From Arenibacter catalasegens (GTDB lineage Bacteria; Bacteroidota; Bacteroidia; Flavobacteriales; Flavobacteriaceae), in NCBI RefSeq assembly GCF_002909235.1, contig NZ_PHQQ01000012.1, positions 1 to 64,000 on the forward strand: DNA of 64,000 nt, written 5' to 3'. Below the pieces are notes generated by a model. That model ran no database searches and was not told where the DNA came from. It saw nothing but the letters and a program-made list of their open reading frames with translations. Of this stretch, positions 1 through 64,000 are shown piece after piece (the first letter of the stretch is position 1; every line of letters begins with the position of its first letter). The translations under genes and the position numbers were made by a program.

Positions 1-130
1 CAGTTCAATAGGAAAAATGAACCCGGTAGAATTTGAAAATAAAAAGAGATGTTTAAGGAAAAAAGAATCAATAAATGTATATTAACATTCAACTAAAAGC
101 GGTCAATGCTATATAGGCATGGACACTTTT

Positions 131-170
131 TTAACCTTGAACTTTGAACCTTAACCCACTGTTTACTAAT
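131..170. repeat. Composite low-complexity tract, unit 1
   Basis: A run of TTGAACTTTGAACCTTAA-like words is followed directly by CCCACTGTTTACT. The same two-part arrangement recurs at 379-445 and 501-562, and the second half alone recurs at 4368-4445. The words are variations on each other rather than exact tandem copies. Confidence 0.5.
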
Positions 171-252
171 CAAGAAATCTTCCCCCTCTGGCGCGAGCGT
201 CACGTTCTTGCCCAATTAACTTGGTGCAGAAAGCACCTAGGCTTGGGCTTTC

Positions 253-316
253 AATCCCTTCCGTCTTCTCCCACTATCGTCGGAGAATCCACCTTCCCTT
301 AGCCAAGGGAAGGAGC
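253..316. repeat. Palindromic repeat family A, copy 1
   Basis: It begins AATCCCTTCCGTCTTCTCC, continues with a TCGGAGAATCCACC block and ends in the hairpin CCTTCCCTT-agcc-AAGGGAAGG then AGC. Nearly the same sequence occurs at 3929-3992 and, with an insertion, at 4179-4267. The direction relative to the minus-strand arg genes is the same in all three copies. Confidence 0.75.
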
Positions 317-378
317 TTTTACTTAAGTTATAATAAATAAACTGATCGTCATTGTGAATGAAGCTTGACAATCCGTTT

Positions 379-445
379 TTTGAACCTTAAACATTGAACT
401 TTAAACTCTTCGCCTACTGTTCACTTTTTACCGTTCATCGTCTAC
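379..445. repeat. Composite low-complexity tract, unit 2
   Basis: TTTGAACCTTAAACATTGAA-type words lead into CTACTGTTCACTTTTTACCG. The architecture is the same as unit 1 (131-170) and unit 3 (501-562), with drifted spelling. Confidence 0.5.
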
Positions 446-500
446 TTCTCGATACAATTTTATTTCGTTTCACTTCATAAAATCACTCGAAGTGACGGAC

Positions 501-562
501 TTTTGACTTTAGACCTTCGACATCAACCCACTGTTCACTTTTTACTGACCACTGCAAACTGT
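501..562. repeat. Composite low-complexity tract, unit 3, abutting the argH stop codon
   Basis: A TTTTGACTTTAGACC-like half is followed by CCACTGTTCACTTTTTACTG and ACCACTGCAAACTG. It runs right up to the argH stop codon at 563. A similar CACTGTTCACTGATTACTG tract sits within about 15 bp of the argF' stop (4368-4445). Confidence 0.5.
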
Positions 563-1843
563 TTACGAGATCTTATCCATTTTCTTTCTGATTTCTGCCA
601 GGCAAAGATTGCCAAAACTACCTTCGTGAGTGTGTTTAATATCTCTTTTGGGCGTAAAGGTGCCTTCGTTGATTTCCTTGCCCATTTTTTTATAGGCATC
701 ACGGAAAGGCGTGCCGGTCAATACCAATTCGTTCAGGGTGTCCACACTAAACAGATAGTCGTATTTGGGGTCGTCCAAAATATTTTCATTTACCCGTATC
801 TCTTTTAAACTAAATGTCAAGATTTCCAAACAAGCCTTTAGGTCCTGTATGGCAGGTACGATCACCTCTTTCACCAATTGCAGGTCTCTGTGGTAGCCAC
901 TGGGCAGGTTGTTGGTAATCAAGATCAATTGGTTGGGTACGGTTTGAAGTCGGTTACACTTACCGCGTACCAACTCAAAAACATCCGGATTTTTCTTATG
1001 GGGCATAATGCTGGACCCTGTGGTAAGCTCATCCGGAAAGGAGATAAAATTAAAATTCTGGCTCATATACAGACAGATGTCCATCGCCATTTTAGACAGG
1101 GTGGCGGCAATGCTGCTCATACCAAAGGCTGCTGCCTTTTCTACCTTGCCACGCCCCATTTGTGCGGCTACCACATTGTATTTCATAGTTTCAAATCCCA
1201 TTTCTTCGGTAGTAAAACTACGGTCTATAGGAAAAGAACTGCCATAACCCGCAGCACTTCCCAAGGGATTTTGATCGGCTACCTTATAGGCGGCATCCAC
1301 AAAATAAAGATCGTCTACCAAACTTTCGGCATAGGCGGAAAACCACAGTCCAAAGGAGGAAGGCATGGCTATCTGCAAGTGGGTATAGCCCGGCAACATC
1401 ACTTTTTTATGCTTATCGGCCAAATTTAATAAGAGGTGGAACAAATCCTTGGTCTGATCCTTGATCTCTGTTAATTCGTTCTTTAGGTACAAATGCATGG
1501 CCACCAAAACTTGATCGTTCCTAGAGCGTGCAGTGTGAATCTTTTTACCGGCATCACCCAACCTTAGGGTGAGCAAGAATTCAATTTTAGAATGCATGTC
1601 CTCAAAACTGTCCTCTATGGTAAACGTGCCATTTTCTATGGTCTTGGCAATATTGTCCAGCTCATTTACTAGGGATTCGGTTTCCTTAGAGGTCAATAAA
1701 CCAATTTTGCCCAACATTTTGGCATGTGCCTTGGAGGCAATTACGTCGTATTTTGCCAAAAGCAAATCCAGTTCCCTATCATTGCCCACCGTGAAATGGT
1801 CTATTTTTTTGTCGGTGCTAAATCCTTTGTCCCAAAGTTTCAT
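563..1843 (-). CDS. argH: Argininosuccinate lyase
   Basis: Cleaves argininosuccinate to arginine and fumarate, the last step of arginine synthesis, in the cytosol. The fumarase/aspartase superfamily signature GSSIMPHKKNPD lies near residues 276-287 and the HTARSRNDQ block near 103-111, both typical of ArgH. I place the start at the ATG at 1841-1843 (protein begins MKLWDKGFS, 426 residues), because this matches the usual N-terminus of Bacteroidota ArgH; an upstream in-frame ATG at 1876 would add 11 lysine/asparagine-rich residues of no known use. It is the last gene of the minus-strand arg/pro operon, 168 bp after argE' by this start. Family and role are clear. Confidence 0.95.
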   Translation of the reverse strand: MKLWDKGFSTDKKIDHFTVGNDRELDLLLAKYDVIASKAHAKMLGKIGLLTSKETESLVNELDNIAKTIENGTFTIEDSFEDMHSKIEFLLTLRLGDAGKKIHTARSRNDQVLVAMHLYLKNELTEIKDQTKDLFHLLLNLADKHKKVMLPGYTHLQIAMPSSFGLWFSAYAESLVDDLYFVDAAYKVADQNPLGSAAGYGSSFPIDRSFTTEEMGFETMKYNVVAAQMGRGKVEKAAAFGMSSIAATLSKMAMDICLYMSQNFNFISFPDELTTGSSIMPHKKNPDVFELVRGKCNRLQTVPNQLILITNNLPSGYHRDLQLVKEVIVPAIQDLKACLEILTFSLKEIRVNENILDDPKYDYLFSVDTLNELVLTGTPFRDAYKKMGKEINEGTFTPKRDIKHTHEGSFGNLCLAEIRKKMDKIS

Positions 1844-2011
1844 TTGATATTTTTTATTGTTTTTTTTATAGGTCAAATGTAATTCGCCATTAAAACTCTC
1901 TAGTAAATTAGTAAGTCCGTTTTGGCTCGGTTCATTTGTTATTTTTTATTGTTTTTTAATGGTCAATTACAATGAACAAACGTACATTGTTAATTACTTA
2001 TTGATTATTGT

Positions 2012-3079
2012 TTATTGTTTCAGGAATCCTTGTAAAATTTGAATATACAAATCTATTCCCTCTTCAATTTCTGCTACATAAATAAATTCGTCCGCAGAGT
2101 GACTACGAGTGCTATCGCCGGGTCCTAATTTGAGGGACTGACAGCTCAAGGCCGCCTGATCTGATAAGGTGGGCGAGCCGTAGCTACTTCTGCCCAATGC
2201 CAAGCCGGATTGCACCAAGGCGTGATCTTTATTGATCGATGAGGAATTTAAGCGTAACGAACGGGGCTTTACCTCGCAAGGCGCTTCAGCAATGAGCATG
2301 TCCGCAATTTCCTTGTTGGAGTAGCTGTCGTTTACACGCACGTCTATCACCAGATCCACATGGGCGGGTACTACATTGTGTTGACTTCCGCCACTTATTT
2401 GGGTTACCGTAAGTTTTACTTCCCCCAGCACTTCCGATACCTTGGGAAACTTATAATCCTTAAACCACTGCAGTACCTCTATGGTATTGTAAATGGCATT
2501 ATTATCGTTCGGGTGGGCGGCATGCGAAGGTGTCCCGCTAACCTTACCTTCAAAAACCACCAAGCCTTTTTCGGCAATGGCCAAATTCATCAAGGTGGGT
2601 TCCCCTACTATAGCCACATCTATTTTTGGAAGGATCAGCAACATACTGTTCAATCCATTGGGGCCTGAACTTTCCTCTTCTGCAGAGGCCACGATCACCA
2701 TATTATGGCTCAGGTTTTCCTGGGCGTAAAAATGGGTAAAGGTAGCTATCAAAGATACTAGGCATCCGCCGGCATCGTTACTCCCCAAACCAAATAATTT
2801 CCCATCCTCAATATGCGGATGAAAAGGATCTTTGGTATAGGCCGAATTAGGTTTTACCGTATCGTGGTGCGAATTGAGCAGCAATAACGGCTTGCTCTGA
2901 TCATAGTATTTGTTAAAAGCATATACGTTGTTCTTCTCCCGTTTAAAAGGGATATCGAAGTGTTTAAACCATGCTTCAATTGCATCTGCCGTCTTATCTT
3001 CTTCGGAGGAAAACGACTGAATTGAAATCAATTCCTGTAACAGTTCAATTGCCTTTTCCGTAAGTTTTTGTTGATCCAT
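2012..3079 (-). CDS. argE': M20 family N-acyl-citrulline/ornithine deacylase (ArgE-type)
   Basis: A zinc amidohydrolase of peptidase family M20 with 355 residues. Metal and catalytic residues are in place: HHDTV near residues 71-75, ND at 101-102, EEE at 134-136 and a C-terminal SHSADEF histidine. Because the operon contains an acylornithine-type carbamoyltransferase (ArgF') rather than ordinary ArgF, the expected substrate is N-acetyl- or N-succinyl-citrulline rather than acetylornithine; this is inference from context. It starts 2 bp after argB ends, so the two are surely co-transcribed. DapE or a dipeptidase would be the alternative readings of the family, but the operon argues against them. 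Confidence 0.88.
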   Translation of the reverse strand: MDQQKLTEKAIELLQELISIQSFSSEEDKTADAIEAWFKHFDIPFKREKNNVYAFNKYYDQSKPLLLLNSHHDTVKPNSAYTKDPFHPHIEDGKLFGLGSNDAGGCLVSLIATFTHFYAQENLSHNMVIVASAEEESSGPNGLNSMLLILPKIDVAIVGEPTLMNLAIAEKGLVVFEGKVSGTPSHAAHPNDNNAIYNTIEVLQWFKDYKFPKVSEVLGEVKLTVTQISGGSQHNVVPAHVDLVIDVRVNDSYSNKEIADMLIAEAPCEVKPRSLRLNSSSINKDHALVQSGLALGRSSYGSPTLSDQAALSCQSLKLGPGDSTRSHSADEFIYVAEIEEGIDLYIQILQGFLKQ

Positions 3080-3081
3080 GT

Positions 3082-3861
3082 TTATAAGGTAATCGTGGTA
3101 AATAAGGTAGCATTAGGGTTTAACATATCCAAATCCCCAATACAGACCTTGCCCACATTTTTATGAAGCGCATGAAAGCAATTCTCCAATTTTGGAAGCA
3201 TGCCATCCGCTATAATTTTCTTTTCCAATAATTCCTGGTAGTTCTTAGGCTCAAGGTTTTTTACAACCGAGGTCTCGTCAGAAATATCCAACAACACCCC
3301 TTTCTTTTCAAAGCAGTAGTAGAGGGTGGTGTCATAGTTTCCGCTCATCCCAATGGCCACTTCCGAGGCTATGGTATCTGCATTGGTATTCAACAATTGC
3401 CCTTCTTTGTTATGGGTGATGGCACAAAACACCGGAACAAATTCGGCCTGCAACAATTTGTCTATGGCCGCTGCATTTACTTCCTCCACATCTCCCGCAA
3501 ATCCGTAGTCTATTTCCCGGACCGGTCTTTTCACTGCACGAATGGTATTGCCATCGGCACCACTAAGGCCAATGGCATTAGTGCCCCTGGCCTGTAATTG
3601 GGCTACTATATTTTTATTGGCCAAGCCACCGTAGACCATGGTGATCACTTTTAGTCCCTCTTCATCGGTAATACGTCTTCCTCCTACCAATTTGGATTCG
3701 ATTCCTAATTTTTCAGCAATTTGGGTCGCCAGTTTGCCACCGCCATGCACCAAAATTTTAGGGCCTTCCATGGCGGAAAAGGAATCCAGGAATTTGTTGA
3801 GCTCCCCTTCATTCTCAATTACGTTTCCACCAATTTTTATTATAGATAGTTTTTGTTTCAT
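3082..3861 (-). CDS. argB: N-acyl-L-glutamate kinase
   Basis: Amino-acid kinase family protein that phosphorylates N-acetyl- (or N-succinyl-) glutamate, the second step of the cyclic or linear arginine pathway. The N-terminal KIGGN motif and the HGGG motif (LVHGGGKLA) mark the nucleotide and substrate sites. I choose the ATG at 3859-3861 (MKQKLSIIKIGGN, about 259 residues), since the upstream ATG at 3882 only adds MREVKKN. It is the first gene downstream of the repeat-filled gap after argF' and is followed after 2 bp by argE'. The acyl group used cannot be read from this gene alone. Confidence 0.93.
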   Translation of the reverse strand: MKQKLSIIKIGGNVIENEGELNKFLDSFSAMEGPKILVHGGGKLATQIAEKLGIESKLVGGRRITDEEGLKVITMVYGGLANKNIVAQLQARGTNAIGLSGADGNTIRAVKRPVREIDYGFAGDVEEVNAAAIDKLLQAEFVPVFCAITHNKEGQLLNTNADTIASEVAIGMSGNYDTTLYYCFEKKGVLLDISDETSVVKNLEPKNYQELLEKKIIADGMLPKLENCFHALHKNVGKVCIGDLDMLNPNATLFTTITL

Positions 3862-3928
3862 GTTTTTTTTTACTTCACGCATGGGGTGTATTTGATCCTT
3901 TTGCTCAAATTAACCAGCCTACGAATTC

Positions 3929-3992
3929 AATCCCTTCCGTCTTCTCCTCCTATGGTCGGAGAATCCACCTTCCCTTAACCAAGGGAAGGAGC
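3929..3992. repeat. Palindromic repeat family A, copy 2
   Basis: Same block order as the copy at 253-316: AATCCCTTCCGTCTTCTCC, then GGTCGGAGAATCCACC, then hairpin CCTTCCCTT-aacc-AAGGGAAGG and AGC. It is followed 10 bp later by repeat family B, an arrangement repeated at 4179-4355. Confidence 0.8.
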
Positions 3993-4002
3993 CACCTATT
4001 TT

Positions 4003-4080
4003 CGTCATTGCGAGCGTAGCGTGGCAATCTGTTTACTCGCTTAAGAGATTGCTTCGTCTCTATCGTTCCTCGCAATGACG
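4003..4080. repeat. 78-bp nested inverted repeat family B, copy 1
   Basis: Bounded by perfect 12-bp terminal inverted repeats CGTCATTGCGAG / CTCGCAATGACG, with a second, inner inverted pair GGCAATCT / AGATTGC. The copy at 4278-4355 has the same length and differs at a single position that I can see (TGTTTACTCG here, TGCTTACTCG there). The structure resembles a small non-autonomous palindromic element. Confidence 0.85.
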
Positions 4081-4178
4081 CCTTTATTTAGGCTAATGAC
4101 TTTTAACCTTGCCGTGCAAAATCTACTGACTTTACGCTCCATAAAACCATTCAAGCAAAAAAACTAACCTTTGGTTTC

Positions 4179-4267
4179 TATCCCTTCCGTCTTTTCCTCC
4201 TATGGTCGGAGAATCCACCTTGTCCTCCCGCGGAAAACGCGGGACAGGCTTAACCAAGTGAAGGAGC
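4179..4267. repeat. Palindromic repeat family A, copy 3, with nested palindrome
   Basis: This copy matches the other two except that the left arm of its terminal hairpin is replaced by about 28 bp containing a perfect palindrome TCCCGCG-gaaaa-CGCGGGA at 4226-4244. The right arm (AAGTGAAGG) has drifted from AAGGGAAGG. Confidence 0.75.
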
Positions 4268-4277
4268 CCCTTATTTT

Positions 4278-4355
4278 CGTCATTGCGAGCGTAGCGTGGC
4301 AATCTGCTTACTCGCTTAAGAGATTGCTTCGTCTCTATCGTTCCTCGCAATGACG
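4278..4355. repeat. 78-bp nested inverted repeat family B, copy 2
   Basis: Second copy of the CGTCATTGCGAG...CTCGCAATGACG element, 275 bp downstream of the first and likewise 10 bp after a family A copy. The A-B pair therefore occurs twice in tandem within the gap. Confidence 0.85.
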
Positions 4356-4367
4356 GACATTTGGAAT

Positions 4368-4445
4368 TCACTGTTCACTGATTACTGTTCACTTCCAACT
4401 GCCCACTGCCAACTGTTCACTGATCACTGCCAATTGCAAACTTAC
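4368..4445. repeat. CACTGTTCAC/CCACTGCC degenerate tandem tract
   Basis: Irregular reiteration of ACTGTTCACTGATTACTG- and CCCACTGCCAACTG-like words just downstream of the argF' stop. It matches the right-hand halves of the composite tracts at 131-562. Confidence 0.55.
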
Positions 4446-4457
4446 AAAAGCCTACCC

Positions 4458-5396
4458 CTACAAGCTCTCCAACAACTTCTTCAAGACGATCTGTGCAGAA
4501 TAAGTCCTGTTATTGGCCTGTTGTATGGTCAAGGAATTATTGCCATCCAAAACCTCATCGGCTACCACCACATTTCGTCTTACGGGCAAACAGTGCATAA
4601 ATTTGGCATTGCCCAATTTTTTATTGGTCATGGTCCAATTCTTGTCCTGACTCACCACCTTACCATAATCCTGGTAGCTGCTCCAGTTTTTTACATATAC
4701 AAAATCGGCCTCTTCCAAAGCCTTGTCCTGATCGTATTCTATTTTGGCGCCCTTGGTTACCTCCGGATTTAAATCGTATCCTTTAGGGTGGGTAATTACA
4801 AAATCGGCCTCCTGCAAATGCATCATTTCCACAAAGGAATTGGCCACTGCATGCGGCAATGCCTTTGGATGTGGTGCCCAGGACAAGACCACTTTGGGTC
4901 TTTTCTTGGTGTTGTTTTCCGCCAGCGTAATGGCATCTGCCAAAGCCTGTAAAGGATGGCCCACAGAGCTTTCCATATTCACCACCGGAATACCGGCGTA
5001 TTTTTTAAAACCGTTCATGACCACCTCAGCCTCGTCCTGTTCCTTATCGGTCAAAGAGGCAAAGGCCCTAATGGCTACTATATCACAATACTGGGCTACT
5101 ACCTGCGCGGCTTCCTTGATGTGTTCGGAAGTACCTTGGTCCATGATGGTACCGTCGCCATATTCCAGCGCCCATCCTTCGCTTCCAAAGTTCATCACAA
5201 TAACTTCCATTCCTAAGTTAATGGCCGCTTTTTGTGTACTTAAACGGGTTCTAAGGCTGTTGTTGAAGAATAATAAACATATGGTCTTGGTCTGTCCCAA
5301 GGCTTTGAATTGAAGCGGATTCGCCTTTAATGATCTAGCTTCTTCTACCCATTGCGGTAGGGAATCGATATCTTTTAAGGATAAGTAATGTTGCAT
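4458..5396 (-). CDS. argF': N-acylornithine carbamoyltransferase (probably succinyl type)
   Basis: Transfers a carbamoyl group to an N-acylated ornithine to give N-acylcitrulline. At 312 residues it lines up along its length with my memory of Bacteroides N-succinylornithine transcarbamylase: carbamoyl phosphate site NNSLRTRLSTQK at 45-56, HCLPVRRN toward the C-terminus. The position that sets acyl preference (Pro90 in the succinyl enzyme, Glu92 in the Xanthomonas acetyl enzyme) reads Ser90 in the stretch IMDQGTSEHI. As I recall, replacing that Glu by small residues including Ser turns the acetyl enzyme into a succinyl enzyme, so succinylornithine is the likelier substrate. It lies 4 bp after proB. 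Confidence in family is high, in acyl group moderate. Confidence 0.92.
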   Translation of the reverse strand: MQHYLSLKDIDSLPQWVEEARSLKANPLQFKALGQTKTICLLFFNNSLRTRLSTQKAAINLGMEVIVMNFGSEGWALEYGDGTIMDQGTSEHIKEAAQVVAQYCDIVAIRAFASLTDKEQDEAEVVMNGFKKYAGIPVVNMESSVGHPLQALADAITLAENNTKKRPKVVLSWAPHPKALPHAVANSFVEMMHLQEADFVITHPKGYDLNPEVTKGAKIEYDQDKALEEADFVYVKNWSSYQDYGKVVSQDKNWTMTNKKLGNAKFMHCLPVRRNVVVADEVLDGNNSLTIQQANNRTYSAQIVLKKLLESL

Positions 5397-5400
5397 TTCT

Positions 5401-6162
5401 TTATTTTATAGTTGTAAAAGCGGTTTTGTTTTCTAGGGCATCAATGATAAAATTGTCCTTTAGGCCATTTACGATCCAGGTTTCTATATTTGCTTTTCTG
5501 GCGATGTTGGCGGCCTCGATTTTGGATTCCATTCCACCTGTGCCATGGGAAGATTTTGAGCTACTTACCTCATTTTGCAAATCGGCCAGATCGCTGGCCA
5601 AACGAATGGTTTTTGGATCCTTGTTGGCAAATGATTCTTTGGTGTAAATGCCATCGGTATTTGTCGCTATGATCAACAGATCAACCTTCATTAAGGCGGC
5701 CGTTAATGCCGCTAATTTATCGTTGTCCCCAAACTGGATCTCATCGGTGGCTACGGTATCGTTCTCGTTGATGATCGGGATAAAGTTATTGGCCACCAGG
5801 ACATTGATGGTATTGCAGATATTTTCCTTGGAAACTTCCCTTTCAAAATCGGAATAGGATAGCAGACATTGGGAGGTAAACAATCCCAATTCCCTAAAAT
5901 TCTCTTGGAAAATACGCATTAAATGAGGTTGACCTATAGAGGCCAAGGCCTGCTTAACGGTAATCTCCTGTCCGTTGTGTTCTAATTTTACGAACTGTTT
6001 GGCGGCGGCAATGGCTCCGGAACTTACGATTATAAATTCGTATTCACCCTTGAGTTTAGCTATTTGCCTACCAATATCCTCAATTTTCCCCCTAGAAATA
6101 TGGTCTGTTTCCTTGGTGAGGGTGTTGGATCCTATTTTTAATAATATTCTTTTCTTCTGCAT
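5401..6162 (-). CDS. proB: Glutamate 5-kinase, short form without PUA domain
   Basis: Phosphorylates glutamate in the first step of proline synthesis. The amino-acid kinase fold is seen from the N-terminal LLKIGSNTL motif, VSSGAIAA near residues 47-54 and the NENDTVATDEIQFGDND block that binds glutamate and nucleotide. The protein is 253 residues, compared with about 367 in E. coli, because the C-terminal PUA domain is absent. It lies between proA (35 bp upstream) and argF' (4 bp downstream), so proline genes are nested in the arginine operon. Confidence 0.94.
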   Translation of the reverse strand: MQKKRILLKIGSNTLTKETDHISRGKIEDIGRQIAKLKGEYEFIIVSSGAIAAAKQFVKLEHNGQEITVKQALASIGQPHLMRIFQENFRELGLFTSQCLLSYSDFEREVSKENICNTINVLVANNFIPIINENDTVATDEIQFGDNDKLAALTAALMKVDLLIIATNTDGIYTKESFANKDPKTIRLASDLADLQNEVSSSKSSHGTGGMESKIEAANIARKANIETWIVNGLKDNFIIDALENKTAFTTIK

Positions 6163-6197
6163 GTGCTTTTTTTTAGACCTATTGTTAGGTCCGGCTA

Positions 6198-7394
6198 CTA
6201 CCTTATTTGACCATCACCCTTTACATACCATTTGTTGGTCACCAAATGTTGTAGCCCTATAGGGCCCCTTTGGTGTAATTTATCAGTACTAATCGCCAAT
6301 TCCCCGCCCAGGCCAAATTGTCCCCCATCCGTAAAACGGGTGGATACGTTATGGTACACTGCCGCTGAATCAACGGAATTCATAAAAAGGTCGGCTCCTA
6401 GTTCTTCTTCGGTTACAATTACCGCGGAATGACCACCACCATAGGTGTTGATCTTTTCAACCGCTTCCTCGGTGCTTCCCACTTCCCCAATAAGAATCTT
6501 ATAATCCAAGAATTCTTCATACCAGGTGCTATCCTCCGTAATCACTGAGGTATCTGCTGTGCCCAAGAGACTATTATCTACCAAAATCTCGACTTTTTTC
6601 GCTTTTAATTCGAAAATCAAGTCTTTTATAAAAGCTTCTTTGTTAGGCAATTCCCTATCTATCAACACCTTATCTAAGGCATTACAGGCCGAAATCTTTG
6701 TGGTCTTACCATTCAGAATAATAGACATTGCCTTTTTAAGGTCGGCCTTAGGGTGTACATATAGGAAGTTATTTCCCCTTCCACTGACAATCACCGGACA
6801 GGTGGCGTGCTTTTTGGTAAAAGCGATCAACTTTTCCCCTCCCCTAGGTACAATAAGATCTAGTTTTTGGGTAGGCTTTTCCAAAAAGGCCTGGGTCTGC
6901 TCCCTATTGAATTCCAAATAAGTGACCCACTCTTTGGAAATACCGTGTTGCTCTAGGGATTTATGCCAAAAATTCACCAGGACCAAATTGCTTTGGAGTG
7001 ATTCCTTTCCGCCCTTCAACAAAATTTTATTACCGGACTTAAAGGCTATGGCTGCGGCTTCTATGGTAACATCGGGTCTGGATTCATAAATGATCAGGAC
7101 CGTGCCAAAAGGAGCCGTTTTATTACTGACGTGCATCCCATTTTCATGGGTAAAATTAAAGCGCTCCAAGCCCAATGGGTCTTCCTGCCCTGCCAATTGT
7201 TGTAAGGATAAGATCATGCCTTCAATCTTGGCATCGTCTACCTTGAGTCGGTCGTACATGGCCAAATCATCGCCATTATAAGCCTCCAAGTCTTTTTTAT
7301 TGACCTTAAGGATGGTATTTCGTTCCCCATCGATCAGCTGTGCCATGGTATTGAGCACCGCATTTCTTTGGGATATGTCTAAATATAAACTCAT
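6198..7394 (-). CDS. proA: Glutamate-5-semialdehyde dehydrogenase
   Basis: NADPH-dependent reduction of glutamyl-5-phosphate to the semialdehyde, second step of proline synthesis. It is an aldehyde-dehydrogenase-superfamily protein of 398 residues with the catalytic cysteine in ISACNALDK (Cys237) and the ProA-typical segments YESRPDVT and LKGGKES. Its ATG overlaps the argD stop as ATGA (7391-7394), which predicts translational coupling. The product is shared between proline synthesis and, by transamination, ornithine metabolism. Confidence 0.95.
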   Translation of the reverse strand: MSLYLDISQRNAVLNTMAQLIDGERNTILKVNKKDLEAYNGDDLAMYDRLKVDDAKIEGMILSLQQLAGQEDPLGLERFNFTHENGMHVSNKTAPFGTVLIIYESRPDVTIEAAAIAFKSGNKILLKGGKESLQSNLVLVNFWHKSLEQHGISKEWVTYLEFNREQTQAFLEKPTQKLDLIVPRGGEKLIAFTKKHATCPVIVSGRGNNFLYVHPKADLKKAMSIILNGKTTKISACNALDKVLIDRELPNKEAFIKDLIFELKAKKVEILVDNSLLGTADTSVITEDSTWYEEFLDYKILIGEVGSTEEAVEKINTYGGGHSAVIVTEEELGADLFMNSVDSAAVYHNVSTRFTDGGQFGLGGELAISTDKLHQRGPIGLQHLVTNKWYVKGDGQIR

Positions 7395-8518
7395 GCCAAT
7401 TCCTTTATTAGGGCATCAAAAAATTGATCCAAATTTTCTTTGGTAATATTCAATGCCGGTAATACCCTCAAAACGTGTTTGTCGCTGGCGCCACCGGTGA
7501 ACATATATTGGTTGTGGATGAGCTTTTTTCTAAGCTCCGCCACTTCAAAATCAAATTCCAATCCTAGCATAAGCCCCATTCCCTTTACTCTCTTTACCTG
7601 TGGGACGGCAGCTGCTTTTTCCTTGAAATATTCAAAAAGCTCGGCGGCATTTTCAATTAAATTTTCCTTTTCGATCACTTCCAATACCGCCAATCCTGCG
7701 GCACAGGCCAAATGATTTCCTCCAAAAGTGGTTCCCAGCATTCCGTAAGAAGCTTTAATGCTCTCGTGGATCAGCACCCCCCCAATAGGAAATCCGTTGC
7801 CCATCCCCTTGGCTACGGTAATAATGTCCGGTTTGATGCCGTAATGTTGAAAGGCAAAGAACTTACCACTTCTACCGTAACCACATTGCACCTCATCTGC
7901 AATAAGCAAAGCACCATTTTCCTTACAAAGGGCAGCTATACTTTGATAAAATTCTTGCGAAGGCTGATCTAGACCGCCAACCCCTTGAATGGTTTCTATG
8001 ATTACACTACAAACATCTCCTTTGGAGATTTCGCTTTTAAAAGCTGCCAAATCCTCGAAAGGAAGTATGGTTACCTTTTGTTGCTTGTTTATAGGCGCAT
8101 TAATCTTTTCATTGTCGGTTGCGGCCACAGCGGCAGAAGTCCTCCCATGGAAGCCGTGTTTAAAAGCAATTACACGTGATTTTCCTGTTTGGAACGATGC
8201 CAATTTCAAAGCATTTTCATTGGCCTCTGCCCCTGAATTGCATAGGAACAGATTGTAATCTTCACATCCCGAAAGTGCTCCCAATTTATGCGCCAAGGCT
8301 TCTTGAATTGGGTTCTGTACGGCATTGCTATAAAAACCGATCTTGTCCAACTGGTCTTTTAATCTTTGCACATAATGTGGATGGGAATGCCCTATTGAAA
8401 TTACGGCATGTCCGCCATAGAAATCCATATAATCCTGGCCTTTTTCATCGGTGACCACAATTCCTTTTGCCAAAACGGGAGTCACGTCGTATAATGGGTA
8501 TACATCAAATAATTCCAT
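7391..8518 (-). CDS. argD: Acylornithine aminotransferase
   Basis: PLP-dependent class III aminotransferase (375 residues) converting N-acylglutamate semialdehyde to N-acylornithine. Visible landmarks are NSGAEAN (94-100) for phosphate binding, IADEVQ (Asp208) and the PLP lysine in TVAKGMGNGF (Lys237). It lies between proC and proA and overlaps proA by 4 bp. An ornithine aminotransferase (RocD) has the same fold, but the surrounding arginine genes favour ArgD; since ornithine aminotransferase product feeds proline synthesis, dual use is conceivable. Confidence 0.92.
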   Translation of the reverse strand: MELFDVYPLYDVTPVLAKGIVVTDEKGQDYMDFYGGHAVISIGHSHPHYVQRLKDQLDKIGFYSNAVQNPIQEALAHKLGALSGCEDYNLFLCNSGAEANENALKLASFQTGKSRVIAFKHGFHGRTSAAVAATDNEKINAPINKQQKVTILPFEDLAAFKSEISKGDVCSVIIETIQGVGGLDQPSQEFYQSIAALCKENGALLIADEVQCGYGRSGKFFAFQHYGIKPDIITVAKGMGNGFPIGGVLIHESIKASYGMLGTTFGGNHLACAAGLAVLEVIEKENLIENAAELFEYFKEKAAAVPQVKRVKGMGLMLGLEFDFEVAELRKKLIHNQYMFTGGASDKHVLRVLPALNITKENLDQFFDALIKELA

Positions 8519-8577
8519 CTTCTATCTTATATTTTGTACCTCTTTTGCACTAAAACCATGTAGGTTTATTGGCGAGG

Positions 8578-9372
8578 TTATCCTTTTTTAATCTCGTTTA
8601 TTTTATCGAATGAGGCCACTATACCTCTGATCAAGGAGGAACTTAGCCCTTGATGTTCCATTTCGTTCAATCCTGAAATGGTACATCCCCTAGGGGTAGT
8701 TACCTTATCTATTTCATTTTCTGGGTGACTGTCAGAATCTATTAGTAGACTGGCAGCCCCATGGCAGGTATACATGGCCAATTCCTGTGCATCCTTGGCA
8801 TCGAACCCCAATTGAATGGCGCCTTGTGTGGTGGCACGTATCAATCGCATCCAAAACGCAATTCCACTGGCACAAATAACGGTAGCGGCCTGCATCTGGT
8901 CTTCCGGAATTTGCATGGAATGCCCCATACGGTTAAAAATGGCCTTGGCCAAGTCTACCCTTTTGGCTCCCTTCTCATTGCTACAGATACAAGTCATGGA
9001 TTTCCCGACAGAAATAGCGGTATTGGGCATGGCACGAATAATAAAGTGATCAGGACCTATAACCTCTTCCATTTTAGCAATACTAAACCCAGTAATGGTA
9101 GAAATAATAACGTGCTTATCTGTAAGTATGTCTTTCACCTCCCCCAATATTTTTACAAATTGGCCGGGCTGAACGGCAAATATTAGAATGTCCGATTTGG
9201 CCACCGCTTCCCTATTATCAGTAGTAGTGGTCACAATTCCATATTTTTCAATTTCCTTAAGCCCACTAAGATTTCTCTTGGTAAGGACCATGGAGGTGGC
9301 CCCGTTGGTGCTCAAAATGCCTTTTGCTATGGACAACCCTAAATTACCTGTTCCAATAATGGCTATTTTCAT
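8578..9372 (-). CDS. proC: Pyrroline-5-carboxylate reductase
   Basis: Last enzyme of proline synthesis, reducing pyrroline-5-carboxylate with NAD(P)H. The Rossmann motif GTGNLG is at residues 7-12, RAMPNTA lies mid-protein, and the C-terminal signature reads VTTPRGCTISGLNEMEH. The length of 264 residues is normal for the family. With proA and proB in the same operon the whole proline pathway from glutamate is present. The 109-bp gap upstream to argC shows no clear terminator. Confidence 0.95.
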   Translation of the reverse strand: MKIAIIGTGNLGLSIAKGILSTNGATSMVLTKRNLSGLKEIEKYGIVTTTTDNREAVAKSDILIFAVQPGQFVKILGEVKDILTDKHVIISTITGFSIAKMEEVIGPDHFIIRAMPNTAISVGKSMTCICSNEKGAKRVDLAKAIFNRMGHSMQIPEDQMQAATVICASGIAFWMRLIRATTQGAIQLGFDAKDAQELAMYTCHGAASLLIDSDSHPENEIDKVTTPRGCTISGLNEMEHQGLSSSLIRGIVASFDKINEIKKG

Positions 9373-9481
9373 TCCTTAATTATTATTAGTTTCCATCCCA
9401 AAACCATGGGAATAGGTTGATTGGTTCATTTATTTTCTGGTCGTATTTCCTAGTATTATTGACCCTCAAGGCCCAACAATG

Positions 9482-10456
9482 CTAAAATACCCCCGCCTTT
9501 AGTTGCAGCGCTTCCGTTTCCTTAAAACCGAATGCCAAGTTCATATTTTGTACTGCCTGCCCTGAAGCCCCTTTCAACAAATTATCTATGGCCGTGGTAA
9601 TCAGTAAGGTGTTATTGTGCTTGTGCAAATGAATATGACATTGGTTGGTATTCACTACCTGCTTTAGGTTAATGTCCTCTTCCGTCACTTGGGTAAAGGC
9701 CGCATCCTTGTAAAAATCGTTGTACAGTTCATAGGCCTCTTCCAAACTCCCATCAAAATCGGTATAGGCCGTGGCCAATATCCCTCGGGTGAAATTCCCC
9801 CTATTGGGAAGGAAAAAAAGATCTCCTGTATTTTCTTGAAGACTGTGCAAACTTTCATTTATCTCCCCAAGGTGCTGGTGCGTAAAAGGCTTATACCAGG
9901 ATACGTTATTGTTCCTCCAACTAAAATGCGAGGTCGACGAAAGGCTTACTCCAGCTCCGGTACTACCTGTGACTGCATTGATATGTACCGGTTTATCCAA
10001 TTTATGGGCCTTTGCCAATGGCAATAATCCCAACTGAATAGCGGTGGCAAAACAACCAGGATTGGCAATATATTTCGCCTTTTTTATTTCTTCCTTTTTC
10101 AGTTCGGGCAAGCCATAGACAAAAGCTTTTCCGTCCAGAACTGCATCGGCCTCTAACCTAAAATCATTACTTAAATCTATGATCTTAGTGTTTTTGGCGA
10201 ACTCATTTTCCTTCAAAAAACTGGTAGAGTTTCCGTGTCCAAGACAAAGAAATACTACATCCACATCCTTATTTACTTCGCCTGTAAAAGCTAGATCGGT
10301 AACACCCAATAGATCCGGATGGGCTGTGGTAATCTTTTTACCCGCCCTAGTGGTACTAAAAACAAAATCTATAGTTGCATGGGGGTGGTTTAGGAGAATT
10401 CTGATGAGTTCCCCACCAGTGTACCCCGAACCACCCACGATTCCTACCTTAATCAT
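9482..10456 (-). CDS. argC: N-acyl-gamma-glutamyl-phosphate reductase
   Basis: Reduces N-acylglutamyl phosphate to the semialdehyde with NADPH. The N-terminal GGSGYTGGELIR nucleotide motif begins near residue 8, and the active-site cysteine is in NPGCFAT (Cys135). The 324-residue length fits the shorter ArgC type. Its start codon lies inside the 3' end of argG (8-bp overlap), indicating tight co-expression. As for argB, the acyl group may be succinyl rather than acetyl. Confidence 0.95.
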   Translation of the reverse strand: MIKVGIVGGSGYTGGELIRILLNHPHATIDFVFSTTRAGKKITTAHPDLLGVTDLAFTGEVNKDVDVVFLCLGHGNSTSFLKENEFAKNTKIIDLSNDFRLEADAVLDGKAFVYGLPELKKEEIKKAKYIANPGCFATAIQLGLLPLAKAHKLDKPVHINAVTGSTGAGVSLSSTSHFSWRNNNVSWYKPFTHQHLGEINESLHSLQENTGDLFFLPNRGNFTRGILATAYTDFDGSLEEAYELYNDFYKDAAFTQVTEEDINLKQVVNTNQCHIHLHKHNNTLLITTAIDNLLKGASGQAVQNMNLAFGFKETEALQLKAGVF

Positions 10457-11639
10457 TCTTCTGATTTACGTGGTTATATATTTTTCCTGAATTGGAAAGT
10501 ATCTTAATAAATCCTTTGGCGTCATCTGCAGTCCATCCTTTGTTCATCTCGCCATAGCTGCCAAAAGAGGCGTTCATTAAATCGTGAGAAGAGGATATCC
10601 CGTCCAATTCAAAACGATAAGGGTGAAGGCTTACAAAGACATCGCCACTTACATTCTTTTGGGTATCTGTTAAAAAGGCCTCGATGTTACGCATTACCTC
10701 ATCCAAATAATTTCCTTCGTGCAACAACATGCCATAGAAATTACCTTGTTGCTCCTTCTGGTACTGTTGCCATTTGGTAAGGGTGTGTTTTTCTAATAAA
10801 TGATGGGCCTTGATAATGATCAAGGAAGCAGGAGCTTCAAATCCTACCCTCCCTTTTATCCCAATAATGGTATCTCCAACGTGGATATCCCTACCAATGG
10901 CGTATTTGGAAGCAATGGCCTCCAACTTTACGATATTGTTCACTGGTGTATCATTGTCACCGTCCAATCCAATTAATTCACCCTTGTGAAAAGTAAGTTT
11001 CAACTGTGTAGGTTCTGTTTCTTGAAGTTGGCTTGGATAAGCAGAATCTGGCAAAGATTTGTGCGAAGTAAGTGTTTCCTCTCCTCCAACCGAGGTACCC
11101 CATAGCCCTCTGTTAATGGAATATTTTGCCTTCTCCCAAGGATAATCTACCCCATTCTGCTTTAAATATTCAATTTCTGCTTCCCTGGCCAATTTGTTAT
11201 CCCGTATTGGCGTAATGATTTCAATCTCTGGAGCGATGATCTGAAAGATCATATCAAACCTAACCTGATCGTTCCCTGCTCCGGTACTGCCATGGGCAAT
11301 ATATTTTGCGCCTACCCTTTTAGCGTAGTTTACAATTTCAATAGCCTGAACAATTCGTTCTGCACTTACCGATAAAGGATAGGTATTGTTCTTTAAAACA
11401 TTCCCGAAAATTAAATACTTTACTACCTTTTCATAAAATGTTTGTACGGCATCTAAGGAAGTGTAGGAGGTAGCCCCAAGCTCTAAGGCCTTTTTATGAA
11501 TGCTATCTATTTCTTCCTTTGAAAACCCACCGGTGTTTACACTTACGGCATGTACTTCAAAACCTTGGTCTTTTGATAAATACTTGGCACAATAGGACGT
11601 GTCCAATCCACCACTATATGCTAAAACTAATTTCTTCAT
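10449..11639 (-). CDS. argG: Argininosuccinate synthase
   Basis: Joins citrulline and aspartate using ATP. The PP-loop AYSGGLDTS at residues 8-16 and the AHGSTGAGNDQVRF block are diagnostic. At 396 residues it is of usual length. Second gene of the operon after the GNAT gene (43 bp gap) and overlapping argC. In an acylated pathway free citrulline arises only after the ArgE'-type deacylase acts. Confidence 0.95.
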   Translation of the reverse strand: MKKLVLAYSGGLDTSYCAKYLSKDQGFEVHAVSVNTGGFSKEEIDSIHKKALELGATSYTSLDAVQTFYEKVVKYLIFGNVLKNNTYPLSVSAERIVQAIEIVNYAKRVGAKYIAHGSTGAGNDQVRFDMIFQIIAPEIEIITPIRDNKLAREAEIEYLKQNGVDYPWEKAKYSINRGLWGTSVGGEETLTSHKSLPDSAYPSQLQETEPTQLKLTFHKGELIGLDGDNDTPVNNIVKLEAIASKYAIGRDIHVGDTIIGIKGRVGFEAPASLIIIKAHHLLEKHTLTKWQQYQKEQQGNFYGMLLHEGNYLDEVMRNIEAFLTDTQKNVSGDVFVSLHPYRFELDGISSSHDLMNASFGSYGEMNKGWTADDAKGFIKILSNSGKIYNHVNQKND

Positions 11640-11682
11640 GCTAAACTTATCTTATTATTATTTTCACAGTAGTATTGAACCA

Positions 11683-12312
11683 CTACTTCGTTTTCTTGTT
11701 TAGGAATAAACTTTCCTTTATACTTTTTAATCTCTGAAACGCCTTGGAATTCAATTTTTCCTTTGGCTCTATTTTAATTTCCTTTGTTTTGGTTTCCGCG
11801 TCGTACAACATCCCGGTACAAAGACACATTTTTTGTTCTGTCCTGGTAAGGATATCGAAATTTTTACACGTCTGACAGCCTTTCCAAAATTCCGGGTCTG
11901 TAGTCAGCTCCGAAAATGTAACCGGTTTATAGCCCAGTTCATAGTTCATTTTCATTACTGCCAATCCTGTGGTAATCCCAAATATTTTGGCATTGGGAAA
12001 CTTACTTCTGGAAAGATCAAAAATTTCCTTTTTTATTTGCTTGGCCAAGCCCTGATTTCTGTAATCAGGATGTACGATAAGGCCTGAGTTGGCTACAAAT
12101 TTTTCATGCCCCCACACCTCAATATAACAGAAACCTGCAAATTTATCTCCATCCAAGGCGATAATGGCATTGCCATTATGCAGTCTCTTCTGAATGTATT
12201 CAGGGGTACGCTTGGCAATCCCAGTGCCGCGTACTTTGGCCGACTCCGCAATAGTGTCACAGATGATCTCGGCATATTTAAAATGGGAATCATTAGCAAT
12301 TACAATCTTCAT
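11683..12312 (-). CDS. GNAT-family acyltransferase, candidate N-acylglutamate synthase
   Basis: A 209-residue GNAT protein. The acyl-CoA loop reads RNQGLA (residues 85-90) after beta-strand NSGLIVHPDY. Beyond the GNAT core is a C-terminal extension with four cysteines, C146-x2-C149 and C163-x-C165, followed by a lysine-rich tail. It is the first gene of the arginine operon and no argA or argJ is visible in the window, so it is a good candidate for the acyl-CoA:glutamate N-acyltransferase that opens the pathway; related Bacteroidota proteins at this position have, as I recall, been proposed for that job. The cysteine cluster could bind a metal. Function is inference; the family is clear. Confidence 0.75.
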   Translation of the reverse strand: MKIVIANDSHFKYAEIICDTIAESAKVRGTGIAKRTPEYIQKRLHNGNAIIALDGDKFAGFCYIEVWGHEKFVANSGLIVHPDYRNQGLAKQIKKEIFDLSRSKFPNAKIFGITTGLAVMKMNYELGYKPVTFSELTTDPEFWKGCQTCKNFDILTRTEQKMCLCTGMLYDAETKTKEIKIEPKEKLNSKAFQRLKSIKESLFLNKKTK

Positions 12313-12433
12313 TGAATGTTGCTTTTAGAATTAAAATTATGATTTGTTTTTTTTGAGAGGGAAATGGACTCACCTATTTCCATAAAAGAAGTGCACCCTT
12401 ACGGGCGACGACGTGTAGGCGTAAATGAATAAG

Positions 12434-12450
12434 CAAGGCTAGATGCCTTG
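12434..12450 (-). other. Hairpin in the leader before the arg operon
   Basis: Perfect inverted repeat CAAGGC-tagat-GCCTTG, between the mannosyltransferase stop (12530) and the GNAT start (12312). It could be a weak terminator of the upstream gene or a leader structure of the arg operon; no long T-run follows on the minus strand. A second small hairpin CCC-GTAA-GGG lies at about 12392-12401. Confidence 0.35.
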
Positions 12451-12490
12451 TTAAAATCAAATATGTACGCTGTGTTACTCATTATACTAT

Positions 12491-12498
12491 CAAAAGTA
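12491..12498 (-). promoter_or_regulatory. Candidate -7 element for the arg/pro operon
   Basis: Reads TACTTTTG on the minus strand, matching the Bacteroidota TAnnTTTG consensus. No good TTTG element was found 19-21 bp upstream. The implied leader to the GNAT gene would be about 170 nt and would contain the hairpin at 12434-12450. Confidence 0.3.
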
Positions 12499-12529
12499 CA
12501 AATAAAAATGAATTGGCGTAATTAATACA

Positions 12530-13915
12530 TTAATTTTTATGAAATAGTAGTTTTTTGTTATATAATCTCAATATTTCATAGATCATAAAACCATACACTG
12601 CAATATATTCAATGGACAACAACCAATAATTCTCTTTAAACCCTGGAATGGAATAAGCCCAGTAACTCAAAATGATACTAAAGGACCAAACAATGGGAAA
12701 TCTAAACTCGGTAAAAAGGCTTAACACCAATAGAAAAATAATATACCAGGGGTGTACAGTGGCGGACAAAAAATAATACAGCGTTAATACCCATAGCATG
12801 GAGGTCAAGAGGGTTGTTATTTTTTTATTGTCACGTAAAAAGGTGAACAGGCCAACCAAAGCAATGACGATGATGGGCGTAATTTTTCCATAATCCTTAA
12901 TCAACTCCCAAGGCTTGGCATTAAAATTAACGGCCACTTTCTTTATTACATTATACAAACTGGCATTGAATTCAAAATTAGAGAACCAGAGCCCCACCGT
13001 CTGTATATAGTTATCTGTAAATTCCGGGGAATAAAATGGAATTACCAATAGTACCGATGTAATACCAACAACCCCATAAAAGAGAAGACTTTTCTTTATT
13101 CCAAAATACTTTAGGAATAAAGGGAGGAATAATATTGGCACCAATTTTATGGAAATCGAAAACGCATATACAACAGCTGCCAACACCCATTTTTTATGGA
13201 ACAACAAATAAATAGACCATATAAAAAAGAACAACATCACCCCCTCAAAATGCAGGTTCCCTGTTAATTCCAAAATCACCAATGGATTTAGGAAATACCA
13301 AAAGATTAGATGGGTAGATTTATTGAGTTTTTGCAACAGCTTACGACCGAAATACAGAATCCCCAGATCGGATAGAATAATAATGGTCCGCATCACCAAT
13401 ACGCTCCCTACAAGACTTTTTCCGGCCAACCACGTGGAAATGGCAAAAATAAACTGGTTCAACGGAGGGTAATTGCTATAATTTGAAGCACTTAGGTTCC
13501 CCATTCCGCTCACCAATTCCCCAGCGTTGTACATTAGCTGGCCGCTCTCAATAATTAAATCTTTAGGAAGGTGCAGGTAGGGACTTATGCCATTGTTAAT
13601 CAATTGACCATCCCATATAAATCTATAAAAATCTTGGGAGAGGTTGGGTTCTGCAAAAAGTAACATCAATCGGAAAAGTGTTCCGGAAATGGCTAGGAAC
13701 TTTAAATTCCATTTTTCAAATTGAATTAGCTTATAGCATAAAAAAAACAAAGCCGTATAAAGGCTTAACAGTTTTATAAAATCCGTACGATCCAAATTGT
13801 ACCCAAAGGTGAAATAGAATAGGATACTTAAAAGCACCATCAACATTGGAATTTTGTGAAGTTTCCAATAAGAAATGGTCCTTTGGATTATATTGCGCTG
13901 ATGGTTTTTGGTCAC
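12530..13915 (-). CDS. Polytopic membrane mannosyltransferase (DUF2029/GT87-like)
   Basis: A 461-residue integral membrane protein with about ten hydrophobic segments, starting with one near residues 25-40. The acidic loop after the second or third segment (NLSQDFYRFIWDGQL) resembles the catalytic loop of GT-C enzymes that use polyprenol-phosphate sugars. A polyprenol-P-mannose synthase-like gene is found nearby at 15664 and another at 33181, so the donor could be polyprenyl-phosphomannose. It is followed on the same strand by the arginine operon and preceded by a strong terminator at 14122-14155, so it is probably its own transcription unit. The acceptor cannot be told from sequence. Confidence 0.7.
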   Translation of the reverse strand: MTKNHQRNIIQRTISYWKLHKIPMLMVLLSILFYFTFGYNLDRTDFIKLLSLYTALFFLCYKLIQFEKWNLKFLAISGTLFRLMLLFAEPNLSQDFYRFIWDGQLINNGISPYLHLPKDLIIESGQLMYNAGELVSGMGNLSASNYSNYPPLNQFIFAISTWLAGKSLVGSVLVMRTIIILSDLGILYFGRKLLQKLNKSTHLIFWYFLNPLVILELTGNLHFEGVMLFFFIWSIYLLFHKKWVLAAVVYAFSISIKLVPILFLPLFLKYFGIKKSLLFYGVVGITSVLLVIPFYSPEFTDNYIQTVGLWFSNFEFNASLYNVIKKVAVNFNAKPWELIKDYGKITPIIVIALVGLFTFLRDNKKITTLLTSMLWVLTLYYFLSATVHPWYIIFLLVLSLFTEFRFPIVWSFSIILSYWAYSIPGFKENYWLLSIEYIAVYGFMIYEILRLYNKKLLFHKN

Positions 13916-14121
13916 TTTATGAATTGATCAATCCCCCAAATTTAAATGAAATAATCAAATAACAACACCTCTAATTTTTCATTTTGGCAATTATACTAGT
14001 CTTTTTAATGTTTACCAAGTAAGCAGCACCTAACAACCCCCAAAACCGTAAGCGGGGCGCGTTCCACTTCTATTAAACCCCTGGTTTAAGGCAATAAAAT
14101 TGTTTAATTCCTTTAAAAGCA

Positions 14122-14155
14122 AAAAGCCCTATTCCAATATTGGAACAGGGCTTTT
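14122..14155 (-). terminator. Rho-independent terminator after the glycosyltransferase gene
   Basis: Long stem AAAAGCCCTaTTCCA / TGGAAcAGGGCTTTT around an ATAT loop, followed by T-rich sequence on the minus strand. It ends the transcription unit of the genes at 14178-16353. Confidence 0.75.
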
Positions 14156-14177
14156 GAAAACTGTGCTTTAATTATAT

Positions 14178-15662
14178 TTAGGCTCTTGCCATAAGGGATT
14201 TAAAGAAGACGTAACCAAATCCCAAAAACAACATAAAGTGAAATGGGAAAAGTCCAAAATCGTTTAAAGGAATCGCACTGTACATTCCAAATAGGAAGTA
14301 TAGCATTAAGGCCGCTTCCAAGATCATGTTAGGAGATAATTTGGTAGCCAAGTATTTATTTCCTTTCCAGCTGTCCTTTATACTGTTCAAATTAAATTTT
14401 GGGGTCCTAACGAACTCACTTCTTTTACCCATATGGCCCTCTAATACAGCAATGGAATTATGCAAAGAAAATCCAAGTGCAACCGAGAAAAAAGTAAAGA
14501 ATATTTGTATATAGTCCACAAAATTATCAAAGCTACTTCCCTGTATACTCTTGTACGTAAACCAATAGCAAACGAAAAGAATAATGGTACTTAGAATAAA
14601 GAATTTAGTAGCTTCAAAAATCCAACCTAAATGGTCAAAGGTGTTTTTTATGTACATCATTGGTATACTCAACAGGGCTACCAAAAACACACATAGGAAC
14701 ATGGAGCTATTTAACAAGTGCATAACGCCGTGAAACTTGGTCTTGAACGAAATGTTCTTGGCGGTAACAACGCTCCAAACTGTTTTTCTAAAGTTTTCGG
14801 CCCCACCTTTGTTCCAACGAAACTGTTGTGAACGCGCAGCACTAATTACTACGGGAAGTTCTGCAGGAGTTTCCACATCCTCCAAATACTTAAATTTCCA
14901 GTTTTTTAATTGCGCACGGTAACTAAGATCCAAGTCCTCGGTCAAGGTATCGCCTTCCCAGTTTCCTGCATCTAGGATACATTCCTTTCTCCAAATACCA
15001 GCGGTACCATTGAAGTTTATAAAATGTCCCTTGGCATTACGTCCTACTTGTTCTAATGTAAAGTGAGCGTCCAAAGCAAAGGCCTGTATACGTGTTAAGG
15101 TAGAATATTCTCTATTGATATGTCCCCAACGAGTTTGAACCACACCAATTTCCTCATCCTTAAAGTAGATGACGGTTTTCTTTAACCAATCGGCAGCAGG
15201 CAAGAAATCTGCATCAAAAATGGCAATAAATTCTCCCTTGGCCAAAACCAAACCTTCCTTTAAAGCTCCGGCCTTATACCCCTGTCTATTGGTTCTTCTT
15301 ATATGTTTAATATCAAGACCGGTCTCTTGAAGCGCCTGAATACGCTTAGCAGTATCCAACACCGAATCATCGGTAGAATCATCCAAAACCTGAATTTCCA
15401 ACTTACTTTTTGGATATTCTATTTTCGAAATATTTTCCAACAAACGTTCCATAACATATTCCTCATTATAAATGGGAAGTTGTATGGTAACAATTGGTAT
15501 TTCCTTTGGATCTAACAAATTGAATTTTGGGGCCACCTGAATCCTTCTTTTATACCCCAAATAGTTGACCAGTAGATTAAGCTGGGCCAGGCTATAAAAG
15601 AATATCAATAATAATGAAATACTGTAAATAGCAATGATAAAGTAAGTAATTGTTAGTCCCAT
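14178..15662 (-). CDS. Processive-type family 2 glycosyltransferase (cellulose synthase-like)
   Basis: Membrane glycosyltransferase of 494 residues: one N-terminal membrane segment (about 5-28), a cytosolic GT-A domain with DDSTDD, the DADF metal/nucleotide motif, TEDLDLSYRAQ and the QQFRW (QxxRW) motif, then four or more C-terminal membrane segments. These are the marks of GT2 enzymes that extend or export glycans or make glycolipids. It directly follows the GT2 gene at 15664 (1 bp apart). Product unknown; a role in a cell-envelope polysaccharide or glycolipid is the most that can be said. Confidence 0.82.
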   Translation of the reverse strand: MGLTITYFIIAIYSISLLLIFFYSLAQLNLLVNYLGYKRRIQVAPKFNLLDPKEIPIVTIQLPIYNEEYVMERLLENISKIEYPKSKLEIQVLDDSTDDSVLDTAKRIQALQETGLDIKHIRRTNRQGYKAGALKEGLVLAKGEFIAIFDADFLPAADWLKKTVIYFKDEEIGVVQTRWGHINREYSTLTRIQAFALDAHFTLEQVGRNAKGHFINFNGTAGIWRKECILDAGNWEGDTLTEDLDLSYRAQLKNWKFKYLEDVETPAELPVVISAARSQQFRWNKGGAENFRKTVWSVVTAKNISFKTKFHGVMHLLNSSMFLCVFLVALLSIPMMYIKNTFDHLGWIFEATKFFILSTIILFVCYWFTYKSIQGSSFDNFVDYIQIFFTFFSVALGFSLHNSIAVLEGHMGKRSEFVRTPKFNLNSIKDSWKGNKYLATKLSPNMILEAALMLYFLFGMYSAIPLNDFGLFPFHFMLFLGFGYVFFKSLMARA

Positions 15663-15663
15663 T

Positions 15664-16353
15664 TTATTTTAAACTGTATTTGAAAATCCAACCTAGGATT
15701 TTTACGCCTGCAAATATAGTACCTTTTACAGTACCTGATACTTTTGATATGCCAATTCTTTTTTTATAACGTACTGGTACTTCGGTATATGTAAATCCTT
15801 TTTTAAGAACCTTCAACTGCATCTCTACTGTCCAACCGTAGGTCTTATCTTCCATTTCCAAAGCCAAAAGCCTGTCGTACTTTATGGCTCTAAACGGACC
15901 CAAATCAGTAAAGGAAGCGCCAAAAAACCATTTCATTAAAGTGGTGGCCAGTGCATTTCCAAAAACCTGTTGTGGTGTCATAGACCCTTCTTCCCTCAAC
16001 GCCTTTGTTCTGGCTCCAATAACGAAATCTATATTGCTTTCCACTATAGGTTTCACCACTTTGGAAAGTTCTTCGGGATAATCCGAATAGTCTCCGTCCA
16101 TAAATACGATGATATCGGGTGTTTTGGATTGTTTGGAGATATAATTAATTCCTAATAGACAGGCATAACCATAACCCATTCTATTTTCGGTGAGAACCGT
16201 TGCTCCTGCACCCCTGGCATTGAGGGCGGTATCGTCTGTAGAATTGTTATTTACAACAATAATTTCCGAAACTATTTTAGGGATTTCTTTTATTACACTT
16301 GCAATGGAATCAGCTTCATTATAGGCAGGGATTATTACTTTTATATCGGTCAT
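15664..16353 (-). CDS. Family 2 glycosyltransferase, polyprenyl-phosphate sugar synthase-like
   Basis: A 229-residue soluble GT-A protein beginning VIIPAYNEADSIASVI with NNNSTDDT and the catalytic FMDGDYSDYPEEL motif (DxD-like), as in dolichyl-phosphate mannose/glucose synthases. The C-terminal VPVRYKKRIG-ISKVSGT is typical of the subgroup. It is transcribed first, followed by the membrane GT2 at 14178. A plausible role is supply of a lipid-linked sugar to the neighbouring membrane transferases; the sugar is not evident. Confidence 0.78.
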   Translation of the reverse strand: MTDIKVIIPAYNEADSIASVIKEIPKIVSEIIVVNNNSTDDTALNARGAGATVLTENRMGYGYACLLGINYISKQSKTPDIIVFMDGDYSDYPEELSKVVKPIVESNIDFVIGARTKALREEGSMTPQQVFGNALATTLMKWFFGASFTDLGPFRAIKYDRLLALEMEDKTYGWTVEMQLKVLKKGFTYTEVPVRYKKRIGISKVSGTVKGTIFAGVKILGWIFKYSLK

Positions 16354-16512
16354 TATAGTTTGTGAAGAATAATTCTTATTTGTCCATTGATATTTATTTG
16401 GGCTATCACAAATAGGATTAACCCAATTGAAAGGACAAAGATATCAATACTTTTTTCAATTTATAAGCCTCGACTTATTGACAGGGGCAATAACTTTACC
16501 CCTAATACAATC

Positions 16513-18093
16513 TTACTTTTTATTAACCAAGTCCATTAAATCTACATCATTCCCCAAAAGGATTTCTGTAGGGTTTATTCTTCCTTTAAGTGGCCCATTT
16601 TCCAATTTCAGGACCCCTCTTGGGCAAACTGCGGAACAAACACCGCAACCTACACAACTAGATCTAATTATATTCTCTCCTTTTTGGGCGTAAGCCCTAA
16701 CGTCTATCCCCTGTTCACAATAGGTAGAACAATTACCACAGGAAATGCACTGACCTCCATTAGTGGTAATCCTAAAGCGCGACTTAAACCGTTGAACAAA
16801 GCCCAAATAGGCGGCTAAGGGACAGCCAAATCTACACCATACCCTATTTCCGAAAATTGGATAAAACCCGGTACCGATTACTCCCGCAAAAAAAGCTCCA
16901 ATCAAAAGACCATAGGTACTTTGTACACTCTGGGTTTTTAGACCCAATACGGTACTGGATTCCGAGAAAAAACTGTAGAGCGTCATTAAGGTCATTCCCA
17001 CAGCAAAGACTAATACACCGTGTACCAACCATCTTTCTACTTTCCAAGAAAATAATGATTTACTGGAATGTTGTCTATAGGGGTCACCCAAGGTTTCCGC
17101 CAATCCACCGCATCCACAAACCCAGGAACAATACCATCGTTTCCCAAAAAAATAAACCATTACGGGTACGACCACCAAAGTAAGTACAATACCCCAAACC
17201 AGAATAAAGAGTCCTATCCCGCCACTATTCAACAAGGTTTTTAGATTCCATTGGAAAAAGAAATCGTAATCCAACGGAAAGGCATTCTTGAAATCGTAAT
17301 AGGGCATCTGGAGACGCACCATTATTTCCGGAATAAGAAAGGCAAAGACAATTTGAAAAAACAAAACCGAAGTTGTGCGAACCGTTTGGTACATATTATG
17401 CCTGTATTTAATATACATACGTACAGCCATAACCGTCATTACTGTACAGTACATAAACCCATATACAAACCAATGTCCGGCTGGATTTCCGCTTAAAAAT
17501 TCGCTGATCGGGTCTACTAGATACGTCCAATTTACGGCATATTCGGAGCGGAAGTACATCACTAGGTAGAAGGAAACCAGAAAAACAAAGACCATCCAAG
17601 CAATCCATCCTTTATTGGTGGCATTTTCATGGTAAATTCCATCATTTTTAATTCCCTTTTGGCCTAATAACACTACGTTAGGAATAATAAAAAGTAAGGC
17701 TCCCAATATTCCAAGACCAAAGGTCAAAAACCACATTAGCCCTTTATTATCCACTATAAAACCATTTCCAGAGACCTTGCCAAATGCCCCGGCCATATCG
17801 TGCGGACCTGTATAGATGACCTTTTTATACTCCTTATCCTTTCTATGTTGGGTATTGGCCGTTTCAAGAGCATTGGCAATTACTGGATATAAGGAAAGCA
17901 TGCCGTTAAATTGCTTGCCCACCACATTTTTCTCCATCTCTTGAATGAATATTTCGCTCGAAATACCTTTTTCCTGTAGTACCTTATCTAAGCTAGCGGT
18001 GCTTACCTTAAACTCCCCAACTAATGGAAGAACTGTAAATACGGCTAGACCGATTAGAAAAATGAAAAGTCCAATTTTTTTTATTATTTGCAT
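16513..18093 (-). CDS. Membrane polyferredoxin (NapH/NosR/CcoG-like 4Fe-4S protein)
   Basis: 526 residues: an N-terminal membrane anchor, an extracytoplasmic stretch to about residue 120, five or six further membrane segments, two CxxxC-type motifs on membrane loops (CSWVCGCGG and CRFGCPLAA), and two C-terminal ferredoxin clusters, CISCGNCSTYCEQ and CVGCGVCSAVCP. This is the layout of electron-transfer proteins that move electrons between membrane and cytosolic or periplasmic partners. It lies 9 bp downstream of an FAD/NAD(P) oxidoreductase gene, so the pair may pass electrons from NAD(P)H to the membrane. No terminal reductase is encoded alongside, so the acceptor is unknown. Confidence 0.8.
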   Translation of the reverse strand: MQIIKKIGLFIFLIGLAVFTVLPLVGEFKVSTASLDKVLQEKGISSEIFIQEMEKNVVGKQFNGMLSLYPVIANALETANTQHRKDKEYKKVIYTGPHDMAGAFGKVSGNGFIVDNKGLMWFLTFGLGILGALLFIIPNVVLLGQKGIKNDGIYHENATNKGWIAWMVFVFLVSFYLVMYFRSEYAVNWTYLVDPISEFLSGNPAGHWFVYGFMYCTVMTVMAVRMYIKYRHNMYQTVRTTSVLFFQIVFAFLIPEIMVRLQMPYYDFKNAFPLDYDFFFQWNLKTLLNSGGIGLFILVWGIVLTLVVVPVMVYFFGKRWYCSWVCGCGGLAETLGDPYRQHSSKSLFSWKVERWLVHGVLVFAVGMTLMTLYSFFSESSTVLGLKTQSVQSTYGLLIGAFFAGVIGTGFYPIFGNRVWCRFGCPLAAYLGFVQRFKSRFRITTNGGQCISCGNCSTYCEQGIDVRAYAQKGENIIRSSCVGCGVCSAVCPRGVLKLENGPLKGRINPTEILLGNDVDLMDLVNKK

Positions 18094-18102
18094 CTTAAAA
18101 CT

Positions 18103-19449
18103 TTATACGTTGCTAAAAATTCGTTTCCAACTTTTCTTTTTGGGAGTAATATTCGTGCCAAATTGAGAATTATAATGGGCCACAATGGCTTTCTCATATT
18201 GGGCATAAAATTCTGGATCAAAATTGGCATCCTTCAAGTGTTCCATAACGTAGTCCATCGTTCTTTCCTCTGTTAACCATCGGTCCAAAATTTCATGGCG
18301 CACCCGAATGCCAAAGGTATTTAGACCCAAGAACTGATTGGTATCCCTATGAAAGGCTATGGTTACACATGTTTTTTCCTTGGAATGCCGCCAATGAAAA
18401 TGCTGTTCATGTTCCTTTTTGGATTTATCGCTGAATACCCAACCATAGGTTTGGTATTCTATATCTAAAAATTTAGCAGAATTAAACCAGTGTCCCGGGC
18501 TATAGGCCCTTTTATTTCCACATATGGTCTGTGCCAATGCTTCGCCCATCATTCTACCCGTATACCAAACAGCCTCTATCGGCCTACGGCTGCCAATGGC
18601 CTCATGTTGTTCCGCGCAATCCCCAATGGCATATACATCGGTTATGTTGGTTTCCAGAAAATTATTGACTTTCACCCCTTTGCCCAACTCGATCCCGGAG
18701 CCTTCAAGAAAATCGATGTTTGGGGTAACGCCAGCTGTTAGCCCTACCACAGTACATGGAATTGTTTCGCCCTTGTCCGTAATCACGGCCTTTGCCCAAC
18801 CCTTGTCATCCGATACAATTTCCTTGAGATTGGTCTCCAGTTTTAGGTCGATATGATGTTCTAAAATGTGTTCATTGATCATTTGCGATTCGCCATCAGG
18901 CAAGACTCCATCCCAAAAACTCTTTTCACGCACTAAAAAAGTCACTGGGATATCCCGACTTCTCAGCATTTCCGCCAATTCGATACCAATTAGCCCACCG
19001 CCAACTATTACCGCTCTTTCACAAGCTTCCTTGTTGGGTGCATTTGCTTCCAACAATTCCAAATCCTGTTTGGAATACAACCCCTGTACCCCTTTTAAAT
19101 CCTGCCCGGGCCACCCAAATTTATTTGATTTGGAACCAGTGGCAATGATCAGTTTATCGTATCCAATTTCCTCGGAACTTTTTAGCAGCAACTTTTTATT
19201 GGCCGTATCCACCTTTGTAACATAACCGTGGACCAAATCCAATCTATTTTTTTTCCAGAACCAATTCTCGTACGGCTGGGTATGCTCAAACTTCATATGC
19301 CCCATATAGACATACATTAGGGCTGTTCTGGAGAAAAAATAATTACTCTCTGCGGAAATAATGGTGATTTTTTTGTCGGATAGTTTTCTAATATGGCGGG
19401 CTGCCGTAATACCAGAAATTCCATTACCAATAATAACGATGTGTTCCAT
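18103..19449 (-). CDS. FAD/NAD(P)-dependent oxidoreductase
   Basis: 448 residues with an N-terminal FAD dinucleotide motif IGNGISGITAA (near 6-16), a second GGGLIGIELAEML motif for NAD(P)H near 150-165, and AIGDCAE for the FAD ribityl. This is the two-domain pyridine nucleotide-disulfide reductase fold of the nitrite reductase/ferredoxin reductase group; no CxxC redox pair is visible, so it is not a thioredoxin- or glutathione-type reductase. Its tail is longer than that of a minimal reductase. The polyferredoxin gene starts 9 bp downstream, making this the likely NAD(P)H-side partner. Physiological role unknown. Confidence 0.8.
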   Translation of the reverse strand: MEHIVIIGNGISGITAARHIRKLSDKKITIISAESNYFFSRTALMYVYMGHMKFEHTQPYENWFWKKNRLDLVHGYVTKVDTANKKLLLKSSEEIGYDKLIIATGSKSNKFGWPGQDLKGVQGLYSKQDLELLEANAPNKEACERAVIVGGGLIGIELAEMLRSRDIPVTFLVREKSFWDGVLPDGESQMINEHILEHHIDLKLETNLKEIVSDDKGWAKAVITDKGETIPCTVVGLTAGVTPNIDFLEGSGIELGKGVKVNNFLETNITDVYAIGDCAEQHEAIGSRRPIEAVWYTGRMMGEALAQTICGNKRAYSPGHWFNSAKFLDIEYQTYGWVFSDKSKKEHEQHFHWRHSKEKTCVTIAFHRDTNQFLGLNTFGIRVRHEILDRWLTEERTMDYVMEHLKDANFDPEFYAQYEKAIVAHYNSQFGTNITPKKKSWKRIFSNV

Positions 19450-19769
19450 AGATCTTTGGTTGTTACGTACTATGTCGTACCTAAAGATAATAACTTAATG
19501 GTACACATCTAATTTAGATTTATTAAACACAAAGGATAAGTCCTTTAAAGGTTTGGGAAATGCAATCCGAAAATGGTATAATTGAAATTAATTCCAGAAG
19601 TAATGGGCAAGGAGAAGCGTTAGCCGTAACCGAACATTGGCATATTTCCGGCCGTTTGATCCAATATTTTTATTCCAATAATGTCAAATGGACCCTATTA
19701 GGCATGTGAGTTACAAGGGGCAAAGAGAACTATTTAATGTAAGCCTAAAGCAACTATCTATAAAAAATA
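19450..19769. other. Intergenic region with one short doubtful open frame
   Basis: 320 bp between the oxidoreductase start and the histidine kinase stop, both minus strand. On the plus strand a 49-codon frame runs from an ATG at 19560 to a TGA at 19707-19709 (protein begins MQSENGIIEINSR); I recognise no family and see no promoter, so I do not call it a gene. No clear terminator was found. Confidence 0.4.
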
Positions 19770-20816
19770 TTACTTGTTTGCTTTTTCCAGTGTAAAGGAA
19801 AATTCCGAACCAATATCTAGAACGCTCTCCACATAAATTTTCTCATTATGGGCCTCTATAATATGTTTTACAATTGCCAATCCCAAGCCAGAACCACCTT
19901 CGGCCCTACTCCCACTTTTATCGACCCTGTAAAATCGTTCAAAAATTCGGGCAAGGTTTTGTTTGGAAATTCCCTCACCATTGTCGGTCACCCGGACAAT
20001 GGCCTTATTTTTTATTAAATTCTCTACACTTACTTCGGTTGTACCGTTCTGCTGCCCGTATTTAATGGAATTAACCAGTAAATTGGTGATTACTTGTTGT
20101 ATTTTTTCTTTATCCGCCTTTACATAGATTGGGGTTTTGTAATCCATATCAAAAGACAAGGTGATATTCTTTTTAGCCGCCTTCATTTCCAAAAGCTCAA
20201 AAACATTTTGGAAAAGTTCCAAAATATCAAAATCTTCTATCTCCAAATTCAGGTCTCCCACCTCCAATTTGGTAATTAGATCTAAGTCCTTAACAATATA
20301 AATAAGTCGCTCCACACCCTTACTGGCCCGTTGAAGATACTTTTTTCTTAGACTTTTATCCTCCATGGCACCATCCAACAATGTTAAAACATAGCCTTGG
20401 ACCGTAAACAGTGGTGTTTTTAATTCATGGGAAACGTTACCCAAAAAATCTTTTCTATATTCTTCACGGATTTTTAAGGTGTCTATTTCGATCTTTTTAT
20501 CCTTGGCAAACTTTTCTATTTCATCCGTCAAGGTCCGCATATCCGTAGTAATGGTCTTGGAAGCTAATGAGGTAGATTCCAGAAGGGCCACATCATTGTA
20601 AATGCGCTCAATTTTACGATAGATAAACTTTTCTACCCTCAATTGGACCACGAGGAAGGATATAATGGCGGAAGTTATTGCAATGACAACCAAGAGCAGC
20701 CAATCCATGGTACCACAGTACCACAAAAATATGCCCAAAACCGTAGTTAATAGAAATGAAATTAGAATTGCGGAACGAAGGGCGAACCGATACGACTTTT
20801 TTATCCTCGTGGTCAT
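19770..20816 (-). CDS. PhoR-like sensor histidine kinase
   Basis: 348 residues: two membrane segments at about 13-33 and 39-59 with almost no loop between them, a coiled stretch, the HisKA box GNVSHELKTP with phospho-acceptor His130, and HATPase blocks including DNGEGIS, FERFYRVDKS and GSGLGLAIVKHI. The absence of a periplasmic domain is the rule for PhoR-like kinases that sense through partners in the membrane. It overlaps the upstream response regulator by one base (TAATG), so the two form an operon. The adjacent Pho-box-like array supports a phosphate-type role but does not prove it. Confidence 0.88.
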   Translation of the reverse strand: MTTRIKKSYRFALRSAILISFLLTTVLGIFLWYCGTMDWLLLVVIAITSAIISFLVVQLRVEKFIYRKIERIYNDVALLESTSLASKTITTDMRTLTDEIEKFAKDKKIEIDTLKIREEYRKDFLGNVSHELKTPLFTVQGYVLTLLDGAMEDKSLRKKYLQRASKGVERLIYIVKDLDLITKLEVGDLNLEIEDFDILELFQNVFELLEMKAAKKNITLSFDMDYKTPIYVKADKEKIQQVITNLLVNSIKYGQQNGTTEVSVENLIKNKAIVRVTDNGEGISKQNLARIFERFYRVDKSGSRAEGGSGLGLAIVKHIIEAHNEKIYVESVLDIGSEFSFTLEKANK

Positions 20817-21502
20817 TATAACACAAACTTATACCCGACCCCTTTCACGGTTTTAAAGTTATCGTCCCCAATTTTTTCACGAAGTTTCCTAATATGGACA
20901 TCTATGGTTCTGCCTCCTACAACGACCTCGTTGCCCCAAACCTTATCCAAGATTACTTCTCTTTTAAAAACTTTATTTGGTTTGGAAGTCAATAGCGCCA
21001 ATAATTCAAACTCTTTTCTAGGAAGAATAATTTCCTCTCCCCGATTAATAATTTTGTACTCCTCCCTATTTATTACAATTTCACCAACCTGAACGATATC
21101 CTCAACATCCTGCTCCTCTTTCTTGAGCCTTCTAAGCAAGGCTTTTACTTTGCTAACCAATACTTTTGGCTTAATAGGCTTTGTTATATAATCATCCGCT
21201 CCTGCATCAAATCCTGCCATTTGCGAATAGTCCTCTCCCCTTGCAGTAAGGAAAGTAATTAAAGTGTCTTCCAGACCTTCTGTTCTACGGATAATCCCAC
21301 AGGCTTCAATACCATCCATTTCGGGCATCATCACATCCAGAATAATCAAGTGTGGCTTTTTCTTTTTTGCCTTGGCAACTCCATCCGCACCATTCTTCGC
21401 AGTAAAAACCTCATATCCCTCAGCGGATAAATTGTAAGCTACAATTTCTAGAATATCCGGTTCATCATCAACCAAAAGTATCTTTATATCCTTTTTTTTC
21501 AT
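20816..21502 (-). CDS. PhoB/OmpR-family response regulator
   Basis: 228 residues. The receiver domain has acidic residues VDDEPD near 11-16 and the phosphorylation site Asp56 in ILDVMMPEMDG; the C-terminal winged helix carries KEFELLALL and GGRTIDVHIRKLREKIG, typical of OmpR/PhoB regulators that bind tandem direct repeats. Divergently transcribed from the lipoprotein/TonB receptor genes, with the phased TTAACA array between. It is the natural candidate to bind that array. Confidence 0.92.
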   Translation of the reverse strand: MKKKDIKILLVDDEPDILEIVAYNLSAEGYEVFTAKNGADGVAKAKKKKPHLIILDVMMPEMDGIEACGIIRRTEGLEDTLITFLTARGEDYSQMAGFDAGADDYITKPIKPKVLVSKVKALLRRLKKEEQDVEDIVQVGEIVINREEYKIINRGEEIILPRKEFELLALLTSKPNKVFKREVILDKVWGNEVVVGGRTIDVHIRKLREKIGDDNFKTVKGVGYKFVL

Positions 21503-21649
21503 GCCTTAATTTTTATGGTCCTTAAGCGGTCATCTTTAAACAGTGTCTTATTTGGAGTGTTACTATACTTTAAAATAAGCAATTCCAATACAATTTTTGA
21601 TCAAATACAACATGCAATTTAAACCTTAATATTTATTGGTTTTCCGCGT

Positions 21650-21657
21650 CAAAAGTA
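21650..21657 (-). promoter_or_regulatory. Candidate -7 element for the two-component operon
   Basis: Reads TACTTTTG on the minus strand (TAnnTTTG). The half-site array starts 27 bp upstream of it in the direction of transcription, a position suited to regulation of this promoter, although no -33 element is obvious. Confidence 0.3.
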
Positions 21658-21683
21658 AAGATAATACTATTACACGAAACCTC

Positions 21684-21774
21684 TTAACACCTATTTAATA
21701 TAGTAACATTTAGATAACATTAAGCCAACAAACTATTAATCTCAGGGTAACAGGACTTTTACAGTTGGGTAATT
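21684..21774 (+). promoter_or_regulatory. Phased array of TTAACA-like half sites (Pho-box-like operator)
   Basis: Half sites begin at 21684 (TTAACA), 21695 (TTAATA), 21703 (GTAACA), 21714 (ATAACA), 21725 (CCAACA), 21736 (TTAATC), 21747 (GTAACA), 21758 (TTTACA) and 21769 (GTAATT). From 21703 on every step is exactly 11 bp; the first two are 11 bp apart but offset by 3. Direct repeats with 11-bp spacing are the hallmark of PhoB/PhoP operators, and TTAACA is the Bacillus PhoP word. The array sits beside a PhoB-like regulator gene and just upstream of a candidate promoter. Confidence 0.6.
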
Positions 21775-21780
21775 AATTTG
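21774..21780 (+). promoter_or_regulatory. Candidate -7 element of the lipoprotein/TonB receptor genes
   Basis: TAATTTG, one base short of the TAnnTTTG consensus, immediately after the last half site of the array. A start of transcription a few bases on would give a leader of roughly 50 nt to the ATG at 21836. Confidence 0.35.
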
Positions 21781-21835
21781 CCATGTTTAAATAAAACAAG
21801 TGAACTCAAAAATGAAACCAAAAAATTCTGTTGAA

Positions 21836-23254
21836 ATGAAAAAACTTTTTTTATCCGCATTGGCCATAGGCGCCCTAGCATTTACATCTTGTAGTAACGA
21901 TGACGAACCACCAATAGCAGCTATTGTTGCTACCTGTAATGACGGAATTCAAAATCAAGGAGAAACCGAGGTTGATTGTGGAGGACCTAACTGTCAGCCT
22001 TGTTCCGTAGCTGTTGTTACCTGTAACGACGGAATTCAAAATGGAGATGAGACAGGAATAGACCTAGGAGGTTCTTGTGCTGAAATCATAACAGTATCTG
22101 GGGAAATAAGCGCTAACACTACATGGTCTGCTGACAATATATATGTATTGGCCGGTAAAGTGGTTATTGGTGTTGGAAAAACATTGACCATTGAGCCAGG
22201 CACCATTATAAAAGGCAAGCCAGGTTCTGGTTCATTGGCTTCTGCACTAATTGTACAAAGAGGTTCTACCATTATGGCCAACGGCACTGCCGAGAAGCCA
22301 ATTATATTCACTGCCGAGGCCGATAACATAGGCGTTGGACAATCAGCTGGAACCAATTTAGATCATAATCAGAGAGGACTTTGGGGTGGATTAATAGTTT
22401 TGGGAAGGGCTACAGGTTCTTTTAAAGGCGATGTTACCCAAGTGCAGATCGAAGGTATTCCTGCCGATGACATTTTTGGACTTTATGGCCCTGGTGATGC
22501 TTTGAACGATGATGACAATTCCGGGGAATTAGAGTTTATCTCCATTCGTCACGGTGGGGCTTTGATCGGTGAAGGAAATGAGATCAACGGACTTACCTTA
22601 GGTTCGGTAGGTCGTGGCACCAAGATTGAAAATATTGAAATTGTTGCCAATGTTGATGATGGTATAGAATTTTTTGGTGGCACTGTTAGTCCAAAGAATC
22701 TATTGGTATGGGCACAAGGTGATGATGCCTTGGATATTGACCAAGCATACTCTGGCACTATAGACAATGCGGTAGTAATTTCTGGTGAGGCCTCTGACCA
22801 TGCTTTTGAAATTGATGGTCCAGAAGGTTCTACAGAAGGCTCTTTTACACTTCAAAACGTTACTATTTTCGGAAGCGCAACAGCAACTGATGGTGAATAT
22901 GCAGATTACAGAAGTAACGCAATGGGGACAACCAAGAACATCTACGCCCTCGGATTCCAAGATGGAAAAGATGTGGAATTGGATGCCAACGATGTAGCCC
23001 AAAACTTCTTGGATGGCAAATTAACCTTTGAAGCTTGGCAAGTAGTTGGTTTTAACAACAGTATTTTTTCTGAAAAAGTTAAAAAGGATGATGCTGGAAA
23101 TGAAGTAGAATCTAAAATAATATTAAGCCCAACATTTACCGAAAGAGCTGCTGATTGGACTACCCAAGTTACCGCTGGTGCTCAGACAGTAGGTGCAGAC
23201 CTTACCGTATTTTCCTGGACATATGCAAGTGCCAAAGCAGGTTTAGGTTTCTAA
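21836..23254 (+). CDS. Surface lipoprotein with cysteine repeats and a beta-helix-like domain
   Basis: With the start at 21836 the protein has a lipoprotein signal peptide MKKLFLSALAIGALAFTSC followed by SNDDEPP; an acidic stretch after the lipidated cysteine is typical of Bacteroidota surface lipoproteins. An earlier ATG at 21800 would add 12 polar residues before the signal peptide and is less likely. Next come two imperfect CNDGIQN-type repeats (TCNDGIQNQGETEVDCGG and TCNDGIQNGDETGIDLGG), then a region of short beta-strand repeats (VVIGVGKTLTIEPGTIIKG, and many G-rich turns) suggesting a right-handed beta-helix. The TonB receptor gene follows after 93 bp, so it may act as its surface partner. 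Substrate unknown. Confidence 0.78.
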   Translation: MKKLFLSALAIGALAFTSCSNDDEPPIAAIVATCNDGIQNQGETEVDCGGPNCQPCSVAVVTCNDGIQNGDETGIDLGGSCAEIITVSGEISANTTWSADNIYVLAGKVVIGVGKTLTIEPGTIIKGKPGSGSLASALIVQRGSTIMANGTAEKPIIFTAEADNIGVGQSAGTNLDHNQRGLWGGLIVLGRATGSFKGDVTQVQIEGIPADDIFGLYGPGDALNDDDNSGELEFISIRHGGALIGEGNEINGLTLGSVGRGTKIENIEIVANVDDGIEFFGGTVSPKNLLVWAQGDDALDIDQAYSGTIDNAVVISGEASDHAFEIDGPEGSTEGSFTLQNVTIFGSATATDGEYADYRSNAMGTTKNIYALGFQDGKDVELDANDVAQNFLDGKLTFEAWQVVGFNNSIFSEKVKKDDAGNEVESKIILSPTFTERAADWTTQVTAGAQTVGADLTVFSWTYASAKAGLGF

Positions 23255-23288
23255 TAGAAACATTAACACCCCTTTAAAATAATAACCG

Positions 23289-23314
23289 TGCTCGCCCAAA
23301 CTCAGTGGCGGGCA
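23289..23314 (+). other. Hairpin between lipoprotein and TonB receptor genes
   Basis: TGCTCGCC / GGCGGGCA (with one G-T pair) around a 10-nt loop, followed by a short T-rich stretch. It may partially terminate or protect the upstream message, which would let the lipoprotein be made in excess of the receptor. Confidence 0.35.
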
Positions 23315-23347
23315 TTTGGTTTATTACGATTTAATCATTAATTACAT

Positions 23348-26176
23348 ATGAAAAACTCACTTAGACTTTCAACTTTCACTTTTTTTATTTTTCAATTCAT
23401 CTTTTCACAAACTGGCGAATTAACGGGATCATTGATCGATGCCGATTTTCAAGATCCTGTCCCTTTTGCCAACATTCTGGTAAAAGGCACCACTATAGGT
23501 ACCACCTCCGATTTTGATGGTAATTATAAGCTTAGCCTTGACGAAGGCAGCCACACCCTTTCCTTTTCCTTCCTAGGTTATAAAACCGTGGAAATTACCA
23601 ATGTTGTCATTAAGGCGAACGAGGTAACCAATGTAAATGTTACCATGGAGACCTTGGCGGAAGGCTTGGACGAAGTAGTGGTTTCCGTAAGTGTAAAGAA
23701 AAATACTGAAACCGCTGTTCTGGGTATCCAGAAAAAAGCTGTTAACCTATTGGATGGCCTATCTGCCGAAGCCTTCAAAAAAACGGGCTCCAGTGATGTG
23801 GCCAGTGCTATAAAATCTGTACCAGGCGTTTCGGTGCAAGGGGGAAAATATGTTTATGTTAGGGGTCTGGGCGATCGCTATACCAAATCTATTTTAAACG
23901 GGGTGGACATACCTGGTCTGGACCCAGATAGAAACACTATACAGTTGGACATTTTTCCTACCAATATTATCGACAATATCCTAGTCCTTAAATCTGCTTC
24001 TGCCGATCTGCCTGCAGATTTTACGGGGGGTATCGTGAACATCGTTACCAAGGATTACCCCACTAAAAAAGAACACAGTATTTCTCTTAGTGGTAGTTAT
24101 AATCCAGATATGCACTTTAATGAAAACTACTTGGATTATAAAGGCAGTTCTACAGATTTCCTAGGGTTTGACAACGGCAACCGAAGCGTTCCCATTAATC
24201 GGAATCAGGAAATTCCAAACACCTTTGAATACAATCCATTATTGACAGCGATAACCAAAAAGTTTAATCCGGTGCTATCGGCCATGAAAACCAATAGTGT
24301 TATGGACTACAGCTTTGGATTCACCACTGGCAATCAATACAATGTGGGCGAAGGTGAAAACAGATTGGGGTTTTTAGCTTCTGTTTCTTATAAAAACACC
24401 ACTGCTTTTTACGAAGGGGCAGAGAACAACTTCTTCCGAAGAAATTCGGACACTTCTGTTTTTGAATTGGAAACGGATAGGACCCAAACTGGAGATTTAG
24501 GCAGAAATAACGTTTTGGTAAGTGGATTATTGGGGACTTCCTTTAAAACTCAAAAATCCAAATACAAACTAAATATCCTTCATCTTCAGAACGGGGAATC
24601 TACGGCAGGTTATTTTAGCCAGACCCTTAACTTTTCCGATTTTGTAAATTTCTCTAAAGACAACTTGGAATACACACAACGCTCCATATCCAATGTATTG
24701 TTATCCGGAACACATTCCAGCGAAGATGCGTCATGGACTACGGAATGGGCCCTTTCTCCTACCATGTCCAAAATTCAGGACAAGGACATTAGAACAACTT
24801 CCTTTAGGGTAGAGGACGGAGTTTACTCCATTCCACAGAATAACCAGCCAAAAAGGATTTGGAGAGATTTGGAGGAGATCAATGCCGTTGCCAAACTAGA
24901 TCTTACCAAAAGATATGAATTTTTGGAAAAAGATGCCAAATTAAAATTTGGAGCCTATAGCTCGTACAAGACTAGGGACTTTAGCATTTTAAATTTTGAA
25001 ATAGAGAACAATGCCCAAACTACAAAGTTCAATGGTGTCGCAGACAACATCCTCTTGGATGAAAACTTGTGGACGGTAAACAACAATTCAGGCTCTTACA
25101 TTGACCCGGACATTACTATAGCGGAACCCGCCAATACGTTTAAAGCGGTACAACAAAATATTGCAGGCTACGTATCCAATGAATTTAAATTGGGTCAAAA
25201 ATTGCGTACCATTCTTGGCTTAAGGGTAGAAAAGTTTGAATCCCGATATACTGGAGAAGATAACAAGGATATTAATGATTCACAAAAAGTCATTTATGAT
25301 AACGAAACCATTATAGATAAGTTCGACCTTTTTCCAACCGCCAATTTAATTTATGAATTAACCGAAGAGGTGAACCTAAGGGGATCATTTTCCAGGACTA
25401 CGGCAAGGCCTTCTTTTAAAGAAGCTTCCATTGCCAAGATTTTTGACCCCTTATCCAACAATACCTTCATCGGTAATATTAATTTGGACCCCACCTACAT
25501 TAATAATTTCGATTTTAGGGTGGAATGGTTCGGTGACAGTGCAGAGATGATAGCATTGAGTAGCTTTTATAAAAAGTTTACCGACCCCATAGAACTTACT
25601 TACTTTGAGTCCTCCTCGGATAACTTTACCCCTCAAAACCTAGGTGATGCCGATGTGATTGGATTGGAGTTTGAATTAAGGAAGAATTTAGGTTTCATCG
25701 CAGAGCCGCTTTCCAATTTTAGCTTTACTGTAAATACCTCGATTATAAAATCGACCCAAATTTATAGCGAAAGTGAGCGCAATCTTAGATTGCTTGGACT
25801 TAGGGACGGAGAAACCTTGGGCAAGGACAGAGAGCTACAGGGACAGTCACCTTTCCTTATCAATTCGGGATTAAATTACGAGGGAGTAGAAAACGGCATC
25901 CAAATGGGTATGAACTACAATGTGCAGGGTAAAACATTGCAGGTGGTAGGTAACGGTTTTGTACCGGACGTTTACACCATGCCCTTTCACAATTTAAACT
26001 TCAACCTCTCCAAAAGTTTTGGCGAAAATCAAAATCAGAGCGTAAGTTTTAAAATAAGCAATCTTTTAGATGATGATGTTGAAAGTGAATATGAATCTTA
26101 CAAAGCCCAAAATCAAACCTTCTCCAAAAGAAGTCCGGGCAAGTCATTCTCCTTGGGCTATAATTTAAAATTCTAA
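23348..26176 (+). CDS. TonB-dependent outer-membrane receptor
   Basis: 942 residues: signal peptide ending near FIFSQT, a carboxypeptidase-regulatory-like domain (about 25-110; VPFANILVKGTTIGT, FDGNYKLSL), a plug domain with SVPGVSVQGGKYVYVRGLGDRY, then a long beta-barrel ending in aromatic NLKF. It imports an unknown ligand across the outer membrane using energy from TonB. It sits downstream of the surface lipoprotein and shares the regulatory region with the Pho-like two-component system, so a phosphorus-containing ligand or a phosphate-starvation role is a reasonable guess. It is not a SusC/SusD pair: the lipoprotein lies upstream and lacks SusD features. Confidence 0.88.
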   Translation: MKNSLRLSTFTFFIFQFIFSQTGELTGSLIDADFQDPVPFANILVKGTTIGTTSDFDGNYKLSLDEGSHTLSFSFLGYKTVEITNVVIKANEVTNVNVTMETLAEGLDEVVVSVSVKKNTETAVLGIQKKAVNLLDGLSAEAFKKTGSSDVASAIKSVPGVSVQGGKYVYVRGLGDRYTKSILNGVDIPGLDPDRNTIQLDIFPTNIIDNILVLKSASADLPADFTGGIVNIVTKDYPTKKEHSISLSGSYNPDMHFNENYLDYKGSSTDFLGFDNGNRSVPINRNQEIPNTFEYNPLLTAITKKFNPVLSAMKTNSVMDYSFGFTTGNQYNVGEGENRLGFLASVSYKNTTAFYEGAENNFFRRNSDTSVFELETDRTQTGDLGRNNVLVSGLLGTSFKTQKSKYKLNILHLQNGESTAGYFSQTLNFSDFVNFSKDNLEYTQRSISNVLLSGTHSSEDASWTTEWALSPTMSKIQDKDIRTTSFRVEDGVYSIPQNNQPKRIWRDLEEINAVAKLDLTKRYEFLEKDAKLKFGAYSSYKTRDFSILNFEIENNAQTTKFNGVADNILLDENLWTVNNNSGSYIDPDITIAEPANTFKAVQQNIAGYVSNEFKLGQKLRTILGLRVEKFESRYTGEDNKDINDSQKVIYDNETIIDKFDLFPTANLIYELTEEVNLRGSFSRTTARPSFKEASIAKIFDPLSNNTFIGNINLDPTYINNFDFRVEWFGDSAEMIALSSFYKKFTDPIELTYFESSSDNFTPQNLGDADVIGLEFELRKNLGFIAEPLSNFSFTVNTSIIKSTQIYSESERNLRLLGLRDGETLGKDRELQGQSPFLINSGLNYEGVENGIQMGMNYNVQGKTLQVVGNGFVPDVYTMPFHNLNFNLSKSFGENQNQSVSFKISNLLDDDVESEYESYKAQNQTFSKRSPGKSFSLGYNLKF

Positions 26177-26206
26177 AAAGCTAATTTCAATTTAAATAAA
26201 AAAGTG

Positions 26207-26249
26207 GCCCAATCCTGTGTTTATCAGCATAGAATTGGGCTTCTTTTTG
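26207..26249 (+). terminator. Rho-independent terminator after the TonB receptor
   Basis: Stem GCCCAAT / ATTGGGC with a 20-nt loop that can itself pair in part, followed by TTCTTTTTGC. It separates the receptor from the downstream T9SS mini-protein genes. Confidence 0.65.
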
Positions 26250-26310
26250 CATTTCATCGAATATTCCCGTAGAATTTTAAGTTCCGCTAACGTGCTGCGA
26301 TTAGAATTAT

Positions 26311-26319
26311 TACATTTAC
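26311..26319 (+). promoter_or_regulatory. TACATTTAC element upstream of the first T9SS mini-protein
   Basis: The same nine bases occur at 26810-26818, and each copy lies 36-37 bp before the ATG of a T9SS mini-protein. It resembles TAnnTTTG with a changed last base, so it may be the -7 element of both genes. Confidence 0.35.
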
Positions 26320-26346
26320 GGTATATTATTTGTTGTTATAGTGTCT

Positions 26347-26664
26347 ATGAAGCAACTTTACTTAGTTATAGCCTTACTTTTTATCTCGTTTTCCTATGGA
26401 CAGGATTCCAAAGGAAATAATGGGAGTGGGGAAATTGCTGGTTTTAAAATATATCCCAATCCGGTTACCAATGGCAGGGTATATATTAGCACTACCTTAA
26501 ACGCCCCAAAACAAATTCTAATATTTGATATTTTTGGATCTCAAGTTTTGGAAACAACAATTATAGGTTCGGAATTAAATGTCAGTGATTTGGATGCCGG
26601 GGTCTATATGTTAAGGGTAAATGAAAAAAACAAAATAGCTACACGCAAGCTAATTGTTAAATAG
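26347..26664 (+). CDS. Mini-protein: signal peptide plus T9SS type A sorting domain (first)
   Basis: With the ATG at 26347 (a GTG lies two codons earlier) the protein has 105 residues: a signal peptide MKQLYLVIALLFISFSYGQ, about 15 polar residues, then a complete type IX sorting domain from FKIYPNPVTNGRVYIS through GVYMLRVNE to RKLIVK. Nothing is left that could be cargo. The C-terminal domain is recognised by the T9SS machinery and normally removed at the surface. A paralogue with about half its residues identical in this domain lies 182 bp downstream. Function unknown. Confidence 0.85.
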   Translation: MKQLYLVIALLFISFSYGQDSKGNNGSGEIAGFKIYPNPVTNGRVYISTTLNAPKQILIFDIFGSQVLETTIIGSELNVSDLDAGVYMLRVNEKNKIATRKLIVK

Positions 26665-26809
26665 CACTTCCCAACTTTTTCTACCTTCCCAAGCCTTATA
26701 ATTATCTCATTTTAAGCATTTAGGAACACAGTATGTAATATAAAATTGGTGTTCACATACAAAAACAGCGTATTTACAACATTTAATATCGCTTCTTTCC
26801 CCAATTAGC

Positions 26810-26818
26810 TACATTTAC
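26810..26818 (+). promoter_or_regulatory. TACATTTAC element upstream of the second T9SS mini-protein
   Basis: Second copy of the nine-base element, 37 bp before the ATG at 26847. The surrounding bases differ from those of the first copy, so this is not simply a duplicated segment. Confidence 0.35.
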
Positions 26819-26846
26819 TTTATTGATCCCAAATCAATAATAACCT

Positions 26847-27170
26847 ATGAAAATATTTTACACCCTACTGTTCATGGTATTTTCTATTGCCGTTTCTGCA
26901 CAGGAATTTGTTGAAGAACCTGTGGACAGAACTGCCCAGTCCAATACATTTAAATTATATCCCAATCCGGCCTATCAGGAGGTGGTGTATATTACCACCA
27001 AACTTAACGGAGTAAAGGATGTAATAATCTATGATGTTTTTGGCACTGTAGTCTTAGAAGACCGTATTACCACAAGTCTTTTAAACATATCCAAATTAGC
27101 CCCTGGGGTATATGTTCTTCAAATTATAGAAAACAGGGTCACGATGACCAGGAAGTTGGTGGTAAAATAA
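26847..27170 (+). CDS. Mini-protein: signal peptide plus T9SS type A sorting domain (second)
   Basis: 107 residues. A signal peptide MKIFYTLLFMVFSIAVSAQ is followed by a short acidic linker (EEPVDRTAQSN) and a type IX sorting domain, FKLYPNPAYQEVVYITT through GVYVLQIIEN to RKLVVK. I count 37 of 73 identical positions with the sorting domain of the preceding gene. The pair looks like an old tandem duplication with separate promoters. It could be an adhesin-like surface peptide, a decoy or maturation factor for the sorting machinery, or the remnant of a larger cargo gene; sequence alone does not decide. Confidence 0.85.
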   Translation: MKIFYTLLFMVFSIAVSAQEFVEEPVDRTAQSNTFKLYPNPAYQEVVYITTKLNGVKDVIIYDVFGTVVLEDRITTSLLNISKLAPGVYVLQIIENRVTMTRKLVVK

Positions 27171-27382
27171 CCCTTCTAAGCATCTTATTTTATTCTCCGA
27201 ACACACCTTACACCCAATGCTCGTCTATTTTTCTTCTTAAACGACCAATAATCGGAATACGGATTTAAAGCCTTACTACTATTTCCAAAGAAAAACTTCA
27301 CCCTATTTCAATTATCAATAAAACCATAAAATAGGTTTTTCACGCTATTGTTATCATTACTTTTGCGGTAGTTAATAAGAAT

Positions 27383-28360
27383 ATGCCCGTCGATACCATT
27401 TTTAATATTGCTACTAAAGAGGAGTTCAATGCCATGGCTTTGAAAACTTTTGGGATCCAGTATCAAGGAAACATAGTCTATAACGAGTTCTGTAGGCACT
27501 TGGGAAAAAATGAATCCAATGTAAGAAGCATTTCGGATATCCCCTTTCTCCCGATAGAATTTTTTAAGTCTAGGAAAGTAATTACAGGCTCCTTTACTCC
27601 CCAAATTATATTTACCAGTAGTGGTACTACAGGAAGCGAAGTAAGCCAACATTATGTCCAAAGTACAGAACTATATGAAAATAGCTATCTAACAGCTTTT
27701 AAACAATTTTATGGGGATATAGAAGACTACTGTGTACTGGCGTTATTGCCCTCTTATCTTGAACGGGATGGTTCTTCCTTAATTTATATGGCCAATGACC
27801 TTATCATTAAAAGCAACCACCCTGATAGTGGGTTTTATTTGGATGATATTGAACGTTTGCAAAAGACGTTATTAAGATTAGATGGTAGTAGCACAAAAAT
27901 ACTACTGTTGGGCGTCTCCTTTGCCTTATTGGATATGGTGGAAGAATACAAATTAAACCTGAAGAATACCGTAATTATGGAAACTGGAGGTATGAAAGGG
28001 CGAAAAAAAGAATTGATCCGCGAGGAACTGCATGACTTACTAAAAGCCGGTTTCGGAGTACCAAATATACATTCGGAATACGGGATGACCGAGCTGTTGT
28101 CCCAAGCTTACTCCCAGGGCAACGGACGCTTCCTGGCCCCTAATTGGATGAAAGTCTTGACACGTGAAACGGAGGACCCCCTTTCACTTCTGCCAACGGG
28201 GAAAACAGGCGGTGTAAATATCATTGACTTGGCCAATATACACTCCTGTTCCTTTATTGCCACCCAAGATTTGGGAAGGGTTCAACCCGACGGTAGCTTT
28301 GAAATACTAGGCAGGTTCGACAATTCCGATATAAGAGGCTGTAATCTAATGGTATTATAA
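27383..28360 (+). CDS. LuxE/PaaK-family acyl transferase
   Basis: 325 residues of the acyl-protein synthetase/phenylacetate-CoA ligase-like family. The adenylate-binding signature TSSGTTGSE is near residues 74-82 and HSEYGMTELLSQAY near 228-241; the C-terminus holds a G-R-F-D motif (LGRFDNSDIRG). Such proteins adenylate or transfer acyl groups from fatty acids. Many Bacteroidota carry this gene, often annotated only as acyl transferase, with no lux genes around, and none are here. Neighbours (T9SS mini-proteins upstream, a 657-bp gap downstream) give no pathway. No terminator is obvious after it. Confidence 0.82.
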   Translation: MPVDTIFNIATKEEFNAMALKTFGIQYQGNIVYNEFCRHLGKNESNVRSISDIPFLPIEFFKSRKVITGSFTPQIIFTSSGTTGSEVSQHYVQSTELYENSYLTAFKQFYGDIEDYCVLALLPSYLERDGSSLIYMANDLIIKSNHPDSGFYLDDIERLQKTLLRLDGSSTKILLLGVSFALLDMVEEYKLNLKNTVIMETGGMKGRKKELIREELHDLLKAGFGVPNIHSEYGMTELLSQAYSQGNGRFLAPNWMKVLTRETEDPLSLLPTGKTGGVNIIDLANIHSCSFIATQDLGRVQPDGSFEILGRFDNSDIRGCNLMVL

Positions 28361-28518
28361 TACCAGAAATTTAGCGTCCATCAAAAAAGTAGTGACCAAA
28401 TAAATTAAGATACTTTTCTTTGGTGCTCTTTCTTGCACAAAGGCAGGAATATTCTCTGCTCCACTAGACCCTCTTTTGGCGACCTAATTCACAGTGATGC
28501 TTCAACCACTGAATACAG

Positions 28519-28695
28519 CTAATTTTCAAAAATAACACCTGAAAGAATAAGTCCTGCAAGGATGACCAACAAGACAACGGTAATAATAACGGCCCCTAGT
28601 TTCGTCTTTTTATTCTCCTGGAAAATATAATTATCCCTAGGGTCATTTTCATCTTTTAAGATTTTGGTGTTTTCTTCACCTTGTTTACTGGTCAT
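28519..28695 (-). CDS. Small single-pass membrane protein
   Basis: A 58-residue open frame with ATG at 28693-28695 and TAG at 28519-28521. The first 30 residues are strongly charged (MTSKQGEENTKILKDENDPR and on to QENKKTK), followed by one membrane span of about 22 residues (AVIITVVLLVILAGLILSGV) and a short FEN tail. A charged soluble half followed by a clean hydrophobic helix is unlikely by chance in this base composition. Topology by the positive-inside rule puts the N-terminus in the cytosol. No family is recognised and no partner is obvious. Confidence 0.6.
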   Translation of the reverse strand: MTSKQGEENTKILKDENDPRDNYIFQENKKTKLGAVIITVVLLVILAGLILSGVIFEN

Positions 28696-28970
28696 ATTCC
28701 ATATTTTAGTGATATTCTAAAATACACCACCTTAACAAAATCGATTAATGCTATCAACTAAAATCTTAACTCTTTTATGCGGTAATAATAAAAATTGAAT
28801 TTCTTGAAAAAATTTCAGAAAACGCCCATCATGGAGGCAGCGCTAAAAAGGTATTTTATCTAAACAGATCCTGACGGCAACACTAAAGTTTTAAAACCAG
28901 AAACGGAGAGAATGTAATTCAATTTACCTACAACTGTTTAAAAAGCAGATACGACAACTCCTTGGGAAAG

Positions 28971-28997
28971 AAAAAACCCCGAAGTTTGAATTCGGGG
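28971..28997 (-). terminator. Rho-independent terminator of tyrS
   Basis: Stem CCCCGAA / TTCGGGG with loop GTTTGAA, followed on the minus strand by TTTTTT. It lies 21 bp beyond the tyrS stop codon. Confidence 0.8.
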
Positions 28998-29017
28998 AAA
29001 TATATAGATTAAAGTGT

Positions 29018-30313
29018 TTATTGGATCACCAGAACAAAATAATTCTTCTTTCCGCGCTGTAACAAAACATATTTATTGTTGATAAGGTCTTCGGCAGTGA
29101 TGACGTAATCTTCCTTGACCTTTTCCTTGTTTACGGAAATGGAATTTTGCTTCAATTCGCGCCTAGCTTCTCCATTAGACCCCAAAAAGCCAGTTTTTGC
29201 TGCCAAGGCTGCGATCATATCCAAGCCATTTTCAATATCCTCCTTCGACACTTCTGCCTGTGGTACACCTTCAAAAACATCCAAAAATGTTTTTTCATTT
29301 AGTTTTTTTAAGTCCTCAGAAGTGGATTTTCCAAAAAGAATATCACTGGCCTTAATAGCATTGTCCAAATCTTCCTGTGAATGCACCATCACCGTAACCT
29401 CATCGGCCAAACGCTTTTGTAGAACCCTTAAATGCGGAGCTTCTTGATGCGTTTTTACCAAATTTTCTATTTCCTGCTTTGGTAAAAAAGTAAATATTTT
29501 GATATATTTTTCGGCATCCTCATCTGAGGTGTTTAGCCAATACTGATAGAATTTATAAGGCGAAGTCCTTTCCGAATCTAACCAAATGTTGCCCCCTTCG
29601 GACTTCCCGAATTTGGTGCCATCCGCCTTTGTAATTAACGGACAGGTAAGGGCAAACCCCTTGCCGCCACCAATTCTTCGAATTAGCTCTGTTCCGGTAG
29701 TAATATTCCCCCATTGATCGCTACCTCCCATTTGAAGGGTACAGTTATATTCCCTATAAAGGTGTAAAAAATCATATCCCTGCACCAATTGATAGGTAAA
29801 TTCCGTAAAAGACATTCCTTCTTTGGCTTCCGCAGATAAACGTTTTTTAACGGAATCCTTGGCCATCATATAATTTACAGTAATGTGCTTTCCAACGTCG
29901 CGTATGAATTCCAAAAAGGAAAAATCCTTCATCCAGTCATAATTATTCACCAAGATGGCACTATTGTCATTTCCACTGTTAAAATCCAAAAAACGGGAAA
30001 GTTGTGCTTTTATGGCAGCCTGATTATGCGCTAATGTAGCTTCATCCAATAAATTACGCTCTGTAGATTTCCCTGAAGGGTCACCGATCATCCCCGTTGC
30101 TCCCCCGATCAAGGCATATGGCTTGTGCCCTGCCAATTGAAAATGGCGAAGCATCATTACCCCTACCAAATGTCCAATATGAAGTGAATCTGCAGTTGGA
30201 TCAATTCCCACATAGGAAGACTGCATTCCACTTAACAAATGTTCTTCCGTACCGGGCATTGCATCGTGCAACATTCCTCTCCAAGTTAATTCTTCTACAA
30301 AGTTTATTGTCAT
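29018..30313 (-). CDS. tyrS: Tyrosyl-tRNA synthetase
   Basis: Class I aminoacyl-tRNA synthetase charging tRNA-Tyr. HIGH motif at residues 45-48 (SLHIGHLVG), the tyrosine-binding GGSDQWGNI block, the KMSKS-equivalent KFGKSEGGN, and a C-terminal S4-like RNA-binding domain ending near [12 protein letters not shown]. 431 residues is normal for the bacterial TyrRS-S type. It is a single-gene unit with its own promoter and terminator. Confidence 0.97.
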
Positions 30314-30344
30314 GCCTTAAATATTCTAATTCAATAATAGCTGC

Positions 30345-30376
30345 AAATATAAAATAAATAGGTTGCTTAAGTCCAA
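30345..30376 (-). promoter_or_regulatory. Promoter of tyrS
   Basis: On the minus strand TTG (30374-30376), a 21-bp spacer and TATATTTG (30345-30352): both elements of the Bacteroidota promoter at correct spacing. The leader to the ATG at 30313 would be about 25 nt. Confidence 0.5.
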
Positions 30377-30407
30377 CCGAAAATGGAATATATTAGAGTC
30401 AATTGAG

Positions 30408-30415
30408 TAAATTTG
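30408..30415 (+). promoter_or_regulatory. Candidate -7 element of the epimerase gene
   Basis: TAAATTTG, an exact TAnnTTTG match, only 5 bp before the ATG at 30420. A promoter here would give an almost leaderless message; no -33 element was seen. Confidence 0.3.
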
Positions 30416-30419
30416 CGCC

Positions 30420-31430
30420 ATGATTTTAGTCACAGGCGGTACTGGTTTGGTAGGAGCGCACCTTCTTTTGCACTTATTGCAAACGGATGTCCCGGTCAAA
30501 GCCATTCATAGAAAAAATAGTAACCTAAAGGAAGTGGAAGAAGTTTTCGGTTATTATACCGACAAATCCCAAGAACTTTTTCAAAAAATCTCTTGGGTCG
30601 AGGCGGACATTAACGACCTCCCTGCCCTTGAAATTGCCTTTGAAAACGTGACCCATGTTTATCATTGTGCTGCCTTAATTTCTTTCGACCCCAATGATTA
30701 TGAGCAATTGCGTACCGTAAATATTGAGGGCACCAAGAATATTGTAAATCTTTGTATTGCCAATGGTATAAAAAAATTGTGCTACATAAGTACTATCGGT
30801 GCTATAGGAAGAACTGTAGACAATAACCAAGAGGCCACGGAGGACACAGATTGGCATACACAACAAAGCAATGTTTACGCCATGACCAAGATGGATGCCG
30901 AATTGGAGGTTTGGAGAGGTGCTCAAGAAGGCCTCCCTGTTGTAATTATTAATCCAGGAGTCATTTTAGGCCCTGGTTTTTGGAATACAGGGACCGGAAT
31001 ATTGTTTAAAACGGCATTTAAAGCGCGTAAATACTATCCGCCAGGAGGAACCGGTTTTATTACAGTAAGTGATGTAGTAAATATAATGGTCCAATTAATG
31101 GAGTCTCGTATAACCAATGAAAAGTATATCCTTGTGGCCGATCAACTTTCCTATAAAGATATACTGTATAAAATTACTCAGGCCTTTGACAAACCCAGTC
31201 CCAGTAGGGAACTAAAATTTTGGGAATTGGAGATCCTTTGGCGATTGGATTGGCTTAGGAATATCTTTTGGAAAAGCGGCAGAAAACTAACCAAAATCTC
31301 GGTTTCTTCTTTACAAAAAAATCAAAAGTTTAATAGCGACAAAATTAAAAATCAATTAGGGTATACTTTTGAGGCTTTGGACGGAACCATTGAACTGTCC
31401 TGCAAAAAATTTATGGAAGGGAATCCTTAG
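30420..31430 (+). CDS. NAD-dependent epimerase/dehydratase (extended SDR)
   Basis: 336-residue extended short-chain dehydrogenase. The NAD-binding motif GGTGLVGAHLL is at residues 6-16, CYISTIGAIG follows strand 5, and the active-site pair reads YAMTKMDAE (Tyr-x3-Lys). Such enzymes act on nucleotide sugars, steroids or flavonoid-like compounds, and the substrate cannot be chosen from the sequence. The C-terminal 20 bp overlap convergently with the DUF4296 gene. The arrangement with DUF4296, dihydroorotase and a polyprenol-P-mannose synthase is, in my experience, common in Flavobacteriaceae. Confidence 0.85.
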   Translation: MILVTGGTGLVGAHLLLHLLQTDVPVKAIHRKNSNLKEVEEVFGYYTDKSQELFQKISWVEADINDLPALEIAFENVTHVYHCAALISFDPNDYEQLRTVNIEGTKNIVNLCIANGIKKLCYISTIGAIGRTVDNNQEATEDTDWHTQQSNVYAMTKMDAELEVWRGAQEGLPVVIINPGVILGPGFWNTGTGILFKTAFKARKYYPPGGTGFITVSDVVNIMVQLMESRITNEKYILVADQLSYKDILYKITQAFDKPSPSRELKFWELEILWRLDWLRNIFWKSGRKLTKISVSSLQKNQKFNSDKIKNQLGYTFEALDGTIELSCKKFMEGNP

Positions 31431-31839
31431 TCTCTACCGGCTTTTTCTTGAGATTGGGATTTAATTTTTCTTTCGCCTCGATTAAGGAATCCTGTTTCTT
31501 CTGCCTTTCTTCTTCAAAAAACTTCTCCTCCTTTTCCAATTTCTCCTTCACTTTAGTATAAATAGACTCGTACACGGTGGGCATAGAAGCATAATAGGTA
31601 TCACTCCCAATAAATTGAATACTATCGATCCCGTACTTGGTATATATATACCCCATAGGCTCAATATCATATTCGTTTAGAATACTTTCATTAATTATTT
31701 TGCCCGCATTTAATAAGGAAATGTCGTATAAAATAGTGACCATTTTATCCTCGGGAATAAGATTCTCAGGTTTATCCACCACCATTTCATTACAGGAGAA
31801 CAACAAACCTATAAAAATGGGAACGATATATTTTAGCAT
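31411..31839 (-). CDS. DUF4296 lipoprotein
   Basis: 142 residues. An N-terminal lipoprotein signal (IVPIFIGLLFSC, Cys at about 16) leads into VDKPENLIPEDKMVTILYDISLLNAGK, the recognisable core of DUF4296, followed by a long charged helix rich in Lys and Glu. Function unknown in the literature as far as I know. It follows dihydroorotase by 2 bp on the same strand. The last codons overlap the end of the convergent epimerase gene by 20 bp, so no terminator can lie between them. Confidence 0.85.
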   Translation of the reverse strand: MLKYIVPIFIGLLFSCNEMVVDKPENLIPEDKMVTILYDISLLNAGKIINESILNEYDIEPMGYIYTKYGIDSIQFIGSDTYYASMPTVYESIYTKVKEKLEKEEKFFEEERQKKQDSLIEAKEKLNPNLKKKPVETKDSLP

Positions 31840-31841
31840 TG

Positions 31842-33179
31842 CTATCTATTAAAAGTTAACCTCATAGCCTTTCTCTCTTCTGAAAATTGGCCATTATCAT
31901 AGGCCAAATGGCCATTTACAAATGTATGGGTTATCTTGGATTTAAATGTATTTCCCTCAAACGGGGACCATCCGCATTTATAAGCGATATTTTCCTTGGT
32001 CACCTTCCAGGAATTATCAAGATCCAATACCACTAAATCTGCAAAATAACCTTCCCTGATAAATCCTCGATTTTTTACTTGAAATAATTTTGCCGGATTA
32101 TGGCACATTTTCTCAACGATCTTCTCTAAGCTTATCTTTCCGGAATGATAGTATTCCAGCATGGCAGGCAATGCATGTTGAACCAAAGGACCTCCTGATG
32201 GTGCTGAAGTGTACACGTTATTTTTTTCCTCCAACGTATGGGGTGCATGGTCCGTGGCAACAACATCTATCCGGTCGTCCAGTAATGCTTCCCAAAGCTG
32301 ACCCCTATCTTCCGCGGTTTTAACGGCCGGATTCCACTTTATCAAAGTTCCTTTAGTGTCGTAATCGGCCTCTGAAAACCAAAGATGATGAATACAGACC
32401 TCAGCAGTAATCTTTTTATCCTCTAGGGGAATATCGTTCCTAAAAAGTTCGGTTTCTATTCCTGTAGAAACATGAAAAACATGAAATCTGGCTCCTGTTT
32501 TTTTTGCCAAGGCTATGGCCCTTGAAGAAGAAAGATAACAGGCCTCGGCACTTCTTATCAAAGGATGGTATTTAACGGGAATGTCATCGCCAAATTCGGC
32601 CTTATATTTGGCGAAATTTGCCTTAATGGTAGCCTCATCCTCACAATGTGCTGAAATTACCATCTCGGTATTCCTAAATATCTTTTCGATCACCTCCTCA
32701 TTATCTACCAACATATTTCCGGTAGAGGAACCTAAAAAGAGTTTAATTCCGGAACAGGCATTCCTGTCCAATCTTTTTATTTCTTCCAAATTATCATTGG
32801 TACCCCCGAATAAAAAGGAATAATTGGCAAAAGCAGTGTTTCTTGCCATCTGAAATTTTGCCTCCAGAGCTTCAATAGTGGTTGTTTGCGGATTGGTATT
32901 CGGCTGCTCCATAAAAGAAGTTATTCCGCCTGCGACCGCTGCACGGCTCTCCGTCCCTATAGTACCCTTATGGGTTAGACCTGGCTCCCTAAAATGCACC
33001 TGGTCATCTATGGCCCCGGGAATTACGTATTTCCCTTTCACATCTATGACCTTAACGGCAGTTTCCGAAGGAATATTTGCTTCTATTTTAAGAATAATGT
33101 CATCTTCCAAGAGTATATCACTGGAAAACACTTTATTGTCATTTACAATTGTAGCGTTTTTTATAAGAATCCTTCCCAT
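31842..33179 (-). CDS. pyrC: Dihydroorotase
   Basis: Cyclic amidohydrolase (445 residues) that closes carbamoyl-aspartate to dihydroorotate in pyrimidine synthesis. Visible are the HFREPG block near 62-67, SAHCEDEA near the middle, FHVFHVST, and the DHAPH catalytic/metal motif followed by PSGGPLVQHALP. The usual first metal site reads D-x-H-x-H, but here it is DDQVH (residues 58-62): the first histidine is replaced by glutamine. I believe this is seen in related flavobacteria, so it may be a lineage trait. Same strand as the mannose synthase (1 bp upstream) and DUF4296 gene. Confidence 0.88.
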   Translation of the reverse strand: MGRILIKNATIVNDNKVFSSDILLEDDIILKIEANIPSETAVKVIDVKGKYVIPGAIDDQVHFREPGLTHKGTIGTESRAAVAGGITSFMEQPNTNPQTTTIEALEAKFQMARNTAFANYSFLFGGTNDNLEEIKRLDRNACSGIKLFLGSSTGNMLVDNEEVIEKIFRNTEMVISAHCEDEATIKANFAKYKAEFGDDIPVKYHPLIRSAEACYLSSSRAIALAKKTGARFHVFHVSTGIETELFRNDIPLEDKKITAEVCIHHLWFSEADYDTKGTLIKWNPAVKTAEDRGQLWEALLDDRIDVVATDHAPHTLEEKNNVYTSAPSGGPLVQHALPAMLEYYHSGKISLEKIVEKMCHNPAKLFQVKNRGFIREGYFADLVVLDLDNSWKVTKENIAYKCGWSPFEGNTFKSKITHTFVNGHLAYDNGQFSEERKAMRLTFNR

Positions 33180-33180
33180 T

Positions 33181-33909
33181 TTAAAATCTATTTTTATGAA
33201 ATAAACTGCTCACCTTCATCTGAATTACACCAAACACGGCCTCATTTATAATGGAGGCACTCATCTTCGACTTACCCCTTATTCTATCTGTAAAAATAAT
33301 AGGTACTTCCACAATATTATATTTTTTCAGATGGGCCCTGAACTTCATTTCTATTTGAAATGCATATCCAATGAACTTAATGGAATCCAAATTGATCGTT
33401 TCCAAAACCTTTTTCCTATAACAAACAAATCCGGCAGTAGGGTCATGAATTTTCATTCCTGTTATTACTTTTACATAGAACGAAGCCCCATAAGACAGTA
33501 GAATCCTATGCAACGGCCAATTTACCACATTAATACCCTTTTTGTATCGAGACCCCACAGCCACATCAGCACCATTAACACAAGCCTGATACAGTTTTAT
33601 GAGGTCTGAAGGAGCGTGAGAAAAATCGGCGTCCATCTCAAAAATATATTCATATTTTTTGTCGATTGCCCATTTAAAACCATGTATGTAGGCTGTTCCC
33701 AACCCAAACTTATCCTGTCTTACTTCTAAAAACAAGCGATCACTATATTCTCCCTGTAAAGTTCGTACTGCATTGGCAGTGCCGTCTGGAGAATTATCAT
33801 CTACCACTAAAATGTGGAAACCCTGCTCCAAAGCAAAGACGGAATGAATAATGAGCTCAATGTTTTCAATTTCATTGAAGGTAGGAATAATGACTAAGCT
33901 ATCCGCCAT
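33181..33909 (-). CDS. Polyprenol monophosphomannose synthase-like glycosyltransferase
   Basis: 242-residue GT2 protein opening with VIIPTFNEIENIELII, then VVDDNSPDGTA, and the FEMDADFSHAP catalytic motif, all typical of soluble dolichyl/polyprenyl-phosphate mannose synthases. It lacks the C-terminal membrane segments found in some relatives. It likely makes a lipid-linked mannose donor for periplasmic mannosyltransferases such as that encoded at 12530. It heads the unit with pyrC and the DUF4296 gene. Confidence 0.88.
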   Translation of the reverse strand: MADSLVIIPTFNEIENIELIIHSVFALEQGFHILVVDDNSPDGTANAVRTLQGEYSDRLFLEVRQDKFGLGTAYIHGFKWAIDKKYEYIFEMDADFSHAPSDLIKLYQACVNGADVAVGSRYKKGINVVNWPLHRILLSYGASFYVKVITGMKIHDPTAGFVCYRKKVLETINLDSIKFIGYAFQIEMKFRAHLKKYNIVEVPIIFTDRIRGKSKMSASIINEAVFGVIQMKVSSLFHKNRF

Positions 33910-34346
33910 CTAGGTATTGCAATTTTAGCAAAAATAGTATTTTAAAAACTGTAGCGAAATATCATGGCCGTTTTATGATTTTTTTAAAGAATTTAAATTC
34001 TTACCAAGATATCATTTAAGCTCGTCCAAGCTTAGTTTTTATCCATTCCTATTTAAATAAATAGGATATCCCCTTATCTGGCTTCTTCTATTTTTTCCAA
34101 GGATTTATTCCTAAAAAAGCTTAGGTTTGGGCAAGATTTCCGAATCATCATTAAAAACTATAAAGTAAGGCGTTTAGAGCTGGTAAGTGAAAATGGGTTT
34201 TGGTTGACACTAAATGGCAAGGGGAATACCTTATCACAATTTTATACCCAACAACAAAAAACTACCAATACCATGGATAACTGGGGGCCATTCGGAAAAT
34301 GATTTATATTTAGGTTATCCCAAGAAATAAACAACAGGCTGAACAA
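33910..34346. other. Intergenic region with a start-less open frame
   Basis: 437 bp between divergent genes. On the plus strand an open frame of 81 sense codons runs from 34057 to a TGA at 34300-34302 with no ATG until nine codons from the end. The encoded segment (for example KLRFGQDFRIIIKNYKVRR and RLELVSENGFWLTLNGKG) looks protein-like but matches no family I recognise. It may be a decayed 3' gene end. Nothing else is supported. Confidence 0.4.
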
Positions 34347-35012
34347 ATGGAAGCTATATTAAGAGATCAGTACACCGTAGATTGGATAACCATTATCCTA
34401 TTTTCCAGTATCTTTTTTATGGTACTCGCCAAAACGGGATTTTACGGCCGATTTCTAAATTATATGATTCTGCCGTTCAACAATAAATACATTTTTCTAT
34501 ATCAAAAGAAAGACAGGCTCTTCAATTGGTTCAGTATTTTTTTCAGTATTTTTCAATTACTTAATTTCGCACTTTTCATCTATTTTGTGAATAAAATCTT
34601 TTTCCAATTCGAAAAAGAACACCAGTTTGAGGTCTATTTACTTATTTTTACATCCCTATTTGTATTCTTGTCACTTAAAATTCTCTTGCAATTTGGCAAC
34701 GGCTTTATCTTTAATGCCAACAAGACCATTTCTGAAATCGTTTTTAAAAAACTTTCCTACCTTAACTACAGTGGCATTGTAATGTTATTTGCCAATCTTA
34801 TATTAAATTATGTTTTACAAGAATCGAAAGCAGTAGTTTTCATAAGTATAGTATTAATATTCCTTATAAACGCAATTGGCTGGATAACAACGTTGAGAAA
34901 TCATCAAAAATTCATTGCCAGCAATTTTGTATACTTTATTTTGTACCTTTGCGCTCTTGAAATAGCACCAATTATTATAGTTGGAAACTATCTAATAGAT
35001 CGAAACCTATGA
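34347..35012 (+). CDS. DUF4271 membrane protein
   Basis: 221 residues with about five or six hydrophobic segments (first at 13-28, last ending near residue 215), and a conserved-looking GFYGRFLNYMI early on, as in DUF4271 proteins of Bacteroidota. Its stop overlaps the hemD start (ATGA at 35009-35012), so it is translated together with hemD. No enzyme motif is visible. The DUF4271-hemD pairing suggests a link to haem or tetrapyrrole metabolism but nothing more definite. Confidence 0.8.
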   Translation: MEAILRDQYTVDWITIILFSSIFFMVLAKTGFYGRFLNYMILPFNNKYIFLYQKKDRLFNWFSIFFSIFQLLNFALFIYFVNKIFFQFEKEHQFEVYLLIFTSLFVFLSLKILLQFGNGFIFNANKTISEIVFKKLSYLNYSGIVMLFANLILNYVLQESKAVVFISIVLIFLINAIGWITTLRNHQKFIASNFVYFILYLCALEIAPIIIVGNYLIDRNL

Positions 35013-35755
35013 AAATAAAAACTATTTTGGTTTCACAGCCAGAACCTAAGATGGAAAACTCCCCCTATTCCAAATTAATTGATAAGGAGAAAATAAAGGT
35101 AGATTTTAGGCCTTTTATCCACGTGGAAGGTGTTGATGCGAAAATGGTCCGACAACAAAAAATTGATCTCAATAATTTTACTGCAATTATTCTAACAAGT
35201 AGAAATGCGGTTGATCATTATTTTAGGATTGCGGAAGAAATGAGGTTTAAAGTGCCCGATTCGATGAAATATTTTTGTCAGTCAGAAGCAGTAGCCTACT
35301 ACCTACAGAAGTACGTTGTATATCGTAAGCGTAAAATTTATGTGGGGAAAATGAATTTTCCGGATTTAAATGCTTTATTCAAAAAATATAAGGACGAAAA
35401 ATTTCTATTGCCTTCTTCTGATGTTCTTAAACCCATTGTTCCCGAAACACTGGATAGTTTGGGAATAAATTGGACCAGGGGAATATTTTACAAAACGGTA
35501 ATTAGCGATCTTTCCGATTTAAGGGATGTGTACTATGACGTTTTAGTTTTCTTTAGTCCATCTGGAATAGAATCTCTTTTAAAGAACTTCCCGGATTTTG
35601 AACAGAAAGAAACCAGAATAGCGGTTTTTGGGAATTCTACGGTAAAAGCGGCTACGGATGCAGGGCTTAGAATAGACATTCAAGCTCCTACCCCGGAAAC
35701 ACCTTCTATGACCATGGCCCTTCAGAAATATATTACCACGGCAAACAAGAAATAA
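35009..35755 (+). CDS. hemD: Uroporphyrinogen-III synthase
   Basis: 248 residues of the HemD fold: two Rossmann-like halves, with ILTSRNAVDHYF in the first domain and VFFSPSGIESLL in the second, near 180-192. It cyclises hydroxymethylbilane into uroporphyrinogen III for haem synthesis. Sequence conservation in HemD is weak in general, but these two blocks and the C-terminal ALQKYI support the call. It overlaps the upstream DUF4271 gene by 4 bp and ends before a strong terminator shared with pckA. Confidence 0.88.
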   Translation: MKIKTILVSQPEPKMENSPYSKLIDKEKIKVDFRPFIHVEGVDAKMVRQQKIDLNNFTAIILTSRNAVDHYFRIAEEMRFKVPDSMKYFCQSEAVAYYLQKYVVYRKRKIYVGKMNFPDLNALFKKYKDEKFLLPSSDVLKPIVPETLDSLGINWTRGIFYKTVISDLSDLRDVYYDVLVFFSPSGIESLLKNFPDFEQKETRIAVFGNSTVKAATDAGLRIDIQAPTPETPSMTMALQKYITTANKK

Positions 35756-35804
35756 GCCAAGGCCGTATATAACAATTATAATATAAGTAATAGATTTTTA
35801 TAAG

Positions 35805-35834
35805 AAACCCCGAAGCTTAGCTCGGGGTTTTTCT
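35805..35834. terminator. Bidirectional terminator between hemD and pckA
   Basis: Stem AAACCCCGA / TCGGGGTTT around loop AGCTTAGC, with T-rich sequence on both sides (TTTTTCTTTT on the plus strand). It lies between two convergent genes. Confidence 0.8.
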
Positions 35835-35835
35835 T

Positions 35836-37452
35836 TTAAAACGCATATCGTTGTGGTCCGCCCCGCCTAATCTCCTCATTGGCATAGGCTTCAAATTTCT
35901 TAAAGTTTTCACGGAAGGCATTGGTCAACTTAAATGCGGTCTTATAGTATGCCTCGTCATTGTTCCAAGTTGCTCTAGGACTTAGCACTGTAGTAGGAAC
36001 ACCTGGGCATTCGCGAGGCTGTGCCACTCCAAATACGGAATGGATATGATACTTGTCGTAACTGTACAGTCCCAATTCGCCACTGAGGGCCGCATGGATC
36101 ATAGCACGTGTATATTTCAATTTCATTCTAGTACCTACCCCATAAGGCCCACCGGTCCAACCTGTATTAACCAACCATACGTTTACCCCTGCATCCAACA
36201 TTTTTTTACTCAGCATTTCCGCATATTTAGTGGGGTGCAATGGCATAAATGGAGCTCCAAAACAAGCCGAAAAATTTGGAACAGGTTCAACCACGCCTGC
36301 CTCTGTACCCGCTACCTTGGCGGTGTACCCCGAAATAAAATGATAGGCAGCCTGACTTGGGGTCAGTTTGGAGATAGGAGGCAATACCCCAAACGCATCG
36401 GCTGTTAGAAAGAAAATATTCTTAGGATTACTTCCAATTGAAGGCACCTGAATATTGTCAATATTATATATTGGATAACTTACCCTTGTATTTTGGGTAA
36501 TGGAGGTATTTTCAAAGTCGACCACCCCATTGCCATTCAAGACCACATTTTCCAAAAGTGCCCCTTTCTTTATGGCCCCGTAAATTTCCGGCTCATTTTC
36601 TTCAGATAGATTAATGACCTTGGCATAGCAGCCTCCCTCAAAATTAAATACCGTATTTTCCTTTGTCCAACCATGTTCATCATCGCCAATCAATTTCCTT
36701 TTCGGATCCGCAGACAAGGTGGTCTTCCCCGTTCCGGAAAGTCCAAAAAAGATGGCCGTATCCCCATCATCGCCCACATTGGCGGAACAATGCATGGGAA
36801 GGCATTTTTTAAATACCGGAAGAATAAAATTAAGTGCAGAAAATATACCCTTTTTAATTTCCCCAGTATATCCGGTACCTCCTATCAAGGCAATTTTTCG
36901 GGTGAAATTTAAGATGGCAAAATTATGCTGTCTAGTTCCGTCTACTTCCGCCTTAGCCATAAATCCAGGAGCATTTATCACCGTCCATTCAGCACTAAAA
37001 CCCACCAATTCCTCCGCTGTAGGCCTCAAAAACATATTATAGGCAAACATATTGGACCATGGATATTCATTAATAACCCTGATGTTCATTTTATATTCGT
37101 CGTCGGCACATGCAAAACAATCCCTTACATAAAGCTCTTTTTCATTAAGATATGTTATGACCTTAGTATAAAGAGCATCAAACTTTTCGCTTTCAAAAGG
37201 TATATTCACATTCCCCCACCATATTTTATCGGCCGTAATCTCATCCTTTACAATAAACCGATCCATAGGCGATCTGCCAGTAAATTCACCTGTATTTATA
37301 GCCAGCGCCCCTGTGGAGGAAGTAACACCCATACCCTTTTCCACAGTAATTTCATGCAGTTTGGAAGGTGATAATTGGTAGTGGATATTTTTTGTTGAAA
37401 TGCCATACGCCTTTAACGAAATCGATGGCGTTGATGGAGATGATGAATTCAT
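35836..37452 (-). CDS. pckA: Phosphoenolpyruvate carboxykinase (ATP)
   Basis: Converts oxaloacetate and ATP to phosphoenolpyruvate in gluconeogenesis. The kinase P-loop GLSGTGKTTLSADP and the metal-binding DDEHGW are seen mid-protein, with FTGRSPMDRFIV near residues 57-68 and TGWTGGPYGVGTRMKL toward the C-terminus. 538 residues matches the ATP-dependent enzyme, not the longer GTP type. It stands alone between terminator and DUF423 gene. Confidence 0.97.
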   Translation of the reverse strand: MNSSSPSTPSISLKAYGISTKNIHYQLSPSKLHEITVEKGMGVTSSTGALAINTGEFTGRSPMDRFIVKDEITADKIWWGNVNIPFESEKFDALYTKVITYLNEKELYVRDCFACADDEYKMNIRVINEYPWSNMFAYNMFLRPTAEELVGFSAEWTVINAPGFMAKAEVDGTRQHNFAILNFTRKIALIGGTGYTGEIKKGIFSALNFILPVFKKCLPMHCSANVGDDGDTAIFFGLSGTGKTTLSADPKRKLIGDDEHGWTKENTVFNFEGGCYAKVINLSEENEPEIYGAIKKGALLENVVLNGNGVVDFENTSITQNTRVSYPIYNIDNIQVPSIGSNPKNIFFLTADAFGVLPPISKLTPSQAAYHFISGYTAKVAGTEAGVVEPVPNFSACFGAPFMPLHPTKYAEMLSKKMLDAGVNVWLVNTGWTGGPYGVGTRMKLKYTRAMIHAALSGELGLYSYDKYHIHSVFGVAQPRECPGVPTTVLSPRATWNNDEAYYKTAFKLTNAFRENFKKFEAYANEEIRRGGPQRYAF

Positions 37453-37503
37453 AATAATTGAGTTTTATTAGAAAAATATAAAGGCTCTAAAAGCTTGTTA
37501 GTT

Positions 37504-37896
37504 TTAATTTGATCGATTTTGATTAAGCACCCGAATCCCTAAAAGTATCCAGCCAGCAACCAACAGAAGCCCTCCTATAGGAGTCAATAAAGCTATCTTC
37601 TTAAAATCAAAACTGGTCAGTTCATTGGTCGCCAATAGATAAATTGAAAAGGAAAAGCATATAACGCCAGCGGCAATTAAATAATAAACGAGCTTTTTAC
37701 GCTCTTCTGCCAATAAATTGAAACCGCCCAAAATCATTAAGAACAATGCATGGTACATCTGGTATTTCACTCCAGTTTCAAAAGTCCCGATAGCCTTTAC
37801 ATCCAACATCTTTTCCAGACCGTGTGCCCCGAATGCTCCTAGAAGAACTGCCATAACACCAAAAAATATCCCAGTGCTAAAAATTGTTTTGTTCAT
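37504..37896 (-). CDS. DUF423 membrane protein
   Basis: 130 residues with four membrane segments and the typical DUF423 elements: GVMAVLLGAFGAHGLE near the N-terminus, then KYQMYHALFLMILG, and TPIGGLLLVAGW near the end. Function unknown. It precedes pckA on the same strand (51 bp gap) and is divergent from the saccharopine dehydrogenase gene. Confidence 0.9.
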   Translation of the reverse strand: MNKTIFSTGIFFGVMAVLLGAFGAHGLEKMLDVKAIGTFETGVKYQMYHALFLMILGGFNLLAEERKKLVYYLIAAGVICFSFSIYLLATNELTSFDFKKIALLTPIGGLLLVAGWILLGIRVLNQNRSN

Positions 37897-37919
37897 AACT
37901 TATATGCTCATATTCCTTA

Positions 37920-37927
37920 CAAATATA
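37920..37927 (-). promoter_or_regulatory. Candidate -7 element of the DUF423 gene
   Basis: TATATTTG on the minus strand, 23 bp before the ATG at 37896. An exact TAnnTTTG match, but no matching -33 element was found. Confidence 0.35.
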
Positions 37928-37973
37928 ACAATTTGATACCTTAGTATCCGTTAATTAGAAAAGGAAAAAACCA

Positions 37974-39347
37974 ATGCGGAGAAAAATACTTGTTGTAGGC
38001 ACAGGAAAATCCACCTCTTATTTATTAGATTATTTATTGCAAAAAGCAGATATAGAAAATCTACATCTTACTATTTGTGATCTAAATCCCGAAGTCCTTC
38101 CCAGTAAAATAAGGCTACATAAAGCCTGTACAACTTTAAAATTGGACATTTTTAATGATGTTGGCAGAAGTAAGGCCATCCAAGAATCGGATATAGTGAT
38201 CTCTATGCTTCCAGCCCGTTTTCACATTAAGTTGGCGAAGGATTGCATCCAATATGGAAAACATTTGGTTACTGCCTCGTATATAAGTGATGAAATAATG
38301 GCTTTGGACTTACAGGCTAAAGAAAAAGGCCTTGTATTTATGAACGAAATTGGATTGGATCCTGGCATAGACCATATGAGTGCCATGCAGATAATAGATA
38401 AGATTAGGGATCAAGGTGGTAAAATGATTCTGTTCGAATCTTTCACCGGTGGTTTGGTAGCCCCCGAAAGTGACAATAACCTATGGAACTATAAATTTAC
38501 ATGGAACCCTAGAAATGTTGTTGTAGCCGGCCAAGGCGGGGTAGCAAAATTTATACAGGAAGGTACATACAAATACATCCCCTACCATAAGCTTTTTAGA
38601 AGAACAGAATTTCTGGATGTTGAAGGGTACGGGAAATTTGAAGTATACGCAAATAGGGATTCCCTAAAATATAGGGAAGTTTACGGACTGCAGAACGTGC
38701 TTACCCTATACCGTGGAACTATGCGAAGGGTAGGTTTTTCCAAGGCATGGAATATGTTTGTTCAATTAGGAATGACAGATGATAGTTACACTATAGAGAA
38801 TTCTGAAGGAATGTCTTACCGCCAGTTCGTAAACCTATTTCTACCTTATTCCCCTACCAATACAGTAGAACTAAAAATGAGGCATTACCTAAAAATCGAT
38901 CAGGATGATATAATGTGGGAAAAATTAATGGAATTGCACCTGTTTGATTCCACAAGAAGAATTGAATTAAAAAATGCCACCCCTGCCGAAATTTTACAAA
39001 GAATCTTGGAGGATAGTTGGACTTTGGCTGAGACGGACAAGGATATGATCGTTATGTATCACAAATTTGGTTACGAACTCAATAGTCATAAAGAACAGAT
39101 AGATTCCAACATGGTGGTCACTGGGGAAGATAGGACTTACACTGCCATGGCCAAAACAGTTGGTTTACCGGTAGCCATGGCCACCTTGCTCATACTAAAC
39201 AAAAAAATAACCAACCCTGGGGTACAATTACCCATTAGACGCGAGGTATATGAACCCATTTTAGAGGAACTAAAAGAATACGGGATACACTTTAAAGAAT
39301 ATCACGTACCCTACTTGGGCTACAATCCCGACTCCGTAGCGAGTTAA
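37974..39347 (+). CDS. Saccharopine dehydrogenase family protein
   Basis: 457 residues with an N-terminal NAD(P)-binding motif VGTGKSTSYLLDYLL (about 7-21), SMLPARFHIKLAKDC, and the central FTGGLVAPESDNNLWNYKF block, characteristic of the glutamate-forming saccharopine dehydrogenase domain of lysine catabolism. No lysine-ketoglutarate reductase domain is fused, so that step would be encoded elsewhere. The Lrp/AsnC regulator immediately downstream suggests amino-acid-responsive control. The carboxynorspermidine synthase branch of the family is an alternative. Confidence 0.85.
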   Translation: MRRKILVVGTGKSTSYLLDYLLQKADIENLHLTICDLNPEVLPSKIRLHKACTTLKLDIFNDVGRSKAIQESDIVISMLPARFHIKLAKDCIQYGKHLVTASYISDEIMALDLQAKEKGLVFMNEIGLDPGIDHMSAMQIIDKIRDQGGKMILFESFTGGLVAPESDNNLWNYKFTWNPRNVVVAGQGGVAKFIQEGTYKYIPYHKLFRRTEFLDVEGYGKFEVYANRDSLKYREVYGLQNVLTLYRGTMRRVGFSKAWNMFVQLGMTDDSYTIENSEGMSYRQFVNLFLPYSPTNTVELKMRHYLKIDQDDIMWEKLMELHLFDSTRRIELKNATPAEILQRILEDSWTLAETDKDMIVMYHKFGYELNSHKEQIDSNMVVTGEDRTYTAMAKTVGLPVAMATLLILNKKITNPGVQLPIRREVYEPILEELKEYGIHFKEYHVPYLGYNPDSVAS

Positions 39348-39376
39348 TATTTAAAACCATTTCGGTATCTTTATAT

Positions 39377-39384
39377 TAAATTTG
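39377..39384 (+). promoter_or_regulatory. Candidate -7 element of the Lrp/AsnC gene
   Basis: TAAATTTG, exact TAnnTTTG match, 11 bp before the ATG at 39396. It suggests that the regulator has a promoter separate from the saccharopine dehydrogenase gene. Confidence 0.35.
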
Positions 39385-39395
39385 AAACTATAATC

Positions 39396-39866
39396 ATGAA
39401 ATCCAATAACGAAAACATTAAAATTGACGGAATCGACAAAAAGATCCTAAGATTTTTGATGGACGATGCTAGGAAGCCTGTTCTGGAAATTGCCAGAAAA
39501 ATTGGGATTTCGGGGGCTGCCATTCATCAGAGACTACGTAAATTGGAAGCTTCTGGTTTAATTGCAGGGTCTAAATTTATTATCAATCCTAAAGTTTTGG
39601 GATATACCACTATGGCCTACATAGGTATCTATTTGGATAAGGCCATGAGCAATCCTTTAGCCGTAAAGGAACTTGAAAAAATTCCAGAAGTATTGGAATG
39701 CCACTATACTACAGGGAACTGGTCTATTCTAATAAAAGTACTTTGCCGGGATAACGAACATCTTATGCATGTACTTAATAGGGATATACAACAGATAGAA
39801 GGTGTTTCCAGAACAGAGACCTTCATTTCCTTGGACCAACAGATAGACCGTCAAATAACAATATAA
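39396..39866 (+). CDS. Lrp/AsnC-family transcriptional regulator
   Basis: 156 residues. An N-terminal helix-turn-helix (DKKILRFLMDDARKPVLEIA, then GISGAAIHQRLRKLEASGLI) precedes the RAM ligand-binding domain, with VLECHYTTGNWSILIKV and IEGVSRTETFISL. Such proteins sense amino acids as octamers or dimers. Placement right behind the saccharopine dehydrogenase gene makes lysine or a breakdown product the likely effector, by inference. A clear terminator follows. Confidence 0.93.
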   Translation: MKSNNENIKIDGIDKKILRFLMDDARKPVLEIARKIGISGAAIHQRLRKLEASGLIAGSKFIINPKVLGYTTMAYIGIYLDKAMSNPLAVKELEKIPEVLECHYTTGNWSILIKVLCRDNEHLMHVLNRDIQQIEGVSRTETFISLDQQIDRQITI

Positions 39867-39894
39867 AAAAAGGACATCTCTCGATGTCCTTTTT
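39865..39894. terminator. Bidirectional terminator
   Basis: Stem AGGACAT / ATGTCCT around CTCTCG, flanked by A-run and T-run, located between the convergent regulator and metallopeptidase genes. Confidence 0.8.
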
Positions 39895-39913
39895 AGTTAT
39901 ATACTTTTGGTTT

Positions 39914-40609
39914 TTAGTCCCTACCTCCGAAGACCTGCATAGCCCAATAGACCAAAGAGGCCAAAGAACCTATTGCAGCTACCAAATACGTTCTGGCAGC
40001 CCATTTTAGGGCATCCTCAGAACCCTTGTACTCATCAGGAGTAACTATGTTTTTATTCTTTAACCAAGCCAATGCCCTGTTACTGGCATCGTATTCCACA
40101 GGTAATGTGATAAAACTAAACAAGGTAGCAAGTCCCATCATAATTAGACCTGCCACGGCTACCCAATATCCAAGACCAATTCCTGCAGCCGCTCCCAACA
40201 TTATTCCTCCAAAAACTACCCACATAGACATTCCTGAGGTAACACTTACCACAGGCACCAATTTGGAACGCAAGGTCAACCATTCATAAGCCGTAGCGTG
40301 CTGCACGGCATGTCCACATTCGTGGGCCGCAACCGCCGCCGCAGAAGCATTTCTTTGATTATAGACCCCTTCACTTAAATTTACCGTTTTATTTGTCGGA
40401 TTGTAGTGATCCGTAAGCATCCCAGGTGTAGAAATCACCTTCACATCCCGGATCCCATGATCGGCCAACATTTTTTCTGCAATTTCGGCACCACTCATAC
40501 CATTGCGCAAATGCACTTTGGAATAGTGCTTAAATTTACTTTTTAGTTTATTGCTTACCAACCAGCTTACCAAAGCTATGGCCCCAAGTAATATATAATA
40601 CATCATCAT
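39914..40609 (-). CDS. Membrane zinc metallopeptidase, YugP family
   Basis: 231 residues. Membrane segment at the N-terminus (about 3-20), then the TPGMLTDHYNPTNKTVNLSEGVY block and the zinc motif HECGH at 96-100, followed by three hydrophobic segments. This is the YugP-type neutral zinc metallopeptidase family of unknown substrate. The protein begins MMMYY, so the exact start among three methionines is uncertain. Monocistronic; convergent with the Lrp/AsnC gene. Confidence 0.9.
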   Translation of the reverse strand: MMMYYILLGAIALVSWLVSNKLKSKFKHYSKVHLRNGMSGAEIAEKMLADHGIRDVKVISTPGMLTDHYNPTNKTVNLSEGVYNQRNASAAAVAAHECGHAVQHATAYEWLTLRSKLVPVVSVTSGMSMWVVFGGIMLGAAAGIGLGYWVAVAGLIMMGLATLFSFITLPVEYDASNRALAWLKNKNIVTPDEYKGSEDALKWAARTYLVAAIGSLASLVYWAMQVFGGRD

Positions 40610-40750
40610 AACGATTTCCTTTTAAAATTAATCGAATATACTAAAGTTTCCTTTATCCAATCTGTACTAAATACAGCAAAAAGCCCGCCAAATTATCCAA
40701 ACCTAAATTTCAGAACATAAAATAATACGAATCTGACAATTTGTCCCAAA

Positions 40751-41005
40751 CTACTTATATTTTAACTTTAGGACGATCATGATGAAAAGTAAAACGGCAG
40801 TGAGAAAATTGGCAACTATAATAGGTACACTTTCATGAAAAACTCCATAGACCGTCCATAGCACTACTCCGATAAACATAGCCAAATACATGGTCAGGGA
40901 GATATCCTTTGTAGACTTATTTTTCCAAGTCTTATAAACCTGAGGTACAAACGAAGAAGTGGTTATTATGGCAGCAACCATGCCCATGATTTCAACATAT
41001 TCCAT
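40751..41005 (-). CDS. SemiSWEET sugar transporter
   Basis: 84 residues with three membrane helices and the PQ-loop motif FVPQVYKTWKNKSTKDIS in the first, as in bacterial SemiSWEET proteins, which work as dimers to move small sugars through the membrane. The second helix carries MYLAMFIGVVLWTVYG. It lies 83 bp beyond the leuS 3' side but reads on the same strand with no other partner. Substrate not predictable. Confidence 0.9.
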   Translation of the reverse strand: MEYVEIMGMVAAIITTSSFVPQVYKTWKNKSTKDISLTMYLAMFIGVVLWTVYGVFHESVPIIVANFLTAVLLFIMIVLKLKYK

Positions 41006-41088
41006 ATTCGGTATCCAATTTCATTAATTATTTGTATTCACACTCGTTTAAAAATGCCCTCTCTCATTACCATCTGCCAATAAATTGG

Positions 41089-44000
41089 TTAACCCACAAT
41101 ATTTACAATTTTTCCAGGAACTATAATTACTTTTTTAGGAGTTCGTCCTTGCAATTGCTCCTTTGTTTTAACATGGGCCATAACGGCAGCTTCAATTTCC
41201 TCTTTGGACAGGTCTACCGGCAACTCTATTTTAAAGCGCATCTTTCCGTTGAACGAAATAGGATATTCCTTGCTACTCTCTACCAAATACTTGCCTTCAA
41301 ATTTGGGGAAAGGAGCAGTAGCTATAGAGGTAGTATATCCTAATTGGGACCACAGCTCTTCTGCAATATGGGGGGCATAGGACGAAACCAATACTACCAA
41401 AGGTTCCAATATTTCCCTACTATTACATTTTTGCGCAGCCAATTCATTCACGGCAATCATAAATGTAGATACCGAAGTATTGAAAGAGAAATTCTCTATA
41501 TCCTCTTCCACTTTCTTAATAGTCTTATGCAGGGTCTTTAAATTATCTGCGGTAGGTGCATTATCTGTAACCAAAAAAGCGCCTTCTACCCCTCCATGGT
41601 ATAAACGAAACATTTTTTTTAGAAAACTATAAACCCCACTGATTCCGGAGGTATTCCAAGGCTTGGATTGCTCCAAAGGCCCAAGGAACATCTCGTATAA
41701 ACGCAGGGAATCTGCCCCGTACTCCTCACAGATACTATCCGGACTTACTACATTGTACTTAGATTTAGACATTTTTTCTACCTCGCGACCTACGATGTAC
41801 TTACCGTCTTCCAAATTAAATTGTGCATCTTCATGCTCAGGTCGCCATTTTTTAAAGGCTTCAATATCCAATTCATCAGAACTATTAACAAGCGAAACAT
41901 CTGCATGGGTAAAATTTAATGGATATTCAGAAGAGCTAAGTGGAGTAATCAATATTAACTCCCCATCTTTCAATCTTTTTAACAAATCGGATTGAATATC
42001 AGATTTAACAATTTTATCAAGTAACCCAGATTTCTTGGCAAGGGTATCGTAATAAAGATCTTTAGAAATAAAGATTACCTTTTTATTGATTAGAATTTCC
42101 CCTCCATATTCCTTTTTCTCAATAAGCGAGTAAAACGTATAATATACAAATGCACTGGTCCCCGTAATCATCCCTTGGTTGATCAGTTTTTTGGCAAACT
42201 CGGGTTTGGGCACCACACCTTTGTCGAACAAAAACTTTTGCCAGAAACGGGAGTACAGCAAATGTCCAGTGGCATGCTCGCTACCTCCAATATATAAGTC
42301 TACATCTTGCCAATAGTCGATCGCCTCTTTTGAGAATATTTCGTCGTCATTTGTCGGATCCATGTAGCGATTAAAGTAGTATGAACTCCCTGCCCATCCA
42401 GGCATGGTATTCAGCTCCAAAGGAAATACGGTTTTATGATCTATCAACTCATTACTGACTACGGCCGAATTTTTTACATCCCATGCCCATACCGTGGCAT
42501 TGCCCAAGGGTGGCTCACCTGTTTCCGTAGGCAGGTATTTCTCCACTTCTGGCAAAACAATGGGCAGATGTTGCTGATCGATCATTTGTGGCATACCATC
42601 CACATAATAAACTGGGAACGGTTCTCCCCAATAGCGTTGGCGACTAAAAACGGCATCCCGCAACCTATAATTTATTTTCCCTATCCCTTGACCTAACTTC
42701 TCCAGGTCAAAAATGACACGTTTAACGGCCTTTTTATATGGAAGCCCATTTAAAAAATCAGAATTGGAAATTACTGTATTGCCCTTTTCTGAGAAGGCTG
42801 CTTCAGAAATATCTACACCCTCAAAAATATTGGGAATAGGAATATCAAAATGTTTTGCAAAGTCATAATCCCGCTGATCACCACAGGGAACAGACATTAC
42901 CGCCCCGGTGCCATAGCCAGCCAAAACATAATCCCCGATCCAAATAGGTATGGGCTCTTTACTAAAAGGATGTTCTGCATAAGCCCCAGTAAAAGCACCA
43001 GAAATAGTCTTCACATCAGCCATACGGTCGCGCTCACTACGTTTGGCCGTAGCCTCTATATAAGACTCAACTTCTGCCTTTTGCTCAGGAGTAGTTATTC
43101 TAGCCACCAATTCATGCTCAGGAGCCAAAGTCATAAAACTCACCCCAAAAATCGTATCGGGCCGGGTAGTGAAGACCGATATTTCCATGACTTCCGAATC
43201 GACCTCCCCCCTGCCCCCTCCCAAGGAGGGGGTTAGGGGGAGGACCTTAAACGTCACTTCAGCTCCCTCTGACCTTCCGATCCAATTGGTCTGGGAATCC
43301 TTTAACGGTTGCGGCCAATCTACCATTGCCAAATCATCCAAAAGACGTTGGGCATATGCGGAAATACGCATACTCCACTGCGTCATTTTTTTACGGACCA
43401 CGGGATGCCCTCCACGCTCAGAAACTCCGTTGACAATCTCATCGTTTGCCAATACCGTTCCTAGCGCTGGACACCAATTGACTTCTGTTTCCGCCAAATA
43501 GGTTAATCTATATTGTAATAAAATCTCTTGCTGTTGTTTTGGCGAAAAAGCTTTCCATTCAATTGATGAGAAATCCACCACTTCTTCATCACAAACCGCA
43601 TTGACATTTTGGTTACCTTCTTTTTCAAAAATGGCAATTAGACTTGAAATATCTTCAGCCTTGTCAGTCTCCTTATTGTACCAAGAATTAAAGAGTTGGA
43701 TAAAGACCCATTGGGTCCATTTGTAATATTTGGGATCCGAGGTTCGAACCTCCCTACTCCAATCAAAGGAAAAGCCCATTACATCCAATTGCTTTCTATA
43801 TCCTTTAATTTCGGTGCCTTCTTTATCTACTCCTCCTTCAATATTAACTTTCGTAGTATCTGCAGGATGCTGCCCTGTCTGAATGGCGTATTGTTCCGCA
43901 GGAAGTCCAAAAGAATCGTACCCCATAGGATGCAACACATTAAATCCTTTATGTCTTTTATATCGTGCATAAATATCACTGGCAATATACCCCAACGGAT

Positions 44001-44151
44001 GCCCTACGTGCAAACCAGCACCAGAAGGATAGGGAAACATATCCAATACATAAAACTTTTCCTTTTGGGAATTATTTTCCGCTTTAAAGGTTTGGTTTTC
44101 CGCCCAAAATTGTTGCCATTTTTCTTCAATCTTCCTAAAATCGTAAGTCAT
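41089..44151 (-). CDS. leuS: Leucyl-tRNA synthetase
   Basis: Class I synthetase of 1020 residues. The HIGH motif is in FPYPSGAGLHVGHPLGY (39-55), the editing domain has TTRPDTIFG, and KMSKS lies in VEKMSKSKYN near 790. It is longer than E. coli LeuRS (about 860) because of extra segments seen in Bacteroidota, including one at about 153-210. A shorter and stranger extra piece, residues about 303-317 in the strand leading into the editing domain (VLPLTPSLGGGRGEV), is encoded by a 41-bp palindrome, described as its own feature. The frame is intact through it, so the enzyme is presumably functional. Confidence 0.96.
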   Translation of the reverse strand: MTYDFRKIEEKWQQFWAENQTFKAENNSQKEKFYVLDMFPYPSGAGLHVGHPLGYIASDIYARYKRHKGFNVLHPMGYDSFGLPAEQYAIQTGQHPADTTKVNIEGGVDKEGTEIKGYRKQLDVMGFSFDWSREVRTSDPKYYKWTQWVFIQLFNSWYNKETDKAEDISSLIAIFEKEGNQNVNAVCDEEVVDFSSIEWKAFSPKQQQEILLQYRLTYLAETEVNWCPALGTVLANDEIVNGVSERGGHPVVRKKMTQWSMRISAYAQRLLDDLAMVDWPQPLKDSQTNWIGRSEGAEVTFKVLPLTPSLGGGRGEVDSEVMEISVFTTRPDTIFGVSFMTLAPEHELVARITTPEQKAEVESYIEATAKRSERDRMADVKTISGAFTGAYAEHPFSKEPIPIWIGDYVLAGYGTGAVMSVPCGDQRDYDFAKHFDIPIPNIFEGVDISEAAFSEKGNTVISNSDFLNGLPYKKAVKRVIFDLEKLGQGIGKINYRLRDAVFSRQRYWGEPFPVYYVDGMPQMIDQQHLPIVLPEVEKYLPTETGEPPLGNATVWAWDVKNSAVVSNELIDHKTVFPLELNTMPGWAGSSYYFNRYMDPTNDDEIFSKEAIDYWQDVDLYIGGSEHATGHLLYSRFWQKFLFDKGVVPKPEFAKKLINQGMITGTSAFVYYTFYSLIEKKEYGGEILINKKVIFISKDLYYDTLAKKSGLLDKIVKSDIQSDLLKRLKDGELILITPLSSSEYPLNFTHADVSLVNSSDELDIEAFKKWRPEHEDAQFNLEDGKYIVGREVEKMSKSKYNVVSPDSICEEYGADSLRLYEMFLGPLEQSKPWNTSGISGVYSFLKKMFRLYHGGVEGAFLVTDNAPTADNLKTLHKTIKKVEEDIENFSFNTSVSTFMIAVNELAAQKCNSREILEPLVVLVSSYAPHIAEELWSQLGYTTSIATAPFPKFEGKYLVESSKEYPISFNGKMRFKIELPVDLSKEEIEAAVMAHVKTKEQLQGRTPKKVIIVPGKIVNIVG
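43203..43243. repeat. GC-rich palindromic repeat inside leuS, translated in frame
   Basis: CCTCCCCCCTGCCCCCTCC-caag-GAGGGGGTTAGGGGGAGG with a near-perfect stem. It is far richer in G and C than the surrounding gene. On the leuS strand it is read as PLTPSLGGGRGE, keeping the frame open, between EVTFKV and SEVMEISVFTTRPD. Similar C-run/G-run palindromes are, as I recall, common intergenic repeats in Bacteroidota. Confidence 0.8.
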
Positions 44152-44214
44152 CCTAATCTCTTGTATTTTAATCCAGTGTACCTACTGCACACCCGTGCAT
44201 TTATTAATGTAGCG

Positions 44215-44222
44215 CAAAAATA
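44215..44222 (-). promoter_or_regulatory. Candidate -7 element of leuS
   Basis: TATTTTTG on the minus strand, exact TAnnTTTG match, 63 bp before the leuS ATG at 44151. Confidence 0.35.
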
Positions 44223-44361
44223 AGTTTAATCTATGAAAGCGAAAAGATATTATCTATATACCATTTCATAACTTTTTGATTACCTTAAATTAAGGATGAA
44301 AGAGGTCACTATTATTTTTTATTCAATTTACTTTCCTATTTTTACATATTGATTTTGTACT

Positions 44362-45240
44362 ATGAGCACATCATTTGAACGTTTTCAAAAAAGAAAACTA
44401 ATTTCATCTTACTTTTCGGTAGTATTGAGCATTGGACTTGTGCTTTTTCTTTTAGGGATTTTAGGCCTTTTGGTATTGAACACCAAAAAATTGGCCGATC
44501 ACTTTAAGGAGCAGATAACCATATCCGTTTTTCTAAAAGACAATGCCAAGGAAGTGGAAGTAGACCAATTACAAAAAAGTCTAGCTATGGCCGAATATAC
44601 CAAAAAGGCCACCTATGTATCCAAAGAACAGGCCGCGGAACAACACAGTCTGGAGATAGGTGAGAATTTTCTGGATTTCTTGGGTTATAACCCCCTTAAA
44701 AATTCTATAGACGTACAACTCAAGGCCGATTATGTTTCCACAGAAAAAATCACTGAGATCGCAGAGGAAATTGGCTCCAAAGATTATATTGAGGAAGTAA
44801 GCTACGACAAACCCCTAATTACACTTTTAAACGATAATGTAAAGAAACTAAGCTTTTGGATTCTGGTAGCCAGTGGAATATTCACCTTCATAGCAGTACT
44901 GTTGATCAATAGCTCTATCCGTCTTTCCATTTACTCCAAACGTTTTATCATTAAGACCATGCAAATGGTAGGGGCTACCAAAACCTTTATCCGGAGGCCA
45001 TTCATATGGACCAATATAAAGCTAGGTGTTCTAGGAGCTGTCTTGGCCTTAATTGCCTTGGGCTTTGTTATATATTACGTAGACATAAATTTTCCAGAGC
45101 TCAATCTTTTTCAAGACCCAACTATTTTAGTATTTCTTTTTGCAAGTGTCTTTGGATTAGGGGTCTTAATTTCTTACATAAGCACTTTTTTTGCAACACA
45201 ACGTTTCTTAAATCTTAGAACAGACGATTTATATTATTAA
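44362..45240 (+). CDS. ftsX: Cell-division ABC transporter permease FtsX
   Basis: 292 residues with a membrane segment at about 19-42, an extracytoplasmic domain (ITISVFLKDNAKEVEVDQ and on to IEEVSYDKPLITLLN), then three membrane segments. The SSIRLSIYSKRFIIKTMQMVGATKTFIRRPF block is typical of FtsX. With FtsE it signals to peptidoglycan hydrolases at the septum; ftsE is not next to it here. First gene of a plus-strand run with DUF3098, uppP and truB, an arrangement common in Flavobacteriaceae. Confidence 0.93.
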   Translation: MSTSFERFQKRKLISSYFSVVLSIGLVLFLLGILGLLVLNTKKLADHFKEQITISVFLKDNAKEVEVDQLQKSLAMAEYTKKATYVSKEQAAEQHSLEIGENFLDFLGYNPLKNSIDVQLKADYVSTEKITEIAEEIGSKDYIEEVSYDKPLITLLNDNVKKLSFWILVASGIFTFIAVLLINSSIRLSIYSKRFIIKTMQMVGATKTFIRRPFIWTNIKLGVLGAVLALIALGFVIYYVDINFPELNLFQDPTILVFLFASVFGLGVLISYISTFFATQRFLNLRTDDLYY

Positions 45241-45249
45241 ATTTGCGGC

Positions 45250-45516
45250 ATGAGTAAAAAACAAACTAATAATCAGCAGCAAAAACCTAGACAGGAATTT
45301 ATCTTTCAGAAAAAAAATTACCTGTTTATGTTTGTTGGACTGGCCTTAATTACCTTAGGATTTATCCTTATGAGTGGTGGTGGAAGTGACGACCCCAATG
45401 TATTTAACCCAGAGATTTATAATTTTAGAAGAATACGCTTGGCCCCTACTTTGGTATTGATAGGACTTGGCATTGAAGTCTACGCCATTTTGTTGAATCC
45501 GCATAAGAAAAAATAA
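45250..45516 (+). CDS. DUF3098 small membrane protein
   Basis: 88 residues: a polar Gln/Lys-rich start, [21 protein letters not shown] leading into a first membrane helix, the loop [22 protein letters not shown], and a second helix [19 protein letters not shown]. This matches DUF3098 of Bacteroidota. Function unknown. It lies between ftsX (9 bp gap) and uppP (2 bp gap), which suggests an envelope-related role. A TAAATTTG at 45238-45245 overlaps the ftsX stop and could serve as an internal promoter. Confidence 0.88.
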
Positions 45517-45518
45517 AT

Positions 45519-46304
45519 TTGGACATATTAGAGGCTATTATTCTTGCCGTTATTGAAGGTATAACCGAATACTTACCGGTTTCCTCAACAGGGCACATGA
45601 TTATCGTATCTTCCTTTTTTGGTATTGCTCAGGAAGATTTCACTAAATTATTTACCATCGTCATCCAATTGGGCACCATAATTTCTGTTGTGGTGTTGTA
45701 TTTCAAACGATTTTTTCAAAGCATTGATTTCTATTTTAAACTTTTGGTCGCTTTTATCCCTGCAGTTGTTTTTGGATTACTGTTAAGTGATTTTATAGAC
45801 GCCTTATTGGAAAGCCCGCTTGTTGTTGCTTTTTCTTTGGTGATAGGAGGCTTAATCCTACTAAGGGTTGATGAGTTATTCGGAAATTCGGACAACACCG
45901 ATATTTCATATGGCACCGCATTTAAAATTGGACTTTTCCAATGTTTGGCGATGATTCCAGGAGTATCAAGAAGTGGTGCCAGTATTGTTGGGGGTATGTC
46001 CCAAAAGCTATCCAGGACAGCAGCCGCAGAATTTTCCTTTTTCCTTGCTGTGCCTACTATGTTGGGAGCTACGCTGAAGAAAAGTTACGATTATTACGCT
46101 GCGGGATTCACACTTACCCAAGATCAAGTAAATCTTTTAATAATTGGCAACGTAGTAGGATTTATAGTAGCACTATTCGCTATAAAAACCTTCATTGGAT
46201 ATTTAAGTAAAAACGGTTTTAAAATATTTGGGTACTATAGGATCGTAGTGGGAATTGCTATCATAGTAATCCATTATTTTATTAGCCCCCTAACCGTAAT
46301 GTAA
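45519..46304 (+). CDS. uppP: Undecaprenyl-diphosphate phosphatase
   Basis: Recycles the C55 carrier lipid for cell-wall synthesis. Signature [15 protein letters not shown] at residues 13-27 and PGVSRSGAS near 149, with seven or eight membrane segments, 261 residues. The start is a TTG at 45519, only 2 bp after the DUF3098 stop; the protein beginning [13 protein letters not shown] matches the family N-terminus and no ATG lies before the first motif, so TTG is well supported. Its stop overlaps the truB start by one base (TAATG). Confidence 0.95.
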
Positions 46305-46999
46305 TGACTAAGGAGGATTTTTTAGAAGGACAGGTTTTACTAATAAACAAACCGTTAGGGTGGACGTCTTTTCAGGCGGTAAATTCCTTGAAATGGAATA
46401 TTAGGAAGAAATTTGAACTAAAAAAAATCAAGATTGGCCATGCAGGAACCCTGGATCCGTTAGCCACCGGTTTATTGCTTGTTTGCACTGGAAAATTTAC
46501 CAAAACCATAAACGAACTTCAAGGTCAAGAAAAAGAATATACTGGCACTATTACTTTAGGCGGGACAACCCCGTCCTATGATCTGGAAACGGAGATTAAC
46601 GAAAACTTTCCAATTGATCATATTTCAAATGAATTGATTCACAGCGCCACTACACAATTTATAGGTGACATTGAACAGGTTCCCCCAGTGTTCTCTGCCT
46701 TAAAAAAAGACGGAAAAAGACTTTATGAATACGCCAGAGAGGGCAAAGAGGTAGAGATAAAAAAAAGAGGGGTCTCTATTAAAGAATTTGAAATTACACA
46801 GATAGAATTGCCAAAGGTACACTTTAGAGTGGTCTGTAGTAAAGGCACCTATATAAGGTCTTTGGCTTATGATTTTGGAAAAGCACTCCAATCTGGTGCG
46901 CATTTATCCTCCTTGAAAAGAACCAAAATAGGTGATTACAACGTAGATAAAGCCATAACCCCCGAGGAATTTGGTAATTTACTGCAAATCGATAGTTAA
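46304..46999 (+). CDS. truB: tRNA pseudouridine-55 synthase
   Basis: Makes pseudouridine 55 in the T-loop of tRNAs. The catalytic aspartate is Asp51 in GHAGTLDPLATGLL, with KEYTGTITLGGTTPSYD and the CSKGTYIRSLAYDFG block further on. 231 residues: the C-terminal PUA domain seen in longer TruB proteins is missing. Coupled to uppP by TAATG. A TonB-like gene follows 82 bp downstream. Confidence 0.95.
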   Translation: MTKEDFLEGQVLLINKPLGWTSFQAVNSLKWNIRKKFELKKIKIGHAGTLDPLATGLLLVCTGKFTKTINELQGQEKEYTGTITLGGTTPSYDLETEINENFPIDHISNELIHSATTQFIGDIEQVPPVFSALKKDGKRLYEYAREGKEVEIKKRGVSIKEFEITQIELPKVHFRVVCSKGTYIRSLAYDFGKALQSGAHLSSLKRTKIGDYNVDKAITPEEFGNLLQIDS

Positions 47000-47081
47000 A
47001 AACTACTTCGAAATTTAAGGTGGTAACCTAACCGTTCGTCGATGATTTGAAATATTTTTGATAAAACGTGGTTATATCACT

Positions 47082-47819
47082 ATGAATTTGAGCCGGAAAC
47101 AACTTTCTTTTTTAATAACTTTTTTTTCCATGGGCTTGGTGGTACTTAGTTTGTACAATATCCACTTGGGTCAAAAAGAAAAAGAGGAGTATGTTATTGA
47201 ATTAAGTTTGCTGGAAGAGGAAGACCTTGAAGAAATTATAGAGGAAAAAATCAAGGACATGGAGGAGATGGCCAATTCCGAACCCGTTAAAAGTCATATG
47301 GCCTATAACGAGGCCAACAAACCCAGTTTTGGCAACCCAGAGCCGCTCAAAACACTAGAGGAAATCATGGAGGAACAGGAACTGTCCTCTGACAGTGATG
47401 ACCCAACAGACTATCTTAGTTCCGACTCCGAATATGCAACAAGAGTTAAAGAATTGGCTAAGAGAAGACGGGAAAAGCAAGAGCTTTTAGGAGAAAAGGA
47501 AGCGAGTAAAGAAGTAATGACCAACAATCTAGCCAAAAGAAGGACCTCTATTTCCTATTCTTTAGTGGACAGAAGGCATACCAGTCTGCCAATTCCCATT
47601 TACACTTGTATTGAGGGCGGCAAAGTGGTCATTAATATTAAAGTTGATCCATTTGGAAAGGTCATAGAAGCCGATGTCAACAAAAAGAGCTCTAATACCC
47701 TCAATGGCTGTCTGGTAGATAACGCCATTGAATATGCCTTAAAATCTAAATTTAATGCTGGGGAAAGAGAAGAACAAATGGGTACTATCACCTATTTATT
47801 CCAAGAAAAACAAAGATAA
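47082..47819 (+). CDS. TonB-like protein with N-terminal membrane anchor
   Basis: About 245 residues from the ATG at 47082 (an upstream TTG at 47058 would add eight). It has a membrane helix near residues 8-28 (LSFLITFFSMGLVVLSLY), a long charged linker rich in Glu and Lys, and a C-terminal domain where GGKVVINIKVDPFGKVIEADV and LVDNAIEYALKSKFNAGE resemble the TonB C-terminal fold. There is no proline-rich spacer of classical TonB. Its role could be energy transduction to the outer membrane or a structural relative. The last 24 bp overlap the convergent thioredoxin-like gene. Confidence 0.65.
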   Translation: MNLSRKQLSFLITFFSMGLVVLSLYNIHLGQKEKEEYVIELSLLEEEDLEEIIEEKIKDMEEMANSEPVKSHMAYNEANKPSFGNPEPLKTLEEIMEEQELSSDSDDPTDYLSSDSEYATRVKELAKRRREKQELLGEKEASKEVMTNNLAKRRTSISYSLVDRRHTSLPIPIYTCIEGGKVVINIKVDPFGKVIEADVNKKSSNTLNGCLVDNAIEYALKSKFNAGEREEQMGTITYLFQEKQR

Positions 47820-48419
47820 CAGGTCGCTCACCGTATTTTGACCCTTATCCTTGTTATACCAAAGCTGTAAATCTTGTTTAAATTCTGGAGACAATTTTCC
47901 ATGTTTACTCTTGTAATCCTGAACCATTTTGATTGCTTTGGATGGTCTGGAGCCCCATTCGCCATTAACCTTACCAGTAGCATCATCTATTGAAATCAAT
48001 TTTGGGATAGCCATGGCGCCATTGGATAAGAACTGCTCCATTAATTCCAGGTTTTCATCACGTAATACCAGTTTTAACGAAATATTGCTATTTAGACTGG
48101 CAATCTTATTCATTACAGGTAAGGTTTGAGCGGCATCGCCACACCAACTCTCCGTAAGTACCAACCAAGTAGTCTTTTTATTTATCTTTTGGATTTTCAA
48201 TTCGGAATTAGCATCGATTTTAAGGGTCTTGTCCAAGCGTTTCATCCGTTGATCGTTTAGGCGCGTATAATTCCCCAGTTCCTCGTTTTGTATGGAACCC
48301 GTAGATTTTCCCTCCAAAGCCAACTTGGAAACCATTAGCCTGTAATCCTCATAATCCATAGCCCCAATTAAACCATTTTGGACTATGTCATGTTTAGTTT
48401 CCTGTACTGTATGTTCCAT
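47796..48419 (-). CDS. Thioredoxin-family protein with a single active-site cysteine
   Basis: 207 residues. A helical N-terminal part is followed by a thioredoxin-like core LVLTESWCGDAAQTLPVMNKIA, in which the usual CxxC reads CGDA: only the first cysteine is present. The cis-proline region (MAIPKLISID) is visible. Such single-Cys forms cannot form the normal internal disulfide and may bind or chaperone rather than reduce. No signal peptide. Its 3' end overlaps the TonB-like gene by 24 bp on the opposite strand. Confidence 0.8.
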   Translation of the reverse strand: MEHTVQETKHDIVQNGLIGAMDYEDYRLMVSKLALEGKSTGSIQNEELGNYTRLNDQRMKRLDKTLKIDANSELKIQKINKKTTWLVLTESWCGDAAQTLPVMNKIASLNSNISLKLVLRDENLELMEQFLSNGAMAIPKLISIDDATGKVNGEWGSRPSKAIKMVQDYKSKHGKLSPEFKQDLQLWYNKDKGQNTVSDLLSLFFLE

Positions 48420-48538
48420 AAAATTTCTATAAAATATACCTCAAAGTTAATCCTCCCAGGATTAATTTTGGGTAACAATAGTTACATTGGTAGCATTGCC
48501 TCGGCAATACTTACACAACTTTTTAATATCTGGAAGTT

Positions 48539-49474
48539 TTAGTGGTTCAAGGATCTTTTTTTGATCATTCCGCCTTTAGTATCATTTATACTGTTCATTA
48601 CAACAAAGGCATTAGGGTCTATCTTTTCTATTTCTGTATTTAGTTTGCTGATTTCCAGTCTAGTAATTACAGCGTAAATAATATCATACTCATTATGTAC
48701 GCCACTCTTTCCATAACCTCCATGTCCCTTATAAATGGTAAGTCCCCTACCCAACTTTTCCGTGATCATAAGCCTCATCTCCTCACTGCGTGCAGATATA
48801 ATGGTAACTCCCGTATATTCTTCAATCCCATCAACTACAAAATCCAAGGTCTTTGAAGCCGACAAATAGGTCAACATGGAATATAGTGCCGTTTCCAAGG
48901 AAAGAAAATAGGCAGCTGCCAAGAATATTATAACATTGATGACTATAATATTATCGCCAATTTTGGTCCTTAATTTCCTACTCAGATAAATCGCCAAAAC
49001 CTCAGTACCATCCAACACACCCCCACCCCTAATGGAAAGGCCAATACCGGCACCTAGAAAAAACCCGCCAAAAACTGCAACCAATAGTTTGTCCTCCGTC
49101 ACTTCTGGGAAGTGTACCGTAGCCAATACAATAGCCAACCCAATAATCGCCAGAGAGGCCTTAATTGCAAATTGTTTGCCTATCACCTTAAAACCAAGAT
49201 ATATAAAGGGAATATTAACAAGAATGATAAGTACATATAAGGGCGTAGATGTGATTTCAGAAATTAAAAGTGAAATTCCCGTTGCCCCTCCGTCAATAAA
49301 ACTATTGGGCAACAAAAAACTTTCCAAACCAAAAGCAGCAGAAAAAATCCCTGCTATAATAAATAAAGCATCATGAATATCAGCGAAAATTCCAACCCTA
49401 AATCTTCTGGATTTTTTCCAATAGGAATACAAGTTGGATTTAAAGTCATGACTCTTTTTCTTTCTTTCCGGCAT
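48539..49474 (-). CDS. YitT family membrane protein
   Basis: 311 residues: five membrane segments (first about 33-55) with FLLPNSFIDGGATGISLLI and the GVLDGTEVLAIYLSRKL repeat-like motif, followed by a C-terminal soluble DUF2179 domain (KLGRGLTIYKGHGGYGK). Family members are of poorly known transport function; a few bacterial homologues have been linked to small-molecule export. It stands alone between the thioredoxin-like gene and the arsenosugar operon, transcribed away from the latter. Confidence 0.9.
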   Translation of the reverse strand: MPERKKKSHDFKSNLYSYWKKSRRFRVGIFADIHDALFIIAGIFSAAFGLESFLLPNSFIDGGATGISLLISEITSTPLYVLIILVNIPFIYLGFKVIGKQFAIKASLAIIGLAIVLATVHFPEVTEDKLLVAVFGGFFLGAGIGLSIRGGGVLDGTEVLAIYLSRKLRTKIGDNIIVINVIIFLAAAYFLSLETALYSMLTYLSASKTLDFVVDGIEEYTGVTIISARSEEMRLMITEKLGRGLTIYKGHGGYGKSGVHNEYDIIYAVITRLEISKLNTEIEKIDPNAFVVMNSINDTKGGMIKKRSLNH

Positions 49475-49689
49475 ATATTATTGTTAAGATAGGTTTTATA
49501 ATTAACTATGACGCATTACCCAAATGCATGTTGTACAACATTTTCAGGTCGTTTTTAAAAAAATGAATTGCGTAGTTCCAAGGATGTGAAATTATAAAAT
49601 CCATTTATAAAAACGGAAATCTACTCCTTGATTATTATAATTAATTTACAAGCTTTTAATAGTCCCTTAAGGTTATAATGCCAATATAC

Positions 49690-49697
49690 TATCTTTG
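49690..49697 (+). promoter_or_regulatory. Candidate promoter -7 element of the arsenosugar operon
   Basis: TATCTTTG, exact TAnnTTTG match, 21 bp before the rhodanese ATG at 49719. The TTG at 49695, which would extend the rhodanese gene by eight codons, lies inside this element, which argues for the ATG start. No ArsR-type dyad operator is evident around it. Confidence 0.45.
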
Positions 49698-49718
49698 CTT
49701 TACGATTTACATTTAATA

Positions 49719-50231
49719 ATGAAATATCTGTTCCATTTTTTCACAAGCCTCTTTTGCCTTTATGGTCTTTATGGCCAGAGTTCTATAGACAATGCAATAA
49801 GAAAGCACAACAATAACACCGTCCCTTATATCCAAGTGGAAGAATTAACACTTAATAACCAGTTCTTACTCCTAGATACTAGGGAAAAGAGAGAATTTGA
49901 AGTGAGCCATCTCAAAAATGCAGTATGGATTGGTGACCAGGAATTTGATATGGACATGGTTTCATCTTTAATTCCTGATAGTAATACGCCCATTGTAGTC
50001 TATTGTTCCATAGGGGTGCGTTCTGAGGATGTGGGGGAGAAGCTTCTGAATAAGGGCTATACGCAAGTTTTCAATTTATACGGTGGTATTTTCAAATGGA
50101 AAAATGAGGGTTATAAAGTATATGATTCCATAGAGAAAGAAACAGATAGAGTGCATACGTTTAACAAGCATTGGGCCAGGATGTTGACCAATGCCACAAA
50201 AGTATACGATTCCAAAAAACACAATAACTGA
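49719..50231 (+). CDS. Secreted rhodanese-domain protein of the arsenosugar cluster
   Basis: About 170 residues from the ATG at 49719: signal peptide MKYLFHFFTSLFCLYGLYGQ, then one rhodanese domain with LLDTREKREFEVSHLKNA and the active loop VVYCSIGVRSEDVGE (catalytic Cys), then a lysine-rich tail. It is the first gene of a plus-strand run that ends with TIGR04283. Rhodanese-like genes often accompany this set in Bacteroidota. The periplasmic address suggests a thiol or sulfur-transfer job outside the cytosol, possibly on arsenic-thiol species; this is inference. Confidence 0.85.
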   Translation: MKYLFHFFTSLFCLYGLYGQSSIDNAIRKHNNNTVPYIQVEELTLNNQFLLLDTREKREFEVSHLKNAVWIGDQEFDMDMVSSLIPDSNTPIVVYCSIGVRSEDVGEKLLNKGYTQVFNLYGGIFKWKNEGYKVYDSIEKETDRVHTFNKHWARMLTNATKVYDSKKHNN

Positions 50232-50326
50232 ATACAAATATCTCTTTAAGCCAGTTAACTCTCAATGGCTGACGGAAAACGAAATAGTAGATCCACAAAT
50301 TCTCAATCCCCGACCGACATCAAGTA

Positions 50327-50398
50327 ATGAATACAGACCTACAACGACCATTTAGACCAAGCCCTTTAAATGGGCCATTCATTTCAGAGATACTATGA
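50327..50398 (+). CDS. Possible 23-codon upstream ORF coupled to the glycosyltransferase gene
   Basis: ATG at 50327, TGA at 50396-50398, protein MNTDLQRPFRPSPLNGPFI and four more residues. Its stop overlaps the start of the next gene as ATGA (50395-50398). It is rich in proline and arginine, and the frame stays open back to 50291. It may be a leader peptide or chance. No similarity recognised. Confidence 0.25.
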   Translation: MNTDLQRPFRPSPLNGPFISEIL

Positions 50399-51006
50399 CC
50401 CACCCAAAAAATTTACTAATAATCTTTACCCGTAACCCGGAACTAGGTAAATGCAAAACTCGATTGGCAGCAACTGTTGGCGACAAGATTGCCTTGGACA
50501 TTTATAAATTTTTACTTAATCATACCAAGAGTTTTACGAAGGGATTAAACACTGAAAAATGGGTGTGCTATTCCAATCATATTTCGGAAAATGATATTTG
50601 GGATAATTCCATTTACGAAAAAAAAATGCAAGTAGGAAATGAATTAGGGGAGCGTATGGCCAATGCTTTTAAGGCCGGATTTGATGCCAGTTATGAAAAA
50701 ATTATTATAATTGGAAGTGATATGTACGATTTAACTGAAAACGATTTAAAAGAGGCTTTTAATTCCTTGGACCAACATGACTATATCATTGGGCCTGCCG
50801 TTGATGGTGGTTACTATTTGCTAGGAATGAAAGTCTTTAACTCCTCCTTATTTCACAATAAAAATTGGGGTAAGGACACTGTATTGGAGGCTACCCTACA
50901 AGATATAAAAAATGAAAATTACGGTTTGCTAACTCCTAAAAATGATATTGACTATTTTGAGGACATTAAGGATATTGAAATTTTTCGCTCTTTTTTAAAA
51001 AATTGA
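50395..51006 (+). CDS. TIGR04282-type arsenosugar biosynthesis glycosyltransferase
   Basis: 203 residues opening LLIIFTRNPELGKCKTRLA (nucleotide-sugar pyrophosphorylase-like start), then NELGERMANAFKAGF, IIIGSDMYDLT and the GPAVDGGYYLLGM block, which together define the TIGR04282 family. The family was named for its co-occurrence with ArsM and ArsS. The fold is that of GT-A/nucleotidyltransferases. It is followed after 6 bp by the purine nucleoside phosphorylase gene. Its exact reaction is unproven; addition of a glycerol-phosphate or sugar part to the arseno-ribose is the usual guess. Confidence 0.88.
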   Translation: MTHPKNLLIIFTRNPELGKCKTRLAATVGDKIALDIYKFLLNHTKSFTKGLNTEKWVCYSNHISENDIWDNSIYEKKMQVGNELGERMANAFKAGFDASYEKIIIIGSDMYDLTENDLKEAFNSLDQHDYIIGPAVDGGYYLLGMKVFNSSLFHNKNWGKDTVLEATLQDIKNENYGLLTPKNDIDYFEDIKDIEIFRSFLKN

Positions 51007-51012
51007 AATTAT

Positions 51013-51828
51013 ATGACGAGTAAATTACTTAAAGAATCTACTGATTATTTAATAGGAAAAGGCTTTGATGCCCCTGAAATTGGTATCGTACTGGGAACTG
51101 GCTTAGGTAAAATGGCGGAGGATATTGAAAATCCTATTGAAGCACATTACAATCACATTCCCTATTTTCCATTGGCCACGGTAGAATTCCATTCGGGCAA
51201 ATTGATATATGGCACTTTGGAAGGCAAAAAGGTTGTTGTGATGCAGGGCAGGTTCCATTTTTATGAAGGCTACGATCTTTTGGACGTTACCTACCCAATT
51301 CGGGTAATGCACATGCTAGGCATTAAAAAACTATTTATATCCAATGCAGCAGGAGCCATAAATCCAGATTATAAGAAAGGTGATATCATGCTTATCGAAG
51401 ACCACATTAATCTCCAAGGCGGTTCTCCTTTGGCATTTAAAAACGTGAGTGAATTTGGGGAGCGATTTACGGATATGAGCGAACCATATAATATTCCTAT
51501 GCGGAAAAGTTTGGAGAGAATAGCCGAAAAAGAAAATATAACCCTCCGTAAAGGAGTTTACGCCTCCGTGGTAGGCCCGCAACTGGAAACCAAGGCTGAA
51601 TACCGAATGTTAAAGATTATTGGAGCCGATGCCGTGGGAATGAGTACCGTCCCAGAAGTAATCGTTGCCAATCACTTGCAATTGCCAATTGTTGCAGTAT
51701 CTGTTCTAACAGACGAATGCGATCCCGATAATTTAAAGCCGGTCAACATTACCGAAATAATTGAAATAGCCGGGAAAACAGAACCCAAAATGATAAAGCT
51801 GTTCAGGGAACTGATTAAGGAAATGTAA
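51013..51828 (+). CDS. Purine-nucleoside phosphorylase
   Basis: 271 residues of the trimeric PNP/MTA phosphorylase family: LGTGLGKMAEDIE near 28-40, the HSGKLIYG and GRFHFYEGYD phosphate and ribose site blocks, SNAAGAINP, VVGPQLETKAEYRMLKIIGADAVGMSTVPE and the purine-site TDECDPDN. The family exchanges the base of a purine (deoxy)nucleoside for phosphate. Its place inside the arsenosugar gene set suggests that the true substrate may be an arseno-adenosine such as 5'-deoxy-5'-dimethylarsinoyl-adenosine, releasing adenine; this is inference. A general nucleotide-salvage role remains possible. Confidence 0.92.
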   Translation: MTSKLLKESTDYLIGKGFDAPEIGIVLGTGLGKMAEDIENPIEAHYNHIPYFPLATVEFHSGKLIYGTLEGKKVVVMQGRFHFYEGYDLLDVTYPIRVMHMLGIKKLFISNAAGAINPDYKKGDIMLIEDHINLQGGSPLAFKNVSEFGERFTDMSEPYNIPMRKSLERIAEKENITLRKGVYASVVGPQLETKAEYRMLKIIGADAVGMSTVPEVIVANHLQLPIVAVSVLTDECDPDNLKPVNITEIIEIAGKTEPKMIKLFRELIKEM

Positions 51829-51900
51829 TTTTCAACTGTGAGTGGTGGGGAATGACGAAAGGAAGATACTAACCTGATAAGAAATTTTAAACATACTATA

Positions 51901-52866
51901 ATGAGCTATTTAGAAGCAACAAATGAATTGTATAAAAATGCAGCATTGACCCCGGACGTTGGATTATGTTGTACCACCAATCCCATTTGGCAATTCCCTG
52001 GGTTATCTATTCCAAAAATAATGCAAGAGATGAACTATGGTTGTGGCAGCACAGTATCTGCCCAAGATTTAATTAACGACCCTAAAGTCCTTTATGTGGG
52101 TGTTGGGGGCGGCATGGAACTGTTACAATTTTCTTATTTCTCAAGGCAAAAGGGAGGAGTTACCGGTATTGATGTTGTTGATGAGATGTTGGATGCTTCA
52201 AGAGAAAACTTTAAAGTAGCGGAACTAGAAAACCCTTGGTTTAAAAAAGAGTTCGTAAACCTTGTAAAAGGAGATGCACTAAGCCTACCCATAGCCGATA
52301 ACAGTATAGATGTGGCAGCTCAAAATTGCCTTTTCAACATTTTTAAGGTAGAGGACCTAAAAAAAGCGGTTGCCGAAATGTACCGTGTACTAAAACCCCA
52401 TGGCAGATTGGTTATGAGCGACCCCATCTGCGAACAACCCATGAACGACATCTTGCGTAACGACGACCGACTAAGGGCATTATGCCTAAGTGGAAGTATC
52501 CCATTAAAAGATTATGTAAAGGTTTTAGCGGATGCAGGTTTTGGGACCATAGAAATTAGAGCTCGGAAATCGTACCGGGTGCTCTCTCCCAATCACTATC
52601 CCACCGATGAATTGATTTTTATAGAATCTATTGAAATTGCGGCCATTAAAGACCCTATGCCACAGGACGGCCCATGCATTTTTACAGGAAAAACAGCCAT
52701 TTATTACGGTAATGAAGAATATTTTGATGATAAAAATGGACATGTGCTGATGCAAAATCAGCCTTTGGCGGTATGTGACAAAACAGCATCGGCACTTCAA
52801 AAAAGCAATGCCGAAATCCATATTAGTGACAGTACTTGGCATTATAATGGTGGAGGTTGCTGTTAA
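51901..52866 (+). CDS. arsM: Arsenite S-adenosylmethionine methyltransferase of the arsenosugar type
   Basis: 321 residues. SAM-binding motif VLYVGVGGGMELLQF near 63-77 with acidic GID at 89-91. The three arsenic-binding cysteines of ArsM are all present: Cys48 in NYGCGS, Cys143 in QNCLFN and Cys195 in LCLSGSIP. There is also a CysCys pair at 23-24 and a C-terminal extension of about 70 residues ending GGGCC. It methylates As(III) stepwise. It lies 72 bp after the phosphorylase gene and 61 bp before DUF547, mid-operon. The extra CC pairs may take part in arsenic relay. The family call is strong; activity is inferred. Confidence 0.92.
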   Translation: MSYLEATNELYKNAALTPDVGLCCTTNPIWQFPGLSIPKIMQEMNYGCGSTVSAQDLINDPKVLYVGVGGGMELLQFSYFSRQKGGVTGIDVVDEMLDASRENFKVAELENPWFKKEFVNLVKGDALSLPIADNSIDVAAQNCLFNIFKVEDLKKAVAEMYRVLKPHGRLVMSDPICEQPMNDILRNDDRLRALCLSGSIPLKDYVKVLADAGFGTIEIRARKSYRVLSPNHYPTDELIFIESIEIAAIKDPMPQDGPCIFTGKTAIYYGNEEYFDDKNGHVLMQNQPLAVCDKTASALQKSNAEIHISDSTWHYNGGGCC

Positions 52867-52927
52867 TCCTAATTTTCATGTAAGGTTTAAGTGCTACTGT
52901 ATACTAATCAGAGGTAAATAAAATCCT

Positions 52928-53683
52928 ATGCGACTTAAATTATCATTTGTACTGACCTTGCTTTTGACCATCAGCGCTCATAGTGCTACGCTTACACCAT
53001 GGCAAAATAAAAATTGTGCGACGGAAATTGAAGTACAACTAGATCATTCAGATTGGGATAAATTACTCAAAAAACATGTAGACAATGATGGAAATGTTGA
53101 CTACAGAGGCTTTACCAAAGACATCACGGTATTGCGAACTTATTTGGATTATCTATCAAATAACCGCCCTTCCGATGAGGCCCCAAAACCTGAAAAACTT
53201 GCATATTACATTAACCTTTATAATGCCGCTACAGTTAAGCTTATTTTGGACAATTTTCCTACTAAAAGTATAAAGGATATTAAGAATCCCTGGGGGAAAA
53301 ATATTGTAAAAATAGGAAACGAAGATATTTCTTTGGGTGATCTTGAACATAAAATATTACGAAAAATGGATGAACCCCTAATTCATTTTGCCATTAATTG
53401 TGCCTCTTATTCCTGTCCCAAATTACTGAACAAAGCATTTAATGCCGTTAATCTCGAAAAACTTCTGGAACAGACGGCCATCGATTTTATCAATGACCCA
53501 AAAAGAAATTTACTTACCACGGAAAAAGCTTCCTTGTCCGAAATTTTTAACTGGTACAAAAAAGACTTCACTGAAAAAGGGTCTTTAATAGAGTATATAA
53601 ATAAATACGCTATAAAAAAACTGACATCAAATACCAAAATAAATTATCTAAACTACAATTGGGCTCTAAATGAAATTGAGTAA
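52928..53683 (+). CDS. Secreted DUF547 protein of the arsenosugar cluster
   Basis: 251 residues with a signal peptide (LKLSFVLTLLLTISAHSA) and the DUF547 core: AYYINLYNAATVKLIL, IHFAINCASYSCPKL and ASLSEIFNWYKKDF. The catalytic-looking Cys-His pattern (HFAINCASYSC) recalls papain-like or transglutaminase-like folds, but no activity is established to my knowledge. DUF547 proteins recur in arsenosugar loci. Its last 14 bp overlap the TIGR04283 gene, implying coupled translation. Confidence 0.88.
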   Translation: MRLKLSFVLTLLLTISAHSATLTPWQNKNCATEIEVQLDHSDWDKLLKKHVDNDGNVDYRGFTKDITVLRTYLDYLSNNRPSDEAPKPEKLAYYINLYNAATVKLILDNFPTKSIKDIKNPWGKNIVKIGNEDISLGDLEHKILRKMDEPLIHFAINCASYSCPKLLNKAFNAVNLEKLLEQTAIDFINDPKRNLLTTEKASLSEIFNWYKKDFTEKGSLIEYINKYAIKKLTSNTKINYLNYNWALNEIE

Positions 53684-54377
53684 TTCCGTAGACATAAGTA
53701 TTATAATACCTGTCCTAAATGAATCTGTACACATAAGCACTTTGTTAGACCATTTGGCAGCGAATAGCAGTACAGGGAATATTAAGGAAATAATTGTTGT
53801 TGATGGTGGCAGTACGGACAATACCATTGCCTTGGCCAAGGCAAAAGGGGCAATAGTTACATCTTGCGAAAAAGGACGTGCTAAACAAATGAATACTGGG
53901 GCCAAGGCAGCAACTGGAGCCCTACTTTATTTTTTACATGCCGATACATACCCACCCAAGAATTTTGATCTTTTTATCTTAAATGCCTATAAAAACAATA
54001 TTTCCTCGGGCTGCTTTAGAATGAAGTTCAATACCTCAAAAAAGTTTTTACAATTCTTTGCATGGTTCAGCAGAATTAACCTCAAACTATGCCGGGGAGG
54101 TGATCAATCATTATTTATTCTTAAGGATCTATTTCAAAAAACGGGAGGCTTTAACGAGAGTTATATCATATATGAAGACACGGAGTTTATAGGGCGGCTT
54201 TACAAAATATCAAATTTTAAAGTATTACCACAACACGTTATTACCTCGGCACGAAAATATGATCAACTTGGTTCTTTAAAACTTCAATACCACTTCGCTA
54301 TAATTCACTTAAAGAATTTATTGGGTTTTGGCCCTGATCATTTGTATAAATATTACCAGAAAAAAATCGTCCCTTAA
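53670..54377 (+). CDS. TIGR04283-type arsenosugar biosynthesis glycosyltransferase
   Basis: 235-residue GT2 enzyme: DISIIIPVLNESVHISTLL, VVDGGSTDNTIALAKAKGA, GRAKQMNTGAKAATG and LYFLHADTYPP, the set that marks TIGR04283. CRGGDQSLFILKD and EDTEFIGRL near 150-180 are the acceptor-side motifs. It overlaps DUF547 and ends 8 bp before the convergent amidase gene, so the operon ends here. The acceptor is unproven, but the family is defined by co-occurrence with ArsM/ArsS. Confidence 0.9.
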   Translation: MKLSNSVDISIIIPVLNESVHISTLLDHLAANSSTGNIKEIIVVDGGSTDNTIALAKAKGAIVTSCEKGRAKQMNTGAKAATGALLYFLHADTYPPKNFDLFILNAYKNNISSGCFRMKFNTSKKFLQFFAWFSRINLKLCRGGDQSLFILKDLFQKTGGFNESYIIYEDTEFIGRLYKISNFKVLPQHVITSARKYDQLGSLKLQYHFAIIHLKNLLGFGPDHLYKYYQKKIVP

Positions 54378-54385
54378 TCGTCCCC

Positions 54386-55450
54386 TTATTTCCTCGTTTC
54401 ATAATCCAGCAATACCCCCTCCGAAATCCACTTGGCAAGAGCTTGCCTATTATCAGGTTCCAAGATGCGCTTTTGGTCCTTTTTGTTTTTTATATTCCCT
54501 ACTTCAATATAGGCCATTGCCGGCATCGTATTTTTAACTAAATACAACCCACTACGATCTCCGAAAGTCCCCTCATAGTCCCTGTTAGGCTGATATTGTT
54601 TGTATTTTTTCAAAAAAGTCTCATGGATGCTTTCCGCCAAACGCTTGCCATTTTTACTATTTTCATGATGGTAAAAAAACACATCAATATTCTGACCCCT
54701 ACTACGACTATCTACATGGGTAACAATTAACCGTTGATATTTACCTATATTTTCCAAATACAGTTTGTTCACTGCATCAACACGCTGCTTTAATCGTAAT
54801 AATTGGTTCAAGGGAATTTCGTCATTGGGATAAGCTACCTCATCCCTGTCTATTTCCAGCACCCGCTGATCTCTTATTCCATCATTTAAATCCCTGATAA
54901 TAATATAGGTTTTGGCCCCATGGGAAATAAGTTCCTTGGCCAAACGTAGCGTAATATCATATGCATACTCGTCTTCAGCAATAATTTTTCCCTCATACTC
55001 TTCAACAGCACCGGGATCGGGTCCGCCATGACCAGAGATTAAATAATAAACGTTCCCTTGTAGTTTATTGCTCTTTATCTCCGTTATAGCATAACTTTTT
55101 CCAAAAATATCATCGGTCATAATATTGGAAACAACCTTAATTTCGGTAGTTTTTTTCTCAACGGATTCCTCTATGGCAATAGTATCCACAGGAACTATAG
55201 GTATAATATATTCCCTTCCCTCATAAAGATGCACACTATCCCTTAAATTATCTTGATTAAGATCAACAAAATGCCCGTAGTGCCTAATTGGATTAATCCC
55301 TTGCTTCCTTAATATGGAATAAATACCGTCCCCCTTTTCAGCAATTACGGTTTTAACCGAGGTTTGTGAAAAAACAGGAAACGACAATAAGGTAACTATG
55401 CTAAATAATACAAAAGGTTTTATGGTCAACACGATACTAATTTTACACAA
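54386..55450 (-). CDS. N-acetylmuramoyl-L-alanine amidase with LysM-like region
   Basis: 354 residues. Signal peptide up to about FPVFSQ, then a LysM-like segment (VIAEKGDGIYSILRKQGIN through YEGREYIIPI), then a zinc amidase_3 domain with LISGHGGPDPGAVEEYEG, VTHVDSRSRGQ and the late catalytic MAYIEVGNIKNKKDQ. It cuts the amide between muramic acid and the stem peptide in the periplasm, as in cell separation or wall turnover. Followed after 6 bp on the same strand (upstream of it) by the Omp85-like gene, so the two are co-transcribed. Exact start among MCK and downstream alternates is uncertain. Confidence 0.88.
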   Translation of the reverse strand: MCKISIVLTIKPFVLFSIVTLLSFPVFSQTSVKTVIAEKGDGIYSILRKQGINPIRHYGHFVDLNQDNLRDSVHLYEGREYIIPIVPVDTIAIEESVEKKTTEIKVVSNIMTDDIFGKSYAITEIKSNKLQGNVYYLISGHGGPDPGAVEEYEGKIIAEDEYAYDITLRLAKELISHGAKTYIIIRDLNDGIRDQRVLEIDRDEVAYPNDEIPLNQLLRLKQRVDAVNKLYLENIGKYQRLIVTHVDSRSRGQNIDVFFYHHENSKNGKRLAESIHETFLKKYKQYQPNRDYEGTFGDRSGLYLVKNTMPAMAYIEVGNIKNKKDQKRILEPDNRQALAKWISEGVLLDYETRK

Positions 55451-55456
55451 ATATTA

Positions 55457-56722
55457 TCAAAAATACTGCCCAATTCCAAAAACAATTCCTTTTGATGCGT
55501 TTTTTGTGATGCCATGGCCATAATCTATTCGGAAAATGGCGTTAAATACTCGCTTATGAATAAATCTTAAACCAATCCCTGGATAGACCCTAATACTTTC
55601 CCTATCCGTAAAATCACTAAAATCACCTCCTGGATTTCGCCATGTACCTGAATCAACAAAAAAATTGCCTTGTAATGCAAACCAATCCCTGTCCATAAAA
55701 CTATACCTATATTCCGTGTTAAAGACGATTGTACCAGTGCCCCTATCTATTTTATTCCCTACGCCCCGAATGTTGACATTATTGTCAACAGAAAAAGGAG
55801 CGAATGGCGTATCAATGTTACTAGCAATACCCAAACGTAAACGATTTGCCCAATTACCACGATATCCAAGCCTTTTATAATAGATAAAGTCATTGAAGCC
55901 AATTAAAAATTCTGGCAAATTCTCATCGGGACTCTTAACATATTGAAAATTTAAAACACTGCTAAAGCCTGAACGATAGTGATAATCATATTCTATATTC
56001 TCATAAGAGTAGATCAGCTTATATAAATATTTATCCACTTTCAAATCTTGAGGCACATTTGGACTGGTAGCGCCAGTTATATAGTTATAGTCCTCCGTAA
56101 ACCAATTAATTCCAAAGTCTATCTTATTTTTATTGTTGATATTATACAAACCCAAAACCTCAAAGGCCTTGTTTTTATATTTGTAATCTGCGGTAAGATC
56201 GTTAATAAAGACTGGTTCTAGGGTCGCAATATTATTGTAACTCATAGCAAATCCCAAGTTGCCACCGATAATATAAGGTGCCCTAAAGTTTATACCATAA
56301 GAATTAAAGATGTCCCTTTGATAAAATCCGCCCAAAATCATGTTCTTGCCTAATAGGTTATACTCCTGCACGCCAATTCTATATGCAAATTCATCGTTGG
56401 TGGAAGTATACAGATTAGCAAAAGGGATCAAGGTAAAATGTTCTTCAACCGTATAAACAACCGAATAATGATTTTCCGTATTAGCATCCACTCGAAAAAC
56501 AGCATTAGCAATAGAAGGCAATTGCTTTAAGCGTTGAACATCTTCTTTCAAGACTAGGGAATCCAATAAATTGCCCGTCCTTACTTTAACAAAGTTTTCT
56601 AAAAACGAAATTTTAGTTCTTTTGGCGCCTTCAAAGTTCACCGTAGTCACAGTAGATTGCTGGGTGTATCCAGTTATAAATAAAAAAAACAATAATACCC
56701 TTAAACCAATTTTCATTATCAA
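55457..56722 (-). CDS. Short Omp85-type outer-membrane barrel (BamA/TamA family)
   Basis: 421 residues: signal peptide ending near YTQQ, one POTRA-like segment (TVTTVNFEGAKRTKISFLEN through VVYTVEEHF, about 23-98), then a beta-barrel domain with alternating aromatic strands, the conserved VNIRGVGN near the Omp85 RG motif, and a C-terminal aromatic (GIGQYF). It is about half the length of BamA, so it may be a two-partner-type or accessory translocator. Co-transcribed with the amidase downstream. What it transports is unknown. Confidence 0.8.
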   Translation of the reverse strand: MIMKIGLRVLLFFLFITGYTQQSTVTTVNFEGAKRTKISFLENFVKVRTGNLLDSLVLKEDVQRLKQLPSIANAVFRVDANTENHYSVVYTVEEHFTLIPFANLYTSTNDEFAYRIGVQEYNLLGKNMILGGFYQRDIFNSYGINFRAPYIIGGNLGFAMSYNNIATLEPVFINDLTADYKYKNKAFEVLGLYNINNKNKIDFGINWFTEDYNYITGATSPNVPQDLKVDKYLYKLIYSYENIEYDYHYRSGFSSVLNFQYVKSPDENLPEFLIGFNDFIYYKRLGYRGNWANRLRLGIASNIDTPFAPFSVDNNVNIRGVGNKIDRGTGTIVFNTEYRYSFMDRDWFALQGNFFVDSGTWRNPGGDFSDFTDRESIRVYPGIGLRFIHKRVFNAIFRIDYGHGITKNASKGIVFGIGQYF

Positions 56723-56808
56723 TGTGAAATTATATAGGAGAAGAAATAACGAATATAATCGGATACGACACGGAATAAGTTAAGGTAGTAAGGCCCTGTA
56801 ATAAAGCC

Positions 56809-57810
56809 CTAGTATAACTTATAGAAATTTTTTATCACTTCTTGGGCCGGTTTATTTTGCGGGGTAAACCTATTATCGTTTATCCCACCCGCTTTTGCAT
56901 GATCAATAAACCATTTCCAGACAAACCCACCTGCAAACCACTCTTCTTTCCAAAATTCTTCAAATATAGCTTTAGTAGCATTGGCCTGGGCTTCGAGGTT
57001 TACATCATCCTGACTGTGATCCACCAGCCAAGGTTTTTTTGCCGTATAATTATTACTCCTATAACCGTATTCCGTGAAAATAATAGGTTTGTTTTTCGCC
57101 AAGGCCAATGACCTTATTTTTTCTTTATGTGGCTGCCATCCCTTTCTTAATTGTTCAACTGTAGGCGTTTTCTCGTCGCTTAAGGGGAAATAAGCGTCTA
57201 TCCCTATAAAATCTAGATCATCCCAAAATGGTGTTCTTCCATATTCGTCCCAATTGGCCGCATAGGTCAGTTTCCCTTTATAAACACCCTTGATTTTTTT
57301 GATCAATTCGGTCCAATACTCCGGTCTGTGATTAACAAATTGCTCAAGCTCAGTTCCAATACAAAAAGCATCAGCCTTGGTTTCTTGTGCCAGCGTGGCA
57401 TATGCCATAATGAAGTTGTCATAAGAGACCTCCAATGCCTCCCAATTTTCTTCGGAATTCATTGTTAAACTACCTGTAAACTCACCCCTAGAGATCCATA
57501 TCTGAGGCTTTAACATTACCTTTAAGCCATTCTTATGTAAGATATCTATGTACTGTCTAGCACCGGTTCTTGTTTCCCCGAACCATTGTCTTGAAGTGTT
57601 AAAAATAATTTCGGGAGAGTCCTTATCCCTTATAAATCCAAAAGGCATTACCGCTGCACACTTGGCATTGACATTTCTTACCGCATCTACATGTTCCTGG
57701 GATACTTTGTCCCTTGAGGCTACGAAACTTACACCATTAAATTTCTCAACTACCTGACCGCTACAACCAAGCTGTAAAAGGAATAAGAAAAGTAAACCTA
57801 GGTGTCGCAT
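56809..57810 (-). CDS. Glycoside hydrolase family 113-like lipoprotein
   Basis: 333 residues. Lipoprotein signal LLFLFLLQLGC (Cys16), then a TIM-barrel-like chain with ISRGEFTGSL, the predicted acid/base CIGTELEQF (Glu154) and nucleophile IIFTEYGYRS (Glu247), both on segments fitting clan GH-A. Overall it reads like GH113, whose known members are beta-mannanases; other TIM-barrel cell-wall enzymes are possible. It is anchored on the envelope, perhaps facing the periplasm. Next to the Omp85-like and amidase genes, on the same strand. Confidence 0.75.
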   Translation of the reverse strand: MRHLGLLFLFLLQLGCSGQVVEKFNGVSFVASRDKVSQEHVDAVRNVNAKCAAVMPFGFIRDKDSPEIIFNTSRQWFGETRTGARQYIDILHKNGLKVMLKPQIWISRGEFTGSLTMNSEENWEALEVSYDNFIMAYATLAQETKADAFCIGTELEQFVNHRPEYWTELIKKIKGVYKGKLTYAANWDEYGRTPFWDDLDFIGIDAYFPLSDEKTPTVEQLRKGWQPHKEKIRSLALAKNKPIIFTEYGYRSNNYTAKKPWLVDHSQDDVNLEAQANATKAIFEEFWKEEWFAGGFVWKWFIDHAKAGGINDNRFTPQNKPAQEVIKNFYKLY

Positions 57811-57853
57811 GCATATAGAATTTGACCCTAAATTAGGCTATTTATTGATCATT

Positions 57854-58738
57854 TTAAAAAATAGCCCGCAATCCCAAGTTAAATGTTTGTCCCAAACCTG
57901 TATTATTTCCTCTAACAAAATTGGTATACAATCCTTCCAGATTTAGCGCATTTGTTAATTGGTATTTTACACCACCACCAAAAGCTGTATAATTTTGGGC
58001 AAAATTATTACCCAAATCCAATCTTTGGGAGTGTTGCGCCAATGCTAAAATGGTAAATTTGGAACTTGGAAAATAACTTAAAAATATACCTGGAGACAAG
58101 TTTAAGCTATTATTAGCAAAGCTTTCACCCGCTTTTCCGAAACTTAATTCGGAATTAAGTTCTGTAAACAATTGCCATTTCCTATTAGCAAAAGTAAGGT
58201 CATAAAAAAATCGATTCTGCCATATATATCCCTTTTGATCTAAAAACACTCCATTTTCAGTCTCATTATCTACTAGTGGAATAAAAAAGGAACTTTGGAC
58301 AGAAAAGTTACTCAGTGATTCAAAGGGTACAAATTTTACGGATGGAGCTATCGAAGTTATCCCTGACCTTGCAGTAGCGTTTTCACCATCAAACTTAAAT
58401 ACATCCAAGGCATCCCTGTCATTTACGACATTTGATCTTACCTCTACAATGGCGCCGAGATTCCATCTATTGTTATCGCCCAAGCCCGTGTAAATTTCAA
58501 TGGTAGAAGTGAAAAATGTTTTTCTAGCCTCCTTACTATTTGAAAACGTACTTTTCGTCTCTGTGTAAAGATTATTGAACCATTTTAGATCCCATTGCCC
58601 TTTCCCCATTAATTTAGAAGGAGTGTACTGTTGAATATTACTATCCGTATCCTGGTCCAAATCTTGGGATAACCCCATAGTAAAAACAAAAAAAGCCAGT
58701 AGTAAGTACCATTTATTTTGAATGTTTTTCTTTCCCAT
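57854..58738 (-). CDS. Outer-membrane beta-barrel protein of unknown function
   Basis: About 294 residues from the ATG at 58736-58738 (an ATG 11 codons upstream would precede the signal peptide with polar residues). A signal peptide (YLLLAFFVFTMGLSQ) is followed by repeated short amphipathic strands with many aromatic ends (for example RKTFFTSTIEIYTGLGD, WQLFTELNSEL) and a C-terminal LGLRAIF, as in outer-membrane barrels. I do not recognise the family beyond that. The GH113-like gene starts 44 bp downstream on the same strand. Confidence 0.65.
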   Translation of the reverse strand: MGKKNIQNKWYLLLAFFVFTMGLSQDLDQDTDSNIQQYTPSKLMGKGQWDLKWFNNLYTETKSTFSNSKEARKTFFTSTIEIYTGLGDNNRWNLGAIVEVRSNVVNDRDALDVFKFDGENATARSGITSIAPSVKFVPFESLSNFSVQSSFFIPLVDNETENGVFLDQKGYIWQNRFFYDLTFANRKWQLFTELNSELSFGKAGESFANNSLNLSPGIFLSYFPSSKFTILALAQHSQRLDLGNNFAQNYTAFGGGVKYQLTNALNLEGLYTNFVRGNNTGLGQTFNLGLRAIF

Positions 58739-58852
58739 ATTATCTTTTGGTTCGTTATTATTAATCTGCAAGCAAATTTTAAAATTTCCTCCTTGAGGTC
58801 AATTACCTCAGGACAAGCCCATGAGGCATCGAAAGGAATCTACTTATAATAT

Positions 58853-58893
58853 TTCGACACCCGCATGAACGGAACGGGCGGGCAAGTGTCGGA
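58853..58893. repeat. Imperfect GC-rich palindrome
   Basis: Arms CGACAC (58855-58860) and GTGTCG (58886-58891) enclose CCGCATGAACGG and AACGGGCGGGC, themselves partly self-complementary. It stands out by base composition in an AT-rich gap, and may be a further family of dispersed repeat; only one copy is seen here. Confidence 0.45.
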
Positions 58894-59076
58894 GCATACA
58901 AATCTCACTAAGCGAGTAAAAAATTATCTAAATTTCTATATTAACCCTCTGCCAAATGGTAAATCCAAGTCTGTTAAATTCCAATAATTATTTGACTTTA
59001 ACTTTAGGCAAAGTACCTAAATTGACTGTTAAAGCCCAAAAATCTATAAAAAGTATCACATACTTATTACAAAATT

Positions 59077-59226
59077 ATGTTTTTTAAGATACTGCTTATC
59101 TCGGGCATCCTGTTGTTTGTTCCCCCTCATTTTATAAAATTCCCAAAACCAGTATTAACAATTCGCAATGCTGATCACTCTATATTAGGAACAAACTTAG
59201 ATTTTATTAGCTTTGCCAATAATTAA
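59077..59226 (+). CDS. Possible small exported peptide
   Basis: 49 codons from ATG at 59077 to TAA at 59224-59226. The N-terminus is a plausible signal peptide (MFFKILLISGILLFVPP) and the remainder is polar (TIRNADHSILGTNLDFIS). It ends 14 bp before trmB. No family or promoter is recognised, so this may be chance. Confidence 0.25.
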   Translation: MFFKILLISGILLFVPPHFIKFPKPVLTIRNADHSILGTNLDFISFANN

Positions 59227-59240
59227 ATTATAAGCGACCA

Positions 59241-59912
59241 GTGGGAAGTAAGAATAAACTTAAACGGTTTAAGGAGAATGAAACTTTTAAGAATGTAGTT
59301 CAACCAAATAGGGAGGAAATTACTAACGGCACGTTTTCCTTAAAGGGAAAATGGAACGAATTTTTCGGAAATGACAAGCCTTTAGTTTTGGAATTGGGGT
59401 GTGGCAAAGGGGAGTATACCATTGGGATGGCCAAACAAGACCAAAATAAAAACTATATAGGAATTGATATAAAGGGAGCCCGGTTTTGGCGTGGCGCAAA
59501 AACGGCAATAGAGGAGAATATAAACAACGCCGCCTTCCTGCGCACCCAGATAGAACTCATAGACGAACTTTTTGCTGCCAATGAAGTTTCCGAAATCTGG
59601 ATTACTTTTCCTGACCCACAAATTAAATATAAACGCACCAAACATAGACTAACCAACGAGGTGTTTTTGGAAAAATACAAATTAATCCTAAAAGAAGATG
59701 GGGTGGTTAATCTAAAAACCGATAGTGAATTTATGCACGGGTATACTTTGGGCCTTTTACATGGCAAAGGATTGGAAGTGCTTTATGCCAATCACGATGT
59801 TTATAAAAATGAAGGCAGCCCAAAAGAAGTTTTGGACATACAGACTTTCTATGAAAAACAGTATCTTGAAAAAGGAAAACCCATTACTTATATAAAGTTT
59901 AGAATAAGGTAA
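59241..59912 (+). CDS. trmB: tRNA (guanine-N7)-methyltransferase
   Basis: 223 residues; methylates G46 of tRNA with SAM. SAM motif VLELGCGKGEYTIGMA near 48-63, IGIDIKGARFW, and the family signature ITFPDPQIKYKRTKHR near 120-135. The start is GTG at 59241 (protein MGSKNKLKRF), which matches the usual N-terminus, so GTG is supported. It is followed 3 bp later by the LysE-family gene. Confidence 0.94.
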   Translation: MGSKNKLKRFKENETFKNVVQPNREEITNGTFSLKGKWNEFFGNDKPLVLELGCGKGEYTIGMAKQDQNKNYIGIDIKGARFWRGAKTAIEENINNAAFLRTQIELIDELFAANEVSEIWITFPDPQIKYKRTKHRLTNEVFLEKYKLILKEDGVVNLKTDSEFMHGYTLGLLHGKGLEVLYANHDVYKNEGSPKEVLDIQTFYEKQYLEKGKPITYIKFRIR

Positions 59913-59915
59913 ACC

Positions 59916-60545
59916 ATGGAGCACTTACTCATTCTTTTTTTTGCCACTTTTTCAGCTGCCTTCATGGCTACCGTACCACCAGGATTATTGAACATGAATG
60001 CCGCAAAAATTAGTGTGGAAAAGGGAAAGACCAATGGTGTTATTTTTAGTCTCGGGGTTTCTACCATGATAATAATCCAGGCTTATATTTCCGTGATGAT
60101 TTCCAAATTTCTATTCATACATCCGGAGATTATAGACCTTCTTTTAAAAATAGCCCTTATTGTCTTTGGTTTTTTTGCAATTTATTTCTTTGTCAAGGCC
60201 AAGAAAAATAAACGGGAAATTCCCAAGATAGTTAAGGTAAGTAAGCGAAATAGCTTCCTTAAAGGGATATTGTTGGCAGCGGTGAATTTACTGACCATTC
60301 CTTATTACAGCGGGTTAAATGCAATGTGGAATGCCTCCGGCTGGATAAAATTTCAATTCCGAGATATTGCCACCTTTATACTCGCAGCAGGATGCGGCAC
60401 TTTTACAGTACTCTACTTATATACTGTCTATTTCACCAAATTGGAAACCAAGAACAATGGATTTTCAAAAAATTCCAATTATATTCTCAGTGCATTAATG
60501 ATGTTGCTATTGGTGATTACTTTAATTCGAATATTTTACACCTGA
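59916..60545 (+). CDS. LysE-family membrane protein
   Basis: 209 residues with about six membrane helices and the early motif FSAAFMATVPPGLLNMNAAKISVEKGK, typical of LysE/RhtB exporters, which export amino acids or related compounds. Substrate unknown. Its stop overlaps the next gene's start (TGATG at 60543-60547), so both are translated together. Confidence 0.85.
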   Translation: MEHLLILFFATFSAAFMATVPPGLLNMNAAKISVEKGKTNGVIFSLGVSTMIIIQAYISVMISKFLFIHPEIIDLLLKIALIVFGFFAIYFFVKAKKNKREIPKIVKVSKRNSFLKGILLAAVNLLTIPYYSGLNAMWNASGWIKFQFRDIATFILAAGCGTFTVLYLYTVYFTKLETKNNGFSKNSNYILSALMMLLLVITLIRIFYT

Positions 60546-60880
60546 TGAAACCCGAAAATGAGAACTTCTTTGTAAAAGTATATGAAGTGGCAAGACAAAT
60601 ACCATTTGGGCGGGTAACCTCCTATGGTGCCATTGCCAAATATTTGGGAACCGCAAGGAGTGCCAGAATGGTTGGCTGGGCAATGAACGGTGCACATAAA
60701 ATGGGGGATATTCCAGCCCACAGAGTGGTAAATAGAAAAGGACTTTTAACTGGAAAACATCATTTTGATGGTACTAACCTAATGCAGCAATTATTGGAAA
60801 ATGAGGGAATAAAAGTCGTGGAAAATCAAATCGTGGATTTTGAAGCCCACTTTTGGGATCCTTGGCTAGAATTAAGGTAA
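60545..60880 (+). CDS. Alkyltransferase-like protein (MGMT family without catalytic cysteine)
   Basis: 111 residues from the ATG at 60545. The Ada/Ogt DNA-binding fold is clear: IPFGRVTSYGAIAKYLG, then SARMVGWAMNG with the arginine finger. The motif that normally reads PCHR-V is here IPAHRV (residues 56-61): the alkyl-accepting cysteine is alanine. Such alkyltransferase-like (Atl) proteins bind O6-alkylguanine without repairing it and recruit nucleotide excision repair. The length of about 110 residues also matches Atl proteins rather than full Ogt. Confidence 0.88.
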   Translation: MKPENENFFVKVYEVARQIPFGRVTSYGAIAKYLGTARSARMVGWAMNGAHKMGDIPAHRVVNRKGLLTGKHHFDGTNLMQQLLENEGIKVVENQIVDFEAHFWDPWLELR

Positions 60881-60992
60881 TTAACTTACACATATTTGCC
60901 TATAGTTTTGGGATGATCCATACAAATAGAGAATACTTATTAACCTATTTTACTTTTCAATTCCCAGACTTCTTAATCTCGCTCCTAAGCCC

Positions 60993-61000
60993 TATCTTTG
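60993..61000 (+). promoter_or_regulatory. Candidate -7 element of the mrp-nifU unit
   Basis: TATCTTTG, exact TAnnTTTG match, 46 bp before the mrp ATG at 61047. No clear -33 element. Confidence 0.4.
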
Positions 61001-61046
61001 TAATTTAGAATCAGTTTTAATAATGACTGAATAAGAATAGTTTAGG

Positions 61047-62189
61047 ATGAAATTAGACAAGAAAGACATACTGAAAGCACTTGAAAACATCACAGTCCCA
61101 GGAGAAGGGCAAAATATGGTGGAAAGTGGTGCTGTAAAAAATATTATGGTTTTTGGCGACGAGGTCATTGTTGATCTTACCATTTCCAACCCAAGTTTAC
61201 AGGCAAGAAAGAAAACCGAGGTGGAAATTTTAAAAGTTATTCATGCCAAAGTGTATAACAAGGCCAAAATTACGGTTAACGTAAAGGTAAATGCTCCCGC
61301 TGCCAAGCCTAAAGCAAATGAGATCAAGGGCAAACCTGTCCCCGGGATCAAAAATATAATTGCAGTGGCTTCTGGAAAAGGAGGAGTTGGAAAATCTACA
61401 GTAACAGCCAATTTGGCGGTTACCTTAGCTAAAATGGGATTCAAAGTAGGTCTGTTGGATGCTGATATTTACGGGCCTTCCATGCCTATTATGTTCGATG
61501 TAACCCAAGAAAAGCCTCTATCTGTCAAAGTCGAAGGGAAATCAAAAATGAAGCCAGTGGAAAATTATGGCGTCAAGATTTTATCCATAGGCTTTTTCAC
61601 CCAACCCAATCAGGCTGTAATTTGGAGAGGCCCTATGGCCGCCAAAGCACTTAATCAGATGATATTTGATGCGCATTGGGGAGAATTGGATTTTATGTTA
61701 TTAGATCTTCCTCCAGGAACCGGGGATATACATTTAAGCATTATGCAATCCTTGCCGATCACAGGAGCGGTAGTTGTAAGTACTCCACAGGAAGTGGCAT
61801 TGGCAGATGCCCGCAAAGGAGTGGCGATGTTCCAACAAGATTCCATAAACGTACCAGTATTGGGAATAGTAGAAAATATGGCGTATTTTACACCTGAGGA
61901 ATTGCCAAATAATAAATATTACATTTTTGGGAAAGAAGGTGCCAAACATTTGTCAGAAGATTTGAATGTTCCGTTTTTAGGGGAGATACCTCTGGTACAA
62001 AGCATTAGGGAAGCAGGTGATGTAGGAAGACCGGCGGCATTACAAACAGCGACCGCAATAGAAGCGGCTTTTGAGGAAATTACAAAAAATGTAGTTCGGG
62101 AAGTGGTGGAAAGAAACACAAGTTTACCTCCAACAGAGGCTATTAAAATAACTACAATGGCGGGTTGTTCGGCTGTTAAAAAGAAGTGA
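61047..62189 (+). CDS. Mrp/ApbC/NBP35-type iron-sulfur carrier ATPase
   Basis: 380 residues. An N-terminal DUF59-like domain (about 1-90) precedes a MinD-type P-loop ATPase with SGKGGVGKST at 109-118 and LLDLPPGTGD, and the C-terminus carries MAGCSAVKKK with one cysteine. Such proteins carry Fe-S clusters. The usual CxxC near the end of Mrp proteins is not obvious, so cluster binding may rely on fewer cysteines or on NifU, whose gene follows 2 bp after the stop. The pair is common in Bacteroidota. Confidence 0.9.
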   Translation: MKLDKKDILKALENITVPGEGQNMVESGAVKNIMVFGDEVIVDLTISNPSLQARKKTEVEILKVIHAKVYNKAKITVNVKVNAPAAKPKANEIKGKPVPGIKNIIAVASGKGGVGKSTVTANLAVTLAKMGFKVGLLDADIYGPSMPIMFDVTQEKPLSVKVEGKSKMKPVENYGVKILSIGFFTQPNQAVIWRGPMAAKALNQMIFDAHWGELDFMLLDLPPGTGDIHLSIMQSLPITGAVVVSTPQEVALADARKGVAMFQQDSINVPVLGIVENMAYFTPEELPNNKYYIFGKEGAKHLSEDLNVPFLGEIPLVQSIREAGDVGRPAALQTATAIEAAFEEITKNVVREVVERNTSLPPTEAIKITTMAGCSAVKKK

Positions 62190-62191
62190 TT

Positions 62192-62431
62192 ATGACATCG
62201 ATTGAACTTAAAGATAACGTTGAAAAGGCTTTGGAGGAAATCCGCCCTTTTTTACAAAGTGATGGGGGGGATATTTCCCTTGTTTCCATAGACAATGACA
62301 TTTCCGTTAAAGTACGTCTGGAGGGGGCTTGCGTAGGCTGTACTGTAAACCAGATGACCCTTAAGAGTGGCGTTGAAATGACCATAAAAAAATATGCCCC
62401 CCAAATACAGGAGGTTATTAATGTAGGCTAA
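62192..62431 (+). CDS. NifU-like C-terminal domain protein
   Basis: 79 residues from the ATG at 62192 (a GTG two codons earlier, at 62186, overlaps the mrp stop). It is the stand-alone NifU C-terminal/Nfu scaffold: VEKALEEIRPFLQSDGGDISLV and the cluster-binding CVGC in EGACVGCTVNQMTLKSGVEM. It assembles or carries Fe-S clusters with the adjacent Mrp ATPase. The ferredoxin reductase-like gene follows 72 bp on. Confidence 0.92.
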   Translation: MTSIELKDNVEKALEEIRPFLQSDGGDISLVSIDNDISVKVRLEGACVGCTVNQMTLKSGVEMTIKKYAPQIQEVINVG

Positions 62432-62471
62432 GTACCTGACTTTTATCATAAACAATTTTCAACTCCTTTTT

Positions 62472-62479
62472 TAGCTTTG
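62472..62479 (+). promoter_or_regulatory. Candidate -7 element of the flavoprotein gene
   Basis: TAGCTTTG, exact TAnnTTTG match, 24 bp before the ATG at 62504, suggesting a promoter separate from mrp-nifU. Confidence 0.35.
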
Positions 62480-62503
62480 TAGCTATTTTAAGTTCATTTT
62501 TCC

Positions 62504-63562
62504 ATGATTAAAACAGACATTCTAATAATTGGTGCAGGCCCAACAGGTCTTTTTGCTGTTTTTGAAGCAGGTCTTTTACAACTAAAGTGTCATCTTATAG
62601 ACGCATTGCCACAAGCAGGAGGGCAGTGTTCCGAAATATATCCCAAAAAACCTATTTACGATATTCCAGGCTTCCCAGAAGTGTTGGCAGGTGATTTGGT
62701 AAATAACCTTATGGAACAGATCAAAGCATTCCAACCGGGATTTACTTTGGGCGAACGAGCCAACACGATTGAAAAATTAGATGACGGCACTTTTTTGGTA
62801 ACCACCAACAAAGGTACCCAGCACAATGCCCCCATTATTGCCATTGCCGGTGGTCTTGGCAGTTTTGAACCCAGGAAACCCTTAATCAATAATCTTAGCG
62901 CTTTTGAGGATAAAGGTGTTGCTTATTTTATTAAGGACCCCGAAGTTTATCGCAATAAAAAAGTGCTGATCTCAGGAGGAGGCGATTCTGCCCTGGACTG
63001 GAGTATCTTTTTGGCCAATGTGGCTTCTGAGGTAACTTTAGTACACAGAAGAAATGAATTTAGAGGTGCTCTGGATTCAGTAGAAAAAGTACAGGCCCTG
63101 AAAAATCTAGGAAAAATAAGCCTTATAACTCCTGCAGAAGTAGTGGAATTAAGGGGTTCTGATAAGCTGGAGGCTGTAGTAATAAATAAATCCGGTGATC
63201 AGGACCAAGAAATTATCAAGGAAATAGACGATTTCATCCCATTGTTCGGGCTTTCCCCTAAACTTGGCCCTATTGGAAATTGGGGCCTAGAAATTGAAAA
63301 GAACGCCATAAAAGTAAATACTTTCGACTATCAGACCAATATTCCTGGCATTTATGCCATAGGTGATGTAAATACCTATCCTGGCAAATTAAAATTAATT
63401 CTTTGTGGTTTTCATGAAGCGACCCTAATGTGCCAAAGCGCGTATCAACGCATTTTCCCAGACAAAAAATATGTGATGAAATATACTACAGTAGGTGGTG
63501 TATCCGGTTTTGATGGAAGTAAAAAAGAAGCTCCTAAAGCTGTGGTTAAGTCCATTGATTAA
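62504..63562 (+). CDS. Ferredoxin--NADP reductase-type flavoprotein (thioredoxin reductase-like)
   Basis: 352 residues. FAD motif IGAGPTGLFAVFEAG (7-21), GGQCSEIYPKKPIYDIPG next, NAD(P)H motif ISGGGDSALDWS near 158, and YAIGDVNTYPGKLKLILCGFHEA near the end. There is no CxxC in the NAD(P)H domain, so it is not a true thioredoxin reductase but the TrxR-like type of ferredoxin-NADP reductase. A 2Fe-2S ferredoxin gene follows after 70 bp and is its likely redox partner. Confidence 0.9.
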   Translation: MIKTDILIIGAGPTGLFAVFEAGLLQLKCHLIDALPQAGGQCSEIYPKKPIYDIPGFPEVLAGDLVNNLMEQIKAFQPGFTLGERANTIEKLDDGTFLVTTNKGTQHNAPIIAIAGGLGSFEPRKPLINNLSAFEDKGVAYFIKDPEVYRNKKVLISGGGDSALDWSIFLANVASEVTLVHRRNEFRGALDSVEKVQALKNLGKISLITPAEVVELRGSDKLEAVVINKSGDQDQEIIKEIDDFIPLFGLSPKLGPIGNWGLEIEKNAIKVNTFDYQTNIPGIYAIGDVNTYPGKLKLILCGFHEATLMCQSAYQRIFPDKKYVMKYTTVGGVSGFDGSKKEAPKAVVKSID

Positions 63563-63593
63563 AAAAAACAACTATTTCCTAAAGTAAATCCCT

Positions 63594-63601
63594 TAAATTT
63601 G
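63594..63601 (+). promoter_or_regulatory. Candidate -7 element of the ferredoxin gene
   Basis: TAAATTTG, exact TAnnTTTG match, 31 bp before the ATG at 63633. Confidence 0.35.
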
Positions 63602-63632
63602 CTGCCAATTACCAAATAAGAATATTTCTGGC

Positions 63633-63962
63633 ATGAGCGATGTTAAAATAAAGATTAAGGATAGGGATGGGGTTGTACACGAAGTAGATGCACCCACAGA
63701 TATGAATATGAATCTTATGGAAATAGTTCGTTCCTACGAGCTTGCCCCAGAAGGAACCATTGGAATATGTGGAGGAATGGCCATGTGCGCTTCTTGCCAA
63801 TGCTATGTAGAGTCCGATCACCAACTACCTGAAATGTCCGATGATGAAGACGCCATGCTTGCCGAGGCATTCAATGTTAAGGATAACAGCCGCTTGGGTT
63901 GCCAAATCCATATAACAGAGAATTTGGAAGGCCTGGAAGTTGAGTTGGCGCCGGAGGTTTAA
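63633..63962 (+). CDS. 2Fe-2S ferredoxin, adrenodoxin type
   Basis: 109 residues. Cluster cysteines are Cys46, Cys52 and Cys55 (CGGMAMCASC) and Cys90 in RLGCQIH, the C-x5-C-x2-C...C spacing of adrenodoxin-type ferredoxins; Cys57 is extra. Acidic residues between 60 and 85 (ESDHQLPEMSDDEDAM) form the usual docking face. Partner of the flavoprotein upstream and, by context, part of Fe-S metabolism with Mrp and NifU. Confidence 0.94.
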   Translation: MSDVKIKIKDRDGVVHEVDAPTDMNMNLMEIVRSYELAPEGTIGICGGMAMCASCQCYVESDHQLPEMSDDEDAMLAEAFNVKDNSRLGCQIHITENLEGLEVELAPEV

Positions 63963-64000
63963 TTTTATAATTACTATAGAAACGGCGAATTATAATAAGC

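Follow-up and report, generated by a model that had tools for sequence, protein, structure and literature searches.

Which genes are served by the repeated TTAACA-like words that lie between a PhoB/PhoR-type gene pair and a surface uptake locus in Arenibacter catalasegens, and which protein reads them? The window, by which we mean the whole stretch of 64,000 nucleotides analyzed (positions 1–64,000 of contig NZ_PHQQ01000012.1, from a genome of 5.45 Mb), holds these words in the region 21503–21835, which parts phoB-like and phoR-like genes from divergent genes for a lipoprotein and a TonB receptor. The sequence, geometry, and conservation of the array and its linkage to phosphate genes are set out below; the array is very probably a flavobacterial PHO-box-type operator through which the PhoB-like regulator would activate the lipoprotein/TonB-receptor operon upon phosphate starvation. 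The genes are as follows.

20816..21502, minus strand: PhoB-like response regulator, 228 aa (Response_reg, Trans_reg_C)
19770..20816, minus strand: PhoR-like histidine kinase, 348 aa (HisKA, HATPase_c)
21836..23254, plus strand: lipoprotein gene, first of the operon, with a signal and lipobox-like start as judged by eye
23348..26176, plus strand: TonB-dependent receptor, 942 aa (CarbopepD_reg_2, Plug, TonB_dep_Rec_b-barrel)

An earlier reading of the sequence alone had measured the divergent region at 333 bp, consistent with a lipoprotein start codon at 21836; alternative in-frame starts are ATG at 21812 and GTG at 21800. In the regulator, both the receiver (Response_reg) and the winged-helix output domain (Trans_reg_C) are present, and its nearest relatives are found in Flagellimonas, Maribacter, and other Flavobacteriaceae. 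It falls below the curated PhoB cut-offs (212.1 versus 296.2 bits for TIGR02154; 205.3 versus 270 bits for NF053854) and is therefore named PhoB-like here, although these two families are nonetheless its top two among 97 NCBIfam families. PnpS and PhoR are within the three best NCBIfam models for the kinase, all three below cut-off. A Pfam scan assigned the lipoprotein to no family, and a search for its paralogues in the A. catalasegens genome returned only a partial match; its homologues adjoin the receptor in related loci. Two tandem 107-aa genes, at 26341–26664 and 26847–27170, encode a Por_Secre_tail (type IX sorting) domain and little else. Elsewhere in the window, positions 4367–4442 hold TTCACTG-like units of 7 bp in an imperfect array, for which periods of 7, 14, 21, and 28 are obtained.

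The repeat array and the two promoter elements beside it are listed below, with offsets counted from the TTTG of the receptor-operon −7 element and mean matches to TTAACA taken over 90 sites in other genomes (defined further on).

21684..21700, plus strand: distal out-of-phase pair, TTAACA (21684) and TTAATA (21695); columns −93 to −78 conserved (n = 27, window included)
21703..21719, plus strand: distal pair 11 bp apart, GTAACA (21703) and ATAACA (21714); offsets −74 and −63
21725..21730, plus strand: degenerate middle slot, CCAACA; offset −52, mean 2.99/6
21736..21763, plus strand: proximal triple, TTAATC (21736), GTAACA (21747), and TTTACA (21758); offsets −41, −30, and −19
21773..21780, plus strand: receptor-operon −7 element, TTAATTTG, then C; TTTG at fixed spacing
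21650..21657, minus strand: candidate phoB −7 element, TACTTTTG, which fits TAnnTTTG and is divergent from the array

Nine half sites had been proposed from the sequence alone. All nine 6-mers are present where they were placed, matching TTAACA at 6, 5, 5, 5, 4, 4, 5, 5, and 3 of 6 positions in order from 21684 to 21769, but only five of them (21703, 21714, 21736, 21747, and 21758) are firm, and the other four are reclassified. The word at 21769 is not a repeat unit; it falls within the −7 region. The word at 21725 occupies a slot that is degenerate in relatives. The words at 21684 and 21695 are conserved and 11 bp apart but offset by 8 bp from the phase of the other units; relatives read TTTAAT at the equivalent of 21694–21699, which is the conserved form of the 21695 word. 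The core layout is three units, a gap, and two units at 11-bp steps, the last unit starting 19 bp before TTTGC (21777), and the array thereby repeats an 11-bp unit directly and more than once, as is typical of a PHO box. The same profile is seen over the 90 sites, with mean matches of 4.51, 4.61, and 4.44 of 6 at −41, −30, and −19, means of 4.58/6 at −74 and 4.29/6 at −63, and weaker peaks for the out-of-phase pair at offsets 93 (3.18/6) and 82 (2.82/6).

That the array ends at a candidate −7 element stands, with the qualification that the element, 9 bp past the last half site, overlaps the word at 21769. The consensus for sigma-A of F. psychrophilum is TAnnTTTG (PMC9723704). TTAATTTG has T rather than A at the second position and so lacks the TA of the housekeeping element. 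Across the 90 sites the two TA positions read TT in 65, GT in 20, CA in 4, CT in 1, and TA in 0, and in eight PstS sites selected by TTTG and half sites alone they read GT in seven and TT in one. The last unit is fixed at 19 bp before TTTG, and such a constant placement next to the core promoter element is a further trait of PHO boxes. The geometry is not fully independent, since the model that helped to select the 90 sites (93 less the 3 whose match ends without a TTTG) contains the −7 columns and the spacing.

Comparison with relatives was made at 80 phoB loci, of which 79 were tested (L050 was omitted because its contig begins at the gene). Thirty of the 79, chosen by eye, have a receptor or lipoprotein homologue divergent to phoB; some of the 49 others carry receptor or lipoprotein genes farther off. 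Among ten steps compared, 11 bp is strictly the best in 26/30 receptor loci versus 16/49 others, counts over relatives that share descent and are uncorrected for it. The periodic words are kept in the related genomes, in base identity as well as in phase, as the sequence-only reading would require. Anchored on TTTGC, the 25 loci used to build a model align nearly without gaps, with one extra column (L051). They show half sites at five offsets (−19, −30, −41, −63, and −74), a degenerate slot at −52 between the two groups, and TTAAC...TTTAAT at −93/−83. Five loci (L047, L052, L053, L059, and L063) were kept out of the model for a different register or a spacing of 20; the 27-sequence column set includes the wrongly anchored L047 as well as the window. 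The window, itself outside the training set, scores 29.2 with the proximal matrix and 37.7 with the distal matrix (0/100 shuffles).

The most serious alternative is that the array is mainly an autoregulatory site of phoB and that the receptor operon is merely its neighbor, which we consider unlikely. Two blocks were scored separately with leave-one-out matrices (p ≤0.01, 100 shuffles). The distal block is found in 22/30 receptor loci and 14/49 others, so that it also occurs upstream of phoB genes without a divergent receptor, which speaks for a phoB site. In the same direction, phoB is among the genes of F. johnsoniae that low phosphate induces (PMC8115612), and PhoP of R. anatipestifer binds upstream of its own operon (PMC9603813). 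The proximal block, by contrast, is found with its −7 element in 29/30 receptor loci versus 3/49 others, and after removal of the −7 columns in 26/30 versus 10/49. The repeats also face away from phoB, and no half site better than 2/6 lies at offsets 19–63 before the phoB TTTG; ordinary autoregulation in that direction is accordingly not claimed. In 11 of 40 rows, the window included, the exact phoB −7 box precedes the first distal TAACA by 54–56 bp; in the remaining rows it was not found at that place. The suggestion that the array also autoregulates the two-component genes thus keeps the distal block in its favor and has the orientation of the repeats and a phoB −7 element without half sites against it; it is plausible but weaker, and the distal units would have a secondary action on phoB.

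In some receptor-less relatives, the gene immediately divergent to phoB encodes a small protein that resembles the two 107-aa Por_Secre_tail proteins in size and start, which makes the receptor pair look like a module that was inserted or lost.

Genome searches point the same way as the proximal block. The model, built from sequence only on the 25 relatives' loci with the window excluded, matches the window site at 60.9 bits (E 5.7e-16, by a rough calibration), whereas the next match in the 5.45-Mb genome has an E of 0.196. Among 149 Flavobacteriaceae genomes, with 27 candidates scored per genome, 129 (A. catalasegens included) have a match at E ≤0.01 and 20 have none at that threshold. We sorted 93 sites in other genomes, comprising the 29 best and 64 picked among the matches listed, by the gene that follows, using reference proteins that came partly from those same sites; by this sorting, 89 of the 93 precede a gene for a TonB receptor, lipoprotein, small CarboxypepD-like protein, metallophosphoesterase, PstS, or Porin_O_P. 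The breakdown is TonB receptor 51, lipoprotein 21, small CarboxypepD-like 11 (followed by Porin_O_P and/or PHO4 in seven and by a receptor in four), metallophosphoesterase 4, pstS 1, Porin_O_P plus pstS 1, and other 4. The last class consists of two unrecognized genes, one small type-IX-tail protein adjoining phoB, and one site that actually precedes a lipoprotein on the opposite strand (L193). Of ten representatives scanned, nine have a Pfam family (PBP_like_2, Porin_O_P, PHO4, Metallophos/Metallophos_2, and CarbopepD_reg_2); the tenth, a lipoprotein, is without one.

Eight of the 29 best sites have the array and the receptor/lipoprotein genes next to an HD-domain gene, which we take to be dgt-like, instead of phoB. 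Among all 93 sites, those beside the HD-domain gene precede receptor/lipoprotein genes in 22 cases and the small CarboxypepD-like gene in nine. Because the array stays with the receptor operon away from phoB, it goes with that operon and is probably not chiefly a phoB site.

Several individual sites deserve description. In L136–L139, a small CarboxypepD-like gene and a TonB receptor gene are each preceded by an array, the two arrays being ~600–730 bp apart; it looks as though the promoter had been duplicated along with the N-terminal domain of the receptor. The L185 match has good half sites and a TTTG, with no recognized gene behind it. At the L148 match (near 398669–398728 of its contig), the ORFs that follow look by eye like genes for a FecR-type regulator and a sigma factor. 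Low phosphate induces ECF sigma and FecR-like genes in F. johnsoniae (PMC8115612), and there may be a regulatory link.

A second alternative concerns the protein and not the promoter. One-turn tandem repeats suit the wider OmpR/PhoB family, and a different OmpR-family regulator, for example one with an ArcA-like site, might bind the array; the motif of Riemerella PhoP is described as ArcA-like (PMC9603813). We regard this as less likely still than a phoB site, as phosphate transport, porin, and metallophosphoesterase genes are among those that such sites precede in the family, and the site in the window adjoins a PhoB/PhoR-like pair.

The connection to phosphate was also approached from the genes. 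Upstream of 8 of 12 strong PstS-family genes, TTAACA-like 11-bp units occur in the same direction (0/100 shuffles each), and in those eight the last unit is always TTAACA, 19 bp before TTTG. The gene after pstS is Porin_O_P in 3/3 cases scanned with Pfam. The other four PstS genes failed, one having a weak site 27 bp before the pstS start (p 0.10) and three having nothing. This test is less circular than the model sites, with two of its eight genomes already met via the model. Across the family, then, the array has the regulon of downstream phosphate-acquisition genes that is characteristic of a PHO box.

In A. catalasegens itself, only two places match two units plus TTTGC when one mismatch is allowed: the array in the window and C2:69417–69450, 22 bp before a Porin_O_P gene with a PHO4 permease gene next (C2:66637–69450, minus strand). 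The reversed control also gives two matches, so what counts is which genes follow the sites, not how many sites there are. A further 17 weaker model matches in this genome (E 0.196–9.71) were set aside as noise, except for two at phosphate-type genes: the Porin_O_P site at C2:69417, which the exact pattern confirms, and a metallophosphoesterase site at C82:19854, which is weak and of inexact spacing by eye. No PstS family member was found in the genome by a search that was positive in 13/14 control genomes. The PhoX family was likewise not found, but its control search was positive in just 2/14 genomes, so that this negative tells less than the one for PstS.

Periodicity by itself was assessed by shuffling, as the sequence-only reading had proposed. 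In 2000 dinucleotide-preserving shuffles of a 309-bp region, runs of six or seven words at 11-bp steps occurred in none, runs of five or nine at a frequency of 0.0005, of four at 0.015, and of three at 0.052, these being p values per region for a region picked from a 64-kb scan. Runs of three or four words are not impressive. When any step from 9 to 13 was allowed (500 shuffles), the frequencies were 0 for at least six words, 0.006 for five, and 0.062 for four. A plain four-unit, three-mismatch pattern was rejected as proof, giving five genome matches (two overlapping at the array) versus three in the reversed control; with plain counts this near to control, the weight rests on the relatives. 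That the array is a product of chance, or a merely structural AT-rich periodicity, deserves almost no credence: the intergenic DNA is AT-rich, short runs are not unusual in shuffles, and plain pattern counts are close to control (5 versus 3; 2 versus 2), but six units are never reached by shuffling and relatives keep the bases besides the phase.

The preferred reading, a PHO-box-type operator of the receptor operon, can be cast as a mechanism. Under phosphate scarcity, the neighboring PhoR-like kinase would phosphorylate the PhoB-like regulator, which would bind the TTAACA half sites head to tail, about one helical turn (11 bp) apart. Because the last unit lies 19 bp before the TTTG of a non-consensus −7 element, the regulator may occupy the position of the upstream promoter element; taking the place of that element, it would start transcription of the lipoprotein/TonB-receptor genes. 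The PhoB-like protein is the presumed binder, phosphate the presumed signal in A. catalasegens, and activation the presumed effect. The original proposal, in which an operator of this length drives a surface system for phosphate starvation, is supported by in-register conservation, by the sites at phosphate genes, and by low-phosphate induction in F. johnsoniae. More tentatively, and with somewhat less than even confidence, such sites could represent a distinct class of activator-dependent Pho promoters with a [T/G]TnnTTTGC −7 element, at which about five PhoB molecules in a three-gap-two arrangement replace the upstream element; the module would move from one genomic location to another along with the receptor, and where it adjoins phoB its distal half would also serve that gene.

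This reading yields a concrete, searchable definition of a phosphate operator for a large family of bacteria from marine and soil habitats, and it ties a TonB receptor and a lipoprotein of unknown cargo to phosphate starvation. It also aids prediction of Pho regulons in genomes in which searches for PstS and PhoX found none, as here.

A close known counterpart is the PhoBR locus of F. johnsoniae, PUSIV (Fjoh_0543–0546), which like the window contains PhoR, PhoB, a TonB receptor, and a surface lipoprotein and is induced by low phosphate in that species (PMC8115612). We matched the two by gene content and neighborhood, which makes F. johnsoniae PhoB a presumed orthologue of the PhoB-like regulator; the gene order is receptor then lipoprotein in PUSIV and the reverse in the window. 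Upon phosphate depletion, the reported values are 8.02 for the receptor, 9.91 for the lipoprotein, 3.06 for phoB, and 0.76 for phoR, in a column headed FC where the text gives thresholds as log2FC; the porin of the locus did not rise (−1.3, p 0.25), and the metallophosphoesterase PlcP, encoded elsewhere in the genome, reached 8.59 (PMC8115612). The words “promoter,” “motif,” and “Pho box” are absent from the main text of that paper.

Riemerella belongs to the Flavobacteriales, the same order as A. catalasegens. DAP-seq of R. anatipestifer PhoP, a presumed orthologue of the PhoB-like regulator, gave 583 peaks with a motif core of TTTAACA, and in band shifts the protein bound its own promoter and a TonB receptor promoter, shifting the compared promoters whether phosphorylated or not (PMC9603813). 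The sites thus resemble the window in their core and in having a TonB receptor among the shifted promoters; unlike the window, they come with no 11-bp arrays or promoter spacing in the available sections of the report, which presents PhoP as a regulator of virulence and aerotolerance (PMC9603813). Deletion of phoPR raised pstS eightfold (PMC5399024), a poor fit to simple activation. In B. fragilis, PhoB binds the pstC promoter, and the word “motif” is absent from the available text of that report (PMC3547664). A search of literature listings found no paper describing a flavobacterial operator array of such geometry.

The kind of operator is already known, while its flavobacterial geometry appears to be undescribed in the literature searched. 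In PHO boxes, the direct repeats have units of 11 nt whose words differ between species, and Streptomyces has complex operators of this sort (PMC4415409). With those of E. coli, B. subtilis, and Streptomyces, the window shares two or more 11-nt direct repeats before phosphate genes, and multi-unit operators are known there as well (PMC4415409); the parallel drawn earlier to Bacillus PhoP holds as a likeness only. In the window the word is TTAACA/GTAACA and not CTGTCAT or GTTCACC, and the units follow a three-gap-two layout with a 19-bp rule to a Bacteroidetes-type −7 element.
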